The position numbers and the translations under genes were made by a program. This document shows positions 1 through 64,000 of a stretch of DNA of 64,000 nt, piece by piece. The notes under the pieces were generated by a model. That model was not told the origin of the DNA and did not search any database. It saw nothing but the letters and a program-made list of their open reading frames with translations. The first letter of the stretch is position 1; every line of letters starts with the position of its first letter. The DNA is from Sphingobium chlorophenolicum (lineage in GTDB: Bacteria > Pseudomonadota > Alphaproteobacteria > Sphingomonadales > Sphingomonadaceae): contig NZ_JFHR01000018.1 of assembly GCF_000722875.1 (NCBI RefSeq), forward strand, positions 1 through 64,000. The letters are read 5' to 3'.

Positions 1-1
1 C

Positions 2-64
2 TTCCGGTTCAAAAACAGCTCTGCCCAGCAGGGCAAATCCCGAAAGGAGAAAACCCCATCTTGA
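2..64 (+). CDS. C-terminal tail of an IstB-like transposition ATPase (partial)
   Basis: Open frame of 20 codons entering from the left edge and ending with TGA at 62-64. The residues start FRFKNSSAQQGK and are basic, as are the last residues of many IstB helper ATPases. It is immediately followed by the terminal repeats of the putative element, where istB normally ends. Too short to be sure; another frame (stop near 75) is also open. Confidence 0.3.
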   Translation, partial: FRFKNSSAQQGKSRKEKTPS

Positions 65-98
65 CCCACCGATGATATCCGAAACATAACCTTCAGGC

Positions 99-144
99 GG
101 GTCACTTCTCGGTGGAAATCCCGGGTCAACTCTCAGTGGCAATC
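99..144 (+). repeat. Two tandem 22-bp terminal repeats of the IS
   Basis: Copy A at 99-120 and copy B at 123-144 share the pattern GGGTCA, TCTC, GTGG and AATC with about five mismatches, at a 24-base period. Such tandem repeats are transposase binding sites in IS21-type ends. Inference from pattern only. Confidence 0.45.
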
Positions 145-267
145 AACACATGTCGGACATCCAGGCCAAAATTCAGTCCTACTACGACCTCCATGGCCAG
201 TGACGGGCGCCCCATGAACCCCGCGCTGAAGGAGGCCGCGGTGCGGCTCACTATCAGGAGAACGATC

Positions 268-507
268 ATGCCGCTGCCACTTCTTGAGCTGCCGATCATC
301 GCCACGGCCTTCATCCTGCAGCCCGCCGCCGACGCATCCGCCCGCTCCGCGCCGTCCCCGTGCGGCGGCCGCCATCCCCAGACCGTGGCGGATTGCTGCG
401 TCCACCTCCCGGACTGGGATCGGCACGCGAACCTCGTCCTCCTCACCCCCCTCCGCGTCACCTCCAAAGATAGCGAAAGGAAAGAGAGCCATGTCGATCT
501 TCGGTAG
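268..507 (+). CDS. Small hypothetical protein with signal-like N-terminus, upstream of traF
   Basis: 79 codons starting at ATG 268, preceded by a clean AGGAG eight bases upstream. The first 25 residues (MPLPLLELPIIATAFILQPA...) look like an export signal; the rest contains cysteines (CGG, DCC) and no recognised domain. The stop TAG at 505-507 overlaps the start of traF (491), as is common in tra operons. It may be a small periplasmic tra protein or what is left of a gene cut by the IS. An alternative in-frame start at 214 lacks a ribosome site. Not recognised as any family. Confidence 0.35.
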   Translation: MPLPLLELPIIATAFILQPAADASARSAPSPCGGRHPQTVADCCVHLPDWDRHANLVLLTPLRVTSKDSERKESHVDLR

Positions 508-1321
508 GACTTCGGTCCTGGCCGCCATCTTGTCGGCGGCGATCTGGGCGCCGCCAATATTCGCGCAGGAGACGCCGGCCGCTCAGCGCGACGCGATCGA
601 GCAGGATCGCCCCGACGACTTCTATTGCGGCGAGCGGCGACTCGGCCAGTGGTTCTACTGCGCAAAGCCGAAGCCGGCAGAGGATGCCGTGCCGCGGGCG
701 CAAGGCAAAGAGGAGAGCGCGACGGACCGCATCGCTGCGATCACAAGGCAGCTCGACGAACTGAAGGCGAAGGCGATCCTCGACCCAACCGAGGCCAATG
801 TGATCAATTATGTGCGGTTCCAGCGCGAGCAGCTCGATCGCGCATCCACATTCTCGGACACCTGGCAGCGCGCGCTCTGGCAGAACCCAGATCTCGACTA
901 TACGCTGCAGCGTCCGGTCTCGACGGTCGGGAAACGCCTCTGGCTCGACAACCGTCAAGCCGACCGGGATGCGGTGCTGACGAGCCTCGGGCAGCGCTAC
1001 GGTCTCTTCTATTTCTACGCCCAGAGCTGCGGCGCCTGCGAGGTATTTGCGCCGATCCTGCGTTCGGTGACCGACAGCCATCGGCTTACCGTAATGGCCG
1101 TCTCGATGGATGGCGGCCCAAACAGGGAATTCCCGAACTACGTCGTCGATTCAGGCCAGCGGGCGCGGATGGGCGTTCCCGGCAATGAGACGCCGGCGCT
1201 TGTCCTGTTCGATACCCAGACCAAGCGGACGATCCCGGTCGGGTACGGCGTGCTCAGCGCCGACGAGATCATGGACCGCATCTTCATGCTGACCAACACC
1301 AAGGTGGGGAGCGACTACTGA
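491..1321 (+). CDS. traF: TraF, F-type T4SS pilus assembly protein with thioredoxin-like CGAC motif
   Basis: 276 aa. A signal peptide ends near residue 25 (PPIFA-QE), placing the protein in the periplasm. The C-terminal half is a thioredoxin-like fold: FYFYAQSCGAC puts the cysteines at about 180 and 183. F-plasmid TraF lacks this CXXC, whereas many relatives keep it, so this one is probably redox active on TraH/TraU/TraN-type disulphides. ATG 491 is chosen over the longer upstream reading because it has an AAGGAAAGAGAG ribosome site and starts exactly at the signal peptide; the upstream in-frame residues are low-complexity Ser/Pro/Arg. Its stop overlaps the traH start (TGATG, one base shared), so the two are translationally coupled. 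Confidence 0.93.
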   Translation: MSIFGRTSVLAAILSAAIWAPPIFAQETPAAQRDAIEQDRPDDFYCGERRLGQWFYCAKPKPAEDAVPRAQGKEESATDRIAAITRQLDELKAKAILDPTEANVINYVRFQREQLDRASTFSDTWQRALWQNPDLDYTLQRPVSTVGKRLWLDNRQADRDAVLTSLGQRYGLFYFYAQSCGACEVFAPILRSVTDSHRLTVMAVSMDGGPNREFPNYVVDSGQRARMGVPGNETPALVLFDTQTKRTIPVGYGVLSADEIMDRIFMLTNTKVGSDY

Positions 1322-2775
1322 TGGCATGCGGCAAGAAGGGCGCGCTGCGCCGTCGGTTGGGTGCTGGCCTGGCGCTCGTGGCCGCCTCGCACTTCGCCCT
1401 CATCGGCGTGGCGCAGGCGGATGTCGCGTCCCAGATGAACGGCTTTTTCAACGATGCCGGCGGCGCCGCGAATGTCACGGGGCCGACCGCCTTTCAGGGT
1501 CAGTCGGCGGGTTATTATTCGCTCGGCAATGTCTGGACCCGCTTTCCCCAGAAGAGCGTGTCGCCCTTCAATCTCCAGCTCCCGAGCGCGCGGGCGGGCT
1601 GCGGCGGCATCGACCTTTTTGCAGGCAGCTTCTCCTTCATCAACGCTTCCGAGATTGTGGCGATGCTGAAGGCGACCGCGAACAATGCGCTGGGCTTTGC
1701 CTTCAAGCTCGCGATCGATTCCGTGTCGCCCGAGATCGGCAAGGTGATGGACGAGTTCAGCCAGAAGGCGCAGCTTCTCAACCAGATGAACATCTCGAGC
1801 TGCGAAACCGCGCAGGCGCTCGTGGGTGGGATCTGGCCACAGATGGAGACCACCAGGTCGACCATCTGTGAGGCGGTCGGGAACAGCCAGGGCATCTTCT
1901 CGGACTGGGCGGCATCCCGGCAAGGGTGCAACAACGGAAACCGGCGCGACAGCACGATCGCGGGTAATACCGACGCCAATATGAAGGACCAGCTGGTCGG
2001 AGAGCCGCACAACTACACCTGGGAGGCCCTCAAAAAGTCGGCCAAGTTCGGGGCTTTCGACCAGTCCTTCTCGGAATATATCATGACCCTCGTAGGGACG
2101 GTGGTGACGACCCCGTCGACCGATCCGACCGTGGGCGGCAAGGTCGTGATGTTTGGCCCGGCCGAGGAAGCCGTGGTTACCGCACTGCTCGATGGCACGG
2201 CGGATGCGCCGCCCGTCATGATGCTCAAATGCAACGATTCCAACTGCTACGATGTCGGCGAGCAGACCCTGACGGTCCCGGCATCGTCGGCGCTGCGGCC
2301 GCGGATCGCTGGAATGATCCGGTCGATGAGCAGCAAGATCCGGACGGACACCGCGCTCGACGCCTCCGAAAAGCAGCTCCTCAATCTCGCGACCGTGCCG
2401 CTCTACAAAATCCTCGCTGTCCAGGCGTATGCGCATTACGCGCTCACCGACGGCGAGATCGAGACCCTCTCGGAGATCGTGGCGGTCGACCTGCTTGCGG
2501 CCATGCTCGACAACATGTTGGACCGGGTCGAACAGGCGCAGACCCATTATCAGACGTTCGATCAGGCGACTGCTACCCAGTGGAAGCAACAGATCGCCGC
2601 CACGCGCCAGAAATTCGCGCAGCGCGATGTGAAGCTGTCCAACAAGCTGCAGGTGACGATGCAGATCATCGACCGCAGCATCATGCTCGAGTCCACCCTT
2701 CAGAACTCGATGACGCCGGGCATGTCCTCCGCGCTGAACTTCTCGCGTGGGTTGAACGCACAGGGGCTGATGTAG
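1321..2775 (+). CDS. traH: TraH, F-type conjugal pilus assembly protein
   Basis: 484 aa, close to usual TraH length. Signal peptide ends around residue 33 (GVAQA-D). The family hallmark CGGIDLFAGSFSFIN lies near residues 94-108, followed by the INISSCETAQALV-like cysteine region and a long helical C-terminus. TraH is a periplasmic/outer-membrane-associated component needed for F pilus extension, working with TraF, TraG, TraU, TraW and TraN. GGGGAG nine bases upstream supports ATG 1321. Lies between traF (one-base overlap) and traG (18-base gap), the canonical F order. Confidence 0.95.
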   Translation: MACGKKGALRRRLGAGLALVAASHFALIGVAQADVASQMNGFFNDAGGAANVTGPTAFQGQSAGYYSLGNVWTRFPQKSVSPFNLQLPSARAGCGGIDLFAGSFSFINASEIVAMLKATANNALGFAFKLAIDSVSPEIGKVMDEFSQKAQLLNQMNISSCETAQALVGGIWPQMETTRSTICEAVGNSQGIFSDWAASRQGCNNGNRRDSTIAGNTDANMKDQLVGEPHNYTWEALKKSAKFGAFDQSFSEYIMTLVGTVVTTPSTDPTVGGKVVMFGPAEEAVVTALLDGTADAPPVMMLKCNDSNCYDVGEQTLTVPASSALRPRIAGMIRSMSSKIRTDTALDASEKQLLNLATVPLYKILAVQAYAHYALTDGEIETLSEIVAVDLLAAMLDNMLDRVEQAQTHYQTFDQATATQWKQQIAATRQKFAQRDVKLSNKLQVTMQIIDRSIMLESTLQNSMTPGMSSALNFSRGLNAQGLM

Positions 2776-2793
2776 GGCAGGGGAGCCGGCGCG

Positions 2794-5604
2794 ATGCTCG
2801 AGGTCTTCACGGTTGGGGGCGGGGAGTATCTCGTCAACACCTTCAATGCGGTCGCCGCCTGGTCAGGGGGAGGGGGCTATCGATCGCTCCTGCGCGTGGT
2901 GATGGTGATGGGCCTGATCTACTCGCTCCTCGTCGTCGCCTTCACGATGAACTTTCGCGTCTGGATGAACTGGTTTCTCCAATCGACGGCGATCTACCTT
3001 TGCCTCATGGTGCCGACTATCGACGTGAAGGTCACCGATCGGATCAATCCGTCACTGGCCCCCGCAACTGTCTCGAATGTCCCGCTTGGCCTGGGCGTGC
3101 TCGCGAGCTTTACGACCCAGATTGGTGACTGGCTCACGCGGACGGCCGAGACCGTGTTCGTCATGCCGAGCGAGCTCAACTATTCAACCAACGGCATGGT
3201 CTACGGCGCGCGCTTGTTCGATGCGACTCGCAACTTCGTCATCCGGGACGCCGAGTTTTCGACCAATCTCGAGGAGCATTTCAAGAAGTGCTTGTTCGGG
3301 GACGTGATGCTCTATCGAAAGTCGCTCACGGTCCTCGCGCAGTCGAAGGATCTCTGGACCGACATCGGTCCTGGGTCGGAGGCGCGATCGCAGGAATGGC
3401 TCGAACGGCAGGGTGACGGCACCGTGACCAGCGCGATCGTTACCTGCCGGCAGGCCTACGACATGCTCAGCGCCAGATGGGCGCCGATGATCGAAGCGAA
3501 CACGCCGCTATGGGGCAAGGAGCTTTACCCAAAACTCAGCAACGCGCTGGCGGCCGACAAGCTCAAGCACGATCTCCCGATCGCCAACGCGGCGTTCACG
3601 GGATCGGGGAGCAACTATAGCGATGCAATGCGTCAGAACACGGCGATCAACGCCTTCATGCAGGCTCGCAACAGCATGGCTGGCGGCTCGGGCGCCGCAA
3701 CGATCGACACCTTCGCCCAGACCCGGGCGGACATCCAGGCGCGCAACACCTACAATTCGATCGCGCAGCAGGCCATGGCGTGGGTGCCCATCCTCAACAT
3801 TGTGCTGACCGTCGTCTTCTTCGCGATGTTCCCGGTGATCTTCCCGCTGTTCCTAATGCCGCAAACGGGGCTTGCATCGCTCAAGGGCTACGCGATGGGG
3901 TTCTTCTATCTCGCAGCATGGGGTCCGCTCTACGTCATCCTCCATATGATCTGCATGACCCGCGCGGAGGCCGCGGCCGCCGGCGTCGCTGGTGGTGGCG
4001 TGACGCTGGGCTCCTATGCCGGCATTGGTGCAGTGAATGGCGAGACGGCGACGATTGCCGGCTTCATGCTCATGAGCATCCCGTTCCTGGCGGCCGGGCT
4101 GGCGCGCGGCGCGATGTCGATCGCGGGGCAGGCGACGTCGATGCTCGCACCAGCGCAGAATGCGGCCGAGGCGGCGGCCCTGGAGCAGACGACGGGCAAC
4201 TACTCCTACGGCAATGTCAGCTGGGCGAACGCGACGTCGAACATGCGTCAGAGCGACCAATGGTCGACGGCGCCGAGCTATATGGGCGGAGCTCCGAGCA
4301 TCGGCTGGCGGCAGGACAATGGTGCGGTCGTATCTGGCTTTGGGAACGGTCAGGACGTGATCGACATGAATGGCGCGATCTCGCGCCTCGGCTTCACGCC
4401 GACGATGAACAGCGGCACGGTCGCCGAATGGCGGGAGATGGCGAACGAAGCGCATCGTCAGGCCCAGGCTTACGAGAACGCAGCACAAGACATTCTCACC
4501 AGCACGCACACGAACCGCAGCGCTTTTGGGACCTCGTCGGAACGTTCATCCGGCTTCGAATCCGGCACCGGCCGGTCGTCCAACACCAATATCGAGCAGT
4601 TCGACCGGACGACGGGGTCCAGCTCGCAGGGTATGGAGGAGCGGTCGTCGACCGGACAGAGTCAGAGGATATCGGAGGGCCACGAGCGTTCGGCCGGAAC
4701 GCTGGACCAGGTCACCGGTGGTTTGAGTGGCACCCTCGGTGGAGCGGGCCGCCAAGGCGGCGGAAAGCCTGGGGCTCGCGGAGTGCTGCCGAACGTCGGT
4801 GGGAACCTCGGTGTGACTAAGACCGGGCAGCAAGCCGACAGCCTCCGGTACGGGACAGACGAAACACGCTCGACGGACAACTCGAGTTCGGCATCCAGCG
4901 GCGTCCGGGACGAGCATTCGAGCGGAAGCGGGGCGACGACGTCGGACGGCACCTATGCTCGCTCGGGGACATTCAGCCGAGGGTCGACGACGACTTCTTC
5001 CTCTCAAGCGACCGAGGATGCTCTCTCCCGCGCCAGGTCCTATTCGGAAGCGGCCAGGCGCATGGAAGAGCTGTCCCGATCGCTTTCGCGCGACGCGAGC
5101 TTCGCCGAATCTCATGGCATGCAGCTCAGCGAGAATATGAGTCAGGATCTCGCTCAATGGTATCGGCAGCAGCAGGCGCTTCACCCCAATATGGACGCGC
5201 CCGAACTTTGGGCCACCAACCTGACGCCGCAGCAGCGGGCGGTGCGTGACGCGATGATCAACCAATGGGCCCAGGAGAAACGCGACGCGCTATGGGCGGA
5301 GATCAGCGGCAACATTCAGGAACCCGCGCTCGTCGACGTCAATCGCATCGAGATTGGCGGTGCGTCAGAGGTGCGTGCATCCTATCGCCCCCACGGCGTC
5401 GACCGGGTGGGCGGGGGAGGGGGCGGAGGAGATCCTGGCGCCGCGGCCCGCATCATCGCTGAAGGCCGTGCCAGGCTCGATGTCGACAGAGCCAGTGCGC
5501 AGGCCGCGCGCAATAGTCGTGGCGAAGCAAGCGTCGATCTACAGTCCGAAGTCTCTCGAGACCATAACCGCGGCTTCTTCAACGATCCTGATTTGCGGAA
5601 GTGA
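2794..5604 (+). CDS. traG: TraG, F-type conjugal transfer mating-pair stabilisation protein
   Basis: 936 aa. The N-terminal half carries hydrophobic helices near residues 28-75, about 325-360, 375-400 and 430-450, as in TraG N-terminal domains that join pilus assembly in the inner membrane. From about residue 560 the protein becomes a Ser/Gly/Thr-rich periplasmic stretch with a poly-Gly tract (about 870-878), matching the mating-pair stabilisation and entry-exclusion region, which is poorly conserved. GGGGAG eight bases before ATG 2794. Last gene of the operon: the next gene is convergent and begins (by its stop) eight bases beyond. The upstream T4SS core genes must lie left of the window. 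Confidence 0.93.
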   Translation: MLEVFTVGGGEYLVNTFNAVAAWSGGGGYRSLLRVVMVMGLIYSLLVVAFTMNFRVWMNWFLQSTAIYLCLMVPTIDVKVTDRINPSLAPATVSNVPLGLGVLASFTTQIGDWLTRTAETVFVMPSELNYSTNGMVYGARLFDATRNFVIRDAEFSTNLEEHFKKCLFGDVMLYRKSLTVLAQSKDLWTDIGPGSEARSQEWLERQGDGTVTSAIVTCRQAYDMLSARWAPMIEANTPLWGKELYPKLSNALAADKLKHDLPIANAAFTGSGSNYSDAMRQNTAINAFMQARNSMAGGSGAATIDTFAQTRADIQARNTYNSIAQQAMAWVPILNIVLTVVFFAMFPVIFPLFLMPQTGLASLKGYAMGFFYLAAWGPLYVILHMICMTRAEAAAAGVAGGGVTLGSYAGIGAVNGETATIAGFMLMSIPFLAAGLARGAMSIAGQATSMLAPAQNAAEAAALEQTTGNYSYGNVSWANATSNMRQSDQWSTAPSYMGGAPSIGWRQDNGAVVSGFGNGQDVIDMNGAISRLGFTPTMNSGTVAEWREMANEAHRQAQAYENAAQDILTSTHTNRSAFGTSSERSSGFESGTGRSSNTNIEQFDRTTGSSSQGMEERSSTGQSQRISEGHERSAGTLDQVTGGLSGTLGGAGRQGGGKPGARGVLPNVGGNLGVTKTGQQADSLRYGTDETRSTDNSSSASSGVRDEHSSGSGATTSDGTYARSGTFSRGSTTTSSSQATEDALSRARSYSEAARRMEELSRSLSRDASFAESHGMQLSENMSQDLAQWYRQQQALHPNMDAPELWATNLTPQQRAVRDAMINQWAQEKRDALWAEISGNIQEPALVDVNRIEIGGASEVRASYRPHGVDRVGGGGGGGDPGAAARIIAEGRARLDVDRASAQAARNSRGEASVDLQSEVSRDHNRGFFNDPDLRK

Positions 5605-5612
5605 CTGGCAAC

Positions 5613-5810
5613 CTAGAGTGCCAGGAAGAGGTACGCGCCAGTCGCCGCGAGAAGCACGAGCGAAATGACGCCGCCAATCATTCTGCCGCGCGTCAGCGGA
5701 CCATCGTCATCATCTGATACGAAGAGTTCGTGCGGCATCGGATCCGCTGGCCTGTAAATTGGGCCAGAGGGCAGATCTTTGGTCAGGCCATAAGTTATCG
5801 TGTCGATCAT
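5613..5810 (-). CDS. Small single-pass membrane protein
   Basis: 65 aa. Hydrophilic, acidic middle (FVSDDDDGPLTRG) followed by one C-terminal transmembrane helix (MIGGVISLVLLAATGAYLFLAL). ATG 5810 is chosen because AGGA lies about 10 bases upstream; the longer reading to 5921 would overlap the Fic gene and has no ribosome site. Convergent with traG (8 bases between stops), so no obvious terminator separates them. Function unknown; the location next to T4SS genes suggests an inner-membrane accessory protein. Confidence 0.6.
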   Translation of the reverse strand: MIDTITYGLTKDLPSGPIYRPADPMPHELFVSDDDDGPLTRGRMIGGVISLVLLAATGAYLFLAL

Positions 5811-5892
5811 CGCGCGAATTCCTGAGCCGCTTATAGACGATTTTAGGTTTGTTCGCAACGAGCTGAGCAGGCGTTTGGATAGCACCAAAGGG

Positions 5893-6606
5893 CTAGGAAT
5901 CGACGTCCGAGCGCGGGTCATCTTCCGGCGCTATACCGCTCGCGGGCCGGTCGAACGGCCCCGCCAGCCACGAACTCAGATACTCGGCCACCATGCCGAT
6001 GAATGGCTCGCGCTGCTCGGCGGACGCTCTCGTGAACGCTTCCAGCGGCCAGGCCAGTAGGCTGTCGAACGGGCGTGGGTGAATGGCGAAACGAGCTGCC
6101 AACGGAATCCCCATCTCGAGCGCTGCGGCAGCGAAAAGGGCGCGCTGGATATGACCGTTCCCATCGAGAAACGGGTGAATCTTGCCGAACCAGCAGAAGA
6201 GATGGGTCAGTGTCAGGAGTTGCACATACGGGGCGGCGGACCGCGCGGGGGCCAAGTCCCGACGAACCTCCGACAGCATGAAGTCGAGCTGAGCCGCGAC
6301 GTTCTCGGGTTCCTCGAACGAGAAGCTCTTTTTAGGCGTGAAGACTTGCGGAGCGCCCGATCGGCGTCCCTCGAGCGACGTCCCCGCCGTACCGCGATAG
6401 GTGCCGGCATATTCCGGAAAACCAGTCGGCGTGAACTCAGTAAACAGGGTTCGGTGAAGGTCGCGCGGATCGGTCAGGATCGACAAGCGATAGCCACTGT
6501 CTGTGTCTATACGCTGTTGTAGCGCCCCGCATGCCTCGCTCATCACCGCGTGGTAACCCGGCATGGTGTAGGCCTGCCATTCCGGCGGCGCGGTGTTTGG
6601 CGGCAT
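5893..6606 (-). CDS. Fic/DOC family protein
   Basis: 237 aa. The Fic core motif HPFLDGNGHIQR begins near residue 144: catalytic His, the D-G-N-G anion hole and the second Arg are present, while the first Arg of the usual HPFx(D/E)GN(G/K)RxxR is a His. Fic enzymes usually transfer AMP from ATP to a hydroxyl side chain of a target protein. ATG 6606 follows a GTG at 6609; both share the GAGGA ribosome site. The start overlaps the stop of the recombinase gene, so the two are co-translated. No inhibitory-helix partner gene is seen; the N-terminal residues could contain one. Toxin, effector or housekeeping role cannot be decided. Confidence 0.85.
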   Translation of the reverse strand: MPPNTAPPEWQAYTMPGYHAVMSEACGALQQRIDTDSGYRLSILTDPRDLHRTLFTEFTPTGFPEYAGTYRGTAGTSLEGRRSGAPQVFTPKKSFSFEEPENVAAQLDFMLSEVRRDLAPARSAAPYVQLLTLTHLFCWFGKIHPFLDGNGHIQRALFAAAALEMGIPLAARFAIHPRPFDSLLAWPLEAFTRASAEQREPFIGMVAEYLSSWLAGPFDRPASGIAPEDDPRSDVDS

Positions 6607-7607
6607 CACAGAAAATCCTCACCGGCATGATCGTCGAAAATCCCGGCGTCGCGGACATAGCCGGCTACCGTGTCGAGCGATTTGTGCCGCGAATGATCCT
6701 TCATCTTGAAGAGGTTCGCGCGCTTTGCAGCCGCCTCTGTGAGGAAGCCGGCTCGCAGCGAGTGCCCGGAGAATAGGGACGGGTCGAGCCCAGCCGCCGA
6801 CGCGCACGCTTTGACGAGGCGAGCCACGGTCTTGTCGGTGATCGGGTCGGCCGTCAGCGTGTCGCCCCGGGTCAGGCGGCGGAACACCGGACCCCTCCGC
6901 GACTTCCCGGTCTCAGGGTCCGGCCCCTTCAGATCAGCTGCCTCGAGCCATTCATCGAGCAAGCTGACCGGCCGGATCTGCCGTCCTTCGGGGATCGCGA
7001 TCTCCTGACCTTCCGCGTCCTGGTCGCCTTTTGAGCGCGGGATTACGATGCGCACGCCTGAAGGCTCAAAGGCGAGGTCGGGAAGCTGCATGCCCGCGAT
7101 TTCCGAACGTCGAAACGCCCCTGCCATGCCGGTCGCCAGGATCGCGCGATCGCGCTTGGCTCGAAGGCCAGTCCCATTGATCGTCGCGAGCATGGCGGCA
7201 AGCACGTCCGCCGCCGCAGGGGCCTTCTGGTCCTTCTTGCGCGCATATTTGCGGCGCACGCCCGCCATCATCTGGGCGATGATGCCGGCCGCGTCGCGCG
7301 CCGTGGGCGACGCGAGGCCGGTCTCTTTGTGCTGATGATTGATCGCTGCGAGGCGGCGTCCGATCGTGACCGGCGCGATGCCCGCCTCGGCCTCGACATG
7401 GGCAAAGAGCGCGACGATGTCCGGATGAGCCGGCAGCGCCTCCACGTTGCGGGCATCACAGAACGCGCAGAAGCGTTCCCAGTCGGTGGCATAGGCTCTT
7501 TGGGTCGAGTTGGCCTTGGACGCAGCCAGCGTGTCGCGCGCACCTTCGATTTCCGCGAGAAGATCCGCGGGTAGATTGGTCGGTATCGGAAGCAGGTCGC
7601 GAGCCAT
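6606..7607 (-). CDS. Tyrosine recombinase / phage-type integrase
   Basis: 333 aa. N-terminal SAM-like DNA-binding domain (about 25-120), then the catalytic domain with the expected residues: Arg166 (AFRRSEI), His282-x-x-Arg285 (GHSLRAGF), His308 and nucleophile Tyr317 (RHKSLDTVAGYVR). Similar recombinases resolve plasmid multimers or move integrons and ICE-like elements. ATG 7607 with a weak AGG 11 bases upstream. Its stop overlaps the Fic start. A palindromic candidate binding site lies 38 bases upstream. It sits at the edge between tra genes and cargo, so it may have delivered part of the cargo. Confidence 0.9.
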   Translation of the reverse strand: MARDLLPIPTNLPADLLAEIEGARDTLAASKANSTQRAYATDWERFCAFCDARNVEALPAHPDIVALFAHVEAEAGIAPVTIGRRLAAINHQHKETGLASPTARDAAGIIAQMMAGVRRKYARKKDQKAPAAADVLAAMLATINGTGLRAKRDRAILATGMAGAFRRSEIAGMQLPDLAFEPSGVRIVIPRSKGDQDAEGQEIAIPEGRQIRPVSLLDEWLEAADLKGPDPETGKSRRGPVFRRLTRGDTLTADPITDKTVARLVKACASAAGLDPSLFSGHSLRAGFLTEAAAKRANLFKMKDHSRHKSLDTVAGYVRDAGIFDDHAGEDFL

Positions 7608-7644
7608 CGCGATCAGCCTAACAGAGCCCCCTCTTCAAGCCAAT

Positions 7645-7678
7645 CTTATGTCCGAGAATCGCATTTATCGGACATAAG
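7645..7678. other. Inverted repeat, candidate recombinase core/attachment site
   Basis: Perfect 11-bp arms CTTATGTCCGA (7645-7655) and TCGGACATAAG (7668-7678) around a 12-base centre whose flanks are also partly symmetric. Two inverted arms around a short spacer is the layout of a tyrosine-recombinase core site. It is 38 bases upstream of the recombinase gene, so it could also be its operator. Confidence 0.5.
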
Positions 7679-7683
7679 AATTG

Positions 7684-7794
7684 CTAAGACGCGGTGGGGA
7701 TCTCCCTTGCCGCAGTCAGGACGCGCTCCAGATGCGCCCTGCCATCGATCTGGTTGAGCTGCCCTCTCGTCGATACGAACCGCACTGCCCAACG
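7684..7794 (-). pseudogene. Possible 3' remnant of an unrecognised gene
   Basis: Reading the minus strand, 36 codons are open down to TAG (7684-7686) and end QLNQIDGRAHLERVLTAARE, which looks like a natural amphipathic C-terminus. An in-frame stop at 7795-7797 cuts it off on the 5' side and no start is present. It may be the tail of a gene interrupted when the recombinase region arrived. Family not recognised. Confidence 0.25.
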
Positions 7795-7804
7795 TCAGAT
7801 GGCC

Positions 7805-7838
7805 TTGACAGTATGTTTGATAGCTAACATCTATGTTA
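7805..7838 (+). promoter_or_regulatory. marR promoter with overlapping palindromic operator
   Basis: TTGACA at 7805-7810 is a full -35 box. Downstream the perfect palindrome TAACAT-CT-ATGTTA (7825-7838) ends one base before the marR ATG and covers the -10/start region. There is no ribosome site before the ATG, so the mRNA may be leaderless. A MarR dimer binding here would block its own transcription. Confidence 0.6.
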
Positions 7839-7839
7839 G

Positions 7840-8298
7840 ATGGCTAACAAAGAGACGGTTCTCGAGCACAGCACGGTGGGCGCATGGGCGAAGCGATGCT
7901 TTTTCGCGGGACGCGCGCTCATGGAAGAGACGCTGCGACCGCACGATCTGGGGGGCACGCAATGGTATATTCTGCACCAGCTTGCGCGGGTCGGGCCGAC
8001 GATGCAGCGCGAACTCGCGCCGCTGCTCCAGATCGAGCGCGCGACGGTCAGCATCATCGTCTCGGCGCTGGTGCGGAAGGGATTGGTCGAACAGGTCTCG
8101 AGCGGCCTCGATCAGCGCCAGAAGCTGCTCCGCCTAACCCCGGCAGGGACAAGATTATGGAGTGAATTGCCCGATCTCGCTTTCATCCATGACGAGGCAT
8201 TCGGCGGCTTCTCCGAAGCCGACATCGAAACGACGGCGCGGGTGCTGAGAGCAGCGACTGAGCGCCTCAACCTCCGACTGAAAGGCAAGAAGGCATGA
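7840..8298 (+). CDS. MarR-family transcriptional regulator
   Basis: 152 aa, typical MarR length. Winged helix at about residues 45-105: LGGTQWYILHQLARVG, then RELAPLLQIERATVSIIVSAL (recognition helix) and the wing GLDQRQKLLRLTPAG. Such dimers repress neighbouring genes until a ligand binds. The start codon abuts the palindrome that is probably its operator. The stop overlaps the epimerase start (ATGA), so the two genes form one operon and the epimerase is the likely target. Confidence 0.9.
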   Translation: MANKETVLEHSTVGAWAKRCFFAGRALMEETLRPHDLGGTQWYILHQLARVGPTMQRELAPLLQIERATVSIIVSALVRKGLVEQVSSGLDQRQKLLRLTPAGTRLWSELPDLAFIHDEAFGGFSEADIETTARVLRAATERLNLRLKGKKA

Positions 8299-9110
8299 CG
8301 ATCCTGGTGACCGGTGCGACCGGATTGGTCGGTGAACGCCTAGTACCGCGCCTGGTTGAGGCAGGACAGGACTGCCGCGTCCTAGTTCGGCCAGGCAAAA
8401 CTGCGCCTGACGGAGTGCGGGCTGTGCAGGGCGATCTTTTCGATCCCGCATCGCTGGCAGGCGCGGTCGCTGGCGTTTCGGCAGTGGTCCATCTGGCAGC
8501 TGTGTTTCGCACGCAGGACACCGACCTGATTTGGAAGAGCAACCTGGAGGGCACGCGCGGCCTGATCGCCGCTGTGCTCGCCCACGCCCCCACAGCGCGT
8601 TTCCTGATGGCGAGCACTTCCAACGTCTACAACAAGAACAGCCCGCAACCGGGACGCGAAACCGATGCGGTCGAGCCGAACGAGGCCTATCCCGCCAGCA
8701 AGGTCGCAGCCGAGCTTTCGCTGCGACAAAGCGGCCTAAATTGGGCGGTCGTTCGGTTTCCCTTCGTTTATGGTGATGGCGACGGCCATCTGGAGATGCT
8801 GCCGAAGCATCTGGGCGCCTTCGGATTTCACCCGGCCAACCGAATGAGCACCATCCATCACCGCGATATCGCGACCGCGATTGAGCTGGCTTTGGGAGGC
8901 GCGTTCGATGGCCGCATAGTCAACGTGTCGGACGAGGCGCCCACAACGATCTACGAACTGGTCAAACTGGTCGGCCACACGATGGCCCCGTCCTCGGAAC
9001 CGATGCAGAACCCGTGGCACCTTCATGTCGACGGCTCGCTTGCGCGAAGCCTCGGTTTTCAATCGACTGTGAGGACTGTCTACCAAGCTCACCAGGAAGG
9101 AATACTCTGA
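8295..9110 (+). CDS. NAD(P)-dependent epimerase/dehydratase (extended SDR)
   Basis: 271 aa. Rossmann glycine motif TGATGLVG at residues 6-13, DLFD (nucleotide binding), HLAAVF, and the catalytic YPASK (YxxxK) near residue 135 preceded by ASTSNVY. Length fits a short extended SDR acting on a nucleotide sugar, a flavonoid-like ketone or similar; the substrate cannot be read from the sequence. Four-base overlap with marR; controlled by it in all likelihood. An ordinary metabolic operon among repair and defence genes, probably carried as cargo. Confidence 0.85.
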   Translation: MTILVTGATGLVGERLVPRLVEAGQDCRVLVRPGKTAPDGVRAVQGDLFDPASLAGAVAGVSAVVHLAAVFRTQDTDLIWKSNLEGTRGLIAAVLAHAPTARFLMASTSNVYNKNSPQPGRETDAVEPNEAYPASKVAAELSLRQSGLNWAVVRFPFVYGDGDGHLEMLPKHLGAFGFHPANRMSTIHHRDIATAIELALGGAFDGRIVNVSDEAPTTIYELVKLVGHTMAPSSEPMQNPWHLHVDGSLARSLGFQSTVRTVYQAHQEGIL

Positions 9111-9226
9111 AGCTACGGCGTGAGAAGCCAACGGCAGCGCTCGCAACGACCGCCGACCTGCTGGTGCTCGAGGCTCGTCGGAAGAACAAGCTGCAGAGGC
9201 GTGAGATGGAGTTCAACATCAACTGA
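9107..9226 (+). pseudogene. Possible remnant downstream of the epimerase
   Basis: Forty open codons in the frame following the epimerase stop, reading KLRREKPTAALATTADLL... and ending EMEFNIN at TGA 9224-9226. The composition is protein-like, but there is no ATG/GTG/TTG start beyond the epimerase end and no ribosome site. It could be the tail of a gene fused by deletion. Weak call. Confidence 0.2.
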
Positions 9227-9247
9227 CGCCCGATGGGCATCGCCTCC

Positions 9248-9853
9248 CTAGGCGACGCGTCCGAGCGCACGCTTCACGCGCGGCGTGATCGTATAGACCG
9301 CTTCGCGCTGGGCACCCCGGTTCTCGTGGTCGACGCGGTACCCCTGATAATGGCGGCGGACCAAGCCAGCTCGAACGAGATCCGAGACAGCGCGGCTGAC
9401 GTTGGTGCGTCCCGAATGCCGAAGGCGGGCACGCACCCCTTCCGCAATCATCTCTTCGGCTTGCTCGTCGTCAACCGGCAATACGCCTTTCCGTGCAAGC
9501 TCAGCGCGAACTTGGTTGACCACGGCGACGCGTCGCGCATCGCGCTGTGCCATTGGCATCAGCGCGTCGCTCAACCAGTCTCGGATTGCGATCACGCGAC
9601 CGTCCTCGCGGACATAGGGGCCAGCGCTATCGCTCTGCCCAGCCGCGCGAGCGATCAGATTGAGGACCATGAAGGTATAGCGAGGTCGCGCAGATACGTC
9701 GGCGAGCCGTTCGAGTACGCCCGGCAGGTCGATTTCGATGTCGTTCGCTGCTTCAGTTCGCGGCTGCGCTCCCTCGCGCAGCTGTGCGATTTCCGAGGGC
9801 AGATCACTCTGCTCAGCGGCATGATCCATCGTGAAGAGGTCCGGCTGGAACAT
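9248..9853 (-). CDS. Unrecognised DNA-binding-like protein with C-terminal winged helix
   Basis: 201 aa from ATG 9853 (MFQPDLFTMDH). The C-terminal ~80 residues have the look of a winged helix: GRTNVSRAVSDLVRAGLV as the recognition region, GYRVDHENRGAQREAVYTI as the wing. The first part is acidic, followed by a helical domain. No family recognised. Start is uncertain: the frame is open to GTG 9931 inside the palindrome at 9925-9960, and no start has a good ribosome site. A separate out-of-frame ATG at 9881 has a strong GGGAAGGG and would encode a 22-residue leader ending at 9813, which may couple translation. Divergent from the next gene; a regulator of the pair is plausible. Confidence 0.6.
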   Translation of the reverse strand: MFQPDLFTMDHAAEQSDLPSEIAQLREGAQPRTEAANDIEIDLPGVLERLADVSARPRYTFMVLNLIARAAGQSDSAGPYVREDGRVIAIRDWLSDALMPMAQRDARRVAVVNQVRAELARKGVLPVDDEQAEEMIAEGVRARLRHSGRTNVSRAVSDLVRAGLVRRHYQGYRVDHENRGAQREAVYTITPRVKRALGRVA

Positions 9854-9924
9854 GGAACATTTCAAGCACGAACGCGCCCATTTGTGAATCCCTTCCCTGT
9901 ATTTTCTCTGCCCTTTAATCACCC

Positions 9925-9960
9925 GTGACACTTTACCAGGCTCTCCGGGTAAAGTGTCAC
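9925..9960. promoter_or_regulatory. Perfect 13-bp inverted repeat between divergent genes
   Basis: GTGACACTTTACC at 9925-9937 and its exact reverse complement at 9948-9960, 10-base centre. Lies 62 bases upstream of the plus-strand gene at 10023 and 71 bases upstream of the minus-strand ATG 9853. Such a long perfect palindrome is most likely an operator for the winged-helix protein encoded next to it, or a replication/partition site. Confidence 0.6.
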
Positions 9961-10022
9961 TGCTGGTTCTCCGAGTGTGCCGATCGTCGTGGGAATGCCG
10001 GGCGAAAAATGGACGCGTGCGA

Positions 10023-11798
10023 ATGGAAGAAGACTGGTGGCCGGACCTGCTGGCCCATATCCCGATCGAGGACCCGTGGGCCGAACCCGACGTGCTGGTC
10101 GCGGAGATCCGCAGCTACGATGACCCCTGGATCCCGGGGACGCGCATCCTTTGGTCCGCGTTGGTTCCTACCGCCGATTTCGATGCCCTCAACGGCCAGC
10201 TTATCGCCTTCAACTATGAGGTTGAATCGACCGGGCGCCCCGGCCCCGGCCGCAATGTCGCCGGGTCGGTCAATCCGCGGTTCTGGATCGGTGCCTATGC
10301 CGACGGACAGCGCATCGAATGCGAGCCGCTGATTCTGGGCTGGGAGAACCACAACCACTCGGCGATGGTACTCGACCCCAAATTTGCGATGACTTACGGC
10401 CTCATGCCGCGGGCGTTGAGCGATGGGTCAATTCATTGGGACAATCCTGCGGAACCCGAGTTCGATGTGGCCCGTGTCAGCGCACCGTCGATCTATGCCG
10501 ACCTCCAGCAATCCGGCGCCCGAGCGACTGTCTCGCGTGACTATCTCCAGGACTATTTGAGCCTGCGCGGTATGGAGCTGGTCCAGGTCTACTGGGAAAG
10601 TCGCCACGGCCCTGTTGATGCCGCCGCCAACGCGCTGCTCGGCGATCGCCAGCAAGCGAACGAGAAGCTGCGGACGCGTGAAGTGGACGTTCGCCGTCGG
10701 CGCGAGGGCGGCTTCTTCGCGCAGGTCTGGGGCGCGCGGCACATAGCCCGGCCGGGTCCGCTGCCGATTACCAACAACCCCCTTGAGGAGACCGGGCTTT
10801 CTTGGCCGGGCATAGAGGAACCGGTCACGATGACGGTCGCTCAGCGCTTCCGCCCATGGGACCATGTCTATGTCCGCGACACGGTGCTTGGCATCTATGA
10901 AGGAAGGCCCGGCTTTAACGTCGGAGCGGAGGATGGACATGTCGGTTACGGCAACCAGTGGAGCGTTGGCCCGACGAGAAGGGTTGGACGCGACGTTATC
11001 CAGCTTGAGGTGCGCAAGCTCTACGAGGGCACGCCGGCGCGAGTGGTTCAACACTTCCACGACCACGCGGTCATGCCGACCCCCGAATTGCTGTCCGCGC
11101 AAAGCCACCAGGCGCGGAATGTCGGTGTTCGCGCAAAGGAGCTTGTCTACGGTGTCGCCGACATCGGGGCCATGCTCTGCGGGCTTGCCGCGATGTTTGG
11201 TCTCGATGCGGTCGGGACCGAAGACTACGTGGGGCTGGACCGCGCCTGGTTGACGCCCAACGGGTGGTGGAACGGCTCGCATGTCGAGCCAATCCTGCAC
11301 CATATCCCGGCCGATCTTTCGCGGGCCGATTTTCTGGCCCGGTGCCTCGATCTCGACAAGCTGCTGGTCGAGCCGCTCGCGGAACGGCGGCTTCGCCCAC
11401 TCGTGCTGGCTTTCGGGACACCCGCGGATAAGATCAACGACTTTCGCGGACTGAAGCTCCTGGATCGGCTGATTTGCCTTTGCAATGTCGCGATCGATGC
11501 CGCGTTGGTTCCGTGGCAGGCCGGCGACGAAATCATTCGCCGCTACGCCGAGGATGGGAGCGAACCGTCGCGACCGCTCGTGAAGCTCTTCGCCCTCTCC
11601 GACCTTCGGCAGGCCGCTGGGCACAGGAAGGATCCGGATGTCGTGATACCATCTGCGCTTGAGCGCTTCGGCCTGGACATGAACGCGGCACGCGGAGGCT
11701 GGGGGTTTGTGCTCGACGAAGTCTACGACCAGCTTTCCGCGCAACTCGCACAGATCCACGCGACGCTTGTCGGCGTGATGAGAATCTCCGCCGGGTAG
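10023..11798 (+). CDS. Large hypothetical protein, family not recognised
   Basis: 591 aa, soluble, no signal peptide or membrane helix. Begins MEEDWWPDLLAHIPIEDPW; rich in Trp and His. A central stretch of about 110 residues has an alternating beta pattern, and the last ~200 residues are helical with LLDRLICLCNVAIDAAL and FVLDEVYDQLSAQLAQIHA. No catalytic signature is obvious; the C-terminal part resembles HEPN-like or AbiV-like helical modules only in general character. ATG 10023 is used because upstream in-frame codons run into the palindrome; ribosome site is weak. Convergent with the PIN-like gene (6 bases between stops), which suggests a two-gene cassette of defence or toxin type. Confidence 0.65.
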   Translation: MEEDWWPDLLAHIPIEDPWAEPDVLVAEIRSYDDPWIPGTRILWSALVPTADFDALNGQLIAFNYEVESTGRPGPGRNVAGSVNPRFWIGAYADGQRIECEPLILGWENHNHSAMVLDPKFAMTYGLMPRALSDGSIHWDNPAEPEFDVARVSAPSIYADLQQSGARATVSRDYLQDYLSLRGMELVQVYWESRHGPVDAAANALLGDRQQANEKLRTREVDVRRRREGGFFAQVWGARHIARPGPLPITNNPLEETGLSWPGIEEPVTMTVAQRFRPWDHVYVRDTVLGIYEGRPGFNVGAEDGHVGYGNQWSVGPTRRVGRDVIQLEVRKLYEGTPARVVQHFHDHAVMPTPELLSAQSHQARNVGVRAKELVYGVADIGAMLCGLAAMFGLDAVGTEDYVGLDRAWLTPNGWWNGSHVEPILHHIPADLSRADFLARCLDLDKLLVEPLAERRLRPLVLAFGTPADKINDFRGLKLLDRLICLCNVAIDAALVPWQAGDEIIRRYAEDGSEPSRPLVKLFALSDLRQAAGHRKDPDVVIPSALERFGLDMNAARGGWGFVLDEVYDQLSAQLAQIHATLVGVMRISAG

Positions 11799-11804
11799 CC
11801 GATA

Positions 11805-12668
11805 TCAAGCCTGCGGCGCTCCTCCCAACGCCTGCGGCAGTACCCAATCTTCACCGACATAGGCCCCATAGCGCCGGAGAATGCCGCGGGCGGTGCGAGA
11901 CGTGTCCCAGACCAGCCCGTCGGTGCTTAGCACGCCGTTGAAATAGGTGCTCAACGCGGCAAGCTGCATGTCGATGACGTCGTTTATGCGCAGATGATGG
12001 GCACGCCCCGTCTGGCGCCCGGTCTGCACCCAGAGGATGTAGTAGACCATCATGCACAGCGAATAGCGGAAGGCGAACATGCCGCGGGCCTGGGTCAGCT
12101 TGATGCCTTTGCGCCGGGGCAGCGGCTGATTGTCGACGAAGAAACGGGCGGTCGTTTCCTTGAGAAGCCGGAACAGGATTTCGCGAGTCTCATCGCTCAC
12201 ATTTGCGCCGGTCCGCAGCTCCTTGATTTGGGGCTGCTTGAACTCTTTGGTGATGTCGACGAGCGCTTCTTCGAGCCCCTCCATCTGCTTGCCCAGCTCG
12301 GCGATGACGTTGACGGCTTCCTGCTCGAGTTCGGCCATTCGAGCCTTCAGGGCGTCCGAGGGCGGCAACTCCCTCAGCCCCTTCATGATGTGGTCGAGCT
12401 CGACCCCACCTTCATAATCGAACAGGAGATCGACGTCTGAGGGCGACGCGATATCGAATTCCAGCAGCTTGTGGGTCCGCTTCAATAGGAAGACCTGATT
12501 GGGAAAGGCCGACGCGATCAGCAGCGACTCGCGTGAGGTCGAGAGCGCGTTGCGTTTGCGCATCTCGATGAGCGTCAGGTCCGAAAGCACGATGTGATGG
12601 TCGCGCGACGCTACGAGATAGGCGCGGAGATCGGGATTCCTGAGCGCGTTTGAGTCAGCGAGGAGCAT
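11805..12668 (-). CDS. PIN-domain-like protein
   Basis: 287 aa. N-terminal MLLADSNALRNPDL (acidic start of a PIN fold), then LSDLTLIEMRKRN with the second acidic pair, and near the C-terminus INDVIDMQLAALSTYFNGVLSTD, which matches the PIN pattern of an Asp-rich helix followed by a strand ending in STD. The middle contains a long charged helix. PIN proteins are Mg-dependent RNases. ATG 12668 is preferred over 12674 because GGAGG is seven bases upstream of the former and touches the latter. No antitoxin-like small gene is adjacent; the convergent 591-aa gene is the only candidate partner. Confidence 0.65.
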   Translation of the reverse strand: MLLADSNALRNPDLRAYLVASRDHHIVLSDLTLIEMRKRNALSTSRESLLIASAFPNQVFLLKRTHKLLEFDIASPSDVDLLFDYEGGVELDHIMKGLRELPPSDALKARMAELEQEAVNVIAELGKQMEGLEEALVDITKEFKQPQIKELRTGANVSDETREILFRLLKETTARFFVDNQPLPRRKGIKLTQARGMFAFRYSLCMMVYYILWVQTGRQTGRAHHLRINDVIDMQLAALSTYFNGVLSTDGLVWDTSRTARGILRRYGAYVGEDWVLPQALGGAPQA

Positions 12669-12845
12669 GGACATTCCTCCAAGCTACCGCGCGAGATCAT
12701 CTTTTGAACGCGAAATGCGCTTGCCTGGGTTGGGGGCCCCTGAAGCAGGAGCCGAAGGACGATCGATACGAGCGCCTTGACTCTCATCCGCATGCCATGA
12801 AACAAAAGGGGAACAGAATCACTGCTGCCGAGTCTCTTGAATGCC

Positions 12846-13577
12846 ATGCGTCAATCCGCCGTCCTCGAAGATTTGCGAGCGCGCATCGCGCGTATCGAGG
12901 GCGTAGGCGTCCGCCACGACGCGCTTCCGTTCGGCATCGACGAACTGGATCAGCACCTGCCGGGCGGCGGCATTGCAGCAGGTGCGCTCCACGAAATGGC
13001 GGGCAGCCCCGATCTGGCCGACGATGCGAGCGCGACCGTTTTCCTCGCAGGGATCCTGGCACGGATGGAGGGACCGGTCTTCTGGTGCCTGCGCTGGCGC
13101 GACCTGTTCGAACCTGCGCTTCACCTTGCGGGTCTTCATCCTGACCGCGTGATCTATGTTGAAGCCGGCAGCGACACCAATGTCCTGCTGGCGATGGAGG
13201 AATGCCTGCGGCATGCCGGCATTGCGGGTGTCGTCGGCGAGGTCGGGAAATATTCGACCACTGCGTCCAAACGCCTGCAGCTGGCAGCCGAGAGCTCGGG
13301 CGTAGCGGCGTTCGTTTTCCGCCGCGCGGCGAAAGCCGAGCAGGTTGCCGAGGGAACGGCTGCGGTGACGCGCTGGCGGGTGACGGCTGCGCCGAGCGAG
13401 GATCTTGGGATTCCGAGCCTTGGGCGGCCGCGGTGGCGGGTCGATTTGGAACGTGTACGCGGCGGCAACCCGCACGCCTGGATTGTGGAGGCGTGCGATG
13501 CGACGGGTCGTATCGCTCTTCCTGCCGCACTGGTCGACCGACCGGCTGCGGCGGAAGATCGCAAAATTGTCGCCTGA
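12846..13577 (+). CDS. imuA: ImuA, mutasome accessory protein (RecA-like)
   Basis: 243 aa. N-terminal LPFGIDELDQHLPGGGIAAGALHEM is the ImuA form of a RecA-like region; FLAGILARMEGPVFWCLRW and YVEAGSDTNVLLAMEECLRH follow the family order. ImuA assists the ImuB/DnaE2 translesion polymerases in error-prone repair and damage-induced mutagenesis. ATG 12846 is chosen; a TTG nine bases upstream is possible. The gene overlaps imuB by 80 bases. I did not find a clear GTTC-N7-GTTC or GAAC-N7-GTTC LexA box upstream by eye. Confidence 0.9.
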   Translation: MRQSAVLEDLRARIARIEGVGVRHDALPFGIDELDQHLPGGGIAAGALHEMAGSPDLADDASATVFLAGILARMEGPVFWCLRWRDLFEPALHLAGLHPDRVIYVEAGSDTNVLLAMEECLRHAGIAGVVGEVGKYSTTASKRLQLAAESSGVAAFVFRRAAKAEQVAEGTAAVTRWRVTAAPSEDLGIPSLGRPRWRVDLERVRGGNPHAWIVEACDATGRIALPAALVDRPAAAEDRKIVA

Positions 13578-15054
13578 CCGCCGTGACGGACTGATCCTCG
13601 ATCGTCCGCTCGCGACAGCGATACCCGACCACGGGCGCCGTATCATCGCGGCGCTCGATGCGGATGCCCGCGCTCTCGGCATTCGGGCCGGCATGACCGT
13701 GACCAAGGCCCGCTCGTTGGCACCCGAGCTGCAGATTGTGGATGCGGAGCCTGATAATGATCTCCAAGGGCTCCGCGACCTCGCCCTCTGGGCCGGCCGG
13801 CGCTATTCGCCATTCGTGTCACCCGACGCACCCGACGGCATCTGGCTCGACATCACCGGCTGCGCAGGGCTTTTCGGCACCGAAAAGGCACTGCTGAAGG
13901 ATCTTCACCGGCGTATCGCGGGCTCTGGCCTCAGCCTGCAGATCGCGGTCGCGGATACCGCCGGCTGCGCCCACGCGGTCGCTCGGCATGTGCCCGCCGG
14001 TCGCCCGGTGACGATCGAGCCCGGCGCCCAGCGTGCGGCGATATCGATCCTTCCCATATCGGCATTGCGGCTGCCACTGAGCGACGTCGAGGGCCTGCGT
14101 CGGCTGGGGTTCGAACGGATCGAACAGCTTATCGGCACGCCCCGCGCGCCGCTCGCCAAACGGTTCGGACGCGAGCTGCATCGCCGCCTCGACCAGGCCC
14201 TGGGGCTGCTCCACGAGCCGATCGAGCCAATCTTCCCTGAGCATCTTCCCCAGGCTCGCCGCGGCTTCATGGAGCCGATCGCGACGCCAGAGGCCTTTGC
14301 CCAGGTCATCGGCGATCTCGTCGAGGATGTCGTTGGTCAACTCGCCTGCATCGGCAAAGGTGCCCGGCGGCTGGACTGTTATTTCCATCGCGTCGACGGC
14401 AACACCCAGGCGATCCGCGTCGGGACGGCGGCCGCCTCGCGCGACGCGTCACATCTCGCGAAACTACTGTGCGCGAAGATCGAAACGATCGAGCCGGGCC
14501 TCGGCATCGAGGCGATGACGCTGGTTACACCGCTGGCTGACGTGCTGGCGCCGCGACAGCGCGAAGGGCTTGAGAAGCGGGGCCGCGGCCCGGACCTTGG
14601 TGCCCTGGTCGACTCGCTAGCCAATCGGTTCGGCCAGCGGAACCTTCACCGGGCCCGGCCCCAGCCGAGCGTGATGCCGGAGCGATCGGTCGCGATCTCG
14701 CCCGCGCTGGCGAAGGAGAGCGGCGCAGGTTGGGACGATGATCTGCCCCGCCCCGCGCGGATGCTGGATCGGCCTGAGCCGATCGACGTCATCGCTCTGC
14801 TGCCTGATGACGCGCCGCGCCTCTTTGTCTGGCGTCGGAAGCGCTACCGGGTGACGCAGGGCGACGGTCCCGAGCGGCTCCACGGGGAGTGGTGGCGCGA
14901 GAGCGGGGACGAAGCGGGCAAGGCCCTTATCGTTCGCGATTATTATCAGGTCGAGACCGAGACAGGCGGCCGCTACTGGCTGTTCCGCCTCGGAGATGGG
15001 GCCAATCCGGCGACCGGGACAATGCGCTGGTTCATCCATGGTGCGTTTGCATGA
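13498..15054 (+). CDS. imuB: ImuB, Y-family-like mutasome hub protein
   Basis: 518 aa, usual ImuB size. Y-family fold from [15 protein letters not shown] through the palm ([14 protein letters not shown]) and helix-hairpin-helix ([16 protein letters not shown]). ImuB lacks polymerase activity because the palm acidic residues are incomplete; it links DnaE2 to the beta clamp. A clamp-binding-like segment is expected near residue 350-400. ATG 13498 has GGAGG six bases upstream. Stop overlaps the dnaE2 start (ATGA), so imuA-imuB-dnaE2 is one coupled operon. Confidence 0.93.
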
Positions 15055-18000
15055 GCACCGAAGAAGCCTGCTATGTCGAACTGCAGGTCACAACGCATTT
15101 CAGCTTCCTACGCGGTGCATCGTCGCCCGAGGAGCTGTTTGCGGCGGCCGCCCTACTCGGCATACCCGCGCTGGGCATCGTCGACCGGGGGTCTGTGGCC
15201 GGCATCGTTCGAGCATGGGATGCGGAACGCACCACCGGCGTCAGGGCGATCATCGGGTGCCGCGTCGATCTGAACGATGGGACGGCGCTCCTCCTCTACC
15301 CGACCGACCGCGCTGCTTACGGCCGAATGTGCCGGCTGCTGAGTGTCGGCAAGGAGCGAGCGGGCAAAGGCGGATGTCATCTCGATTGGCCAGATGTCGA
15401 GCAATGGAACGAGGGGATTATCGCGATCCTCAACCCCGATCGCGCCGACGTCGCCACCGAGATCGCGCTCGCTCGGACCAGGCGGATTTTCGGCGACCGG
15501 ACCTATCTTGCGCTTTCGGTCCGACGGCGGCCGAAAGACGCCATCCGCCTGCGCGATCTCGCGGCCCTCGCTGCGGCCGTGCGGGTGCCGACCGTCGCAA
15601 CCAACGACGTGCTTTATCACGCGCCCGATCGGCGGATGTTGCAAGACGTGGTCACCTGTGTCCGCGAGAAGTGCACGATCGACGAACTGGGTAATCGGCG
15701 CGAACGGTTCGCCGATCGGTATCTTAAGACCGGCGAGGAAATGGAGCGGCTCTTCCGGCGCTATCTCAAGGATGCGTCACCTGTTGCGCGCACGCTCGAG
15801 GTCGCCGCGCGCTGCGCCTTCAGTTTGGAAGAGCTTCGCTACCAGTATCCCGACGAGATCAGCGTCCCGGGTCGGACGCCGCAGGAGGAGCTAGAGCGCC
15901 TCACGTGGCAGAAGGCTCCGGAGCGCTATCCCGAGGGCGTGGACGACAAGGTCCGTGCGCAATTGGAGCACGAGCTGAAGCTCATCGCCGAACTGGAATA
16001 CGCGCCTTATTTCCTCACGGTTCATTCCATCGTGGCCGAGGCCCGTCGGCGCGAGATCCTCTGCCAAGGTCGGGGCTCCGCCGCGAACAGCGCTGTCTGC
16101 TATGTCCTCGGCATCACCTCGATCGATCCGGTGCGATCCGAGCTGCTCTTCGAACGGTTCGTCTCGGCCGAGCGGCGCGAGCCGCCGGATATCGACGTCG
16201 ATTTCGAGCATGAGCGGCGGGAAGAAGTGATCAAATGGATTTACGAGACTTATGGCCGCACCCATTCGGCGCTGACTGCGGTGGTCACCAGATATCGCGC
16301 CCGCGGTGCGGTCCGCGATGCCGGCAAGGCGCTCGGCCTGAGCGAGGATGTGACGGCCGGACTGTCCAGTTCGGTCTGGGCGTGGAGCCGAGAGGGCGTC
16401 GAGGAGAAGCATGCCGAGGAGCTTAATCTCGATCTCGGCGATCGACGCCTGGCTCTGACCCTGGAGCTGGCGCGTCAGCTCATCAACACCCCGCGTCATC
16501 TGTCTCAGCATCCGGGCGGCTTCGTCCTCACGCGCGACCGCCTGGACGAGTTGGTGCCGATCGAGCCTGCCGCCATGGAAGACCGGCAGGTGATCGAATG
16601 GGACAAGGACGATATCGATCTGCTCGGCTTCATGAAGGTCGACGTGCTGGCGCTGGGCATGCTGTCGTGCATGCGGCGCGCCTTCGAGTTCATGGAGAAC
16701 GACAAGGGCGTGAAGCTCGACCTTGCCACGATCCCGGCCGAGGATCCGGCGACTTACGCTATGATCCGCAAGGCCGATACGCTGGGGGTCTTCCAGATCG
16801 AAAGCCGAGCGCAGATGGCTTCCATTCCCTTGATGGCACCGCGGACCTTTTACGACCTCGTCATCCAGGTCGCGATTGTGAGGCCCGGCCCCATTCAGGG
16901 CGACATGGTCCATCCCTATCGCCGCCGGCGCAACGGGCAGGAAGAGGTCACCTATCCGACCGAGGAGCTGCGCCGTGTGCTCGAGAAGACATTGGGCGTA
17001 CCTCTGTTTCAGGAGCAGGCGATGCGCGTTGCCATCGAATGCGCCGGCTTCACGCCGAGCGAGGCAGACCTCCTGCGGCGGGCAATGGCGACCTTCAAAT
17101 TGACCGGAGGCGTCTCACATTTCCGGGACAAGCTCATCGACGGGATGGTCAGCCGCGGCTACGATCAGGAGTTCGCAGAGCGGACCTTCAAACAGATTGA
17201 GGGATTCGGCTCCTACGGTTTTCCAGAGAGCCACGCGGCAAGTTTCGCGCTGATCGCCTATGCGAGCAGTTGGGTGAAATGCCATCATCCAGACGCGTTC
17301 TGCGCTGCGTTGCTGAACGCCCAGCCCATGGGCTTCTATGCGCCTGCGCAGATCGTGCGCGATGCGCGCCAGCACGGCGTCGAGGTGCGGCCGATCGACG
17401 TCAATCATAGTCGCTGGGATTGCACGCTGGAGCCCGCGGGCGGCCGGTATCTCGCTGTCCGCCTCGGGCTTCGCATGGTGAAGGACCTCGCCAATACGGA
17501 CGCGGCGGCCATCGTCAAAGTGCGGGGCGACCAACCCTATGCAAGCGTGGAGGAGATCCAGCGCCGGGCCGGCGTGGGGCGCGGCGCGCTCGACCGCATT
17601 GGCGAAGCCGATGGGTTCGGATCGCTCGGGAACAGCCGGCGAGAGGGCCTTTGGAGTGTGAAGGGGCTCGGCAACGCTGCGCTACCCCTCTTCGCCGCCG
17701 CCGACGAGCGCGAAGGCAAGTTGCGCGACGAAGCGATCGAGCCGGAAGTGATCCTGGCCCCGATGGGCGTCGGCGCCGAGGTCGTCGAGGACTATCGCGC
17801 CTCCGGCCTCTCGCTGCGCGCCCATCCGCTTGCGTTTTTGAGAGACGAGCTGCGCAGCCGGAAGATGATCACGTGTGAAGAATTGCAGCGCGTAAAGGAT
17901 GGTCGGTGGATCGATCTCGCGGGCATCGTGCTGGTCAGGCAGAAACCGGGCTCCGCGAAGGGCGTCATGTTCATTACGCTTGAGGACGAGACTAACGTTG

Positions 18001-18365
18001 CGAACCTGGTCGTCTGGACAAACGTCTTCGAGAAGCACCGCCGCATCGTGCTGGGCGCGTCCATGATGGGCGTGCGTGGGCAGGTTCAGCGCGAGGGCGA
18101 GGTAATCCACGTGATCGCGCAGCGGCTTGATGACCTCTCTCCGCTGCTCGCGAGCGTCGGAAACCGCGCCGACGTCGCCGATATCTATCGGGTGAGCCGC
18201 GCCGACGTGGTGAAGAGCCCGATGCGTCCGGATCCTCGTGATCCGGGATCACCTCTCGGGCGCCAGCCCCGCGACATTTTCATCCCGGACCTGCGCATCG
18301 GGACCGGCATCGTGCCAAGCCGGCCGACCGAAGGCATCAAGATCAAACCACGCGACTTCCGCTGA
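15051..18365 (+). CDS. dnaE2: DnaE2, error-prone DNA polymerase III alpha subunit
   Basis: 1104 aa. N-terminal PHP domain ([19 protein letters not shown]), polymerase core with [16 protein letters not shown] carrying the catalytic Asp residues near 380-385, QHPGGFV, and [13 protein letters not shown] for the third Asp; C-terminal helix-hairpin-helix and OB fold ([21 protein letters not shown]). This is the mutasome polymerase that bypasses lesions, not the replicative DnaE1. ATG 15051 overlaps the imuB stop by four bases. Full length and apparently intact. Confidence 0.96.
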
Positions 18366-21300
18366 CTAGGCCACGCGTCGCTCGATACGGTTGCCACCAG
18401 CCGACTTTACGATTGAAAAGCCGTTGGGCACAGCTTGCTGGACCATCGGAACGTGGGAAATGAGACCGACCGCCCGGCTGTTGCCAACAATCGCCTGCAG
18501 CACGTTCAGAACTAGGTCGAGCGTGCCGCCATCATTATCGGTATCCAGGCTTCCAAACCCTTCGTCGATGAAGATAGTATCGAGGCGAATCTGGCCGTGG
18601 CTCATCTCGACAATATCGGCCAGACCGAGCGCAAGAGAGAGCGCCGCGATGAACGTTTCACCGCCCGACAAGGTGCTGATCTCTCTTGCGCGCCCGGTCT
18701 CGATATCATGGACGCGGACATCGAGGCCGCGCTTGCTCCGTCCACCCACGGACTCAACATCGCGTTCGAACCGGTAACGTCCCGCCGTCATCGGACCGAG
18801 CCGGAGGTTGGCAGCATTCAGCACATGATCGAACATCGTTCCGATCGCGAACGTCTCTAACGGGGTTTTTAGGGCGTTATCGCCGGCGAAAGCATCAGCC
18901 AGCGAGCGAAGAGGTCCGGTTTCGCGCTCAAGCCTCTCCAAATTGTCGAGTTGCTCCAGCAGCGAGGTGCGCAGATCGACCAACAGCTTGAGAGCCGCGT
19001 CCATCTCCGCAGCGGTGCGGCGCGCAGCGAGGGCATCGCCTCGAGCCATTTCAGCCTGTTGGGCAGTGGCCGTCAGGTCCGGCCGGGAGACGTTTTCGAC
19101 CGCCTTTTGCGCTTCATCGACCCGGGCATCGGCGACGTTGACGTCATCGCGAAACTTCTGAACTTTGCCGATGAGCACGCCGATCTCGGGAATCAGTTTG
19201 ACGCCTTCCCGATATGTGTCGAGCGAGAGACCAACTTCCTCCAGCCGCTTTGCGAGCGCCCCCCTGGCACTTGTCACGGCCGACCGAGCAGAGCCGACGG
19301 CGCGAGCCGCAGCGGTGAGCTGTTCGGCCGCTGTCGCCTTGGCAACGGCCGTGGATTGGCGCTGCTTGTCAGCGGCAGCCACGGCCTCGCGAAGGGATTT
19401 AATCTTTTGATCGACGCTTGAGACCTCAGCATCGAGGACGCTCGCATCACGCAGCAATTCCGGAACCCCAGAGATGGCGTCCTGGTACGATCGCGCGGCA
19501 ACGGCTTGGGCGGTTGTCTTATCCTGCCAATGAGATCGGGCAGCGTTCGAGGCAACGATCGCCTCTTCGGCCTCTCGCTTCGCCTCCACAAGATCGCTTT
19601 CCATCAAGCCTAGGTCGACCGGCTCTCCGAGGGCTGACAATTCATCGGCGACCTCCCGCCCCTCCCTCTCGATGATATCTACGTCCGCCCTTGGCGCTGA
19701 TTGCTCGGCCAGCAGCTTCGTCCGGTCGGACACCAGCGCTTCTGCCGGCGTGATCGCACCCTCAGCGATCGTCGCGTCACGGACGATCCCGTCGTGCTTC
19801 CTTCGCGCCTCGTTGAAGTCCCTCTCGAGGCGCTTCGGATCACCTTCGCCGTGTGCAGGTTGAGGGTGGTCCGCGCTTCCACAAACTGGACAGGGTTCGC
19901 CATTCACCAAATGCATACTTGCCAGCATTTGGGCCTGTGCTCCGATGAAGGCGCGTTCGGCGAGAGCCAGCTGCTCTTGTGATTGCACCACAAGACCGGC
20001 GGTTTGGTCCCGCCTCGCCTTCACCTTACCCAGGTCTTCAATAGCTGCGTCGAGGCGCTGTTTCGCTTGGGTGAACGCCTTCGCCGCCCGAAATTCTTCG
20101 CGCAAAGCACCCAGCTTCGCGTCGAGTTGTGCCCGCTTTAGAGCGTCGCTGCGCGCGACTGCAACGCGCTCGGAAAGATCATTATGGACCGTCTCGAGGC
20201 GAACTCGCGACGCGTCTGCAGTGTCGAAGGCATCCTGGGCGGCCTTACGATCGGCCGACGCAAGGTCGAACTTCGCCTTGAGATCGGCCGCGCCTGTGAG
20301 CGCCTCACGATGGCGCTCCAGCTCGTTGGATCGCTTGATCAGGCCATCGACTCCAGTCGCCGCTGCTTCCGCGGCAACGAAAGCCAGTTCGCTTTCGTCA
20401 TGGTCAGATATCGCCTTAAGCTCGTTACCGCGGGCCTCGGCTTCTGCAGCGGTCGCGTCATCAAAAGATCGTTCCGCTTCGACTACCCGAGCATCCAGAT
20501 CTGTCGCCTTCAGCGCTTTCTGGGCGGTGGTGACCGCCCGCTCGGCTACAGCGACGTCGTCGCGTTGCGTTTCGAGTGCCGCACGCGAAGAGCGAGCGTT
20601 CTCGACAGCCGAAAATCGCGCTTCGAGCGCTTCCGCCTCACTATGAGCCTTATCGGCGGCGGCCGAGATTGTCTCGGCCCCGACCGCAGTCAGGTCGCTT
20701 TCGATTGCCCGATGCCGAGCCGCTTCGATACCAGTGGCCAGTTCGTCGGTACTGGCGAAGCCACTCTCGGTCAGCCGCTGTGCGACGAGGCGATGGCCGT
20801 CCTCAAACTCGCGCTTGGCGGAAATCGCGCCTTCCTTCATTCGCTTGGTGATGTCGCGATAGAGGGAAACGTCGAACAGTTCGCGGAGAATGGCAACGCG
20901 CTCGTCGCTGGTGGCGAGAAGGAATTTCTCAAAACGGCCCTGGGGCAAAAGGACGATCTGCCGAAATTGCTCGACCCCATATCCGAGCAACTCGCGGACT
21001 TGCCGACCGACCTCGCCCACTTTCTTCTCGGCAAGGACGACACCGCAATTATCGGTGGTCACATCGTCGACCGGAACATCGCTCGCATCGAACAGCCAAG
21101 CAGCGTGGCTATCGACAGTCTCGCCATCTCCGCGCTTCTTCGGCCGCGCTTGGTCGGGCTGACGACGCACAAAATATCGTCGATCACCAAGCCCGAACAG
21201 GAAGGAGACCTCGGTCAGGCGGTCAGGGTCGGCATGTTGAGACCGCATCGTGAAGATGGACTGTTCCTTCTTCGCGCCTTCGCCAAAGAGAGCGAAGGTC

Positions 21301-21443
21301 ATGGCGCTGAAGATAGACGACTTTCCCGATCCAGTAGGTCCATAGATTCCGAACAGGCCAGCATCGACGGCATCTCGAAAGTCGATTTCCTCCATACCGG
21401 CATAAGGGCCGAATGCGGACATGATGAGCTTGATGGGTCTCAT
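18366..21443 (-). CDS. sbcC: SbcC-like SMC-family nuclease ATPase subunit
   Basis: 1025 aa. Walker A GPTGSGKSS at 35-43, a Q-loop region LLPQGRFEKF, zinc hook CPVCGSADHP around residue 510 between two long coiled coils, ABC signature LSGGETFIAALSLALGLAD and Walker B DTIFIDEGFGSLD near 940-970. With SbcD it opens hairpins and trims protein-blocked DNA ends. The ATG overlaps the sbcD stop (ATGA), so sbcD and sbcC form one operon. Convergent with dnaE2: the two stops are adjacent and no terminator hairpin is seen. Confidence 0.95.
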   Translation of the reverse strand: MRPIKLIMSAFGPYAGMEEIDFRDAVDAGLFGIYGPTGSGKSSIFSAMTFALFGEGAKKEQSIFTMRSQHADPDRLTEVSFLFGLGDRRYFVRRQPDQARPKKRGDGETVDSHAAWLFDASDVPVDDVTTDNCGVVLAEKKVGEVGRQVRELLGYGVEQFRQIVLLPQGRFEKFLLATSDERVAILRELFDVSLYRDITKRMKEGAISAKREFEDGHRLVAQRLTESGFASTDELATGIEAARHRAIESDLTAVGAETISAAADKAHSEAEALEARFSAVENARSSRAALETQRDDVAVAERAVTTAQKALKATDLDARVVEAERSFDDATAAEAEARGNELKAISDHDESELAFVAAEAAATGVDGLIKRSNELERHREALTGAADLKAKFDLASADRKAAQDAFDTADASRVRLETVHNDLSERVAVARSDALKRAQLDAKLGALREEFRAAKAFTQAKQRLDAAIEDLGKVKARRDQTAGLVVQSQEQLALAERAFIGAQAQMLASMHLVNGEPCPVCGSADHPQPAHGEGDPKRLERDFNEARRKHDGIVRDATIAEGAITPAEALVSDRTKLLAEQSAPRADVDIIEREGREVADELSALGEPVDLGLMESDLVEAKREAEEAIVASNAARSHWQDKTTAQAVAARSYQDAISGVPELLRDASVLDAEVSSVDQKIKSLREAVAAADKQRQSTAVAKATAAEQLTAAARAVGSARSAVTSARGALAKRLEEVGLSLDTYREGVKLIPEIGVLIGKVQKFRDDVNVADARVDEAQKAVENVSRPDLTATAQQAEMARGDALAARRTAAEMDAALKLLVDLRTSLLEQLDNLERLERETGPLRSLADAFAGDNALKTPLETFAIGTMFDHVLNAANLRLGPMTAGRYRFERDVESVGGRSKRGLDVRVHDIETGRAREISTLSGGETFIAALSLALGLADIVEMSHGQIRLDTIFIDEGFGSLDTDNDGGTLDLVLNVLQAIVGNSRAVGLISHVPMVQQAVPNGFSIVKSAGGNRIERRVA

Positions 21444-22585
21444 GCCGCTTCTCCCCCGGCAGCGAGGTCGGCGACCACCTCGTCGACGAGGGCTTTCTCT
21501 GCGTCGGTGATGGGAGCTTCGCGAACGAACCGAACGAAGTTCGCGATCACCTCGCCAGGTTGGTCGAGCGCCGCGCGCCCCTCGGCCAGTTGCCTCTCCT
21601 GCGACCGATCATCTCGTTCGTAGCTGAGCTGAACAGCATTTGGATAGAGCACCCGAAGGCGCTTCATCGGGTCGATCTGAGGATGTTCGTCGGTGAGCAC
21701 CACGCGGATCAGATCGTCCGAGCCTTCCGGGGCTGCAAGGAGTTCGGCGAGCTTGCCTCTGATTGCACGCACACTGCGGATCGGAAAAAGGGGAAGCTCC
21801 GAAAGCGAAACCGAGCCGTCCGCGGCGAGCTCCACGAGCGTCATGGATTTCGCATGTCCCTCCTCGTCGAATCCGAAAGCGAGTGGCGCGCCCGAGTATC
21901 GGATGTGACCTACCCCGACCGCCTGGGGGCGATGAAGGTGGCCCAAGGCGACGTAATGAGCGCCCTCGAAAAGCGAGGCTGGCACCGTTTCTATTCCGCC
22001 GACCGACCGTGTTAACGGACGCTCGCCCTCACTGGTGCTGGCACCTTCGACAAATGCGTGGGCCGCGACGACCCACCGAACGCCTTCTGGCAGGTGACGC
22101 CGGGCACTTGCGATCTGCTCAGCGAGCACGTCCGCCGGGCAATTAATGCCCTCATTCTCGAAACACGCGCGAGCCGAGAACTCATATCCGAACGGCAGCG
22201 CAGAGATGGCGACAACGCCATGTTCGTCGGTGATCAGGAGCGGCCGTTCGTCCCGATCGAGTGGACCTCGAACCAAGGCATGAGCGGTGTTCGCAAGGAC
22301 TCCCATCGCACCGATTTGCGCGGCCGCGTCGTGGTTGCCCGCGATCAGAACGATTGCCAGTTTGCCGTCTGCAGTGACCTTGCGAATGAAATCTGAGAAC
22401 CGGCGGAGCGCAGCCTGGGATGGCGTGAGCCGATCGAAAATATCTCCCGCGATAATCAGGGCGTTCGGCTGATGCTCGACGATGGCCGCCTCGACCTGCG
22501 CGATGATCGCATCATGGTCTTCCTCCAGGCTCACCCCGTGGAACTGACGTCCCAGATGCCAATCACTCGTGTGCAAGATGCGCAT
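21440..22585 (-). CDS. sbcD: SbcD-like metallophosphoesterase, nuclease subunit
   Basis: 381 aa. The five metal-binding motifs appear in order: TSDWHLG (Asp8, His10), GDIFD, AGNHD, AAHAF and GHLHRPQ. ATG 22585 is chosen because the protein starts MRILHTSDWHLG as in SbcD; codons upstream run back into the divergent WYL gene. Forms the SbcCD Mn-dependent nuclease with the overlapping sbcC. Shares a 39-base intergenic with the WYL regulator, so the regulator might touch both. Confidence 0.95.
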   Translation of the reverse strand: MRILHTSDWHLGRQFHGVSLEEDHDAIIAQVEAAIVEHQPNALIIAGDIFDRLTPSQAALRRFSDFIRKVTADGKLAIVLIAGNHDAAAQIGAMGVLANTAHALVRGPLDRDERPLLITDEHGVVAISALPFGYEFSARACFENEGINCPADVLAEQIASARRHLPEGVRWVVAAHAFVEGASTSEGERPLTRSVGGIETVPASLFEGAHYVALGHLHRPQAVGVGHIRYSGAPLAFGFDEEGHAKSMTLVELAADGSVSLSELPLFPIRSVRAIRGKLAELLAAPEGSDDLIRVVLTDEHPQIDPMKRLRVLYPNAVQLSYERDDRSQERQLAEGRAALDQPGEVIANFVRFVREAPITDAEKALVDEVVADLAAGGEAA

Positions 22586-22597
22586 GCCCTGAGTCCG

Positions 22598-22603
22598 TAT
22601 AAT
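22598..22603 (+). promoter_or_regulatory. Candidate -10 box of the WYL operon
   Basis: TATAAT at 22598-22603 inside an AT-rich patch (22596-22612) that stands out in GC-rich surroundings, 22 bases before ATG 22625. No good TTGACA is present 16-18 bases upstream, so the -35 is weak or activator-dependent. The same patch can serve sbcD on the other strand. Confidence 0.4.
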
Positions 22604-22624
22604 TTTTATTCGTGTAGAAACTAG

Positions 22625-23434
22625 ATGGATTCCCCGACTGGAGTCAACTATGCTCCCCTCATGACCGAAGTCGAACCAAAACCCGCGATGCGGGCACGCC
22701 TCCATTATCTTGACCAGTGCTTCGCCTGGTTGGGACAGGCGAATCGGCGCGACCTCATCGCGGCATTCGGCATCTCGAACGCTCAAGCGGCGGTCGACTT
22801 TCGCACATATCTTGAACGGGTCGCGTCGCCGGCTCCGACATATGATCCGGTCAGGAAGATGTATGTGGCCGCTAAAGGCCATGTCGGGCTGAGCGACACA
22901 CCGGCCCCGGCTTCGCTCGAGGCGATCTATGCCAAAGCCCACGGCGATGCCTTCGCCCGATTGCCAGGCCCCGCCCGGCATTGCCCCGAGGAAGTCATGC
23001 GCGAACTCAATCAGGCGATCGAGCAGCGATGCTTCGTGGAGATCGACTATGTTTCGATGACAAGCGGCCGTCGCGATCGCCAATGGATCGCGCCAACGCA
23101 CATTGCGAGCGACGGCGAGCGATTGCATGTCAGGGCTTGGAGCGAGGACAGGAAGGAGTGGCGTGACTTTCTTCCGATCCGGGTGTCGGCCGACAGTAGT
23201 TTCGCGACCCGGCCGATCAAGGAACAGCTCCCTCCCGACATCGACTGGGAGACCATCGTCGAGGTGAGGCTGCGGCCGCGGTCTGATCTATCAGCCGATC
23301 AACGGCGCGCGGTGCAGCGGGAATTTGGGTTCGAAGGCGAGGCACTGACCTTTCAGACCCGGCGCGCACTCGATTTTTACGTCGAGCGACGCTGGGGGCT
23401 CGACCGGCCCGGCGCCCGTCTCGAACGATTTTAG
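22625..23434 (+). CDS. WYL-domain transcriptional regulator of BrxR/CapW type
   Basis: 269 aa. N-terminal winged helix (RARLHYLDQCFAWLGQANRR... followed by ISNAQAAVDFRTYLE), a WYL core (CFVEIDYVSMTSGRRDR, ERLHVRAWSEDRKEWRDFLP) and a C-terminal WCX-like part (VEVRLRPRSDLSADQRRAV, VERRWGLDRPG). That three-domain order is that of BrxR and CapW, repressors that sit upstream of BREX, CBASS and other anti-phage operons. First gene of a tightly packed plus-strand cluster (8 bases to the next gene). Start could also be ATG 22661. Likely represses this cluster. Confidence 0.85.
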   Translation: MDSPTGVNYAPLMTEVEPKPAMRARLHYLDQCFAWLGQANRRDLIAAFGISNAQAAVDFRTYLERVASPAPTYDPVRKMYVAAKGHVGLSDTPAPASLEAIYAKAHGDAFARLPGPARHCPEEVMRELNQAIEQRCFVEIDYVSMTSGRRDRQWIAPTHIASDGERLHVRAWSEDRKEWRDFLPIRVSADSSFATRPIKEQLPPDIDWETIVEVRLRPRSDLSADQRRAVQREFGFEGEALTFQTRRALDFYVERRWGLDRPGARLERF

Positions 23435-23442
23435 GCGCGCCG

Positions 23443-24882
23443 ATGGCTAACGTCACCGTCGCGCCGCGAGAGCACGCCACCCCTGTCGAGGACCCAGCGA
23501 TCCCCGAGGCTCGAAGCCTGCGGACAGGAAAAATCTTGGACGCTAAGCGGTTGATCAGTGCATTTCCGTATGACGCGGCGATACGATTGAGGGAATGCCT
23601 CAAGCTGGCGGCTTTTGCGGGCCAACCTCGACTGGCCTGCCCGGTTTGCGGTGTGACGCTTTTCCTCGCCAGCAGCATGCACAAGAACTTCTACCTCCGG
23701 CACCGGTCGGAAGATGGCTCATGCCCGGCGGTGACGCGCACCGGATTGTCCGAGGCAGATATCCGAGCGATGAAATATCGCGGCGCCCAGGAGAGCGGCG
23801 CACACCTCCGCATCAAGGAATTGTTGGTCCGTAGCCTGGAGGCCGATCCACGCTTTCGAGAAGTTGTGGTCGAAAAGACGTGGCATGCCAGTGAGGGGAC
23901 GAAGGGCCTTCGGCGACCGGACGTCGCCGCCCGCATCGACGAGCTTAGACTGGCCTTCGAAGTGCAATTGAGCACGACGTTCCTAGACGTCGTGCTCGGG
24001 CGCAAGATCTTCTACAAAGAGCAGGGCGCCGCGCTTGTGTGGATCCTGCCCGGTTTCGACCCAAATTATCGTCGCATGACGACCGACGACATCCTGTTCG
24101 GCAATAATTCAAATGTCCTCGTAGTGGACGAGGCGACCGCAGCGGCGTCCGTTTCAGCCGGTCGATTCATGCTTCGGGTCTGGCATCGGCAGCCCAGAAT
24201 AGAGGGCGACCGGGTTGTAGACGATTGGATCGAGCGGCTGGTCGGATGGGACGAATTGGAGATCGACGTCGATCGCCAAACTATTTGCGCGTTGGATTTC
24301 GATGCGGCCGAAGCTGCCTGCTACGCCGAGCTTCGCGAAGCGCGAGAACGTCAGCGCGTAGAAGCGGAGGCCGCTCATCGTGAGGCCATCGCTCGCATCG
24401 AAGACGAGCTAAGGAGTGAAGCATTCGAATGGGCGTTGACCGCGCCGGATAAGATCAACCCGGTCGAGCATGAAAAGCGGTGGAAAGCGCTGAACTATGC
24501 CTTGGTGCCGTTCTGCTACCACCTAGGAGGTCCATCATGCGACATCCTCGTGCCGATGCGCATGGTGTGGGTGATCGAGACAGCCCGCACCGGAGTTCCT
24601 GTCGGGTTTGGCCATCGGGACGTCCTGGAAGTGGCGCATCATCTACTTCACCAGCACCCTGAGCTGATCATCGGATTTGGACATTTGCTGCGCGCCTACG
24701 GCAATTTCCATTTGCTCGAGGAGCTGGACAAAACCGGCAAATGGAAAAGGAAGATAAGGAGCTACCGGTCTCTCATGCGTACTGACCCCCTGTTCAAGCT
24801 CGCCGAGGACGAGGACCGGCTCTTCGGCTTTCTCTCAAACGAACTGTGCAGAAAGCCGCCGACCGAAAAGACAGCCGACTAG
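23443..24882 (+). CDS. CoiA-like nuclease with zinc-binding N-terminus
   Basis: 479 aa. A Cys2-His-Cys region (ACPVCG, C66/C69; then LRHRSEDGSCP, H87 and C94) precedes a CoiA-type PD-(D/E)XK core: ESGAHLRIKELL (E117, H121, K125), RRPDVAAR (D160) and AFEVQLS (E173, Q175). The remaining 280 residues are helical with a charged coiled coil near 290-325. Homologues of the CoiA competence nuclease recur in defence islands. Sits 8 bases after the WYL gene and directly abuts the DUF4238 gene (stop TAG then ATG). Target is unknown: DNA from phage or plasmid is the natural guess. Confidence 0.75.
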   Translation: MANVTVAPREHATPVEDPAIPEARSLRTGKILDAKRLISAFPYDAAIRLRECLKLAAFAGQPRLACPVCGVTLFLASSMHKNFYLRHRSEDGSCPAVTRTGLSEADIRAMKYRGAQESGAHLRIKELLVRSLEADPRFREVVVEKTWHASEGTKGLRRPDVAARIDELRLAFEVQLSTTFLDVVLGRKIFYKEQGAALVWILPGFDPNYRRMTTDDILFGNNSNVLVVDEATAAASVSAGRFMLRVWHRQPRIEGDRVVDDWIERLVGWDELEIDVDRQTICALDFDAAEAACYAELREARERQRVEAEAAHREAIARIEDELRSEAFEWALTAPDKINPVEHEKRWKALNYALVPFCYHLGGPSCDILVPMRMVWVIETARTGVPVGFGHRDVLEVAHHLLHQHPELIIGFGHLLRAYGNFHLLEELDKTGKWKRKIRSYRSLMRTDPLFKLAEDEDRLFGFLSNELCRKPPTEKTAD

Positions 24883-25980
24883 ATGGCCGACAACAAAAAC
24901 CAGCACTTCGTACCGCGGGTCCACCTTCGCCCATTCACGGTGGGGGGCGAGGGGTTGGCGATCAATCTCTTCAACCTCGACCGCATGAAGGCGATCCCCA
25001 ACGCGCCAGTCAGGAACCAGTGCTCCGGGGACTATTTCTATGGGCAGAACCGGCTGCTGGAGAATGCGATCAACTTCATCGAGAACCCCTATGGACCCGT
25101 CATTCGCCACCTGTCGGACAATGGCGCGATAGGCTCCGCTGTGGAGATCGTGCTGAAGCGCTTCATTTATCTCCAGTATCTGCGGACGGAGGCCGCCTCA
25201 TTCAAAGCCAGCGAGATGGTGCTGGCGCTGCACGATGTGCCCGGTTCCGACCTGCCGGTCCCGACCGTCAAAGAAGCAGCGAAGGAGGCGGTCCAGGTGG
25301 CGATGCTCAGTTACAAGGACACGATGCGCATCGTTGACGATCTGACGCTATGCATCGTGCGAAATCGAACTGACTCGCCGTTCGTGACGTCAGACGATCC
25401 GGCGGTATTGACGAACCGCCTGCACATCCAGCGGCCCCGGAAGGGTCGACCGAGCTTTGGGGCGAAAACAGCCGGGGCGATATTCATATTGCCACTGACC
25501 CCAAAGCTCTGCGCTGTCCTTTTTGACGGGGCGGTCTACAGCTCGAGTCACCACGCACATTGGATCGATGCTGATCGATCGGACGACATCCTCGCTCTCA
25601 ATGCTCACCAGATCATGGGCTGTTGGGCCAACCTCTATTTTCGGGATTGGGAGGATCGCGAGCTAATCGCTGCACAGACGGAGACGACCAAGCCACTGCG
25701 CCCAGAGACCCGCCAGACTGCGACGCAGGCTGTCTTGGAAAAGACGAGTGACTGGGGCGAATATTATGCGGTCAGGAAGCTCACGGACATCCGAAACGGC
25801 GAAAAGGTACTCGTGCATGTCGTGTCGAACCATCCGGTCCCGGCAGCATGGCCGTCATTCTTGCGGTTTCGGCCGAACGGACGGGCCTATTCCAACAACA
25901 CCGGCTCTGGCCTGACCCGTCTATGGTGTCTCGAGCAGGGCTTCGTGCGCGGTGAAGGCTATCGCAAAGTGTCGATCTGA
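24883..25980 (+). CDS. DUF4238 family protein
   Basis: 365 aa. Opens with the family signature NQHFVPRVHLRPF (residues 6-18) and contains the second signature SPFVTSDDPAV about halfway, followed by a beta region with FILPLTPKLCAVLF. DUF4238 has no settled biochemical role; members are frequent in genomic and defence islands and on plasmids. ATG directly follows the stop of the CoiA-like gene, indicating co-translation. A second, distant DUF4238 gene lies at 29965-30834 in the opposite orientation. Confidence 0.88.
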   Translation: MADNKNQHFVPRVHLRPFTVGGEGLAINLFNLDRMKAIPNAPVRNQCSGDYFYGQNRLLENAINFIENPYGPVIRHLSDNGAIGSAVEIVLKRFIYLQYLRTEAASFKASEMVLALHDVPGSDLPVPTVKEAAKEAVQVAMLSYKDTMRIVDDLTLCIVRNRTDSPFVTSDDPAVLTNRLHIQRPRKGRPSFGAKTAGAIFILPLTPKLCAVLFDGAVYSSSHHAHWIDADRSDDILALNAHQIMGCWANLYFRDWEDRELIAAQTETTKPLRPETRQTATQAVLEKTSDWGEYYAVRKLTDIRNGEKVLVHVVSNHPVPAAWPSFLRFRPNGRAYSNNTGSGLTRLWCLEQGFVRGEGYRKVSI

Positions 25981-26009
25981 GGCGAGAAGCCTCGCAGGAA
26001 GGACGTTGA

Positions 26010-26924
26010 ATGGGAGCGGTCACGGCATCTTCGGTCTACTACATTAAGCTCGGCCGCAAAGGCGATTGGGAAACCGAGAGCATCCACGACGGTGTCCTCC
26101 GATTTGGCTATCGCGAGGCACCGCATGTCCTTTGCGCGGCGGGAGACTGGGCGGCCGTTCGTGAGGCAATGATGCGCATTCGGGGAGATGCCGGCGCTGC
26201 GACCCGCGACGTGAAGCAGATCCGCGCCTTCTACGAGAGCGACGAGACAGACATCTTCATCACTTTCGTGGGCGGTCTGCTCTATTGGTGCCGGCCGTCC
26301 GGCGAGATCGAAATCCTCGACGACAACAGCCACCGCCGATCGACGCTGGATGGCTGGCACAGCACCACGACAGGCGGCACGCTGCTGACCGCCGACCGCC
26401 TCTCCGGCCATCTTCTCAAGGTGCAGATGTTCAGGGGCACGATCTGCGACGTCGCCGCTGCCGACTATCTGCTGCGTCGGCTTAGCGACGAACTGTCGCC
26501 TGAAGTGGCCGCGGCAGAGGAGGCGGAGAGCGCGCTCATGGTGGCCGTCATTCCGCTGATGCGGCTCCTGACCTGGCAGGATTTTGAGCTGCTCGTCGAC
26601 CTGATCTTCTCGTCGAGCGGCTGGCGCCGGGTCAGCCAACTCGGGCGAACTCAAAAGACTATCGACCTTGAGCTCGTGCTGCCTAGCACCAGCGAGCGAG
26701 CGTTCGTCCAAGTAAAATCCAAGGCAAGCCGTGCTGCGCTGGATGACTATGCGGTGCGTCTGGAGGAAGCCGAGGCCTACGACCGAATGTTTTTCGTTTG
26801 GCACACAGGTGCTATCCCCGAGGATGAGGCCCCGGAGGGCGTGATCATGCTTGGGCCGCAGCGTCTGGCCAGAATGGTGGTCGATGCCGGCCTATCGTCA
26901 TGGCTGCGCGAAAAAGTCACATGA
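26010..26924 (+). CDS. Mrr-like restriction endonuclease with N-terminal reader-like domain
   Basis: 304 aa. C-terminal half carries an Mrr-type PD-(D/E)XK core: WQDFELLVDLIFSSSGW (E193), IDLELVLP (D219) and FVQVKSKAS (Q234, K236). The N-terminal ~150 residues (YYIKLGRKGDWETES, VLRFGYRE, FYESDETDIFITF) form a separate beta-rich domain of the kind that in related enzymes reads modified bases, although no such activity can be proved here. Last gene of the WYL cluster; ATG 26010 is 29 bases after the DUF4238 stop with GGAAGGA nearby. Probable effector that cuts invading or modified DNA. Confidence 0.75.
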   Translation: MGAVTASSVYYIKLGRKGDWETESIHDGVLRFGYREAPHVLCAAGDWAAVREAMMRIRGDAGAATRDVKQIRAFYESDETDIFITFVGGLLYWCRPSGEIEILDDNSHRRSTLDGWHSTTTGGTLLTADRLSGHLLKVQMFRGTICDVAAADYLLRRLSDELSPEVAAAEEAESALMVAVIPLMRLLTWQDFELLVDLIFSSSGWRRVSQLGRTQKTIDLELVLPSTSERAFVQVKSKASRAALDDYAVRLEEAEAYDRMFFVWHTGAIPEDEAPEGVIMLGPQRLARMVVDAGLSSWLREKVT

Positions 26925-26945
26925 CGCCCAGCAATGCCCGGCCGA

Positions 26946-27752
26946 TCAGCGGGATGAGCCTTTGCGCCGTCTGACCTTTTCTGCTGCCAGCTCGATCCAG
27001 ACGGGAGCGTGATCGCTCGTTTTCTCCCATCCGCGTACGTCACGGTCGACTTGAGCGTCGACCAAGCGATCCGCGAGCGCGGGACTTAGCAGAAGGTGAT
27101 CTATCCGAAGGCCGGCGTTGCGCTGGTAGGCGTTTCGGAAATAATCCCAGAAGGTGTAGATGATCTCATCCGGGTGCATCGCCCGAAGAGCGTCAGTCCA
27201 GCCTTGCTCGAGAAGCCTGAAATAGGCGGCCCGGACTTCAGGCGCAAAGAGCGCGTCGTCAAGCCAGCGCTCGGGTTTGTAGACGTCGCGCTCTGTCGGC
27301 ATGACGTTGAAGTCGCCGGCGAGGATCACGGGTAGGCCGGACTTGAACAGCTCGTCGGCATGCCGGATCAGCCGTTCGAACCAGCGGAGCTTATAGTCGA
27401 ATTTGGGACCGGGTCGCGGGTTACCGTTCGGGAGATAGAGGCCGGCGATCAGAATGCCGTTGACGGCTGCCTCGATGTAACGGCTGTGGCTGTCATCAGG
27501 GTCGCCCGGCAGACCGCGTCGGGTTTCGTGAATGTCGCCCACACGACTGAGGATCGCGACGCCGTTCCAGCTTTTCTGGCCGTGCCAGATGGCATCGTAG
27601 CCAAGGTCCCGGATCGCCGCTTCGGGAAAGTTGTCCTGTTGCGCCTTGAGCTCCTGCAGGCAGACGACGTCGGGCTCGGCTTCCGACAGCCAACGTAGGA
27701 GAACGGGCAGGCGTCCGTTGACGCCATTCACATTGTAGGTCGCTATCTTCAC
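26946..27752 (-). CDS. xthA: Exodeoxyribonuclease III (AP endonuclease)
   Basis: 268 aa. Exonuclease III motifs: IATYNVNGVNGR (Asn), VVCLQELKA (catalytic Glu), GLYLPNG, AGDFNVMP (Asp/Asn), LRIDHLLLSP and KTSDHAPVWI (Asp-His). GTG 27752 is chosen because it overlaps the ligD stop (GTGA); a TTG at 27785 would extend into ligD. Base-excision repair of abasic sites and 3' blocks. Its coupling to ligD suggests end-processing before ligation. Confidence 0.93.
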   Translation of the reverse strand: MKIATYNVNGVNGRLPVLLRWLSEAEPDVVCLQELKAQQDNFPEAAIRDLGYDAIWHGQKSWNGVAILSRVGDIHETRRGLPGDPDDSHSRYIEAAVNGILIAGLYLPNGNPRPGPKFDYKLRWFERLIRHADELFKSGLPVILAGDFNVMPTERDVYKPERWLDDALFAPEVRAAYFRLLEQGWTDALRAMHPDEIIYTFWDYFRNAYQRNAGLRIDHLLLSPALADRLVDAQVDRDVRGWEKTSDHAPVWIELAAEKVRRRKGSSR

Positions 27753-29617
27753 AGGTCGGGCAGGACTTGGCTGGCGCGTCCCCAACCGGAAAGCGTCTTG
27801 AATCGCGCGCGTCTGACCAACTCGGCGGCTGATCCGATGCCGAAGTGCGATGGCTTGTCGATCGATTCCATCTCTTTCCAGGTGATCGGTGCAGCGACCG
27901 GCGCGCCAGGCCTGGCGCGAACGCTGTAGGGCATGACCGCAGTCGCCCCGCGCTGATTTCGCAGATAGTCTATGAAGATGCGGCCCTTGCGCTGCGCCTT
28001 GGGAAGGGCGGCGGTGAAATGCTCCGGATCACTCTGGGCGACGGCTTGAGCGAGGCGATGCGCGAAGTCCTTTACCTCCGGCCATTCCGCCTGCGGGGTC
28101 AGCGGCGCGATTACATGGACGCCCTTCCCGCCGGTGACCATCGGGAAGGTCGCTAGCCCAATCGATTTGAGAATATCCCGGAAGTGGAAGGCCGCGGTCC
28201 GAACAGCCTCGAAGTCGAGGCCCTCATCGGGATCGAGGTCGAAGACCAGCCGATCCGCCTTTTCGACGTCCTCGATCCGCGCACCCCATCCATGAAACTC
28301 AATCGTGCCCATCTGGACGCAGGTCAGCAGCCCGTCGGCCGTATCGAGATAAAGATAGGGCTCTTCGTGGCCGTCCTTTTCCCGGATACCGAGGTGCTTG
28401 ACCATGTCGCCGAAGCTGCCGGCGTCGTGCTTCTGGAAAAAGCACTTCTTGGCGCGTCCCTGCGGGCAACGAACAAGGCTGATCGGTCGGCTCCCGATCC
28501 ACGGCAGCATCACGCCGGCAACCGCCGCATAATAGTCTGCAAGCTGGCCTTTCGTTATGTTGGATTCGGGAAAGACGACCCGTTCACGATTGCTGATGGC
28601 GATCGATGAGGTCGCCGGCTCGGCCACCGCCTCGACGTGGGCCTCTGTTTCCAGCACCACAGCTTCGGGCTTCTTGTCCTCGCGCAGGCCCAAATAGCTC
28701 GGATGCCGCAGCGTCCCGTCGTTCGTCATTTCGGTGAAGGCGATCTCAGCAACCAATTTGGGCCTGAGCCAATGCGCACCTCGCGCGTCGGCCCGCGGCG
28801 CTTTGACTGTAGCCACGTTCTGCTCGAGGGGCTTCATGGTCTCCATGAGGCGCTGGATCTCGTCCAGGCTGAAGCCGGTGCCGACCTTTCCGGCATATCG
28901 AAGCTCGCCGTTCTCATGAACGCCGAGCATCAGTGACCGAAAGGCCCGGGACTTGTCGGAGGGTGTCCAGCCGACAACCACAAACTCCTGGCGCTTGATG
29001 CACTTGGTCTTGAGCCAGCCACCCGATCGCGACCCGATATACCGGCCGGTTGCCTGCTTCGAGATCACGCCCTCCAGACCAGCGTCACAGAAGCTGTGGA
29101 GCAGCTTCTCACCACTGCCCTCTATGTGATCGGAGTAATGCAGGCGGGTGCCGCGGGTCGGGATGATCCTGCGCAGTCTCGCTTTACGCTCGGTCAGCGG
29201 CAAACCCGTGAGGTCTTCACCATCGAGCTCGAGGAGATCAAAGGCATAATACTCGATCGAGGCTGGTGCCCCCTTCAGGGCGCCCTGAAGTGCCTGAAAG
29301 CTTGATCGACCATTCTGATCCGCGACGACAGCCTCGCCATCGATCAGGGCCGAACCCACCTTCAGTTTGGCCGCATCGGCCGCGATCGCGGCGAACTTCT
29401 CGGACCAGTCGAGGCCGGAGCGGGTATAAGCGCGGGCCTCGCCACCACCCACGGCCAGCTCCAGGCGATAGCCGTCATATTTGATCTCGTGGAGCCAGCG
29501 CGCGCCAGAAGGCACGCTGTCTACCAGTGTCGCGAGTTGGACAGGGCGAAAGGCGGGCAGTGAGAACTGACCGGTATCACGCACCTTTTCTCGCTTCGGT
29601 TTCGCGCTCGCTGCCAT
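27749..29617 (-). CDS. ligD: LigD-type ATP-dependent DNA ligase with polymerase/primase domain
   Basis: 622 aa. Ligase core first: adenylated Lys46 in WLHEIKYDGYR, DGEAVV, GLEGVISK, GGWLKTKC. A linker follows, then an AEP polymerase domain (about 330-610) with MGTIEFHGW, LVFDLDPDEGLDF (metal-binding Asp pair) and TGGKGVHV. The 3'-phosphoesterase domain seen in many LigD proteins is missing. Order ligase-polymerase is common in alphaproteobacteria. No ku gene is in the window, so non-homologous end joining needs a Ku from elsewhere. ATG 29617 is used; a TTG 57 bases upstream is possible. Coupled to exonuclease III downstream. Confidence 0.94.
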   Translation of the reverse strand: MAASAKPKREKVRDTGQFSLPAFRPVQLATLVDSVPSGARWLHEIKYDGYRLELAVGGGEARAYTRSGLDWSEKFAAIAADAAKLKVGSALIDGEAVVADQNGRSSFQALQGALKGAPASIEYYAFDLLELDGEDLTGLPLTERKARLRRIIPTRGTRLHYSDHIEGSGEKLLHSFCDAGLEGVISKQATGRYIGSRSGGWLKTKCIKRQEFVVVGWTPSDKSRAFRSLMLGVHENGELRYAGKVGTGFSLDEIQRLMETMKPLEQNVATVKAPRADARGAHWLRPKLVAEIAFTEMTNDGTLRHPSYLGLREDKKPEAVVLETEAHVEAVAEPATSSIAISNRERVVFPESNITKGQLADYYAAVAGVMLPWIGSRPISLVRCPQGRAKKCFFQKHDAGSFGDMVKHLGIREKDGHEEPYLYLDTADGLLTCVQMGTIEFHGWGARIEDVEKADRLVFDLDPDEGLDFEAVRTAAFHFRDILKSIGLATFPMVTGGKGVHVIAPLTPQAEWPEVKDFAHRLAQAVAQSDPEHFTAALPKAQRKGRIFIDYLRNQRGATAVMPYSVRARPGAPVAAPITWKEMESIDKPSHFGIGSAAELVRRARFKTLSGWGRASQVLPDL

Positions 29618-29758
29618 GGGAAGAAGACTCGATTCCCGTCGATCGGGTTCCCGCACCGTGCGACAGCTAATCAACTGAGAGCGTCTCTCCGCGCAGGCAC
29701 CTGGAAACCGACCGGAATCAAGCGCGTTTCAAGTTCAGCAAACAATGGAGTGAAACGC

Positions 29759-29935
29759 ATGTCTGACGACAAAACGCTGCGCGCGCCGCAGGATAGCTCA
29801 CGTATCGCTATGGGCGAGGATTATGAGGTCGAGTATTGGACCAACAAGTTCGGCGTCAGCCGTGATCGCCTCCAGCAGGCGGTGGACGCCGTGGGCAACA
29901 GCGCCGACGCGGTCGAGAAGCATCTCAAAGGCTAG
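29759..29935 (+). CDS. DUF3606 small protein
   Basis: 58 aa. Matches DUF3606: SRIAMGEDYEVEYWTNKFGVSRDRLQQAV ends in a short helix pair. Members are small, often found near repair genes in alphaproteobacteria; no function is established. ATG 29759 has GGAG eight bases upstream. Lies alone on the plus strand between two minus-strand operons. Confidence 0.85.
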   Translation: MSDDKTLRAPQDSSRIAMGEDYEVEYWTNKFGVSRDRLQQAVDAVGNSADAVEKHLKG

Positions 29936-29964
29936 TTGCAGCCACCCGCGAGCCGGATTGATTG

Positions 29965-30834
29965 TCACCGGTCCGGCTCGACCGTCGTTGCGAGACTGGC
30001 GTCGACCAGGCCGAAATAGTCGCGGGTGTCCGCGTAGACATATTGCTGCGCACTCTGGATAGATATGCGATTGGCGGCATCGATCAGCGCCGGCGGCATC
30101 AGGGCGTCGAGTTGGTTCAGCAGCTCGCTGTTATAGCTCGCGAGGAAGATTGCCGTCGGAGAGAGTGGCAGCGAGATCAGGCAATTGGGCGATGCAAGGC
30201 CCGGCAACATGCAGATCGGAAAATCACTTGTAACCAGGCCATAGGGGCCGTCGCGGAAATGGAAGACGCGCCAGTCCATTCGAGCGATGTCCGCCTTCAT
30301 CTGGGGCAGATCGACCAAACCCGGGATCAGCGTCGTCCCAAAACCCTCGATCAGGCCGCCGACGCCGCGCTCCTTCAGAAACTCCATCAAGGTCTGCGGG
30401 TGCCCAGGACGGCGCAGCGCCTCATACTCCTCCGGCCGCGCCGCGATCTCCCGTGCCAGCGTCTCCGACGCATCGGCCTTAAGTTTGCGTAGAAGGTTGG
30501 GCAGGCGCACCAGCAGGGACATCAGGAAGCGAACCCATGCCATGCGCAAGTCCGTTGGCAGCAAGGGCTGCGCGCTGAGGAGAATCCGCAACGCCCTCGC
30601 GGCCGGATCGTCGATCTCCGGCCCCATGAAATCGCGTTCGACGGCGTTGCGATGCTCGGGCGGAACGCCGTTCAGCGCATAGAGCCCCCTCTCCGCCCCG
30701 ATCGTCTTTGGCGCATATTCGCGGACGAACAGCTTTCCGCGTTGGCGCGAATAGGTTGAGAGCTTCCCTTGCGCATTCGCCCAGCGTGAGAGGTAGAATT
30801 GCGGCAGGAAGTGGTGGCGATCGGGGTCGCTCAA
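29965..30834 (-). CDS. DUF4238 family protein (second copy, TTG start)
   Basis: 289 aa. Begins LSDPDRHHFLPQFYLSRW, the DUF4238 N-terminal signature, and carries YGLVTSDFPICM, the second signature, near residue 205. TTG 30834 is the only start that leaves the signature at the N-terminus; GGGGAACGGG just upstream can serve as ribosome site. It follows the SRAP gene by 31 bases on the same strand, so it may be co-transcribed. Distant in sequence from the copy at 24883-25980, so not a recent duplication. Confidence 0.8.
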   Translation of the reverse strand: MSDPDRHHFLPQFYLSRWANAQGKLSTYSRQRGKLFVREYAPKTIGAERGLYALNGVPPEHRNAVERDFMGPEIDDPAARALRILLSAQPLLPTDLRMAWVRFLMSLLVRLPNLLRKLKADASETLAREIAARPEEYEALRRPGHPQTLMEFLKERGVGGLIEGFGTTLIPGLVDLPQMKADIARMDWRVFHFRDGPYGLVTSDFPICMLPGLASPNCLISLPLSPTAIFLASYNSELLNQLDALMPPALIDAANRISIQSAQQYVYADTRDYFGLVDASLATTVEPDR

Positions 30835-30865
30835 ACCCGTTCCCCGACGATGGTGTTCTGCGCGT

Positions 30866-31480
30866 TCAGAGGAGCGCCTGCTGCACGCTGAGAGGCGGAT
30901 AGACCTGGGTCGGGATGAGGCTGCCCTTGGGCAGGACGCGCAGGACCTCGCTCGCCGGCACGGTGGGATCGAGCCAGTCGGCCCATGCATCGCGCGGCAA
31001 CGGGATGATCTGTCGGCGGTGATAGGGCTTGATATCTTCTCCGGGCTCGGTGGTGAGCAGCGTGAACGCCTCTCCCTCGGGGGTCGAGCGCCAGATGCCG
31101 GCGATGCAGAACCAGTCGTGGTCGCGCATCGTGAAGAGCCATTTGGTCTTCCGCTTCTGCTTAGGGTCCTGGGGCTGGGTAAACTCGTAGAACCCGTCGG
31201 CGAGGATCAGGCAGCGATGCGACGTGAACTCCCGGCCCTCCGACTGGTAGTTGTAGACGGGTTTGCCGTTGTGGCCGGGCCAGCTCCATCGTCGATTGAC
31301 CAGTTCGCCGATGCTCCTGCCCTCGCCACTTCGGACGATCGGCGCGATATCGCTGATCTTGATGTCCTCGCGAGCTGCGACGTTTGGCGTGCCCTCAGGC
31401 ATTTTGATCTTGATCTTGAGGTCTTCGAAATCCTCGACGATCGAGGCGATGTCGACCTCCAGACGATAGTCATTGCACAT
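30866..31480 (-). CDS. yedK: SRAP / YedK-like protein (abasic-site DNA-protein crosslinker)
   Basis: 204 aa. SRAP hallmarks: Met-Cys start (Cys2 is the nucleophile exposed after Met removal), a conserved Trp-Pro stretch (WSWPGHNGKPVYN), RCLILADGFYEF with the catalytic Glu, and IKPYHRRQIIPLP with the His. The enzyme covalently caps abasic sites in single-stranded DNA. Divergent from a second SRAP-like gene 57 bases away; followed by DUF4238. Full length and probably active. Confidence 0.93.
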   Translation of the reverse strand: MCNDYRLEVDIASIVEDFEDLKIKIKMPEGTPNVAAREDIKISDIAPIVRSGEGRSIGELVNRRWSWPGHNGKPVYNYQSEGREFTSHRCLILADGFYEFTQPQDPKQKRKTKWLFTMRDHDWFCIAGIWRSTPEGEAFTLLTTEPGEDIKPYHRRQIIPLPRDAWADWLDPTVPASEVLRVLPKGSLIPTQVYPPLSVQQALL

Positions 31481-31537
31481 CGGTCATCCGTTCCGCTTGT
31501 TCTTGCGACTCATCCGTGTTCCATATATGTTCTTACC

Positions 31538-32056
31538 ATGTCCACGCCAACGCCGTTCGACTCCGAGGCGCCCCTCGAGAAGCTGCTACCCATCATCCGG
31601 CGAAATCCGGACGATATGCAAGAATTGGAAATGGTCGAGGCCCGGTGGGGCTCCAATCCCCGATTTAGCGACGGCACTTCGTTTCGGTTTGTGCGCTCCG
31701 AAGGCAAGACATTCCCGACGCAGCGCTGCCTCGTTCCCGCGTCCGAGTTCCATATGACGGTGGGCGACAAGCAGTACCGGGTGAAGCTCGACGACGGCAA
31801 TTTCTTCTATCTCGCCGCAGTGTGGGAGCCGGCGATGGCCGAGTGGCCCCTCTCGTTCCGGGTCATCACGGTGGCCGCCAATCCCGAGGTCAGCCGTTAT
31901 CAGGATCGGCACGGAGCGATCATCCTAAGGCGCCAGCGCATGCAGTGGCTCGACAATAGCGTCCCGGAGGCCGACCTTCTCGAGACGCCGCCGGCGCGAA
32001 CCTTCATCGTTGAGGAGATTACGAGCGGGCCGCGCCAGAAGGCGCTCGCGCTCTAG
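31538..32056 (+). CDS. Short SRAP-like protein lacking the catalytic cysteine
   Basis: 172 aa. Shares the SRAP core: RWGSNPRF, QRCLVPASEF (the Glu is kept), FYLAAVWEP and YQDRHGAIILRRQRMQWLD (the His is kept). The N-terminus begins MSTPTPFDSEAPLEKL instead of Met-Cys, so the Cys2 nucleophile is absent. Either it is an inactive or non-covalent DNA-binding relative, or it works on another nucleophile. Start ATG 31538 is the only one that precedes the core; ribosome site is weak. Divergent from the intact SRAP gene, sharing its promoter region. Stops overlap by 4 bases with the gene at 32053. Confidence 0.8.
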   Translation: MSTPTPFDSEAPLEKLLPIIRRNPDDMQELEMVEARWGSNPRFSDGTSFRFVRSEGKTFPTQRCLVPASEFHMTVGDKQYRVKLDDGNFFYLAAVWEPAMAEWPLSFRVITVAANPEVSRYQDRHGAIILRRQRMQWLDNSVPEADLLETPPARTFIVEEITSGPRQKALAL

Positions 32057-33675
32057 TCTGGAACGGTGATCGCCATACCGCCAAGCTGCGAGATCAACTC
32101 GGCGCGAGTGATCGGCACATCATAGCGCCATTCGAGCAGCCGAACGCCGTTACGCGCAAGCAAGCTGCGCTTCCTCTCGTCGCGGGCGCAGGTGAGCTCG
32201 AAGCCCTCCTGCCCCCCGAACAGCGCGATAGGCTCATAGTGCTGCTGGCCCTGATACTCGATGGCGAGACCCAGCTCGGGCACATGGATATCGATCGACT
32301 GCATGCCGAGAAACGGAGGACGCCATTGATGGACGGCGGATGGCCAGATCGTTCGGACGAGATCGAGCAACGCCACCTCGGACACCCAGCCGCGCCCGAT
32401 TTCAGGGATCGAGCGCTCGCGGCGGAAGGCTTCCTCGGCCGCGACCATGGCGCTCGCAAAGAACTCTGACGCGCCGGTGTCGGCGACGCCGATATTCCTT
32501 GAGAAGATCCGACCGCGCTGGCCGCTTGGATTTGAGAATTGGGCCATGTGGCGCCGGTAGGTGGCCCAATCCGCGGACGGTGGCAGCGGCGGTATCATCG
32601 ACGACCCGAAGTCCGGCCGCAGCCTGGTCATTTCTCCAAGAACGGGCGGTTCGAGCGCGAACTGGGCGTCCAGATGATCGAGAAAGGCTTCGAACTCCTC
32701 GAGCAGTCGCCCGGAGATCAGCGATTCCTGGCAGTGCTTGCGCGCCAGCACCCGGATGTCCTGCGCCTGAAGCGGGCTCCTAGTGAGGAACCGCAGGTAG
32801 ATGACCTCGTCGAACAGGGGTTCCCGGTCGCGGCCGGGGATCGCCTCGACCAGCGCGAGGGCCTCCTCAAGCTGGTCTGTCTCGGTGAGGTCCAGCACGC
32901 GCTGCCAATGTGGATCGGGGTCCCAAGGGCCGGCGTTCACATCGGGAAGGTCGGCCGGCAGTCCGATTCCATCCACGCCGCGCCATTGGTTGCCCATCAG
33001 CCGAGCCTGCAGGCCGTAGCTCCGTGACCGATTATTGTCCTCCCAGACACGCGCGATCGGCAGCGCGGGATCGAGCGGTGTGGCGGTCCAGGATTGGCCC
33101 TCAGGGATCCCTTCGGGCCGCATCACATAGCCGATATCGAAACCAGCCGCCGAATAGTCCCCCATGGCGAGATCGCCGATGGCTTCCACCAGCCTTTCGT
33201 AGAGCCGGACCTGGTCCTTGCGTACCCCGACCGAGACGAGAACGCGCCCGCGCGCCGAAGTTTGGCGGGAGACGGCGGGCGCGTAGGTGGCAAGCTCCAC
33301 GGCGCGCCGCCTGCGAATGCCGGAGCCTTCGAGGAAATGGATGCGGTGGGTGATGTCGTCGGCAAAGTCCGGATAGGACAGCGGCACCGGCTCGACCGTC
33401 TTGGCGGGCCGCTTCTTGGCCGGAGCCTCCGGGCCATATTCGGCGAGGAGCTCGCCGCACAGTTTCGAGAGCTTAGCAAAGTGCATTGCCGCCGGCGAGC
33501 CTGGCGGCCGCTTGCCGGAGAGCGTCGCATAGAGCTTCTGCCATTTGGCGAGGTCGCCCCGGTAGAGCGCGCGCCAGGTCCGGTTCTTCAACGTGTCTTC
33601 GTAAAGCTTCGCGTCCGCGCGAAACGCATCGAGGCCGGCGTCCCCCTTCTCTGGCGGCGGCGGCTTGAGGATCAC
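32053..33675 (-). CDS. Hypothetical protein with C-terminal Vsr-like PD-(D/E)XK nuclease domain
   Basis: 540 aa from GTG 33675 (VILKPPPPEKGD). The last ~95 residues read SIDIHVPELGLAIEYQGQQHY, then FGGQEGFELTCARDERKRSLL and LLEWRYD: the E-x-Q plus downstream R-D-x-x-K pattern of Vsr/DUF559-type endonucleases. The N-terminal ~130 residues are helical and basic (KKRPAKTVEP), the middle is unrecognised. The GTG is 7 bases after the TIR-like gene's stop, so translation is coupled; an extended reading upstream would overlap that gene in low-complexity Arg/Ser. Third and last gene of the cluster, convergent with the SRAP-like gene. Confidence 0.7.
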   Translation of the reverse strand: MILKPPPPEKGDAGLDAFRADAKLYEDTLKNRTWRALYRGDLAKWQKLYATLSGKRPPGSPAAMHFAKLSKLCGELLAEYGPEAPAKKRPAKTVEPVPLSYPDFADDITHRIHFLEGSGIRRRRAVELATYAPAVSRQTSARGRVLVSVGVRKDQVRLYERLVEAIGDLAMGDYSAAGFDIGYVMRPEGIPEGQSWTATPLDPALPIARVWEDNNRSRSYGLQARLMGNQWRGVDGIGLPADLPDVNAGPWDPDPHWQRVLDLTETDQLEEALALVEAIPGRDREPLFDEVIYLRFLTRSPLQAQDIRVLARKHCQESLISGRLLEEFEAFLDHLDAQFALEPPVLGEMTRLRPDFGSSMIPPLPPSADWATYRRHMAQFSNPSGQRGRIFSRNIGVADTGASEFFASAMVAAEEAFRRERSIPEIGRGWVSEVALLDLVRTIWPSAVHQWRPPFLGMQSIDIHVPELGLAIEYQGQQHYEPIALFGGQEGFELTCARDERKRSLLARNGVRLLEWRYDVPITRAELISQLGGMAITVPD

Positions 33676-33682
33676 GGACAGT

Positions 33683-35341
33683 TCAACCGAACGAGGGCGA
33701 GCCGTCGGCCCAGCCCGACGCCTGCCAAAGGACATTGAATTGATCGCGCAGCAGCGGCTGCATCGGTGCGGAAAGGTCGTCGACGCGCAGCTCCGGCAGA
33801 AGCAGCTCGGGCTTGCGGATCGTGCGGCCACCACCCCGCGCGCGGGTGAGTTCGACGTCCTCAACACCGCGAAAGGCGATCGCGACCAGCCCCGGGCCGG
33901 TGAGCCCAACCGCGGCGAGCACGCCGGCGAGGCGCTCGAGATGGGTGACGATCGCAGTCTCAAGCTCGCGGCCATCGACCACGATCTGCGGATCGTTATC
34001 GACCCGCGCACCGATCATCGTCTCGAATTCGATGGCACCAGGTCGCACGAAGCGCGTGCGCCACCGGGTCTCGGGATTGTTGTCCGTCGGGATCCGCGGA
34101 AGCCCATAGCTCCACCATTGGCGCTCGTCCGAGTCCGACTGGACTCGGACCTGCATGTCAGGCGGAAAGCGCAATGCGGCCGTCATGACGAGCTTCGGAT
34201 CCAGCGCAGGCCGATCCATGGCAACGAGCGGCACGATGCGCAGTGTCATGCTGGGCACGGCGACGATCTCTGGAAGTCCCCCGCGCATCCGGTCCATCGC
34301 CAGCTCGTTGACCTCGTTCCGAGCCGCTTCCCATCGGGGGTCGACCTGCGGGGCGGCGGGCGGCTGCGCCGCGACGCGGATCCGCGACCGCCCGACCTTC
34401 TCGAAGGCATCGATCGCATCGATCAGGGTCGTCGACCGTGTGTTCAGCTCCTTAACCGCGGCGAGGGTTGCCGGCTGCATACCGCGCCTGACATCCTCGT
34501 CCGTCTTCACCCAGGCCATGTTGTGGTTTTGGTCCATGACGTGGACCCGCTCGTAGACCAACTCCATGAGCGACGTGTTCGCCGCGCGGACAGCCACCGC
34601 AGCCTTCTGCAGCGTCTCGTCCTCGAAATCGAACGCGGCGCCTGCCCAGGTGGCGGCCATGTCGTCGAGCGGATCGAGCGCCTTGCGCGGGTAAGGAGTT
34701 CCGAAATTATGCTCGCGCAGGAACAGGCGCAGCGGCTCGGGAAATTGCGCGCGATAGCGCTGCAGCAACTCGACATCGTGCGGATGAGGCTCGACCGGCG
34801 GCTGCGCCATGCGGAGCACTTCATCGTCGAGGATCAGGCGAAGCGCGCTTTCCAAATCCTTCTGCAGACCGAGCCGGGCCGCCTGCCGATCCTCATCGCT
34901 CGCCTCGGCCGGACAGTGGAACAGGATCGGGCGCTTGAAGTGCGTGAGGTCGAACGGGAGGGGATGATCGTCCGGGTGCCCCATGGCCGTGTTCATCACG
35001 CCGACCATCCTGCCCCACCCGCGCGACTTCAGTGCCCAGCCATGCTCGAGCAGCACATTGGGATTGGGCGAACGCTGGCCCTTGGTCCGGGTCGCGACAT
35101 GGGTGAGGTCGGAGAGGAAGGCGACAGACCGATCGATCTTGCCGAAGATAGTGTCGGCGAGCGGGGGCATGCCGCTCACGTTAACGGTGTCACGATCTGC
35201 GTGAAGGTCGCGGTCTGCAGGATCGACATCGGCGTCTGCGTTGAGAGCTCTGATCGCACGATCGAGCGCCCACTGGATGAGGCCCCGGCCGATACGGTTA
35301 TCCGTGTCGCTCTGCCAGGAATAGAAGATGTAGTTCGGCAT
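33683..35341 (-). CDS. TIR-like nucleotide-binding domain protein
   Basis: 552 aa. N-terminal ~125 residues: IFYSWQSDTDNRIGRG at residues 5-20, LADTIFGKIDRSVAFLSDLT (61-80) and NPNVLLEHGWALKSRGW (93-109). The last has the N-V-x-x-E-x-G pattern of TIR-like and deoxyribosyltransferase-like NAD-cleaving domains, with Glu99 in the catalytic place. The rest is long, mainly helical then beta, and unrecognised, so it may be the sensor part. Starts with ATG 35341 preceded by AAGAG. 104 bases downstream of the nuclease-like gene. TIR proteins in bacteria usually kill the infected cell by depleting NAD. Confidence 0.7.
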   Translation of the reverse strand: MPNYIFYSWQSDTDNRIGRGLIQWALDRAIRALNADADVDPADRDLHADRDTVNVSGMPPLADTIFGKIDRSVAFLSDLTHVATRTKGQRSPNPNVLLEHGWALKSRGWGRMVGVMNTAMGHPDDHPLPFDLTHFKRPILFHCPAEASDEDRQAARLGLQKDLESALRLILDDEVLRMAQPPVEPHPHDVELLQRYRAQFPEPLRLFLREHNFGTPYPRKALDPLDDMAATWAGAAFDFEDETLQKAAVAVRAANTSLMELVYERVHVMDQNHNMAWVKTDEDVRRGMQPATLAAVKELNTRSTTLIDAIDAFEKVGRSRIRVAAQPPAAPQVDPRWEAARNEVNELAMDRMRGGLPEIVAVPSMTLRIVPLVAMDRPALDPKLVMTAALRFPPDMQVRVQSDSDERQWWSYGLPRIPTDNNPETRWRTRFVRPGAIEFETMIGARVDNDPQIVVDGRELETAIVTHLERLAGVLAAVGLTGPGLVAIAFRGVEDVELTRARGGGRTIRKPELLLPELRVDDLSAPMQPLLRDQFNVLWQASGWADGSPSFG

Positions 35342-35445
35342 TCAGCTCTTGATTCGCCCCGTTTTCGCTTGGCGATCTTGCTATCACGGCTCAGCCCTCC
35401 CGGCAGCAGAGAGAATGCGGTGCTCAGCCCTGGCGCAGGTGCCCG

Positions 35446-36534
35446 CTAGTTTTGCTCGTGAACTTCCTCGCCTTCACTTCCATGATGGCGCAGCATGTGC
35501 TGCAGCATCGACCAGCTCGAGCGATAGCGGTTGGTGGCTGTCGGATCGCTCGACACCACGACCAGCGCCGACAGGTCGGAGGGCAGCGCCTTGGAAAATA
35601 TCATGCGCAGCGCGTCGTCGGGCGAACGCGCGCGCGGCGCGGCCGCGGGGTTGGTTGCCGCGCGCAGCAGATAGGTCGCAAAGTCTATGCTATCCTCCAG
35701 CACATCGGTCGTCGTCGGGCTGCGCACGCTCTCGGCGGGCTTCACGAGAGGCGGCAGTGGCGTCTCCTGATCGCCGAGATTCTCGTAGAAGATATAGGCC
35801 GAGGCGCAGTCATTGGCCGCAAGCAGGTTCAGCTGGGGGCCACGCAGCTTGTTCGCCTGTGAGACGCTAGCGGTTGGCCGTGCGTAGCGCTTGGCCTGGA
35901 AGATCAGCGGAATAATACGGCGCTCCTCCACCTCTCGCCTTGCGCCGGGCTGGACCATCCGGCCGTCGAAGTCGAGGATCAGCCCGAAGTCGCCGCCGGT
36001 AACCTGCTCCCCGCCTCCGACCTGCAAATCGATGTCGCTGATCGCGAGCGTGGCACCGTTGCGCGCGACGGCCGGCGCGATGACTTCGGACCAGGCCTTG
36101 CCTTGTGTGGCCAACGCCTCGAGCAAATGCGCGGTGAGGCCCTGCTCCCCCTTTCTCGACGTGCAGCGTTCAAGCTGAAAGCCTGTCTCGGCCTCCAGCG
36201 CCGAGAAGAACAGCCACCAGTCGGCGAGATCCCGGTAGCAGGGCGGTTGGGTAAGGACGCGGTCGAGCAGCGCCGCCCAGGAGTTCAGCGCTGAAGGATC
36301 ATCCCTGTACATGTAGATCATCGACGCGGTGCCGGCGCCGGCAAGCCATTCGCTGGTGCCGCGCACGGCATCAGCCTTTCGCTTGTCGGCAGCCGGACAG
36401 GCATTGGTGAACTCGCCCATTCCCCGGACAGTTTCCTCGTCTGTCACCAGCGAATGCGCTCGGCTCATGGCCGCGAAGATCTCGTCGCCGTCCATCCCGA
36501 AGGCGCTGAGCATCGTCTCATCGTGTCCGGTCAT
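35446..36534 (-). CDS. PD-(D/E)XK-like protein, first gene of the TIR cluster
   Basis: 362 aa. Residues 166-216 show a nuclease-like pattern: ISDIDLQVGGGEQ, GGDFGLILDFDG (Asp182) and IIPLIFQAKRYA (Q213, K215), separated by a short loop, as in PD-(D/E)XK enzymes (D followed ~30 residues later by E/Q-x-K). Flanking regions are helical. It has no close family that I recognise. ATG 36534 with GGGG nine bases upstream. Same strand and close spacing with the TIR-like and Vsr-like genes suggests one transcript. Nuclease call is inference from motif spacing. Confidence 0.55.
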   Translation of the reverse strand: MTGHDETMLSAFGMDGDEIFAAMSRAHSLVTDEETVRGMGEFTNACPAADKRKADAVRGTSEWLAGAGTASMIYMYRDDPSALNSWAALLDRVLTQPPCYRDLADWWLFFSALEAETGFQLERCTSRKGEQGLTAHLLEALATQGKAWSEVIAPAVARNGATLAISDIDLQVGGGEQVTGGDFGLILDFDGRMVQPGARREVEERRIIPLIFQAKRYARPTASVSQANKLRGPQLNLLAANDCASAYIFYENLGDQETPLPPLVKPAESVRSPTTTDVLEDSIDFATYLLRAATNPAAAPRARSPDDALRMIFSKALPSDLSALVVVSSDPTATNRYRSSWSMLQHMLRHHGSEGEEVHEQN

Positions 36535-36574
36535 AGCAACGCCCCAATTGTCCCCCCGTTGATGTGCCCGAAGC

Positions 36575-37195
36575 CTAAAGCGGCCGCGGGCCGGTGACCA
36601 TCAATCTTGTCTTCAAATTGCCGTCTGGACGGCGATGAAGATCGATGATGTGCCCGGCGCCGGGATCGAACTTCATCAAGTCCGCGACCGTCTCATAGGA
36701 TGTATTCGGGCCGAAGAACCGTTTCGGCCCGTGCCATTTCTGTCCTTCTATCAACCGGACCCGGTAGGTTCCGGACGGCACCGGAACTTCGATCCGCTCA
36801 TTGGCACCGACATAGATCGACAGTGCGTGCTGGTTCGTGTCCGGGTCGTAGAGCTGAACCACGGCGCTGGCCGCGCTGGCCGCGATCGTGAGCGAGCTTT
36901 TGCTGACGAAGCCCACGACATTTCCAGCAACAGTGACCGAGCCTGTTTCGGGAAAGGGCTGGATGGCCTCAAAATCCGGAATCCAGCCCCTCCGCTGCGC
37001 CTCGCCGTACATCGGGATGAGCATCGCCACGGCCGACAGCAGCAGGATCCACCTCTGAGCCGCGTGGCCCGCAAACCTCGGCCGGCTTCCTTTCGGATCG
37101 ATCCAGAGCCCCGTATGTTCGACACGGCCTTTCGCGTCGATCCACGAAGCGCTCCCCAGACGTGCCGCCGTCTCGCGACGGCGCCGCTCCCGCAT
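36575..37195 (-). CDS. Hypothetical membrane-anchored protein
   Basis: 206 aa. A hydrophobic segment WILLLSAVAMLIPMYG (about residues 48-64) follows a basic N-terminal cytosolic part, leaving a ~140-residue C-terminal periplasmic domain with beta strands (SGTYRVRLIEGQKW, GPNTSYETVADLMKF). Resembles small proteins beside MobF traI genes in sphingomonad plasmids. 39 bases upstream of the nuclease-like gene and 39 downstream of the 66-aa gene, so it may belong to either unit. Function unknown. Confidence 0.6.
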   Translation of the reverse strand: MRERRRRETAARLGSASWIDAKGRVEHTGLWIDPKGSRPRFAGHAAQRWILLLSAVAMLIPMYGEAQRRGWIPDFEAIQPFPETGSVTVAGNVVGFVSKSSLTIAASAASAVVQLYDPDTNQHALSIYVGANERIEVPVPSGTYRVRLIEGQKWHGPKRFFGPNTSYETVADLMKFDPGAGHIIDLHRRPDGNLKTRLMVTGPRPL

Positions 37196-37233
37196 CTAAT
37201 CGCGATCATCGATGCCCATCCTGGCCCTCCCCC

Positions 37234-37434
37234 TTAAAACCAGCCGTCCTTTCGGCCTTCATTGCTGTCGCGCAGGCGCCGCCCGTCGACCGCCGAGCGC
37301 CGGATCTCCAGCTCGACCTGATCGCCCTTGCGTCGCGTCCGGAAGTCCGCCTCGCTGAGGCCGTTGCGGCGCGCGTAATCCTCGGCCGCCTTCTCGCTGC
37401 CGAACTTGCCGCCCTCGTCAAAATCCCATGCCAT
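37234..37434 (-). CDS. Small hypothetical protein downstream of traI
   Basis: 66 aa, charged, no membrane segment: MAWDFDEGGKFGSEKAAEDY and a basic C-terminus. ATG 37434 has AAGGAG nine bases upstream, one of the better ribosome sites here. 42 bases after traI on the same strand. Probably a plasmid-conserved accessory protein. Confidence 0.7.
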   Translation of the reverse strand: MAWDFDEGGKFGSEKAAEDYARRNGLSEADFRTRRKGDQVELEIRRSAVDGRRLRDSNEGRKDGWF

Positions 37435-37476
37435 GATCGGTCTCCTTCATTCTGCCGGCACCACGCCGGCGCTTCG

Positions 37477-40400
37477 CTACAAATCGAGGCCCAGGCTCCG
37501 CTCGGGGAGCGGCGGCAGCAGGTCCGCCTTGTCGGGCTTGAGATCGGGTGGCGCCTTCAGATCGTCGCCCTTCGCCGGCGTGGCCGCCGGCAGCGGCCCA
37601 TCCGGAAGCGGGGGCAGATCAGCGAGGATCTCGTCCTGTCCGGCAAGGTTGATGCCGTCGATCGGGCCTGGGTCGAACTTGACCCGCTCGGACCCGGCCT
37701 TCTTGCCATCGATGTCGAGGCGGCCGAGCGTTTCGAGGGCGGAGGTCTTGTTGCCCGGGTTGGCGTCGAGCTGGCGCTCGAGCCGCTCCTTGTCGTCGAC
37801 GACCATGGTGAGATCGTCGCGGACGCGGGTCACGCCGACATTGAACAGGCGCTGGTTGGACAGGTTGCGCTCGTGGCTGTCCATGACCGTGATGGCTTTG
37901 TCGGTCGTGATGCCCTGCGCCATGTGCATGTTGAGCGCGTAGGCGAGGTCCAGGCGCGAGAGCATCGGATCGCCGAGCTCGAGGGTCAGGGTCTGCTTGG
38001 CCGCCGTCTCGACAGTGACGCCGCTCGCATCGATCGCCACCACCCGCGCGAGGGCGGCATTGTGAAGGTCGCGCGGCTTGTCGTTGGCGGTCCAGCGAAT
38101 GCGGTCGCCCTCGCGCACGTGGAGGTCCTTCTTCTCGGTCAGTTCGAGGCGATCGCGCTTCTCGGTGGGCGAGAGTTTCTGGAGATCGAACCGGACCTTG
38201 CGGCCGCCATGAGACAGCTCGACCTTGCCCGAGGGCAGCACTCTGGTGACGTCGTAGCGACCCTGCCCGAGCCCGACGTCCTGCGCGCCGCCGCGCCCGA
38301 CGTCGAGGGTTTGTCCGGGCCGATAGGAGGAGGCGTACCGCAGCTCCTCCCGGGTGAGGTTGACCCGCTCATAGACGGTCAGGTGGATGCCCTCCCCCCT
38401 GACGCTGCCCTCGGCCGCAAGCCCGTCCTGGATGCGCTGGTTGATGATCGCGCGGGACTCCCGACCCGAGGCGAACACGGCGGTGGCCGCGCGGTCCTCG
38501 CCGGAAAGGGCGAGCCACATTTCGGCGGCGGTTTCGGGCGGGCTCTCGCTCTCATGGACCTTGTCGCCCAGGACTTTCATCGCCTCGCCGGCCTTCCCGA
38601 CATTGGCGAGCGCAGCGACCGTGCGCAGCGTGTCGGTGCGCTGACGGATATTCTCGTCCATGCGCGCCATGGTCCCGCCGCCCGCCTGGATCATCGCGAA
38701 GGATTTGCCGGCATCAATCGAGGAGAGCTGCTGGCGATCGCCGACCAGGACGAGCTTGTCGACGGCGAGCGCGTCGGCGATCTGGTGGAGCCGCAGCATG
38801 TCATTGCTCGACACCATTGAGGTCTCGTCGACCACGAGCATGGCGCCGGCGAGCCTGGCACGCGCATCCTCGAACCGCGGGCTGTCGCGCTCGGTCACGA
38901 ACTTCCCGTTGGCGAGGACGAACGAGGCGATCGTCTGACTCTCGATCCCCGCCCCCTCGGCGAGGTCCGCGACCATCTTGTTCTGGAAGGCAAGGCCGAG
39001 AACCTTGCGCCCCTCCGCTTCCGCGACACGAGCGACCGCCTGGAGCATGGTCGACTTGCCGGCGCCGGCGATGCCCTGGATCGCAACCGTGCGATCGGCC
39101 GAGGAGAGAATGAGCGTCGCGGCGCCGAGCTGGCCGGCATTGAGCGACCGATCGGCCACCGCCTGCAGCCGTTCGGGCGCGTCGGCCGCTGAGACCATCG
39201 GCGTCGCTGTCCCGGCGCCCGCCTCGACCGCGGCAAGGATGTTCTGCTCGGTGCGCAAGGCGTCCTGCGTCGTCAGCATCTCGACGCCTTTGTCGCCGAT
39301 GCGTGCGACCCCCTGGATGAGCTGGCGGTTCTCGATGAGCTGGCCGATCCGGTGCTCGACCGTGTCGATCGTCACTCCTTTGAGGCCGAGATCCAGCGCG
39401 GTCTTCGAAAGCTGATGGTGGCCGAACGCCGCTTCGCGCTCGGAAAGGATCCGCACCGCCGAAGCGACCGCAAGCTGCGAGCGGGCGACGGCCGGCGATT
39501 TCGTGGCGCGGGCTAGGCCGCTGTCGACCAGCGGATCGGGCGAGCGCAGGAAGCCGCCGACAATCTCGCGCGCGCCGGCGATCACGTCGGTGACCGCCCG
39601 ATAGCCGCGTTCGAAGCGGGTATCTGCGAGACCCTGCCCGGCCCGTGCATCGGCCGAAGCGAGCAGGCTCTTGCCGTCGAAGCCGAGCGCGGCCGCCTTG
39701 TCGATCCAGCCCTGGACGAGAGTGCCACGGTCCTCGACATTGAGCTTGGGATCGCGGGTGGTGGTGGTGACCCCGTCACGCCCTTTTGGCGAGACGATGC
39801 CGAGCTCCGCCGCCTTCTCGAGGATGGCTTCGCGCCGCTGGCTGAAGGCGTCGATCACCGCCTTGGGAACGCCGGCGATCTCGAAGGTGCCGTGCTTGCC
39901 CTTCATTTCGACCTGGTAGCCGAGCTGCTCGAGCCCGCTGCGCAGGTAGGCGTGGTAGATGGCGCCGATCGTCGTGTTGTTGCTCCAGATCTTGTCGGCA
40001 TGGAGCGCCTGCCACTTACCGTCCGGCATGCGGGTCAGATTGGCGACGACGGCATGGATATGGGCCTGTGGATCGAGCGCCCGGCTCGTGTCGTGCTGGA
40101 AGAGTGCGTAGACGAGGTTGCCGGTGCGGACCGGCACCTTGCGGCCCTCAATATCCTTGCGCCCTTCGGCGAGGTTTTTCTCGACCCAGGCCATGGTCTT
40201 CTGGACCGCGCTCATGTTCGCCGCGAACACGCGCTTGTCACCGGCGATATAGGCCATGACCGACACCGACTTCGGCACCGAGAAGGTAAGGTCGAGCCCA
40301 TTGCGCCGGTTCTCGACCTGGGCGATGCCTTCCCCGCTCGGCAGCACGCCGCTCAGCGTTTTCTCGAAAGCGTCGCGGGCGACCTCGCCGGAAAGCCCCA

Positions 40401-40536
40401 GCGCTTCAGCCCCTGCCCCGCCCCATTCGCTGATCTCGGCCGAGCCGTCGGCCGTGTAGTAATTGTCCTTGAAGTCGTCCTTCGCGAAATAGTTCGCGGC
40501 GCCGGCTGCGGAACGGACCGAGGCGATCGAGTGCAT
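37477..40536 (-). CDS. traI: TraI, MobF-family conjugative relaxase-helicase
   Basis: 1019 aa. N-terminal TrwC-type relaxase: catalytic Tyr candidates in AANYFAKDD and NYYTADG, and the three-His metal motif in FQHDTSRALDPQAHIHAV. Then a helicase with Walker A GIAGAGKST, Walker B LVVDETSM and VLVGDRQQLSSI. C-terminal Pro-rich tail. Relaxase nicks oriT and pilots the strand, helicase unwinds it. Shorter than F TraI, like R388 TrwC. Three bases separate its start from the traD stop. The likely oriT is at 43323-43373. Confidence 0.95.
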   Translation of the reverse strand: MHSIASVRSAAGAANYFAKDDFKDNYYTADGSAEISEWGGAGAEALGLSGEVARDAFEKTLSGVLPSGEGIAQVENRRNGLDLTFSVPKSVSVMAYIAGDKRVFAANMSAVQKTMAWVEKNLAEGRKDIEGRKVPVRTGNLVYALFQHDTSRALDPQAHIHAVVANLTRMPDGKWQALHADKIWSNNTTIGAIYHAYLRSGLEQLGYQVEMKGKHGTFEIAGVPKAVIDAFSQRREAILEKAAELGIVSPKGRDGVTTTTRDPKLNVEDRGTLVQGWIDKAAALGFDGKSLLASADARAGQGLADTRFERGYRAVTDVIAGAREIVGGFLRSPDPLVDSGLARATKSPAVARSQLAVASAVRILSEREAAFGHHQLSKTALDLGLKGVTIDTVEHRIGQLIENRQLIQGVARIGDKGVEMLTTQDALRTEQNILAAVEAGAGTATPMVSAADAPERLQAVADRSLNAGQLGAATLILSSADRTVAIQGIAGAGKSTMLQAVARVAEAEGRKVLGLAFQNKMVADLAEGAGIESQTIASFVLANGKFVTERDSPRFEDARARLAGAMLVVDETSMVSSNDMLRLHQIADALAVDKLVLVGDRQQLSSIDAGKSFAMIQAGGGTMARMDENIRQRTDTLRTVAALANVGKAGEAMKVLGDKVHESESPPETAAEMWLALSGEDRAATAVFASGRESRAIINQRIQDGLAAEGSVRGEGIHLTVYERVNLTREELRYASSYRPGQTLDVGRGGAQDVGLGQGRYDVTRVLPSGKVELSHGGRKVRFDLQKLSPTEKRDRLELTEKKDLHVREGDRIRWTANDKPRDLHNAALARVVAIDASGVTVETAAKQTLTLELGDPMLSRLDLAYALNMHMAQGITTDKAITVMDSHERNLSNQRLFNVGVTRVRDDLTMVVDDKERLERQLDANPGNKTSALETLGRLDIDGKKAGSERVKFDPGPIDGINLAGQDEILADLPPLPDGPLPAATPAKGDDLKAPPDLKPDKADLLPPLPERSLGLDL

Positions 40537-40539
40537 GGG

Positions 40540-42843
40540 TCAGATGCCCATATCGAGATCGTCATTGTCGCGTCCGGCGGCGAATCCCTGGCGCAGCTCG
40601 ATGAGAGTCTGGTCCTCGACCTGCGGGCCGGGCGCGACGGCGCCGCGCGCATCGCGCCGCTCCCCCTCGGGCCGCGTGGCCGCCGCCTGTTCGCCCTCCC
40701 TGGGCGTGCCTGCAGCCCCCTTGTCGGCCGTGCGGTTCGCCGGCGTGGACTGCTCGTCGCGATCGTCGTTGCGCTGAGCGGTGCGCGCCGCGTCGGCGCT
40801 CTCTTCCTCGGGCGGTCCCTGCAGGATCCGGGCGGCCATGTCCTTTGCGAGATTGGTCGATTCGACGACCTCATCGATGATTTGCGCGGCGCCGTCGCGG
40901 CCGCCGGCCTCGCCCCCGTCTTCGGAGAAAGCATCCTCGCCGCGGCGCGAGCGCACCGGCTGCATCGAGGGCCGGGCCATGAAGCCACGGGCGACCTCGG
41001 GATAGTCCTTCCACTCGAGCAGAATGCGCGCGGCGGGAAAGCCATCGGGGAACTTCACGAACCCGTGCATCGAGGGCAGGTTCGTGATGTCGTCAGCGAT
41101 GACGAGGGGCTCGACCTGCTTGCGCGGGGTCAGGGTCGAGGCGTCACGATTGTTGTTGTAGCCATAACTATAGGCCTCATCCATCTGCCGCACTTCGCGG
41201 TTGCCGATATATTGCGAGCATTCCTCGGCGGTCTTGAGTTCGCTGGTCGCGAGGATGAGCTTGGTGCGCGCGAGTGAGGCGAGATTGCGGGCGCCCTCCT
41301 CGCCATAGACCTCGACCAGTTTCTGGAAGCTGTGGAGCCCCAGGATCATCGCGCCGCCGAAGTTGCGGGCGGTCTGAAGTCCCTTCTCGATCGCGGGCAG
41401 GCGGTGGAGCGCACCGACCTCGTCGAACATGAACCAGGTCCGCAAGCTGCGGGTCCGGGGCAGCGTCATCAGACTGGTGATTGCGAGATTCATCCAGAGC
41501 GTGAGCAGCGGCCTGTTCATCTCCAGGTCGTCGTAATCGGAGGTGACGAACAGGATCGATCCAGGCGCGCGCTCGGTGGTCATCCAGCGCCGGATCGAGA
41601 ACTGTTCGCCCTCGTCCGGGAGGAAGCGCAGGACCTGCGCATTGGTGTTGAAGACGGCGCGGATGGACTCGGCCATGCGGGCGGCTTCCGGCGCGGTCAG
41701 CGGGTCGGCGATGGTGTTGGCGAGGAAGCGGTGAACGCGCTTCAGGTCCGCCGTCATCAGGTTCTCGGAGAGGGCGAGATTGCTCGTCTGGCCGCGCTCC
41801 TGGAGGCGCACGCACATCTCGATGAAGAGGGTCCGCGCCGCGAGCGCCCAGAAGGGTTCGGACGAACCACCATCGGACGGGATCAGCGCCGCGGCGGCGG
41901 ACGTGAAATGGCTGTAGGTCGAGCAGTCGTTGAAGATCGACCAGGCCGGGCAGCGCTGATCCATGGGGTTGAGGATCGTGTCTCGGGCCGGATCGTAGAA
42001 GGCTTCAACATAGGCGCCGGTAAGGTCGAAGATAACGGCATTGTCCTGCCGTTGACGCATCTGGGTGACCAGGCTTCTGAGTTCCGTCGTCTTGCCCGCG
42101 CCGGTCGTGCCGATGAGCATGGTGTGGGACTGTTCGAGGCGATGCGGATAGGGCACGCCGGCGAGCGTGTAGGGATGATGGATCCCGCCCGCCTTTCGCT
42201 CGGAAAAGGGCAGGCGGAGTACGGCGGCCGGGCTCAGCCGGGGGAAAAACTGGTGTGCATCTTCTTCGAACTTGGCGGCATTGTGCTGCGCGATTTCGGA
42301 GACGAGGACGGCGCGAACGACGAGCATGGCGCCGCGCTCATGGCGTTCCTGAAGGATCGATTTGCCGCGCCGGCGGGAGATGTCGATGAACCAGATCGCG
42401 AGCGGCGTGACGACGAAGATCGAGACCAGGAGCGAGCCGATCAGTGCGTGGACGGTCGTGGCCCAGGCCTTCTGGACGGCGGGGATATAGGGCACCGCCG
42501 GCATGATGGTTTTGTAGACCTCGCCGCTCGGCAGCGTGACGTTGACGCGCTTGTTCGGGTTGAGGTCGACCCAGTTCCAGAGGCCCGCATAGACCTTCAT
42601 GCAGACGAGCTGGAAACCGTGCTCGTCGAGGCGGATCGAGAGGATGATGAACCAGGCCAGGAGGAAGGCGAAGAACCACGCCAGGATCGGCAGCCTGGCG
42701 CCCGAGAACCACATCAGCATCTCATGGGTGAGAAGCTGGGAGCCGCGCGTGAAATTGCCCGAGTTGCGCTGCACGCGGCCGCGCGCGGAGTGGTGGGTCA
42801 GCGGGATGTTCTGACCGTTCGAGCGGATGTCCTTACGCGCCAT
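40540..42843 (-). CDS. traD: TraD, type IV coupling protein
   Basis: 767 aa from ATG 42843. Two N-terminal membrane helices (ILAWFFAFLLAWFIILSI and LIGSLLVSIFVVTPLAIWFI), then a VirD4/TraD ATPase: Walker A LIGTTGAGKTTEL, Walker B TWFMFDEVGAL. Acidic, Glu/Arg-rich C-terminus after about residue 600, as in TraD proteins that contact the relaxosome. ATG 42843 overlaps the end of the RHH gene by 11 bases; an in-frame codon 36 bases upstream is less likely. Delivers the TraI-DNA complex to the T4SS. Confidence 0.95.
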   Translation of the reverse strand: MARKDIRSNGQNIPLTHHSARGRVQRNSGNFTRGSQLLTHEMLMWFSGARLPILAWFFAFLLAWFIILSIRLDEHGFQLVCMKVYAGLWNWVDLNPNKRVNVTLPSGEVYKTIMPAVPYIPAVQKAWATTVHALIGSLLVSIFVVTPLAIWFIDISRRRGKSILQERHERGAMLVVRAVLVSEIAQHNAAKFEEDAHQFFPRLSPAAVLRLPFSERKAGGIHHPYTLAGVPYPHRLEQSHTMLIGTTGAGKTTELRSLVTQMRQRQDNAVIFDLTGAYVEAFYDPARDTILNPMDQRCPAWSIFNDCSTYSHFTSAAAALIPSDGGSSEPFWALAARTLFIEMCVRLQERGQTSNLALSENLMTADLKRVHRFLANTIADPLTAPEAARMAESIRAVFNTNAQVLRFLPDEGEQFSIRRWMTTERAPGSILFVTSDYDDLEMNRPLLTLWMNLAITSLMTLPRTRSLRTWFMFDEVGALHRLPAIEKGLQTARNFGGAMILGLHSFQKLVEVYGEEGARNLASLARTKLILATSELKTAEECSQYIGNREVRQMDEAYSYGYNNNRDASTLTPRKQVEPLVIADDITNLPSMHGFVKFPDGFPAARILLEWKDYPEVARGFMARPSMQPVRSRRGEDAFSEDGGEAGGRDGAAQIIDEVVESTNLAKDMAARILQGPPEEESADAARTAQRNDDRDEQSTPANRTADKGAAGTPREGEQAAATRPEGERRDARGAVAPGPQVEDQTLIELRQGFAAGRDNDDLDMGI

Positions 42844-43123
42844 GATATTGGACCAGGCGCTTGTCGGTTTCGGCGACAAGCCGATCGCGCAGTTCGGGAT
42901 ATTGCTCGCGGATGATGACGTCCAAGGCGAGCTGCTGGAACTCGCTGATGCGGGCCAGCCGGCGCTGGCTGGCGGTCAGGACGTCGGAGGAGGAGAGGAA
43001 GACATCGAGGGCCGACCGGATGATGTCGGCGACCGTCAGCTTCTGCTCGGCGGCGATCGCGCTGAGGCGGTCCCACTGGGAGCGCTCCAGGCGGATATTG
43101 TAGTGCCTGTAACTGGTAGCCAA
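42833..43123 (-). CDS. Ribbon-helix-helix relaxosome accessory protein (TTG start)
   Basis: 96 aa. MATSYRHYNIRLERSQWDRLSAIA then LTVADIIRSALDVFLSS is a ribbon-helix-helix, followed by a helical tail. Start TTG 43123 is favoured because AGGAGG lies six bases upstream; the alternative TTG 43129 touches the ribosome site. Its place before traD and next to oriT matches TraY/TrwA-type accessory proteins that bind oriT and repress the tra promoter. Divergent from the oriT-side region. Confidence 0.8.
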   Translation of the reverse strand: MATSYRHYNIRLERSQWDRLSAIAAEQKLTVADIIRSALDVFLSSSDVLTASQRRLARISEFQQLALDVIIREQYPELRDRLVAETDKRLVQYHGA

Positions 43124-43233
43124 GACCAACCTCCTAGCAGGGAGGCTGGTGGGGACCGAAGAAGAGCCTTATTTATAGCGGTGCAGCTGAGACCGGGCAA
43201 GTTGATCCTGCGACCCCGTCGCCCTGTAGTCTC

Positions 43234-43295
43234 GCGTAGTACATGGGATTGGCGGATTTCCGTCCATTTCGCGCGGCCTCAAATCCGTACTACGC
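43234..43295. repeat. Long-range inverted repeat upstream of the RHH gene
   Basis: GCGTAGTAC at 43234-43242 and GTACTACGC at 43287-43295; each is followed on the inner side by GGATT/AAATCC-like symmetry. Sits between the tra promoter and the putative nic region. Probably binding sites for relaxosome or regulator proteins. Confidence 0.45.
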
Positions 43296-43322
43296 CATAC
43301 TCTCCTTCCCTTCCGCGCTAAG

Positions 43323-43373
43323 CCGTTGTGCAACAACGGAAACCCTGCACCTTCAGGTGCGTAGGGTGTGCTC
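43323..43373 (+). other. oriT: Probable oriT nic region (MobF type)
   Basis: CCGTTGT-GCA-ACAACGG (43323-43339) then hairpin GCACCT-TC-AGGTGC (43347-43360) followed by GTAGGGTGTGCTC. MobF plasmids such as R388 have a hairpin ending GGTGC followed by GTATTGTC, with the nick a few bases after the hairpin; here the nick would fall about 43364-43366. It lies beside the RHH gene, traD and traI as expected. Based on pattern memory, not on an alignment. Confidence 0.6.
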
Positions 43374-43375
43374 AT

Positions 43376-43769
43376 CCTTTGAGACTGATCCCAGGTCCCG
43401 GGCCTGTTCGAAGCTGGTTGGAGGGCGCCGTTTGCCGGGTCTGGCAGGGCAGAGGTCCGCCGTGAGGCGGAACCGCGATTCCCGGTGCTGCCAGGCAGGC
43501 CGGTCGCAAGAGGGATGCCGTCCGGGGCCGTCCTCTCCGCGCTCGGGCGAAGCCCGAGACGCGGGACCAATGGCGGCCGAAGGCCCCATTGGGAAGGCGA
43601 GGATCGTGACCCGAACGGGCTGAGACAAGGCGTCGGCCTTAGCGAATAGAGCCGTGATCGGGCCTTGGCCTGATCCGCCCAGCCGACCCAAACTTCTTCT
43701 TCCGGGCGTCAGGCGCCACAGCTATAGTCACCCGGTTCATAGCCCGATTAGCCTTCACAAGAGGCACTT
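43376..43769. other. Gene-free region with several hairpins
   Basis: No convincing gene. Perfect short hairpins include TCCGCC-GTGA-GGCGGA near 43461-43476, CTCGGGC-GAA-GCCCGAG near 43543-43559 and CCAATGG...CCATTGG-like near 43568-43593. Possibly additional oriT, partition or leader structure. No repeat-spacer array. Confidence 0.35.
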
Positions 43770-43988
43770 ATGGCAAAGACATTGGAACAGGAGCGGTTGG
43801 CACTCGAAGAGGACGAGCGGAAGCTGCAGAGCCGACGCAAGATGCTCGAAGAGAAGGAACGTGAACAGGCGATCACGCTGGTCGAACGAGCGGGGCTGCT
43901 GAAGCTCGACGGCAAGCGGTTGGGCGCCCTCATGGATCGGATCAAGACACTCGGTATCGAGGCCGTCGAGAAGAAGCTGGCCGCCTGA
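43770..43988 (+). CDS. Small TraD(Ti)/MobC-like mobilisation protein
   Basis: 72 aa. First half is a charged helix/coiled coil (LEQERLALEEDERKLQSRRK), second half LVERAGLLKLDGKRLGALMDR resembles the small TraD proteins of rhizobial Ti-type transfer systems (vERAGL...LLGAL). ATG 43770 has AGAGG six bases upstream. Lies right of oriT on the opposite strand from the tra operon. Family call by resemblance only. Confidence 0.6.
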   Translation: MAKTLEQERLALEEDERKLQSRRKMLEEKEREQAITLVERAGLLKLDGKRLGALMDRIKTLGIEAVEKKLAA

Positions 43989-44015
43989 CCCCGACCGCCG
44001 CGGCGGCGCCGCGGC

Positions 44016-44070
44016 ACGGCCATGGGGGGCTCGATGCCCCTCATGGCCGTATCCCTCCCACACAAAAAAA
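44016..44070. terminator. Hairpin between convergent genes, probable bidirectional terminator
   Basis: A long stem (about 44016-44028 with 44036-44050, including ACGGCCATG and CATGGCCGT) encloses GGGGGGCTCGATGCCCC, followed by a run of seven A at 44064-44070 which reads as T for the minus-strand gene. Sits between stops at 43988 and 44102. Confidence 0.5.
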
Positions 44071-44101
44071 GGGAGAGGCGCGCGGCCCCTCCCCTCACCC
44101 T

Positions 44102-44326
44102 TCAGAACTCGTCGGACATCCGGCCGGGGACCGTGTGGACCACCCGGTCGATGAGCCGCATCGGCAGCGCGTCGTAATCGCCCTCGTCGATGGCGACGTA
44201 GCGGCCGTCCTCCTCTTCGATGATGTGCTGGTCGAAGAAGCTGTGGAGCGCGCGACGCTCGGCGAAGGCGAGAGCGGCGAGATAGGCAGCGGCGTCGGCG
44301 TGGGCGGCGGTCGAGATGATCTGCAT
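44102..44326 (-). CDS. Small hypothetical plasmid protein
   Basis: 74 aa. Helical N-terminus (AAAYLAALAFAERRALHSFF), acidic beta part (EEEDGRYVAIDEGDYDALP), then IDRVVHTVPGR. ATG 44326 has AGGAG about eight bases upstream. No domain recognised. Typical single-gene unit of this backbone with its own leader. Confidence 0.65.
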   Translation of the reverse strand: MQIISTAAHADAAAYLAALAFAERRALHSFFDQHIIEEEDGRYVAIDEGDYDALPMRLIDRVVHTVPGRMSDEF

Positions 44327-44436
44327 GATGGTGCTCCTGTCGTCTTGAATGACAGGGGAATGGTCGTCGTTGAGCGGGCCGCCGGGTCAGGGACGCCGGC
44401 ACAGCCGGCGCCGCGAAGCGGCGGTGGGGGTCACGA

Positions 44437-44498
44437 TTTTCCTTGGCGGCCACTGTCCTTGAAGGAGAGGCGCGCCGTTCGTTCCGCCAAGGAAAATG
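44437..44498. repeat. Perfect 14-bp inverted repeat in a gene-free region
   Basis: ATTTTCCTTGGCGG at 44437-44450 and CCGCCAAGGAAAAT at 44485-44498, 34-base centre. A diverged relative (GATTTTC...GAAAATT) occurs at about 47074-47123, in both cases followed by TCCTTGAC and a GATTTT stretch, so this is a repeated leader module for the plus-strand genes downstream. Confidence 0.45.
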
Positions 44499-44726
44499 GT
44501 GGGGCCCCGCCGTCCTTGACGCGGTGGTTCGCTCAACGACATCCTCGGAAATCTGTGAGAGATTTTATCCTCTGATGGGAGCGCGACGGTCGCCCCACGG
44601 GCTTTGAGGCGCGGGCTCCGGAGATTGCTTGCACCGATCGGGGTTCAGGCCGTTATGGAGCGGCGCGTTGACATCGCAATGGTCAGCATCGCGCCGTTCA
44701 GTTTGGTTCATTGATGTCCCTGTGTT

Positions 44727-44940
44727 AGTCCCCTCGGGCGCTGCAGAACGGGCAGCGCCGGGACTGGTAATCCCGTCGAGAACGGCAACTCGGTGTGAGG
44801 TTCACGCCGGGGTGCCTGCGCATATGTCCAGGTGCCTCGGCACTAAAAGCGTAGGCGCATGTCTCGACGTGTTACCAGCCCCGGCTCCCGCGCCCAGTGC
44901 GCGGGAGTTGATCTGGACGGGCGCGCCGACAGCTCCGATA
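44727..44940 (+). ncRNA. Candidate structured RNA or long structured leader
   Basis: In a 640-base stretch without genes (44327-44964) several strong hairpins follow each other. The first is AGTCCC-ctcg-GGCGCTGC, loop AGAACGG, GCAGCGCC-GGGACT (44727-44765), a 14-bp stem with one bulge. Then CCGT...ACGG, GGTGTGA...TCACGCC (with a G-U pair), GTGCC-TC-GGCAC, and CTCCCGCGC-CCAGT-GCGCGGGAG (about 44886-44908), with ACCCC...GGGGT near 44943-44959. No known RNA family recognised. It ends just before a small gene and could be its leader. Confidence 0.3.
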
Positions 44941-44964
44941 AACCCCCGCGCTCGGGGTGGTGAT

Positions 44965-45129
44965 ATGGACCATGATGATAAGGAGCCTACGGTCGTGCGT
45001 GCGCTTGCGCTGGCCCTGACGCGGCAGGCGCTGACCTATGCTACATCGCTGAAGGACGAGGAGGCGAGCGAGCATCTGCAACTCGCCATCGAGGCGCTCA
45101 TCAAGCCGCGAGCGCTGCCCGCGGGCTGA
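44965..45129 (+). CDS. Small hypothetical protein
   Basis: 54 aa, MDHDDKEPTVVRALALALTR... with a helical body and ending KPRALPAG. ATG 44965 has GGGGTGG about six bases upstream. Codon use agrees with neighbours. Convergent with the gene at 45200. No domain recognised. Confidence 0.55.
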   Translation: MDHDDKEPTVVRALALALTRQALTYATSLKDEEASEHLQLAIEALIKPRALPAG

Positions 45130-45199
45130 GCGCCAGGCAGGCAAAAAAGGGTACGCCAGCGAGTGACGCGCCCCCCTTCTGCGTCTCCAATGGGGGAGG

Positions 45200-45778
45200 C
45201 TAGGCCCATTCGAGGCGCGTTGCGCTGTCCGTGTCCGCATAGGAGACAAGCCGGTCGAGCTGGTCGAGATAGCGGGTCGTCCCTTCAGCGTCGGCGCGCC
45301 GGCGGACGGCCGGGTTGGAGAGCCGCGCGCGGATGGCGTCGACGGGAATTTCACCGACGTCGTCGGGTCGGATCGCGAGGCTCTCCAGCAGCGCATGGGC
45401 GCTGTCCGTTGCCAGGTCGAGTTCGACACCGGCGTCCGATGTCGGCGACACGCGCATGCGGATGACGCGGTCCGTCTCATACCACCAGATAGTCACCCGC
45501 CGGCTGCGGAACTGGGCCTCGTCCAGCACGGCGATGACGGCTTCGTCATAGTCGAAGATGCGGGCGGTCGCGGCGATCGCGAGCGGGCAGATGCGCGCCT
45601 CGAAATTGAGGGCGAGTACCCGCTCCTGGTCGCTGTCGGGATCGAGGAGCGCGAGGCCGAGACGCTGGCCCTGCTCGCGCAGATAGGCGCGAAAGGCGGC
45701 GAGCTGGCGGGCATTGATGGTGGCGACCGGTCCGGGCTGATCGTCGGCGGCGGTGGCGATGCGGAACGTGATGGACAT
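45200..45778 (-). CDS. Hypothetical plasmid protein
   Basis: 192 aa, soluble, mixed alpha/beta (MSITFRIATAADDQPG, VTIWWYETDRVIRMRV). ATG 45778 has GGGGAGG six bases upstream; in-frame residues further upstream are low-complexity Ser/Arg and run through the leader, so they are excluded. No family recognised. Leader contains the recurrent C-rich element at 45813-45826. Confidence 0.7.
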   Translation of the reverse strand: MSITFRIATAADDQPGPVATINARQLAAFRAYLREQGQRLGLALLDPDSDQERVLALNFEARICPLAIAATARIFDYDEAVIAVLDEAQFRSRRVTIWWYETDRVIRMRVSPTSDAGVELDLATDSAHALLESLAIRPDDVGEIPVDAIRARLSNPAVRRRADAEGTTRYLDQLDRLVSYADTDSATRLEWA

Positions 45779-45812
45779 CTCGTCCTCCCCTTGTTGAACC
45801 GCCTCGCTCTCA

Positions 45813-45826
45813 CCCCCCTCCCCTTT
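45813..45826 (-). repeat. Recurrent leader element, copy 1
   Basis: CCCCCCTCCCCTTT on the plus strand (AAAGGGGAGGGGGG in the minus-strand leader), about 35 bases before ATG 45778. Same element precedes at least four other minus-strand genes. Confidence 0.55.
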
Positions 45827-45879
45827 GGCCGCGCAGCGTGGTGCCGCGAGCGCGAAAGCGCTCAGTCCTCGCGGCGCGA

Positions 45880-45896
45880 GGGGGCTCGATGCCCCC
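45880..45896. terminator. Hairpin, second copy of the GGGGGCTCGATGCCCCC motif
   Basis: GGGGG-CTCGATG-CCCCC at 45880-45896, the same loop as the hairpin at 44024-44040. It lies just beyond the stop at 45966 for the minus-strand gene and is followed by an A-rich GGAAAGAAAGG patch on the plus strand. Probable terminator. Confidence 0.4.
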
Positions 45897-45965
45897 AAGC
45901 GCCGCATGCCACGGAAAGAAAGGGAGGAGAGGCCCCGGCCGTAGCCGAGGCCCCTCCGCCAGGGC

Positions 45966-46937
45966 TCAGGCGCCCTGCTTGATGCGCTGGTGCGCGAGCC
46001 GGACGATGTGGAGCGGGACGCCCGCCTGCCGCAGCTTCTGGGCGAGATTCTGCTGGATGCCCGAGCCTTCGCAGATGACCGCTTCCACCGGCTTGAGACC
46101 GAGGATGCGGTCGTTGCGGACGAAGGCGGCGCGGTTGCCCTGACTGCGGTCGAGCCGGAACTGGATGACCTTGACGCCGCGCGATGCAGCCCAGGCGTGC
46201 GCCACCGCATCGCAGCCCTTGGCCTGCGCGGTCGTCGCGAGGATCATTTCCGGGATGCGGGCCTTGATGCCGTCGAGACCGTTCCAGAGCAGGTCCGCAT
46301 CTTCCCAGACCTGGCCACCGGAGAAGGCGACGACGGGGCCTTCCGGCGCGAACTGTTCCCGGCGCTCGCGGGCGCGCGAGGCAAGATAGTCGCGAGCCTC
46401 GATCATCGACGCATTGAGGGCGCTGGAGACCCGGCTTCCCCGGACCGGCGAGAAGGGCTTGCCGGTTTCGACGCGGTAGACCTCGGCCGCGTGGTCGCGC
46501 ATGCACTCCATCGCTTCGCGGCATCCCTGCAGCGTCTGGCAGAGCAGCTGCGTGTCCTCCAGTTCGGCGGCGTAGATCTCGGACGGGTCGTAGCTGCGGG
46601 CGAGATCGCCGAGCTTCTTCGCGGCGTCGTCTTCCCGGCCCTCGATGCGCTTGGCGACGACATGGAAGCTATTGGCGAAGCCCCAGGCGAGATCGGTCGC
46701 GAACGGCTCCAAGCGCGTGTCGCGCAGCACGTCGAACATCGTCTGCATCATCATCTCGACAGCCGCGCGAACCTGCTCGGGATCGGGCATGTCGATCTGT
46801 TCGGCTTCCTGGACGACCTCCATCTTGGCGAGTCCGCCATGCTCGACGAAGGCGGCTTCGTAGGTCGTGGACCGGTCGTAGTTGCTGGTTTCTTCGGCGA
46901 TGAAGCTGGCGAGGTCGGCGAAGTTCGTGAAACGCAT
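45966..46937 (-). CDS. DUF2493 / SLOG-domain protein
   Basis: 323 aa. The C-terminal ~130 residues (VAFSGGQVWEDADLLWNGLD, ILATTAQAKGCDAVAHAWA, LDRSQGNRAAFVRNDRIL) match DUF2493, a Rossmann-like SLOG nucleotide- or ligand-binding domain. The N-terminal ~190 residues are helical and plasmid-specific. ATG 46937 is chosen over 46949 because GGAGG lies six bases upstream of it. Common on sphingomonad and rhizobial plasmids; function undefined. Confidence 0.85.
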   Translation of the reverse strand: MRFTNFADLASFIAEETSNYDRSTTYEAAFVEHGGLAKMEVVQEAEQIDMPDPEQVRAAVEMMMQTMFDVLRDTRLEPFATDLAWGFANSFHVVAKRIEGREDDAAKKLGDLARSYDPSEIYAAELEDTQLLCQTLQGCREAMECMRDHAAEVYRVETGKPFSPVRGSRVSSALNASMIEARDYLASRARERREQFAPEGPVVAFSGGQVWEDADLLWNGLDGIKARIPEMILATTAQAKGCDAVAHAWAASRGVKVIQFRLDRSQGNRAAFVRNDRILGLKPVEAVICEGSGIQQNLAQKLRQAGVPLHIVRLAHQRIKQGA

Positions 46938-46963
46938 GATAGCCTCCATGAGAGTTTGATCTC

Positions 46964-46974
46964 ATCCACTCGAT
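46964..46974 (-). repeat. Leader box ATCGAGTGGAT, copy 1
   Basis: ATCCACTCGAT on the plus strand, 27 bases before ATG 46937. Near-identical boxes occur before the genes starting at 55567, 57532 and 58472, always 30-50 bases before the start codon. Candidate regulator or promoter element. Confidence 0.45.
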
Positions 46975-47017
46975 GAGGCCTCTCTCAGGACGTGCGGCGG
47001 TCGGGTCGGTCAGGGAC

Positions 47018-47174
47018 GTTCACCGGGAAGCCGGCGCAGCCGGACCCGGTGAACGCCGCCACGCGGGGAGCGGGGGAGCCGATTTTCTCGGGCCTGGAGC
47101 GCAAGCGGAGGGTTCGTGAAAATTGGGGGGACCGCTCATCCTTGACGGGCCCGGATCCCCGCACGTCATATCTA
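47018..47174 (+). promoter_or_regulatory. Leader region of the SH3-like membrane protein gene
   Basis: Part of a 437-base gene-free stretch (46938-47374). Contains a perfect 10-bp inverted repeat GTTCACCGGG (47018-47027) / CCCGGTGAAC (47045-47054) and a TTGACG at 47142-47147 followed 18-21 bases later by CATATCTA, a plausible promoter. The remainder is GC-rich and uninformative. Confidence 0.35.
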
Positions 47175-47374
47175 GGAAGTCATAAGAGAGAGATTTTTTG
47201 GGCACTCCCCTCGCCCCAGGCGCCCCTGCAAGGCGGTCGTCACCCGGCAGGGCGGAGACGCGGCAGCGCCGTGGCTCCGGGAGCCAAAGGCGACTAGGGC
47301 GCCGGTCCCGCCGGAAAGGCGGGATGCGTCAGCTCCTTTAGAAGATTGGGCGGCGGTTCACTGTGGTGCATTGA

Positions 47375-48550
47375 ATGTTAGTCGAACCGGAACGCCAATT
47401 CTGGCAAGTCTTCGCCATGACGACGAACAATCCTTTTGGCCCCGGCGGCCCTTATCACGACCCGTTCCGCCGCGAGCGCGAGCAGATGGAGGCGCTCAAG
47501 CGGGCGCTTGGTCCCGCCTATGAGCTTCAGCAGCGGATGAAGGAGCTCGAGGGGCCGCTGGCGCATGTCCGAGAGCTGCAGCGCAGCGGCGTTTTGTCGA
47601 CCGCCTATGAGACCGCGCGCTCGCATGCGGACACCATCGAGAAGTTGAAGGCGCTGACGACGCCGGCCTGGGCGCTGACGATTTCCGAGACCGCCCGCAC
47701 GATCATGCACCGCGACGCTGAGCTGATCGAACAGCAGCGACGGTTGTCGTCTAGTGTGCTCGACACGATGCGCGCGTTCGACGCTAACCGGTCGACCGTG
47801 GCGGCAGCGATGGCGGCGGCCAGGACCGGCGAGACCTATCGCCGGATGATGGCCGAGATGCTGCCGCGCGTCACTGCGTTCGGCGCGATCGCAGAGCGCA
47901 TGCGCATGATCGACATCATGACGCTGCGCGCGAGCGATGATGACGTGGAGTCGTCCACGGTCATCGCAGCCGAGATGGTGATCGAGACGCAGCGCATCGC
48001 GGAAGCGATCGCCGCGGCGCCGAGCGAGGAGGAAAGCGCGGCGCTGTTCGGCGAGATGCTCGAGACGATCTCGACGGGCATGACGAAGCTCGGCCCGAAG
48101 ACGATCGCCGAGATGAGCACGATGGGCCTCATGCAGTGGAGCGGCTGGCTGTTCGGGTTTCTTAGCTTCGTGCTCGCGATCGTCACCTTGCTGCCGAACC
48201 AGTCGGCGGAGCAGACGAAGGCGATTGCCGAGCTGAACCAGAAATTCGAAGTCCTCCACCATGACAACGAGCGCCTGATGGCGGCCGATGCGCACGCCAG
48301 CGAAGCCTATCTGGAGAAGCTCCAGAAGGCCGAGCTGACGCGCGCCGCGACGTTGCGCCGCAAGCCCGAGCGCGCTGGCGACGTGGTGCTCAGGGCGCAG
48401 AGCGGCCAGGTCGTCGCGATCGAGAAGAAGCAGGGGCGTTGGCGTCTGGTCGTGTTCCGCGATCCTCTGTCAAATCAGCTCGCGCGCGCCTGGATCTATG
48501 AGACCGCGCTGATGCCGCTGGCGCCGTCGCTCGGCGAGCCCCGCGAATAG
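47375..48550 (+). CDS. Hypothetical membrane protein with coiled coils and C-terminal SH3-like domain
   Basis: 391 aa. Long helical/coiled-coil N-terminal region (REREQMEALKRALG, AYELQQRMKELEG), one transmembrane helix WLFGFLSFVLAIVTLLP near residue 275, a short coiled coil, and a C-terminal beta domain DVVLRAQSGQVVAIEKKQGRW... AWIYETAL resembling a bacterial SH3. Start uncertain: ATG 47375 or ATG 47417, neither with a clear ribosome site. Single plus-strand gene amid minus-strand units. Function unknown; architecture resembles membrane-bound sensor proteins in stress or exclusion systems. Confidence 0.65.
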   Translation: MLVEPERQFWQVFAMTTNNPFGPGGPYHDPFRREREQMEALKRALGPAYELQQRMKELEGPLAHVRELQRSGVLSTAYETARSHADTIEKLKALTTPAWALTISETARTIMHRDAELIEQQRRLSSSVLDTMRAFDANRSTVAAAMAAARTGETYRRMMAEMLPRVTAFGAIAERMRMIDIMTLRASDDDVESSTVIAAEMVIETQRIAEAIAAAPSEEESAALFGEMLETISTGMTKLGPKTIAEMSTMGLMQWSGWLFGFLSFVLAIVTLLPNQSAEQTKAIAELNQKFEVLHHDNERLMAADAHASEAYLEKLQKAELTRAATLRRKPERAGDVVLRAQSGQVVAIEKKQGRWRLVVFRDPLSNQLARAWIYETALMPLAPSLGEPRE

Positions 48551-48586
48551 CGATCGTGGGCGGCGCCGCAGCGCCGCCCCTCCGGG

Positions 48587-48907
48587 TCAGAAGAAGTCGA
48601 TCTTGTCGGCCCAGATTTCGCAGCCGTATCGGGTGACGCCATCGCGGTCTTCCCAGCTCGAATAGTGGAGGCTGCCGGTGATCGCGACGACGTCGCCTTT
48701 CTTGCGCGACGCGGCCGAGCGCGAGAGACCGTTGAAGCAGGTCACCTTGTGGAACTCGGTGTCCTTCGCCGTATAGCCGGTTGCCTCGTCGACATAGGAC
48801 TTGCCATCCTTGAGCTTCAGTCGGTCGGTGGCGACGATCAGGGTGGTGACGCTGCCGCGGGTCTCGGGATCCTTGACGACCCGGCCGGCGAGATTGACGT
48901 TGTTCAT
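48587..48907 (-). CDS. ssb: Single-stranded DNA-binding protein (plasmid type)
   Basis: 106 aa. OB fold: MNNVNLAGRVVKDPETRG, TEFHKVTCFNGLSRSAAS, KKGDVVAITGSLHYSSW. Lacks the long Gly-rich linker and acidic DDIPF tail of chromosomal SSB, so it cannot recruit SSB partners in the usual way. ATG 48907 has GAGGAG eight bases upstream. Coats the entering strand during conjugation. Upstream 246 bases are GC-rich with no gene. Confidence 0.9.
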   Translation of the reverse strand: MNNVNLAGRVVKDPETRGSVTTLIVATDRLKLKDGKSYVDEATGYTAKDTEFHKVTCFNGLSRSAASRKKGDVVAITGSLHYSSWEDRDGVTRYGCEIWADKIDFF

Positions 48908-49153
48908 AGTGATGCTCCTCGTTTGACCCAGCGGCCTTCCCGCCGGTGACACCGAAGAGCGGCGTGCGGGACCGGCCAGCACCGGAGCGCAGCGAAGGGA
49001 AACCCCCGGCGGGAGCTGGCGCGGGCAGCCGCGTAGCGGCAACACGGGCGACCAGAGGGGGTTGCGGGCCGGCACCGTCTCGCCGCAGGTGTCAGGAACA
49101 GGCGAAGGAAGGGCGCCGGATCGATCGAGGGTTCGACCGGACGACCAGGCCGA

Positions 49154-49648
49154 TCAGGGCCTGAAGGTCCAGAGCGAGAGCATGCCTTTCTTGCCCTGCC
49201 AATCGCCACCGACGCGCGTGAAGCCTACCCGCTCAAGGTGGTTGCGGATCGTGTTGCTGCTGGTGGTCGCAAAGGTCGGTTCGGTGATCTGAGCAACGAT
49301 GGCGTCGATCAAGCCGCCGGAGAGCTGGCGACCCCGCACGTCGGCCGCCCTCACGACATAGCCGAGTTCGGGCGAGGTCTCGAACCCGACGATCGGTGCG
49401 CCGGCCAGCTTGAACTTGTCCCGGCGGTAGGAGGTGCCGGGCTGCTTCCAGGCGGCAGCGGCCACGATGCGATCGTCGGCAGTCTCGCGAAGCAGCGCGA
49501 CGCAGCGGGTCCGCGTGAGGCGGCCAAGAAGGTTGTCGACGGTCCCGACCACGGCCTTGCCCCGCACCACGAGCTTTGCGACGGCAAGCTGGTCGGCGGC
49601 AGGAAGATCGGTGAAGGTGCCGGTCCAGGGATAGGTTTCGTCAGCCAT
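49154..49648 (-). CDS. GNAT-fold acetyltransferase-like protein
   Basis: 164 aa. GNAT-like elements: RTRCVALLRETADDRIVAAAAWK (strands), ELGYVVRAADVRGRQLSGGLIDAI (motif A with the R-G-x-x-L-S-G-G acetyl-CoA loop) and FATTSSNTIRNHLERVGFTRV (motif B). 48 bases downstream of the PLD-like gene on the same strand, so possibly a pair. Substrate unknown. Similar pairs of a nuclease-like and a small acetyltransferase-like gene occur in defence islands, which is only suggestive. Confidence 0.7.
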   Translation of the reverse strand: MADETYPWTGTFTDLPAADQLAVAKLVVRGKAVVGTVDNLLGRLTRTRCVALLRETADDRIVAAAAWKQPGTSYRRDKFKLAGAPIVGFETSPELGYVVRAADVRGRQLSGGLIDAIVAQITEPTFATTSSNTIRNHLERVGFTRVGGDWQGKKGMLSLWTFRP

Positions 49649-49696
49649 GCGCGGTGTGAAATCCTGGCGTGAGTGCGGTCGTGGAGGTGCAGGCAG

Positions 49697-50908
49697 TCAT
49701 TTGGTCGGCGCGTAGTAGATGGCGTCGAGCATAGCCACGCGCGCGTCCCAGAGCTCCATATCGCGGCCTGCGGGACGGTCCGCGTTGAACCATGGCGCCT
49801 GGTGGATCGGCTCGATGACCCGCTTCCAGTAATTGTCGAGCGACAGGGTGGTCGGCGCAAACGAGAGGGCCGTGGCTAGACCGGGCGTGTTGCCGGCGTT
49901 CATGCAGACGAAGAAGTCCGGCCGCTTCATGGCCAGGAGCCGGGTAGCCGGACCGAGCCGGGCGGTACGGGACGCGCCGGCAAACGCAGCCGTGAAGGCT
50001 TCGACATAGCCCTCGAACGCGTCTTGCGTGACGTCGCCGCGCTTTGGGATCGCATCCAATGCTGAGGCAATGGCGGCGTTCTTCTGTCCGATCAGCTCGG
50101 CAAAGGTGCCGGCGCCGCCCATCGAGCCGAACCATCCCCAGTCGAAATCGTCGAGCCGGGCCGCCTCGGCTTCGACGGCGCCGAGAACGCCGGCGATCCC
50201 CTTCCACTCGGCGACTGGAAGATCGCCGAAGGAGGCGGTCTTGGCAAACATCTGCTGAATCTCGCGGACGAGCTTCATTCGCTTTCGGAAGTCGTGGTGC
50301 AGGTCCTGCCGGGCGAGCTTGACGAAGTCCTTCCAGGACATGGTGGCGAGCGGCGAGGTGACGCGCGCCCAGTCCTTGGCCTCGCCGGAAAGAACCGGGT
50401 TCGTCGGCCGTGGCGCCTTGTCTGCGGCCTTGGCTTGCCGGCGATAGGTTGCGGCGAGCGGCCCGGTGATCGGCAGGCGCAAATGCGCGTAAGAGCTAAG
50501 CTGAGCGCGCACTTGGTCAAAGAAGGCGTCGCCCGCTTCGCCTTTGACATGGACGCTCGCTTCGAGATTGCTGCCGAGCCCGCCGTTCGTGAAGTTGGCG
50601 CTGCCGACGATCGCCTCGGCCTTGGCGCCGGACTGAAAGTAGAAGATTTTCGGATGAAAACAGCCGGGCCGGTTCTTCGCGACATAGGCGTTGGGCACGT
50701 CGACGAGGCGGTCGATCAGGTCCGGGTCGGTAGCGGAGAAATCAACACCGAGCAAAACGGACTCGAACTTGGCGGTGTTGGCGAGCAGCTTCTCGGCGAC
50801 GCCGGTCAGCTCGCCCCAAGCGACCGCAATGGAGATCTGGTCGTGCTTTTCGATGAGCGCCGACAGACGACGCGCAATAGCCTTTGCTTCCAATAAAACG
50901 ATCTGCAT
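49697..50908 (-). CDS. Phospholipase D-like nuclease-type protein
   Basis: 403 aa from ATG 50908 (MQIVLLEAKA). One HKD-type motif is visible: HPKIFYFQSGAK (His85, Lys87) followed by VGSANFTNGGL (Ser103, Asn105), as in PLD-family endonucleases; the second half shows no clear HKD, so activity would need a dimer. The C-terminal ~200 residues are helical, with an end domain (ATRLLAMKRPDFFVCMN) seen in restriction-like proteins. A TTG at 50929 is an alternative start. Neighbour GNAT-like gene lies downstream. Confidence 0.75.
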   Translation of the reverse strand: MQIVLLEAKAIARRLSALIEKHDQISIAVAWGELTGVAEKLLANTAKFESVLLGVDFSATDPDLIDRLVDVPNAYVAKNRPGCFHPKIFYFQSGAKAEAIVGSANFTNGGLGSNLEASVHVKGEAGDAFFDQVRAQLSSYAHLRLPITGPLAATYRRQAKAADKAPRPTNPVLSGEAKDWARVTSPLATMSWKDFVKLARQDLHHDFRKRMKLVREIQQMFAKTASFGDLPVAEWKGIAGVLGAVEAEAARLDDFDWGWFGSMGGAGTFAELIGQKNAAIASALDAIPKRGDVTQDAFEGYVEAFTAAFAGASRTARLGPATRLLAMKRPDFFVCMNAGNTPGLATALSFAPTTLSLDNYWKRVIEPIHQAPWFNADRPAGRDMELWDARVAMLDAIYYAPTK

Positions 50909-51010
50909 GTTCTGCGCCGTGTCCCCCAAGTCGACACAAGGATAGGTAGCTACATGTCGCGCTGCTGCAATTCAGTTCTGGGGTTATGATCAGATCGGAG
51001 CAAATAAACG

Positions 51011-51048
51011 AGAAAAGGGCCCGCTTCGCGTAACAGCGAAGCGGACCC
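51011..51048 (-). terminator. Rho-independent terminator of the DUF736 gene
   Basis: Stem CCGCTTCGC (51021-51029) / GCGAAGCGG (51036-51044) with loop GTAACA, extendable by GGG/CCC pairs, 26 bases past the stop at 51074; downstream on the minus strand it reads CCCTTTTCTCGTTTATTT. A classic stem plus T-rich tail. Confidence 0.7.
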
Positions 51049-51073
51049 AAGGGAGAGGAGCGCCAGGTCGGGA

Positions 51074-51580
51074 TCAGCCGGCCGTTTCCGGAGTGCGGGC
51101 GCGACGACGGCCACCCGAAGCGCCAGCCTCGGCCCCGAAGGCGCCTTCGGCCGAGGACTCACCGAGCCCGTCGCCACCTGCCGGCGGCGCCGCTTCGTCA
51201 GCACCCGGGACCGGCGGCAGGCCGTCGTCGGCAGCGTTCGTGTCGGTCGGAGCATCGCGACGGCGCGTCGGGCGCGACCAGACGACATTGTAGGAGCCGT
51301 CCTCCTGGCGGAACGCCGAGATGTAGAGCGGCTTGTCGAGGCTCGGATCCTCGATCTTGCCGTTGAGGAAGCTTTCGCCGGTCGCGTTGGACGACAGTTC
51401 GAAGAGCGAGCCGACCTGCACCCACTGGCGGGCGGCCGACAAGGCGAGGATTTCGAACTTGGGCGCACGCGGGTTGGCGGACTGGACGGTGCGCAGGGCG
51501 ATCACGATCGCGAGCGTCAGGGTCGAGATCTTGCCGGTGTAGGTGCCGCTGGCGTTCTGGGTGATGGTGCCGATGTTCAT
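51074..51580 (-). CDS. DUF736 family protein
   Basis: 168 aa. N-terminal 105 residues match DUF736: MNIGTITQNASGTYTGKIST, then ANPRAPKFEILAL, GSLFELSSNATGESFLNGKI and LYISAFRQEDG. The last 60 residues are a low-complexity Pro/Gly/Ala tail ending in RRRART. ATG 51580 has AGGAG seven bases upstream. DUF736 proteins are abundant on alphaproteobacterial plasmids; thought to be nucleic-acid-associated but not characterised. Own terminator downstream. Confidence 0.9.
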   Translation of the reverse strand: MNIGTITQNASGTYTGKISTLTLAIVIALRTVQSANPRAPKFEILALSAARQWVQVGSLFELSSNATGESFLNGKIEDPSLDKPLYISAFRQEDGSYNVVWSRPTRRRDAPTDTNAADDGLPPVPGADEAAPPAGGDGLGESSAEGAFGAEAGASGGRRRARTPETAG

Positions 51581-51634
51581 GGGTCGTCTCCTGAGAAAGT
51601 TCGTTCGAACCCCTTGTCCGAACACCTTCTCTGA

Positions 51635-51649
51635 CCCCCTCCCCTCCTC
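51635..51649 (-). repeat. Recurrent leader element, copy 2
   Basis: CCCCCTCCCCTCCTC on the plus strand, about 55 bases before ATG 51580; same C-rich element as at 45813. Confidence 0.5.
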
Positions 51650-51712
51650 GGCCGTTCGGCCGAGCAAGGCGCGCCAGCGCCGCTCCGACGGGCGCCCCTT
51701 CGGCGCCGTCGG
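51647..51712. terminator. Two GC-rich hairpins beyond the gene at 51748
   Basis: Perfect 18-bp palindrome CTCGGCCGTTCGGCCGAG at 51647-51664 and a stem of CCGACGG...CGTCGG type at 51685-51712 (loop CCTTC). No T-run follows, so termination would be weak or Rho-dependent; they may also shape the DUF736 leader. Confidence 0.35.
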
Positions 51713-51747
51713 GATGATTCAGGATCGTCTTTGAGGCGTATTCGGGA

Positions 51748-52068
51748 TCAGGCGTCGGGCCGAGCCGCCGGCGACCGCCAGAGCGCTATGATGTCCTGCA
51801 TTTCCTCGGCGAACCCGAGGCTGTCGATATAGACGGCGCCGCGATCGTTCTGACCGAGAAAGCCGATGATGGTGGTGATGTCGTTGGCAACGGCGACGTC
51901 GAGCCCGAACATGTCGGCGATCTGGAAATGGCCGAGATCCGGCCCGTTCCACCAGGCCATCAGGAAGTCGGCGACGCGACGCGCTTGGCCGGTGTCGGAC
52001 AGGGCGAGCGGGATGAGGCGCGTCAGTGCCGCGCGCGCGGAATCATAGTCGGTCGGCACGGACGTCAT
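51748..52068 (-). CDS. Small plasmid-conserved hypothetical protein
   Basis: 106 aa. Helical; ARAALTRLIPLALSDTGQA, then DFLMAWWNGPDLG and ITTIIGFLGQNDRGAVYID. ATG 52068 has AGGAG seven bases upstream. I recall similar proteins near DUF736 on sphingomonad plasmids; no role known. Confidence 0.7.
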   Translation of the reverse strand: MTSVPTDYDSARAALTRLIPLALSDTGQARRVADFLMAWWNGPDLGHFQIADMFGLDVAVANDITTIIGFLGQNDRGAVYIDSLGFAEEMQDIIALWRSPAARPDA

Positions 52069-52169
52069 CGGGCGTCTCCTGCTGGGAATGCTATCGAAGC
52101 GGGCGCGGGGTGCAAGGGCTGCTGTCGGTGCCGAGCACGCCGGACATAGTCACGATGCCCGCCCTGCCA

Positions 52170-52841
52170 CTAGACGTCCTCGTAGTCGATCGAGAGCGAG
52201 TCCGCGAGTTTCTGGATTTCATCGTGGCAGTTGGGGTCCGCGACCGCACGCTTGGTCAGCGGTTCGAGGATGCCATCGGGCACGCGGTCGCCGAAGAGGA
52301 GGACCGCAAATTCCGGTCCATATTGGTAGGAAGTGTAGAAGAGCCCCTGCGCGGACGGGCATTCCTTGTGGATGCGCTCGGCCCAGCCACGCGTGACAGG
52401 GTAGGTGCTCTTGGGCCCCGCAAGAAGCGCGTTCGAGTTGACGCCGATCCGGCGTTGGTCCGCGATCGTGAGGCTGACGAGATTGAGGTCAGCGGTGGTG
52501 CGAACGTGGCTGTGCGCGTGGTGCCGGTAATCGGCCGGGAAAACGATATCGCGCGGCGCGACGCGGGTCCGGTTGCGCGGTGGCGTGTCGGGGCAACGCA
52601 GGATGATCTCGCAGGTGGCCGATTCAAAGGACTGCGCGGCATAGATGGTGGGAATGATCGCGCCGCCCTCGTCGCGGATCGGCGAGAAGCGGGCGTTGCC
52701 GAGCGCCGTATCGTTGAATTGGGCCGACCCGAACCGCTCAGGATGGATCCGATCGAGTTCGGTGCCGGCCTTGAGAAGATAATAGGCTTCCTTCCCGACC
52801 CGCATGGTGGCCGGGGCAGGCAATTTTATGCTGATTTTCAT
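52170..52841 (-). CDS. RES-domain toxin (NAD-consuming type)
   Basis: 223 aa. RES features in order: ERFGSAQFNDTALGNARFSP (Arg/Gly loop), TIYAAQSFESATCEIIL (Ser/Glu helix) and a beta-rich end. RES toxins degrade NAD and are paired with Xre-type antitoxins carrying a DUF2384 C-terminus. Start ATG 52841 overlaps the stop of the upstream gene (ATGA), as in known RES/Xre operons, although here the antitoxin-like gene is longer than usual. Confidence 0.85.
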   Translation of the reverse strand: MKISIKLPAPATMRVGKEAYYLLKAGTELDRIHPERFGSAQFNDTALGNARFSPIRDEGGAIIPTIYAAQSFESATCEIILRCPDTPPRNRTRVAPRDIVFPADYRHHAHSHVRTTADLNLVSLTIADQRRIGVNSNALLAGPKSTYPVTRGWAERIHKECPSAQGLFYTSYQYGPEFAVLLFGDRVPDGILEPLTKRAVADPNCHDEIQKLADSLSIDYEDV

Positions 52842-53596
52842 CAGCCATGGACCTCCGGCTCGATCGCACGCTCGAATGCGGCGATGACGGCCTCGGGCTC
52901 GCTGCCGAGCGCGGCGGCGGGCGTGTCGTCGAAGTCGAGATGCTCGCGCGTCAGCCAGTGGAGCAGTCGGAAGTTGCTCCAGTCATCAGGCTTGCGCGCG
53001 ATGATCTCGATGAGCGCGGGATAGATGCGCCGGTTCTCTACGTCGAACTGGAGGAGCGGATAGACGGCGCGCCCATCGACCGTGAAGCGGAGCAGCTCGT
53101 TCTTCTCCTCCTTGCGCTTCATGGTCGCCGAAGGGTTGGAGCCCGATAGGCCGAGCAACTCGCAGGCCTCGGTCTGATCCGCCATCGGCGTCGAAGCGAG
53201 GATGCGCTCCTGGATACGCGCGCGATTGAGAGCGGCCTTGAGCGGCGCGTCGTCGGCCTTGGCGAGATTTTCGCGAAGCATGACGCGATACTCGGAAATC
53301 AGCTTGTCGAACTCGGTTGAGAACGCCGCGCGTAGAAATCGCTCGCCCACCTTCTCCAGCACCGCGGCCAGAAGCTTTGGTGTACCTTCCTTGAGCTTGC
53401 TCCCCTTGGGCGCCACCGCCGCGATGGCATCCTTGAGGACGACGAGATTGCCCGGGTCCTGAGCGATCGAGAAGCTGACAACGACAGATCCATTGTCTAC
53501 CGCTGCGGCAGCAAGGCTCTCGCCCGCGTAGAAGGCGCGCTCACGGCCTCGACGGCTCGGAGCGATGGGCTTCTCGGGAGTGGTTGCAGCTACCAT
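52841..53596 (-). CDS. Antitoxin-like protein with DUF2384-type C-terminus
   Basis: 251 aa. Middle region has an HTH-like helix pair (TPMADQTEACELLGLSGSNPSA). The C-terminus (WLTREHLDFDDTPAAALGSEPEAVIAAFERAI) fits the toxin-binding MbcA/ParS-Xre module of RES/Xre systems (W-L-x-x-x-x-x-L-x-F-x-x-x-P). The N-terminal ~130 residues are extra. ATG 53596 has AGGA eight bases upstream. Likely represses its own promoter (53597-53660). Confidence 0.7.
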   Translation of the reverse strand: MVAATTPEKPIAPSRRGRERAFYAGESLAAAAVDNGSVVVSFSIAQDPGNLVVLKDAIAAVAPKGSKLKEGTPKLLAAVLEKVGERFLRAAFSTEFDKLISEYRVMLRENLAKADDAPLKAALNRARIQERILASTPMADQTEACELLGLSGSNPSATMKRKEEKNELLRFTVDGRAVYPLLQFDVENRRIYPALIEIIARKPDDWSNFRLLHWLTREHLDFDDTPAAALGSEPEAVIAAFERAIEPEVHG

Positions 53597-53660
53597 GATA
53601 CAAATCCTAGTTTCGCTATCTCACAGAAGCGATATAGCACATATAGCAGAGATTGCGAGT
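53597..53660 (-). promoter_or_regulatory. Promoter/operator region of the RES module
   Basis: AT-rich patch with tandem TGCTATAT/GTGCTATAT units (on the minus strand) followed by TCGCT...AGCGA symmetry. Such short direct and inverted repeats just before an antitoxin gene usually bind the toxin-antitoxin complex. Confidence 0.45.
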
Positions 53661-53706
53661 CCGAGCGATAAAAAAGGGAGGCTCTCGCAACGATCGATCC
53701 GCTCGG

Positions 53707-54036
53707 TCAGTGGATGGAGCCGAACAGGCTGCGCTTGGCCGACGCCTGGTGCCTGCCGTCCTTGATTCCGGCAGTCGCACGCATGTCCTCGGCGAGTTGA
53801 TCGGCAAGCCCCGCAGGGACGATGGCGTGCGGCGAGACGATATCGATCACGGCCTCGACAGAAAGAAGCTCGCCCGGTTCGGTGCCGATCCAGATAAGCG
53901 CCTCACCTTCCTCAGGTTCGTCCTCAGTGACGAAGAAGACCTGAGCGAAAAAGGTCTGGAGCGAGCGATCCCAACCCACCGTCGCCCGGACGACATGGGG
54001 TTGATCGGCTCTGGGCTGGAGATCGTGGCGGCTCAT
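53707..54036 (-). CDS. Small hypothetical protein
   Basis: 109 aa, beta-rich N-terminal half (SLQTFFAQVFFVTEDEPEEG, ALIWIGTEPGELLSVEAVID), then a helical end. ATG 54036 overlaps the upstream stop (ATGA) and has AAGGA seven bases upstream. Middle gene of a coupled three-gene run. No family recognised. Confidence 0.7.
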   Translation of the reverse strand: MSRHDLQPRADQPHVVRATVGWDRSLQTFFAQVFFVTEDEPEEGEALIWIGTEPGELLSVEAVIDIVSPHAIVPAGLADQLAEDMRATAGIKDGRHQASAKRSLFGSIH

Positions 54037-54227
54037 GACGCGGTCCTTCGTATCCTGTGCTGGACATGGCGCGCGGCGCCCTCGGCGCTGCTGATCGCCT
54101 TGCCCGCGGCCGAGGCGGCCTGACGGGCGCCGGCCTGACGGAGCAGGGTACGAGCTTCGCGCAGTCGCTCAACGGCAATTGCGATGGCCTGCCCATGTTC
54201 GGGCGTAGCCGGCGTGATCCGACGCAT
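54033..54227 (-). CDS. Very small hypothetical protein
   Basis: 64 aa, Arg/Ala-rich helix (AIAIAVERLREARTLLRQAG). ATG 54227 has GGAG seven bases upstream. Overlaps the next gene by four bases, so it is co-translated. Typical small backbone protein; function unknown. Confidence 0.6.
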   Translation of the reverse strand: MRRITPATPEHGQAIAIAVERLREARTLLRQAGARQAASAAGKAISSAEGAARHVQHRIRRTAS

Positions 54228-54269
54228 GGGATTTCTCCGGACGTTGCGGGTGGATGGAAGGCAGGAGAG

Positions 54270-54620
54270 CTAATCGTCCTGCGGCAGCATGATGGTGAGG
54301 ACGCGGGTCGTGACGCTCGGATCTGCGGGGTTTTCCGAGCCCCATTCGAGCGAGGCGTCATAGTAATCGATGACGAAACGCACCTGCTGGCGCCGGATCG
54401 TGAACTCTCCGCGCGAACGCTCGGCGCCATCCTCGGGCCTGAAGCTGTAGTGGCGGACCGCAGCGAGCACTTCGGCCTGGGCGGCGATCTCAGCGAGGCG
54501 ATCTGCCCCGTCAGCTAGGGCAGCCAGGCACGTCGATGTGATGACGATTCGAGCGGTCGGATCGCGGCCGGCACGACATAGGTCGTTGAGCTGCGCGATG
54601 CGGATTGTCTGGTCGGTCAT
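54270..54620 (-). CDS. DUF3768 family protein
   Basis: 116 aa. DUF3768 signature: QTIRIAQLNDLCRAG at the start, RFVIDYYDASLEWGSENPAD and TTRVLTIMLPQDD at the end. ATG 54620 overlaps the stop of the PP-loop gene upstream (ATGA). Common single-domain protein of alphaproteobacterial plasmids; unknown role. Confidence 0.9.
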   Translation of the reverse strand: MTDQTIRIAQLNDLCRAGRDPTARIVITSTCLAALADGADRLAEIAAQAEVLAAVRHYSFRPEDGAERSRGEFTIRRQQVRFVIDYYDASLEWGSENPADPSVTTRVLTIMLPQDD

Positions 54621-55567
54621 GCGGCTTCCTTCAGTCCGGCGTTGAAGCTGTCGATCCAGGCCTCCATGGTCGGGCGCTCGGCGAGCGGGACGATACCGGC
54701 AGCGTCCTGGAAGCGGATGAGGTCGGTCGGCGCGTCGCGTTGGATCGACGCGATCTCGGCCTCGGGGAGCAGCAGCTCCGCGCGGATGAAGTCGGTGATT
54801 CTGCCCGGCTTGGTCTTGGTCGAGCGACGCCACAGGCCTTCGACCGTGCGAAGCCGTGGCGCTGCCCGGGCCTCGATGAGGACAATGAGACGCAGACACC
54901 AGGATGGGAGCGCCCGAACCTCGTCGGGCCGGATCGCGCCGCAGAAGAAGCAGCTCGATTTGGGCGGGACCGGCAGGCCGGCCGCCACGATCCGGGCGAT
55001 GCAGCGGTCCCGCGTCCAACCCCAGTCCCGCAGCGGGCACCGGCAGTCGAACAAGGGATCGTCGATCGTCGCTGCATGGGCGTATCGGCGGCTATCCGCC
55101 GGCGAGGCATCATAGCCTATGAGACGGATGACCTTTTGCCCACGCGCCCATGCGGCCTGGGCCGGTGCCCATCGCTTCAGGAAGGCGTCCTGCGGCGCGA
55201 CCTTCCATTTGAGCGAGCAGCTATGACGGCCCATGCTGATGCTTGGTAGCGTCGCATTGGTAAGGACGTTCGACAGGATCGAGTAATATGGCGGCCAGTG
55301 CTTGAACCGGCGAGGAACGTAGCGGACCACTTCGTAGGGGATGCCGCGCGCCTCCATCCAGGCGGCCATGACCTTCTGATATTCGTAGGTTTCGGGCTTT
55401 TCTGCTCCCGGGTCCGCGGAGAGAACAAGGTCGGGCGCCTCGCCCCTTGCCTCCAGTTCGACCAGCAGCGCGGTCGAGTCCACACCGATCCCGTAAGCTA
55501 GGACCACGGGCGGCGGGGCACCGGCGAGAATGCTGTCGACCATGCGTGGCAATGGAGAGGTGCTCAT
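54617..55567 (-). CDS. PP-loop ATPase, PAPS-reductase-like (copy A)
   Basis: 316 aa. PP-loop AYGIGVDSTALL at residues 24-35: the SGGxDS Ser-Gly pair is changed to G-I-G, but Asp-Ser is kept. Later CSLKWKVAPQDAF and SCFFCGAIRPDE give Cys residues in the usual positions of PAPS-reductase-like ATPases. These enzymes activate sulphur or adenylate tRNA/DNA. ATG 55567 has GAGG six bases upstream. Coupled to DUF3768 downstream. A second, diverged copy lies upstream at 55745. Confidence 0.85.
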   Translation of the reverse strand: MSTSPLPRMVDSILAGAPPPVVLAYGIGVDSTALLVELEARGEAPDLVLSADPGAEKPETYEYQKVMAAWMEARGIPYEVVRYVPRRFKHWPPYYSILSNVLTNATLPSISMGRHSCSLKWKVAPQDAFLKRWAPAQAAWARGQKVIRLIGYDASPADSRRYAHAATIDDPLFDCRCPLRDWGWTRDRCIARIVAAGLPVPPKSSCFFCGAIRPDEVRALPSWCLRLIVLIEARAAPRLRTVEGLWRRSTKTKPGRITDFIRAELLLPEAEIASIQRDAPTDLIRFQDAAGIVPLAERPTMEAWIDSFNAGLKEAA

Positions 55568-55601
55568 CGGGGCCTCGAACTCGAACGCGGTCGGTCACCG
55601 C

Positions 55602-55627
55602 ATCCCACTCGATCCCCCCTCCCCTTT
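55602..55627 (-). repeat. Recurrent leader elements, copy 3
   Basis: Box ATCCCACTCGAT (55602-55613) directly followed by CCCCCCTCCCCTTT (55614-55627), 35-60 bases before ATG 55567. Same pair of elements precedes the genes starting at 57532 and 58472. Confidence 0.55.
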
Positions 55628-55744
55628 CGTCGGTCGGCCTCGGCCGAGACAACCACCGGCGCCACCGGCTTCAACTGTTGAGACATGGCGCGATGGTGTT
55701 CGCAAGGTTGCGCGCCGCCGTCTCGTGGCGGCGGACAATGCGCG

Positions 55745-56866
55745 TCACAGGAGGTCTGAAAATCGCTCCATTATGGATGAAGCTGTCGGATAGAGGTCCG
55801 CCAGGCCGTGTCGGGCGAGGATCGGTCGCCGCGCCGTTGCGATGTCCTCGGCCTCGGAGCGGGTCGGCACGCGTGGAGGCCATCCTTTGACGTAGCGCAG
55901 CGTTGGCGGCATCATCGCTTCGAGCCTCCGGCGCTCAAGCTGGTCGGCCTTAGCGCGGGCGATATCAGCCCGCAGCGCTAATCCCAGAAGGTGGGGCGCG
56001 ACATCCGCCAGCCACCGTGCCGGTTGAAACGGGAACGTCGAACGAGCCTCGATGTCGACGAGCTCGCGATAGACCTCCGCGTTCGCCGGCGCCGATGCTG
56101 ACGCAGAGAGATCGTGCATCGAGGCAAAGATGCAGTACCGGCACGAAAGGCGCGTGGCCTGGTAGGCCGTATAGGCCTCATGGAGGAGCAGACCGAGGAT
56201 CTGATGGGCGCGAAAGACATCGCCACTCGTCCAGTCTGCGATGGGGTTCCAGACCATCATCACCGTCCCGTGTCGGTTTCCGGCCTTGGCGTGACGATGG
56301 TCTGCCTTGGAGATCGGTATCGCGGCGCGGTTGTGACTTTCGTCGCGTCGCAGGCCCAGCACGGACACGATCGTCTGTCCGCGCAGACGCTGCGCGATGG
56401 CGGGACCGATGACGGCCGATTTCATTTCGGACTGGCAAAACCGGAGCGAAGCGGACGACCAGGGACCGATGAGATTGTAGGTCTCCAGCGCCTCGTAGCG
56501 GCGCTTGCCGCTTTCGAAGCGCTGTAGCCAACGGTCCACCAGGTCGCCGGCTGACCGTCGGACAACTGTAAGCGGAACGCCTGCCTCTGCTGCGATGCGG
56601 TCGACGGTGGCCGAAGTGGTCGCCCACTCTGCCCGCCCAAGGTCGGCATGAACCGCCATTCTGCGATCACGCGAATGGCCAAGCCAGTCGAGGAAGAGAT
56701 TCACCGCTGACATTGCTGCGGTGGAATCCTTGCCTCCGGAGAGGTTGAAGACGACCCAGGCATCATTGACGATGGCTTCGACGATGTCGGGCGTGAGCGC
56801 GATGCCTGGCAACTCGGGCATAACGGAGTGCGCCCCTGCCGCGATAAGACGAGCGAGGTAGGTCAT
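55745..56866 (-). CDS. PP-loop ATPase, PAPS-reductase-like (copy B)
   Basis: 373 aa. Canonical PP-loop NLSGGKDSTAAMS at 41-53, then ETYNLIGPWSSASLRFCQSEMK, GLRRDES and LSCRYCIFASMHDLS with a Cys pair. Same family as DndC and phage-encoded PAPS-reductase-like proteins. 21 bases follow the stop of the upstream gene; its ribosome site is weak, so coupling is likely. With copy A it makes an unusual tandem of two diverged enzymes. Confidence 0.87.
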   Translation of the reverse strand: MTYLARLIAAGAHSVMPELPGIALTPDIVEAIVNDAWVVFNLSGGKDSTAAMSAVNLFLDWLGHSRDRRMAVHADLGRAEWATTSATVDRIAAEAGVPLTVVRRSAGDLVDRWLQRFESGKRRYEALETYNLIGPWSSASLRFCQSEMKSAVIGPAIAQRLRGQTIVSVLGLRRDESHNRAAIPISKADHRHAKAGNRHGTVMMVWNPIADWTSGDVFRAHQILGLLLHEAYTAYQATRLSCRYCIFASMHDLSASASAPANAEVYRELVDIEARSTFPFQPARWLADVAPHLLGLALRADIARAKADQLERRRLEAMMPPTLRYVKGWPPRVPTRSEAEDIATARRPILARHGLADLYPTASSIMERFSDLL

Positions 56867-56887
56867 GGCGGGATCCGGACGTTGAGG

Positions 56888-57532
56888 TCAGCCGAACAGG
56901 CGGGCGGAAGTGGCCGGCGCCGGTGAAAGACGAAGCTCGCGGCAAAGGCGCTCGGCGAAACGTTCGGGGGCCAGCAGTTCGTTGACCGAGGCCCAGCGAT
57001 TGCGATCGCCGAAGTGATCGTCGCGTCCTCTCACCCTGCGGAAGGCAACTTCGTGATCGGGGCCGAATGGGCCGAGGGACAGGCGGACCCAAACCTCCTC
57101 GCCGTGGAGCGTGATGTCGCCCGAAATGGCGACGCCGCCCTTGTCAGAGCGGACGTCATAGCTGCCTGGGTCGAGCTCCAGCGCCTCGGCGAGCCGCCGC
57201 ATCGCGTGGCGGCCCTCCTGGTGAAAGACACGCTTCGCGGCCTCGTCGTAGCTGACGCCCCGATAGGCGAGCGTGCGCAGAGCGGGGTTTTGGCGAATCT
57301 CGGCGATCTCATCCATGCACTTCCTGCGCAGCACCGTGTCCGCAGGCTGGCGTTCGCAGACGACGCCGAGATGTCGAGCCAGCAAGACAACCGCGGGATC
57401 GGTCTCGGGATCCTTGCCGGCGTTCCGACAATCGGTGATCGCGGCTTCTACGAGGTGTAGCGCTGCGGCGATCGTGGTGATGCCGCTGGTATCGAGCGCC
57501 TGCTGGTGGCGCATGGCGATGTCGTAGTGCAT
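56888..57532 (-). CDS. Hypothetical protein
   Basis: 214 aa. N-terminal helices (TTIAAALHLVEAAITD, VCERQPADTVLRRKC), then a beta-rich end (GVAISGDITLHGEEVWVRLS) and FAERLCRELRLS. ATG 57532 has GGAGGG eight bases upstream. Directly upstream of PP-loop copy B (21 bases), so may be functionally linked. No family recognised. Confidence 0.7.
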   Translation of the reverse strand: MHYDIAMRHQQALDTSGITTIAAALHLVEAAITDCRNAGKDPETDPAVVLLARHLGVVCERQPADTVLRRKCMDEIAEIRQNPALRTLAYRGVSYDEAAKRVFHQEGRHAMRRLAEALELDPGSYDVRSDKGGVAISGDITLHGEEVWVRLSLGPFGPDHEVAFRRVRGRDDHFGDRNRWASVNELLAPERFAERLCRELRLSPAPATSARLFG

Positions 57533-57560
57533 GGGGGTGGCCCTCCGGTTTCGAGCGCAA

Positions 57561-57591
57561 ATCCACTCGAGACGTCGGCCCCCCTCCTCTC
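57561..57591 (-). repeat. Recurrent leader elements with hairpin, copy 4
   Basis: Box ATCCACTCGA (57561-57570) and CCCCCCTCCTCTC (57579-57591). On the minus strand TCGAGTG-GATTTG-CGCTCGA can fold, with one G-U pair, next to the GGAGGG ribosome site. The copy at 58500 has the same hairpin with a C-G pair instead. Confidence 0.55.
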
Positions 57592-57631
57592 TTCCTTGAG
57601 TCGCTGGTCCGTGACCAGAACACGATCTGGT

Positions 57632-58141
57632 CTAGGCAGGATCAGTTCGATCAGCATCGGCCAGGTCAGCCTTGGCCATAAGTAGTTGGACGGCGCGCCG
57701 CAGACCGGCAGCTCCGGTCTCGTTGAGGAACTCGACACCAGCCTTGCGCGCGCGGATCGCAGACATGAGCGCCGCTGCGGGGCGGCCCTTGAGCGGGTAG
57801 GTGTAGACGTCCCCGTCCTCGATCGTGATGACGTGGGTGCGCAGGCGGCGACGGAGCAGCACCGTTTGTTCGGCCTCGTCCATCAGACGGGCAACCTCAT
57901 GCTCCATGTCGGGCTCGAAGGTATGGCCGTGAAACGTCCTGGTCGGCCGGTGGGCCCTGAGCCAGGCGTTGACGGCATGCTCAGTCAAGGCCCCCACCTG
58001 CCGGTAATCGTCGGCTGCGCCATGACCTCGATTGGAAGCCAGAAAGGCAAGAGCGCCGTCGATCCAGATTTCTGCGGTGTAGCAGGGCGTCTCGTCTGAG
58101 AGCGCTTTGATGATCTTGAGCTTGCGGAGTTCAATCAACAT
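57632..58141 (-). CDS. Hypothetical protein
   Basis: 169 aa. MLIELRKLKIIKALSDETPC then a beta region and YTYPLKGRPAAALMSAIRARK. ATG 58141 has GAGGAG seven bases upstream and overlaps the stop of the upstream gene by 11 bases. No domain recognised; typical backbone protein. Confidence 0.7.
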   Translation of the reverse strand: MLIELRKLKIIKALSDETPCYTAEIWIDGALAFLASNRGHGAADDYRQVGALTEHAVNAWLRAHRPTRTFHGHTFEPDMEHEVARLMDEAEQTVLLRRRLRTHVITIEDGDVYTYPLKGRPAAALMSAIRARKAGVEFLNETGAAGLRRAVQLLMAKADLADADRTDPA

Positions 58142-58472
58142 GGGGAGTCTCCTCGCAAGAAGATGCGGAGCTGCGTGCGCGAGCCGGTCCGATGGCCCTG
58201 GCTATGTGTCCGGCGTAAACGGCACAGACTGCCCAGTAGGCGGCGATCGGCGGTTTGCGTCGTCGCCAGCTGTGGTCCGCGCGCAGGCGCGCATCGCTCT
58301 GCACGTCGAGAAGGATGTCCCGGAGCGCGAGGCGAGCCTCGGGCGGCAGAGCGCGAAGCCGTCCGACTGACGGCAGAGTTAGGATAGGGTTGCGAACCTC
58401 GCCCCTGGATGAGCGCGCGACGGCGGTCGCGCGCCGGTCGTGCTCATCAGGTCGATCAAGGAATCGGTGCAT
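58131..58472 (-). CDS. Hypothetical protein
   Basis: 113 aa, Arg-rich, helical (LPPEARLALRDILLDVQSDARL). ATG 58472 has GGAGGG six bases upstream; upstream in-frame codons run through the leader hairpin and are excluded. Overlaps the next gene by 11 bases. Function unknown. Confidence 0.65.
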   Translation of the reverse strand: MHRFLDRPDEHDRRATAVARSSRGEVRNPILTLPSVGRLRALPPEARLALRDILLDVQSDARLRADHSWRRRKPPIAAYWAVCAVYAGHIARAIGPARARSSASSCEETPHVD

Positions 58473-58499
58473 TGGGTAGCCCTCCGCTCTCGAGCGAAA

Positions 58500-58533
58500 A
58501 TCCGCTCGATCGGCCGGCACCCCCCTCCCCTTT
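58500..58533 (-). repeat. Recurrent leader elements with hairpin, copy 5
   Basis: Box ATCCGCTCGAT (58500-58510) and CCCCCCTCCCCTTT (58520-58533). On the minus strand TCGAGCG-GATTTT-CGCTCGA is a perfect 7-bp hairpin upstream of the GGAGGG ribosome site of the gene starting at 58472. Confidence 0.55.
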
Positions 58534-58542
58534 CTCAGCCGA

Positions 58543-59553
58543 TCAGGCGGCGACGCGATCTCGGTAGATGTCGGCCGCCCATTGCTCGATCCAGGGCAGC
58601 GTCAGCTCGTTATGGTCGAGGTCACCCGACTCGATGAGTGCGCGGATCTCGGAGCGGGCCTGTGCGATCGCGGCCTCCCAGGGATCGCCCGGAACGTCGC
58701 TGCCCTGGCCGCGCGCGATCGATGGCAATCGCCGGGGCGGCTGCGAAAGGCGGTCCTGCTGAGCCGCGATCCATTGCTCGAGATGCTGCGCGACGAAGGA
58801 ATCGGTCTTCGCGACGCCGGCCTTTCGGGCCGATTGGCGGGCGCGGATGCCATAGGCCTGGCTGTCGATCGAGGCGACGCGATGCGCGAAGGGCAGGAGG
58901 AAAGGGAGCGCGGCACCCTTGGCGCCGAAGACGTGGAGGCGCACGCCGGCGGGCAGGACCTGGTCGAGATGGTCGATCACCGCAATGAGCCCCTCGGGCC
59001 CGTGAACATGCCGGCGACACATGCTGCCGACGCCGATCAAAGCGCCGGGCTTGAGGCTCCGCCAGAGAGCGTCGAGGCAGCGCTCATAGTCCTCGGGAAG
59101 GCGCCCCTGAATGACGGGCATGAGCGTATCGGCGATTCCATGGTCCTCGGCCAGGCGGCGGCAGTCGCGGTTGGCGCGGATGGTGCGAGAGATGCGGTCG
59201 AAGACCTCTTCGCGATCGCGCGCGATCTCGGCCTCGACGCAATAGTCCGCGCTGGCCCACCAGCGGAACGGATGGGCGGCGGCGAGTTCGACGTAATCGG
59301 CGAGCGTCCAGGGGAACCCGCCATACCGCGCGGCCGCGACGAAGCCGGCCGAGTCGAGGCAGAGCGCCGGGAGGCCTTGGGCATTGCCGAGCTGGTGGAT
59401 TCGCCACCCACACCATTCGCGCCAGCCCCGACGGTCGGTCCAGCGGGATAGGGCATTGGCGGAGATCAGGGCTGGCTGGCCGATGGCCTTCGCTCGGGCG
59501 AGGATCGGACCATCTCCGAGATGCGGGAGACCGACGATGATTTCGATCGACAT
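58543..59553 (-). CDS. TGT-like transglycosylase, DpdA type
   Basis: 336 aa from ATG 59553 (GAGGAG nine bases upstream). TGT-family landmarks in order: LCLDSAGF (Asp67, substrate-binding aspartate of DSGGF in TGT), PVIQGRLPEDYERC (Gln149-Gly150), GVGSMC (174-178), HVFGAKG and VASIDSQAYGIRARQ (Asp230-Ser231, Arg237; the D-S-x-x-Y...AR of archaeal TGT/DpdA where the nucleophile lies). DpdA enzymes exchange guanine in DNA for a 7-deazaguanine. No zinc-binding cluster is evident, as in DpdA. Last gene of its strand; divergent from the gene at 59634. Confidence 0.7.
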   Translation of the reverse strand: MSIEIIVGLPHLGDGPILARAKAIGQPALISANALSRWTDRRGWREWCGWRIHQLGNAQGLPALCLDSAGFVAAARYGGFPWTLADYVELAAAHPFRWWASADYCVEAEIARDREEVFDRISRTIRANRDCRRLAEDHGIADTLMPVIQGRLPEDYERCLDALWRSLKPGALIGVGSMCRRHVHGPEGLIAVIDHLDQVLPAGVRLHVFGAKGAALPFLLPFAHRVASIDSQAYGIRARQSARKAGVAKTDSFVAQHLEQWIAAQQDRLSQPPRRLPSIARGQGSDVPGDPWEAAIAQARSEIRALIESGDLDHNELTLPWIEQWAADIYRDRVAA

Positions 59554-59633
59554 GAGAAAGTGCTCCTCACCGCAGTCTCGCGGTTGACGGGTCCAGATGT
59601 TCACGTTACGTTCCGTGGCGCAGGAGAATTGCC

Positions 59634-60122
59634 ATGACGACCAGCCCGTTCCGCGACCGTTTCGATTTCGACATCACGCTGCGCGACGCTGCGTTGGACG
59701 TGGAGAACCGGCCGACCCGCCGGATGATCGCAAACGCGTCGATTGGGATGGACGTCGAGGACGCCTATTATTCGGTGCGCGAGCTGCGCGAGGCGGTGAA
59801 CTGGGTTCACGAGGGCGAGGCGTCCGGCAAGGCGAAGCTCGCCGGCATCCTCGCCAATGATGGGGCTGACGATTTCCAGCGTTGTATCTATTTCTGCCTC
59901 GCTGGGCGCGGCGTGGTCGCGATGCTCGACGATCTCGAATGGCTCGAAGATTTGCTCGAGCGGCGGGGCCGGGTGGCGGGGGAACAGAAGCGGCTGAAAG
60001 GCTCGTGGATGCCGCTGGCGAACCCTTATGTGGCCGACGCGCCCGACGGTCCGATGATCAGGCTGGACAGCGACTTCGTGCAGGGTCCGTCTTGGTGGGC
60101 AGATCCCAGTCTAACGGCCTGA
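59634..60122 (+). CDS. Hypothetical protein
   Basis: 162 aa, soluble and acidic, MTTSPFRDRFDFDITLRDA, DVEDAYYSVRELREAVNWV and WLEDLLERRGRVAGE. ATG 59634 has AGGAG seven bases upstream. Divergent from the TGT-like gene with an 80-base shared upstream region. No domain recognised. Confidence 0.7.
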   Translation: MTTSPFRDRFDFDITLRDAALDVENRPTRRMIANASIGMDVEDAYYSVRELREAVNWVHEGEASGKAKLAGILANDGADDFQRCIYFCLAGRGVVAMLDDLEWLEDLLERRGRVAGEQKRLKGSWMPLANPYVADAPDGPMIRLDSDFVQGPSWWADPSLTA

Positions 60123-60140
60123 CGCCATAAGGCGGAGCCG

Positions 60141-60647
60141 TCACCGCTCGCAGCGCAGGCGCTCGCCTTGGCGCCACCGCGAGGGCTCAAGCCATCTTCC
60201 GGTGAAGGCCCCTGCCCTCGCGGCCTTGGCCTGCGCGAAAGCCGATTGATATCGTGCCGCACGCTGCGGGTCGCTCCGCAGATATTGGACCGCAGGGACG
60301 GCGAGGCCGGCACGAATCATCCGCTCGCCCAGATCCCGACCATCGACGGTCACGGTTGCGACGGGGCGACCGTAACTGGACGATGGTGTCAGTTTGATCG
60401 TCGCCGTCTTTGATCGCAGAGCGCTGGCGGCGAAATCCTGCGCGACCTTGCCGCACTGCCAGCAGCCCGACACCCTCTGGCAGAGCTGACGGCGCTCGAA
60501 GGCGTCGACCCCCAGCAGCCGGAAATCGACGGCGACGGTGTCCCCGTCGAGCGCCCGGGCCTGCGCGTCGAAAGTCTGTGGCCTCGCGGGGGCGACCGGC
60601 GCGGCGGACGATAGGGCCACCAAGGTCATGAGCAGGACGGCCCGCAT
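60141..60647 (-). CDS. Secreted thermonuclease (SNase-like)
   Basis: 168 aa. N-terminal signal peptide (MRAVLLMTLVALSSAAPVAPA), then SNase fold: LDGDTVAVDFRLLGVDAFERRQ (Arg, Asp, Glu), SSSYGRPVATVTVDGRDL (second Arg) and helical end. Cuts DNA/RNA extracytoplasmically with Ca. Plasmid-borne relatives may help clear DNA at the cell surface. ATG 60647 is chosen to start at the signal; overlaps the stop of the 66-aa gene by one base (TGATG). Confidence 0.88.
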   Translation of the reverse strand: MRAVLLMTLVALSSAAPVAPARPQTFDAQARALDGDTVAVDFRLLGVDAFERRQLCQRVSGCWQCGKVAQDFAASALRSKTATIKLTPSSSYGRPVATVTVDGRDLGERMIRAGLAVPAVQYLRSDPQRAARYQSAFAQAKAARAGAFTGRWLEPSRWRQGERLRCER

Positions 60648-60847
60648 CAGAGGACCATCTCCACCTCGACCAGGTCGGTCGCCGATGGGCAAGTGCAGAC
60701 GCGGAAGGGCTGCAGGGGATTGGCGGTGCGCACGATGCGGAGCGGTTCGGGCCGCTCATCGAACAGCCGGGAGGCGACGCGATTGGCGTTCTCGCGGCTG
60801 CAGAGCAGCAACCGTTTGGGCGAAAGCCCGGGAAGATGAGCGAACAT
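60647..60847 (-). CDS. Small hypothetical protein
   Basis: 66 aa. MFAHLPGLSPKRLLLCSRENANRV... resembles an Arg-rich binder. ATG 60847 has AAGGAG six bases upstream. Coupled to the nuclease gene. No family recognised. Confidence 0.6.
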   Translation of the reverse strand: MFAHLPGLSPKRLLLCSRENANRVASRLFDERPEPLRIVRTANPLQPFRVCTCPSATDLVEVEMVL

Positions 60848-60889
60848 GTGGGCTCCTTGGTGCTGGAAACCAGATACAGGCTGGGCCGA

Positions 60890-61498
60890 TCAGGCAAAGA
60901 TCGTCTTATGGACTTTGGTCACGGGGACCACCTGCCAGGGCAGATCCATGAAGCCGGCGATACGGTATCGAAGGCTGGTCTCGGGGTCGCGCAGCGACAG
61001 CCGGCGACCGCGCTTCTCGACAATGAACTCCGATCCTATGTGCCCATCGACGAATTTGACCGGCGTCTCGAGCCTGACGCGATCGCCATGCTCGAGCTTG
61101 CGCGCGCGGCGCGCGAGCCGGGCGCGGCAGCGCTGACGCCAGCCCTGGGCATATTCGTTGTCGGTCGGACTGAGGAGATCGAGGATGCTGCCGGGGCAGT
61201 CGTCCTCACAAGGCCCCATGGATTCCTCCATATCCTTGTACCCGAAATTCTCGCCGGTCTTGCTCTTGGGGCACCAAAGGACCTTGCAGACGATCGCGAA
61301 GGTTTCGCCGCCGACGCCGTTCGTCATGACCTGGGCAGCGGCGTAATAGGTGCGGTTCTGGGGGCAGGACGAGGCGAGAACCCTTAGTGCCTTGGTGCCG
61401 CCCGCGACGTCTCGCGTGTAGGTGAACTGCGCGTCGAGATAGGCCTTGGCGGTCGGATGTCCGCCCATTGAGGTGAACGGCATGGTGAGCCATCCCAT
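60890..61498 (-). CDS. Plasmid-conserved protein (DUF6927-like)
   Basis: 202 aa. MGWLTMPFTSMGGHPTAKAYL, SSCPQNRTYYAAAQVM, CKVLWCPKSKTGENFGYKDM and ESMGPCEDDCPGSILDLLSP: Cys- and Trp-containing, followed by a basic C-terminus. I recall this family beside ArdC on plasmids; its name is from memory. ATG 61498 has AAGGAG eight bases upstream. 31 bases past the ardC stop, so co-transcribed with it. The residues upstream in-frame are low complexity and excluded. Confidence 0.8.
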   Translation of the reverse strand: MGWLTMPFTSMGGHPTAKAYLDAQFTYTRDVAGGTKALRVLASSCPQNRTYYAAAQVMTNGVGGETFAIVCKVLWCPKSKTGENFGYKDMEESMGPCEDDCPGSILDLLSPTDNEYAQGWRQRCRARLARRARKLEHGDRVRLETPVKFVDGHIGSEFIVEKRGRRLSLRDPETSLRYRIAGFMDLPWQVVPVTKVHKTIFA

Positions 61499-61529
61499 CG
61501 CTAGTCTCCTTGTCAAAGAGGAAGGGGGG

Positions 61530-62483
61530 TCAGGCCGCCTCGGCAAGCGGCTCGAGGGCTTCGGGGCGTGCTCCGTCATCAGCCCGATTGGACTTGGCCT
61601 CCGCGAAGCCGCACAGATAGTTGAAGGCCTGCTCCGCCTTCGACGCCGCATGGATGATCGCGGTCTTGTCGGCGCGCAGGATCCCGAGCCAATGGGCCAC
61701 GTAGCTCGCATGATTATCGTGGAGTTCGTTCGGAAGACCGAGGTGCGCGCAGACGAGACCGCTGCCGATCTCCGCGACCAGCTCCTCGAAACTATAGGCG
61801 TTGTCGCCGAACCTCTTGCCGAATGTCCGGGCAAGGCGCGGCGTGCCGCCGGACCAGTGGACGGTCTCGTGGGCGCGGGTCGACGCGTAGTAATCCATCG
61901 ACTTGAACGAGCGCTGATGCGGCATCTGGATATAGTCGAAGGTGGGGTGGAAATATGCCCGGTCGCCGCCGTGCCGGACCTCCGCAGGAATCGGCGCGAA
62001 GAAGGCGTCGATCGCGCACTGGCGCGCCGAAGGATCCATCGGTGTCGGATCCTCGTCGGCGGGATAGAAAGATGCCGGCAAGCCGTCGATCTGATCGGCG
62101 TTGAATACGATGTAGTGGCGCAGGAAGCGGATGCTGCGCTCGGTCTCGGCCCCGGTGGCCGGGTCGGACTCAGTTTTCTTGAAGCTCGAATAATAGACCG
62201 AGAGCGATCCCTGCTCGCCCCGGCGCACGTTGGCACCCAGCGCTTCGGCCTGGCGATATGTCATCCAGTAGCGCGAGCGATATCCGCGCGCGTCGGCGAT
62301 CGCCCAGAGGTAGAGGACGTTGATACCGGTATAGGGCGTGCCGCAATGCCGGAGCGGTCGGCCGCCGGCGCCGGTGATCCGCCAGGGTCGGCTCCAGGGC
62401 GCGACGCCCTCCTCAAGCTTGCGGATGATGAGGTCGGTGATCTCGGCCGCGGCGTCGCGGCTCGGCTTCTGTTTGCTACGCAT
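61530..62483 (-). CDS. ardC: ArdC-like antirestriction protein
   Basis: 317 aa. N-terminal ssDNA-binding domain (AAAEITDLIIRKLEEGVAPW, GTPYTGINVLYLW, ARGYRSRYWMTYRQA) and C-terminal zincin-like part with RAHETVHWSGG (H-E-x-x-H) and YSFEELVAEIGSGLVCA supplying the third ligand. ArdC protects the entering single strand from host restriction during conjugation. ATG 62483 has GGGAG eight bases upstream. 87 bases downstream of the parB stop. Confidence 0.93.
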   Translation of the reverse strand: MRSKQKPSRDAAAEITDLIIRKLEEGVAPWSRPWRITGAGGRPLRHCGTPYTGINVLYLWAIADARGYRSRYWMTYRQAEALGANVRRGEQGSLSVYYSSFKKTESDPATGAETERSIRFLRHYIVFNADQIDGLPASFYPADEDPTPMDPSARQCAIDAFFAPIPAEVRHGGDRAYFHPTFDYIQMPHQRSFKSMDYYASTRAHETVHWSGGTPRLARTFGKRFGDNAYSFEELVAEIGSGLVCAHLGLPNELHDNHASYVAHWLGILRADKTAIIHAASKAEQAFNYLCGFAEAKSNRADDGARPEALEPLAEAA

Positions 62484-62569
62484 GACGGTGGCTCCCGTGG
62501 CTTGGGCAAAAGAAGACCGCCGGCGCGGGGGAGCACCGGCGGTCTGTCGCTCAGGAGATGGAGCGCGGC

Positions 62570-64000
62570 TTAGGCGGCCGCGGGTTCGAGCGAGTCCTCC
62601 TCGATGTCAGCCTCACCGACCCCGCCCGAAGGCTCGACCTCGTTGGCCTTGCCCTCACCTGCCTCGGTCGGGTCGGCGGGAACCTCGGCGGTGGTGTCGA
62701 GGAAGCGCATCGCGTTGGGCACCCAGGCGAGCGCCGCCTCCTTGACCTCCGGCTCGACGATCGCGTCGCCTGCGAAGAGCTTCTGGCAGCTCTGCGAGAT
62801 TTCCGTCTTCTTGAGCGAGGTGTGACGGACGGTCAGCGCCGGTCCGCCGATTTCGGTGAGCAGCGTAAGGATGCTGCCCTTGTTCACACGGTCGAAGAAG
62901 TTCTCCGAGGTCGGCCGCCACCAGCTCGCGACGTCGATCTCGAGAATCGAGGCGAGCCGATTGTGGAGCTTGATCTGCTCGTTCGACCAACCAGGCTTCG
63001 CCTCGAGCGACATGGCGACGATGTACGCGAGCCAATTGGCCTTGGTGTCGTCGTCGAGCGCTCGGAAGGCCTCGAACCGTTCGACCTCGCACTCGTGCTC
63101 GGTCCAAGCGGCGTCGAGACCGTCCTTGGCCTCAGCCAGGTAGTCGCGTGCGCGCGAACCCGGGATGTCGCCAGAGGCAGGGTCTTGCGGGCCGCTCGCC
63201 CTGATGGTCGTGCCGTACTTCACGGAGCTGAGATAGCGGGAGGCCGAGTTGATCCGCGCGTCGACCATAACGAACAGTGCGTAGTCGAGCGCGAGCGCCG
63301 GCTGCGCCAGGAGGCAGGAAGCGAGAATATCGCGCCGCTGGACTGCCAGTTCGTCATAGAGCCGAGCGCTAAGCGGCTTGCCGCCCGGCGCCACCGCCTC
63401 GGGCCGATACTTCGGCTCGGAAGAGGAATTGCCGCCGATGCGGATGCCGCCGCCCGTCGACTCTCCTTCGTCGCCGTCGTGATGGTCCTCGTCGCCGGGT
63501 TCGTGGATGACCAGCTCCTGCTCGCTGTAATATTGGCTGTCGAGCCGAATCTCGCCCTGCGGCGTGAGGAGCAGGAAGGCGCCGACATGAGCCTTCATCT
63601 CGTCCGGCAGGACCGGCGGCCGGCTTTCGATAGCCTCGGCCTCGGCGATCAGACGGTCGTCCTCCTGGTCGAGCAGCTTGAACGCCTCGTCGTCGAGTTC
63701 GTCGTCCTGCATGTCGGCCTCGATGGCGGTCCGGCGTTCCTCGATCTCGGCGAGGCGTGTGGCCTGCTCCTCGGTGAGCGGGGGTTGCTGCAGGATTGCA
63801 CGATAGAGGCCGTGCGCCGCGTTGTGCGCATAGTTGCTGGCGATTGGGCGGATCCAAGCAAGACCGGTTTCCTCCCCGATGCGCGCGGCTTCGGCCTCCA
63901 TGATCTCGGCTGCAAGCCGGTGCGCGATCTCTGGATCGACCCAGCGGTCATTGCCGTCGGTGAAGAGATCGCCATCGATCTTGCCGCCGGCCTCACGATA
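62570..64000 (-). CDS. parB: ParB-family partition protein, C-terminal part (truncated by the window)
   Basis: 477 codons visible; the frame stays open to the right edge (AGGKIDGDLFTDGNDRWVDP...), so the N-terminus and its ParB/Spo0J nuclease-like core are outside. The visible part is long, acidic (DMQDDELDDEAF, HEPGDEDHHDGDEGE) and plasmid-specific, ending with an acidic tail. Large ParB proteins of ~700 residues are common on alphaproteobacterial plasmids. Upstream of ardC in the same direction. No parA is seen here. Confidence 0.8.
   Translation of the reverse strand, partial: YREAGGKIDGDLFTDGNDRWVDPEIAHRLAAEIMEAEAARIGEETGLAWIRPIASNYAHNAAHGLYRAILQQPPLTEEQATRLAEIEERRTAIEADMQDDELDDEAFKLLDQEDDRLIAEAEAIESRPPVLPDEMKAHVGAFLLLTPQGEIRLDSQYYSEQELVIHEPGDEDHHDGDEGESTGGGIRIGGNSSSEPKYRPEAVAPGGKPLSARLYDELAVQRRDILASCLLAQPALALDYALFVMVDARINSASRYLSSVKYGTTIRASGPQDPASGDIPGSRARDYLAEAKDGLDAAWTEHECEVERFEAFRALDDDTKANWLAYIVAMSLEAKPGWSNEQIKLHNRLASILEIDVASWWRPTSENFFDRVNKGSILTLLTEIGGPALTVRHTSLKKTEISQSCQKLFAGDAIVEPEVKEAALAWVPNAMRFLDTTAEVPADPTEAGEGKANEVEPSGGVGEADIEEDSLEPAAA

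What the first reader, a model, noticed from the sequence alone, without database searches (positions are those of the whole stretch)
32053..36534. Three-gene cluster of TIR-like protein with two nuclease-like proteins: candidate undescribed defence system
Seen: a PD-(D/E)XK-like gene (35446-36534), a TIR-like gene (33683-35341, NPNVLLEHGW with Glu99) and a gene with a C-terminal Vsr-like nuclease (32053-33675) lie on one strand, the last two 7 bases apart. Known: TIR domains in bacteria often deplete NAD during phage infection and are paired with sensors. Inference: the three proteins form one module in which nuclease-like parts recognise or cut foreign DNA and the TIR-like part kills the cell. 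I do not recognise this combination as a named system.
Basis: partly seen in the sequence, partly recalled or inferred. Interest (0 to 1): 0.8.

Follow-up and report, generated by a model that had tools for sequence, protein, structure and literature searches.

The report
Plasmid TIR–nuclease immunity with swapped sensors
Two neighbouring genes, side by side in all 16 close copies examined, most of them on plasmids or beside plasmid-transfer genes in sphingomonad bacteria, encode a predicted NAD-destroying TIR enzyme, whose middle segment (a likely sensor) differs like an exchanged cassette between otherwise near-identical copies, and a predicted DNA-cutting enzyme; together they would likely defend the cell against viruses or rival plasmids.

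The parts
33683..35341 (-). Gene B, 552 aa: TIR-like head + M + S
34787..35341 (-). B residues 1-185, TIR-like head of CAP12/Pycsar type (YSWQSD...NPNVLLEHG, Glu99)
   Evidence: 19 of 25 aligned members match PF10137 weakly at E<=1 (best 0.026; window B itself does not); a relative of this head on a viral contig (L088) passes PF10137's cut-off (26.5 against 24.7 bits) and matches a PADLOC TIR-effector model at 1.8e-9
34376..34726 (-). B residues 206-322, M cassette (likely sensor, inferred)
   Evidence: 97/36/99% identity in head/M/S between S. morindae P0003 and P0015; stand-alone with TM-like segments in L077-L079
33686..34306 (-). B residues 346-552, S domain (likely adaptor or sensor, inferred)
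   Evidence: Behind TIR (L017, L063), HNH_2 (L101), SLFN_AlbA_2 (L103, L104; weaker S match) and DUF4062-like (L097, sub-threshold) heads
32053..33675 (-). Gene C, 540 aa, companion protein with C-terminal Vsr-fold nuclease domain
32056..32397 (-). C residues 427-540, Vsr-like nuclease domain (E433, D462, E473, H479, D499 kept in 120 of 120 listed homologues)
33676..33682 (-). 7-bp B-C junction; 7, 11 or 13 bp in 16 of 16 loci
35446..36534 (-). Gene A, 362 aa, PD-(D/E)XK-type motif; facultative neighbour, not core
31538..32056 (+). SRAP-like gene converging on C (4-bp overlap of the gene ends), border of the cargo slot
   Evidence: Sequence; its S. morindae counterpart matches SRAP at 9.9e-14; the window copy itself was not scanned
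37477..40536 (-). MobF relaxase TraI, near the other border of the cargo slot (a 66-aa and a 223-aa gene follow it in S. morindae)

Best explanation
Genes B and C form a conserved two-gene unit, mostly on plasmids or beside plasmid-transfer genes in sphingomonads, that is likely an anti-phage or anti-plasmid defence: B is predicted to be a TIR sensor-effector that would destroy NAD+ when its likely exchangeable M segment and its S domain sense an intruder, and C a predicted Vsr-like nuclease that would cut the intruder's DNA. Shown by sequence: the B-C linkage, the conserved candidate catalytic residues, purifying selection, the M differences between B proteins that are otherwise near-identical, and the occurrence of S and M behind other heads. 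Predicted: the TIR-like and Vsr-like folds. Inferred and untested: NAD+ hydrolysis, DNA cleavage, what M or S binds, death or arrest of the cell, and contact between B and C.
Confidence: 0.5

Rival explanations
1. C is the sensor: it recognises or nicks foreign or damaged DNA, and the C-DNA complex switches on the NADase of B, in the manner of SPARTA, where an Argonaute partner senses DNA for a TIR protein.
For: Tight B-C linkage with 7-13 bp gaps in 16 of 16 loci; C has about 425 residues before its nuclease domain that could recognise DNA; more distant B proteins sit next to other nuclease-like genes.
Against: M changes while C stays about 91% identical (co-location inferred from equal contig count and length), so specificity appears to lie in B; B without C exists (6 of 6 distant loci).
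Confidence: 0.22
2. A plasmid-keeping or plasmid-competition device (addiction or exclusion of incoming plasmids) rather than phage defence.
For: B-C lies beside traI/traD in a slot of MOBF plasmids; the same slot stands without B-C in S. psychrotolerans.
Against: L007 shows no TraI or TraD in the stretch held and L082 lies on a 4-megabase contig; relatives of the TIR head occur in contigs classed as viral and in megabase contigs, which fits general defence; no gene for an antitoxin lies between B and C.
Confidence: 0.15
3. Thoeris-like relay: B makes a cyclic ADP-ribose signal that switches on the nuclease C.
For: TIR plus a separate effector gene is the Thoeris layout (PMC11312562, abstract and outline only).
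Against: No nucleotide-binding domain was recognised in C by the searches made (most of its first 425 residues are unassigned); the nearest Pfam model for the head is the CAP12/Pycsar effector TIR, whose known members are NADase effectors (recalled).
Confidence: 0.08
4. All three genes A, B and C are one obligate system.
For: A-B-C with 91-92% identity in S. morindae p1; equal longest-contig lengths for P0012/P0124/P0203 (6691) and P0018/P0123 (13988).
Against: A absent in 14 of 16 B-C loci; A homologues stand without B or C on two Agrobacterium plasmids; in the order sample A matches in 2 of 396 genomes, own included and the other weak, where near-full-length B is in 6.
Confidence: 0.06

Closest known systems
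Swarozyc (DUF4062 TIR-like NADase, PMC13174449)
   Same: TIR-like head with a conserved Glu plus a C-terminal auxiliary part; one S-domain relative (L097) has a DUF4062-like head
   Different: B's head is nearest the CAP12/Pycsar model, not DUF4062; B has M and S parts and a nuclease-like gene next door; the DUF4062 match in L097 is below Pfam's cut-off
CAP12 / Pycsar effector TIR (PF10137)
   Same: Sequence relation of the head
   Different: No CD-NTase or cyclase was recognised among the neighbouring genes scanned
SPARTA (TIR-APAZ plus short Argonaute)
   Different: Partner has a Vsr-fold nuclease domain; no Argonaute was recognised
Vsr and the I-Bth0305I homing endonuclease catalytic domain
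   Different: About 425 further residues without assigned fold; the linked gene is TIR-like
MORC/GHKL restriction neighbourhoods with VSR-superfamily and TIR genes (PMC2292703, passages read)
   Same: Earlier report of VSR-superfamily nucleases and of TIR domains in related restriction neighbourhoods
   Different: Those are built on GHKL ATPases with methylases and helicases; none was recognised beside B-C

Membership tests
TIR-domain NADase (CAP12/PCTIR, PF10137) | Sequence match to the family model | tested here: inconclusive
   Window B: none at E<=1; 19 of 25 aligned members weak (best 0.026); a relative of the head passes the cut-off
TIR-domain NADase (CAP12/PCTIR, PF10137) | Conserved catalytic Glu | tested here: met
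   Glu99 in 116 of 120 listed homologues, 4 gaps
TIR-domain NADase (CAP12/PCTIR, PF10137) | TIR fold | tested here: inconclusive
TIR-domain NADase (CAP12/PCTIR, PF10137) | NAD+ hydrolysis | not testable with these tools
   needs enzyme assay
Vsr-like nuclease (gene C) | Vsr / PD-(D/E)XK fold | tested here: met
Vsr-like nuclease (gene C) | Conserved acidic and His candidate catalytic residues | tested here: met
   E433, D462, E473, H479, D499 in 120 of 120 listed homologues
Vsr-like nuclease (gene C) | DNA cleavage | not testable with these tools
   needs enzyme assay
PD-(D/E)XK (gene A) | D...(E/Q)xK motif | tested here: met
   E176, D182, Q213, K215 in 68 of 69 homologues, 1 gap
PD-(D/E)XK (gene A) | Fold | not tested
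Swarozyc | DUF4062 head | tested here: not met
   No DUF4062 match at E<=1 in B or the other 24 aligned members
SPARTA | Short Argonaute plus APAZ | tested here: inconclusive
   None recognised in A, B, C by PADLOC, NCBIfam or Pfam, but C's first 425 residues are unassigned; its C-terminal domain is Vsr-fold
Thoeris | ThsA-type SIR2/SLOG effector next to TIR | tested here: not met
   None recognised in A-C nor in 10 other window proteins scanned with PADLOC; SRAP and Tra neighbours identified as such
CBASS / Pycsar | CD-NTase or cyclase gene next to the TIR gene | tested here: not met
   None recognised in the same scans
Three-gene A-B-C system | Co-conservation of A with B-C | tested here: not met
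   A in 2 of 16 B-C loci

The most novel reading that the evidence does not exclude
B-C is the type member of a cassette-built immune family: a constant TIR engine, trigger-recognition cassettes (M) traded by recombination much like specificity subunits of restriction enzymes, and an adaptor domain (S) that bacteria have bolted onto four kinds of killing head (TIR, DUF4062-like, HNH, Schlafen-AlbA_2), each docked to whichever nuclease or abortive-infection gene is at hand. The M type decides which phage or plasmid sets it off.
Probability: 0.35. Interest if true: 0.8.

Novelty: new variant of a known kind. Interest (0 to 1): 0.6.

Why it matters
If right, it gives a natural experiment for how TIR immune proteins choose their trigger: B proteins nearly identical in head and S but with different M can be compared, and their M parts exchanged, against the same phages. 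S and M have no Pfam match and connect TIR, HNH, Schlafen-type and membrane-type proteins, so they could be used to find further defence genes. It also shows conjugative plasmids of sphingomonads carrying such units in a cargo slot between transfer and SRAP genes.

Tried and rejected
Three-gene module: rejected on A's absence in 14 of 16 loci. tRNA and Rfam scans: nothing. PDB sequence searches for A, B, C and one TIR relative: no meaningful match. Foldseek PDB search: no match at E<=0.001 for the B model or the C model (Vsr at rank 16); VIA-align did not single out TIR for B and put Vsr second for C, under a T. gondii mitoribosome chain aligned to the same part of C. Phage records: no B match. 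Viral contigs: 7 TIR-head relatives, 2 C, 1 A, none a B-C pair in the stretches held. Class-wide samples: full-length B only in the own genome, 1 of 385, partial matches in 5 more; S in 4 of 385, own included, the other three weak. Literature searches on seven term sets, one open-access library only: 0 papers with Vsr + TIR domain + phage defense; 3 with very short patch repair + TIR domain, passages of 2 of the 3 read, neither describing this pair. PMC12799240 (nuclease-protease pairs) was seen only in search listings.

Labels by eye, from no call: GIY-YIG for P0316 (L010); PD-(D/E)XK-like for the gene after B in L008 and L011 and for P0311; portal/terminase-like and P2-like for neighbours in L088/L089. 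DUF4062 in L097 is a sub-threshold match (E 0.012, 16.2 against 24.7 bits). HNH_2 in L101 passes its cut-off only with a start upstream of the annotated one (22.2 against 21 bits; 20.8 with the annotated start). The neighbours of B in L016 were not scanned against any family library.

Rows left out of the 16-locus count: L013 (B cut to 64 matched residues), L034 (B in pieces), L017 and L063 (TIR-S without M). Merged as one by equal contig length: L083 with L002, L061 with L008. L015 and L084 are identical over B, so they may be one organism counted twice (one of the 9 clusters); both were scored from the open frame that begins after their early stop. L003 is titled a Microbacterium MAG and is probably mis-binned. 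Left out of the S-head list: L105 (45 matched columns only) and L034 (fragment).

Full report
OBSERVATION. A (36534-35446, 362 aa), B (35341-33683, 552 aa) and C (33675-32053, 540 aa, GTG start) read in one direction; A and B are 104 bp apart, B and C 7 bp. None has a Pfam, NCBIfam or PADLOC match of note. Their homologues number 69, 216 and 184 at E<=1e-3 (120 listed for B and for C), and all three evolve under purifying selection (dN/dS 0.12 for A against one locus; 0.09-0.11 for B and 0.09-0.10 for C against six loci).

WHERE IT LIES. The window holds MobF relaxase and TraD genes (37477-42879). Five plasmids with B-C were looked at: S. morindae p1, N. capsulatum, R. dicambivorans and S. amiense are typed conjugative with MOBF/MPF_F, Sphingobium CFD-2 mobilizable with MOBF and MOBP. 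B-C sits in a cargo slot between traI (plus small genes) and, in four of these five, a pair of SRAP genes. In S. psychrotolerans the slot is there without B or C. In R. dicambivorans a Tn7-like gene set stands upstream of B in the slot. L007 (record title Glycocaulis profundi) shows no TraI or TraD in the stretch held.

WHICH GENES BELONG TOGETHER. Among 16 loci with B of the window's clade (window included), C follows B by 7, 11 or 13 bp in 16 of 16; these are 9 clusters at 95% DNA identity of B. A is found in 2 of 16. In one sample of the order (396 genomes, own included) near-full-length B is in 6 and near-full-length C in 6; five genomes hold both, side by side; G382 has B without C and G054 a more distant C without B. 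One of the five (G314) has the early-stop B described below. A matches in 2 of 396, the one outside the own genome weak. Equal longest-contig lengths in the protein lists suggest A-B-C on a 6691-base contig and A-B on a 13988-base contig. So B-C is the unit and A is optional. Six more distant B loci (45-56% identity; L008-L012, L016) have no C.

M AND S. Splitting the B profile into head, M and S and scoring all loci held shows that the parts travel apart. S follows a TIR head directly in L017 and L063. It also follows an HNH_2 head in L101 (22.2 bits against a cut-off of 21 with an upstream start; 20.8 with the annotated start), a DUF4062-like head in L097 (sub-threshold) and SLFN_AlbA_2 heads in L103 and L104 (4.5e-15 and 1.2e-14). 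The S match of L103 and L104 is itself modest (9e-8 and 5e-6; with the profile built from B alone L103 is at 0.0012 and L104 is not listed). M stands alone behind hydrophobic, TM-like segments in three loci (two segments in L077 and L079, one in L078). In L078 it follows a type ISP restriction gene.

CASSETTE PATTERN. S. morindae B (P0003) and P0015 are 97% identical in the head, 36% in residues 206-322 and 99% in S. Window B and P0011 are 94/37/89%. P0030 has the same second M type (69-70% to those of P0011 and P0015). The M parts of P0011 and P0015 are only 70% alike although their heads are 94% and their S 96% alike. Twenty-residue windows (window B or P0003 against P0011) show sharp borders near residues 201 and 321. 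P0011 is listed on 5 contigs and P0015 and P0030 on one each, so an assembly error is unlikely. C homologue P0193, with the same contig count and longest contig as P0011, is 91% identical to window C. The simplest reading is that M is a specificity part exchanged while the head, S and C stay. This is inference; no binding partner is known.

PARTNERS OF B ELSEWHERE. L012 has HNH_5 9 bp upstream of B and AbiU2 downstream; L009 has Abi_C 2 bp upstream and a homologue of the L012 downstream gene; L010 has a GIY-YIG-like gene (by eye) 3 bp upstream; L008 and L011 share a gene after B that looks PD-(D/E)XK-like by eye; the neighbours in L016 were not scanned. So 5 of the 6 distant B loci have a nuclease-like or abortive-infection gene next to B, three of them judged by eye. 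The TIR-S protein of L017 is followed by SduA_C. A TIR-head relative in L065 overlaps a gene matching the PADLOC type II methyl-directed nuclease model at 3.5e-56. Other TIR-head relatives had no such neighbour in view (for example L064, L068, L071). No background rate was computed.

MECHANISM. Best reading (0.5): B senses an intruder through M and S, its TIR heads assemble and hydrolyse NAD+, and C cuts intruder DNA. Swarozyc is the precedent for a TIR-like head plus auxiliary part triggered by a phage portal (PMC13174449; abstract, first part of Results and passages read). Rivals are C as the DNA sensor (0.22), plasmid competition (0.15), a Thoeris-like relay (0.08) and an obligate A-B-C system (0.06). 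Against the best reading: B lacks C in the distant clade and C lacks B elsewhere; B is broken early in N. capsulatum with C intact; nothing has been assayed.

NOVELTY. TIR effectors paired with sensors or nucleases are a known kind. The pairing with a Vsr-fold partner, the M pattern and the S domain shared between effector heads were not found in PADLOC or in the literature searches made (calls listed under Tried and rejected; one open-access library). New variant of a known kind, interest 0.6.

Noticed in passing
   Followed up: partly
L106:2103-6739: TnsA, Mu-type transposase, TniB and TniQ genes (Tn7-like set) between traI and B in R. dicambivorans p2.
   Followed up: no
L097:3718-7446: Caulobacter henricii pCB4: a TIR_2 gene followed without gap by a DUF4062-like + S protein and then a gene with two TM-like segments, a possible three-gene unit.
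   Followed up: partly
L098:5986-9923: S. paucimobilis plasmid: TIR-head relative, then recombinase, serine protease and PD-(D/E)XK nuclease genes; resembles the nuclease-protease pairs of PMC12799240 (search listing only).
   Followed up: no
L088:8001-9242, L089:4232-5473: Two viral contigs carry the same 413-aa TIR-head protein beside genes that look like portal and terminase (the neighbour labels are by eye, the host is not given).
   Followed up: partly
window 26010-26924 (+): Protein with an Mrr_cat match (22.1 bits against 21) and a weak PADLOC PDC-S02 match.
   Followed up: no
window 55745-56866 (-): DndC-like match (1.1e-9, PADLOC).
   Followed up: no
window 30866-31480 (-) and 31538-32056 (+): Two divergent SRAP-family genes at the border of the cargo slot; the second ends in a 4-bp overlap with the end of C.
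   Followed up: partly
L003: Record titled Microbacterium MAG carries a typical sphingomonad plasmid stretch; probably mis-binned.
   Followed up: no
L078:830-6399: M protein with a TM-like segment directly follows a type ISP restriction gene, with a helicase gene further on.
   Followed up: partly
L030:5149-8948: An A homologue on an Agrobacterium larrymoorei plasmid lies in two pieces with IS21 genes between them.
   Followed up: no
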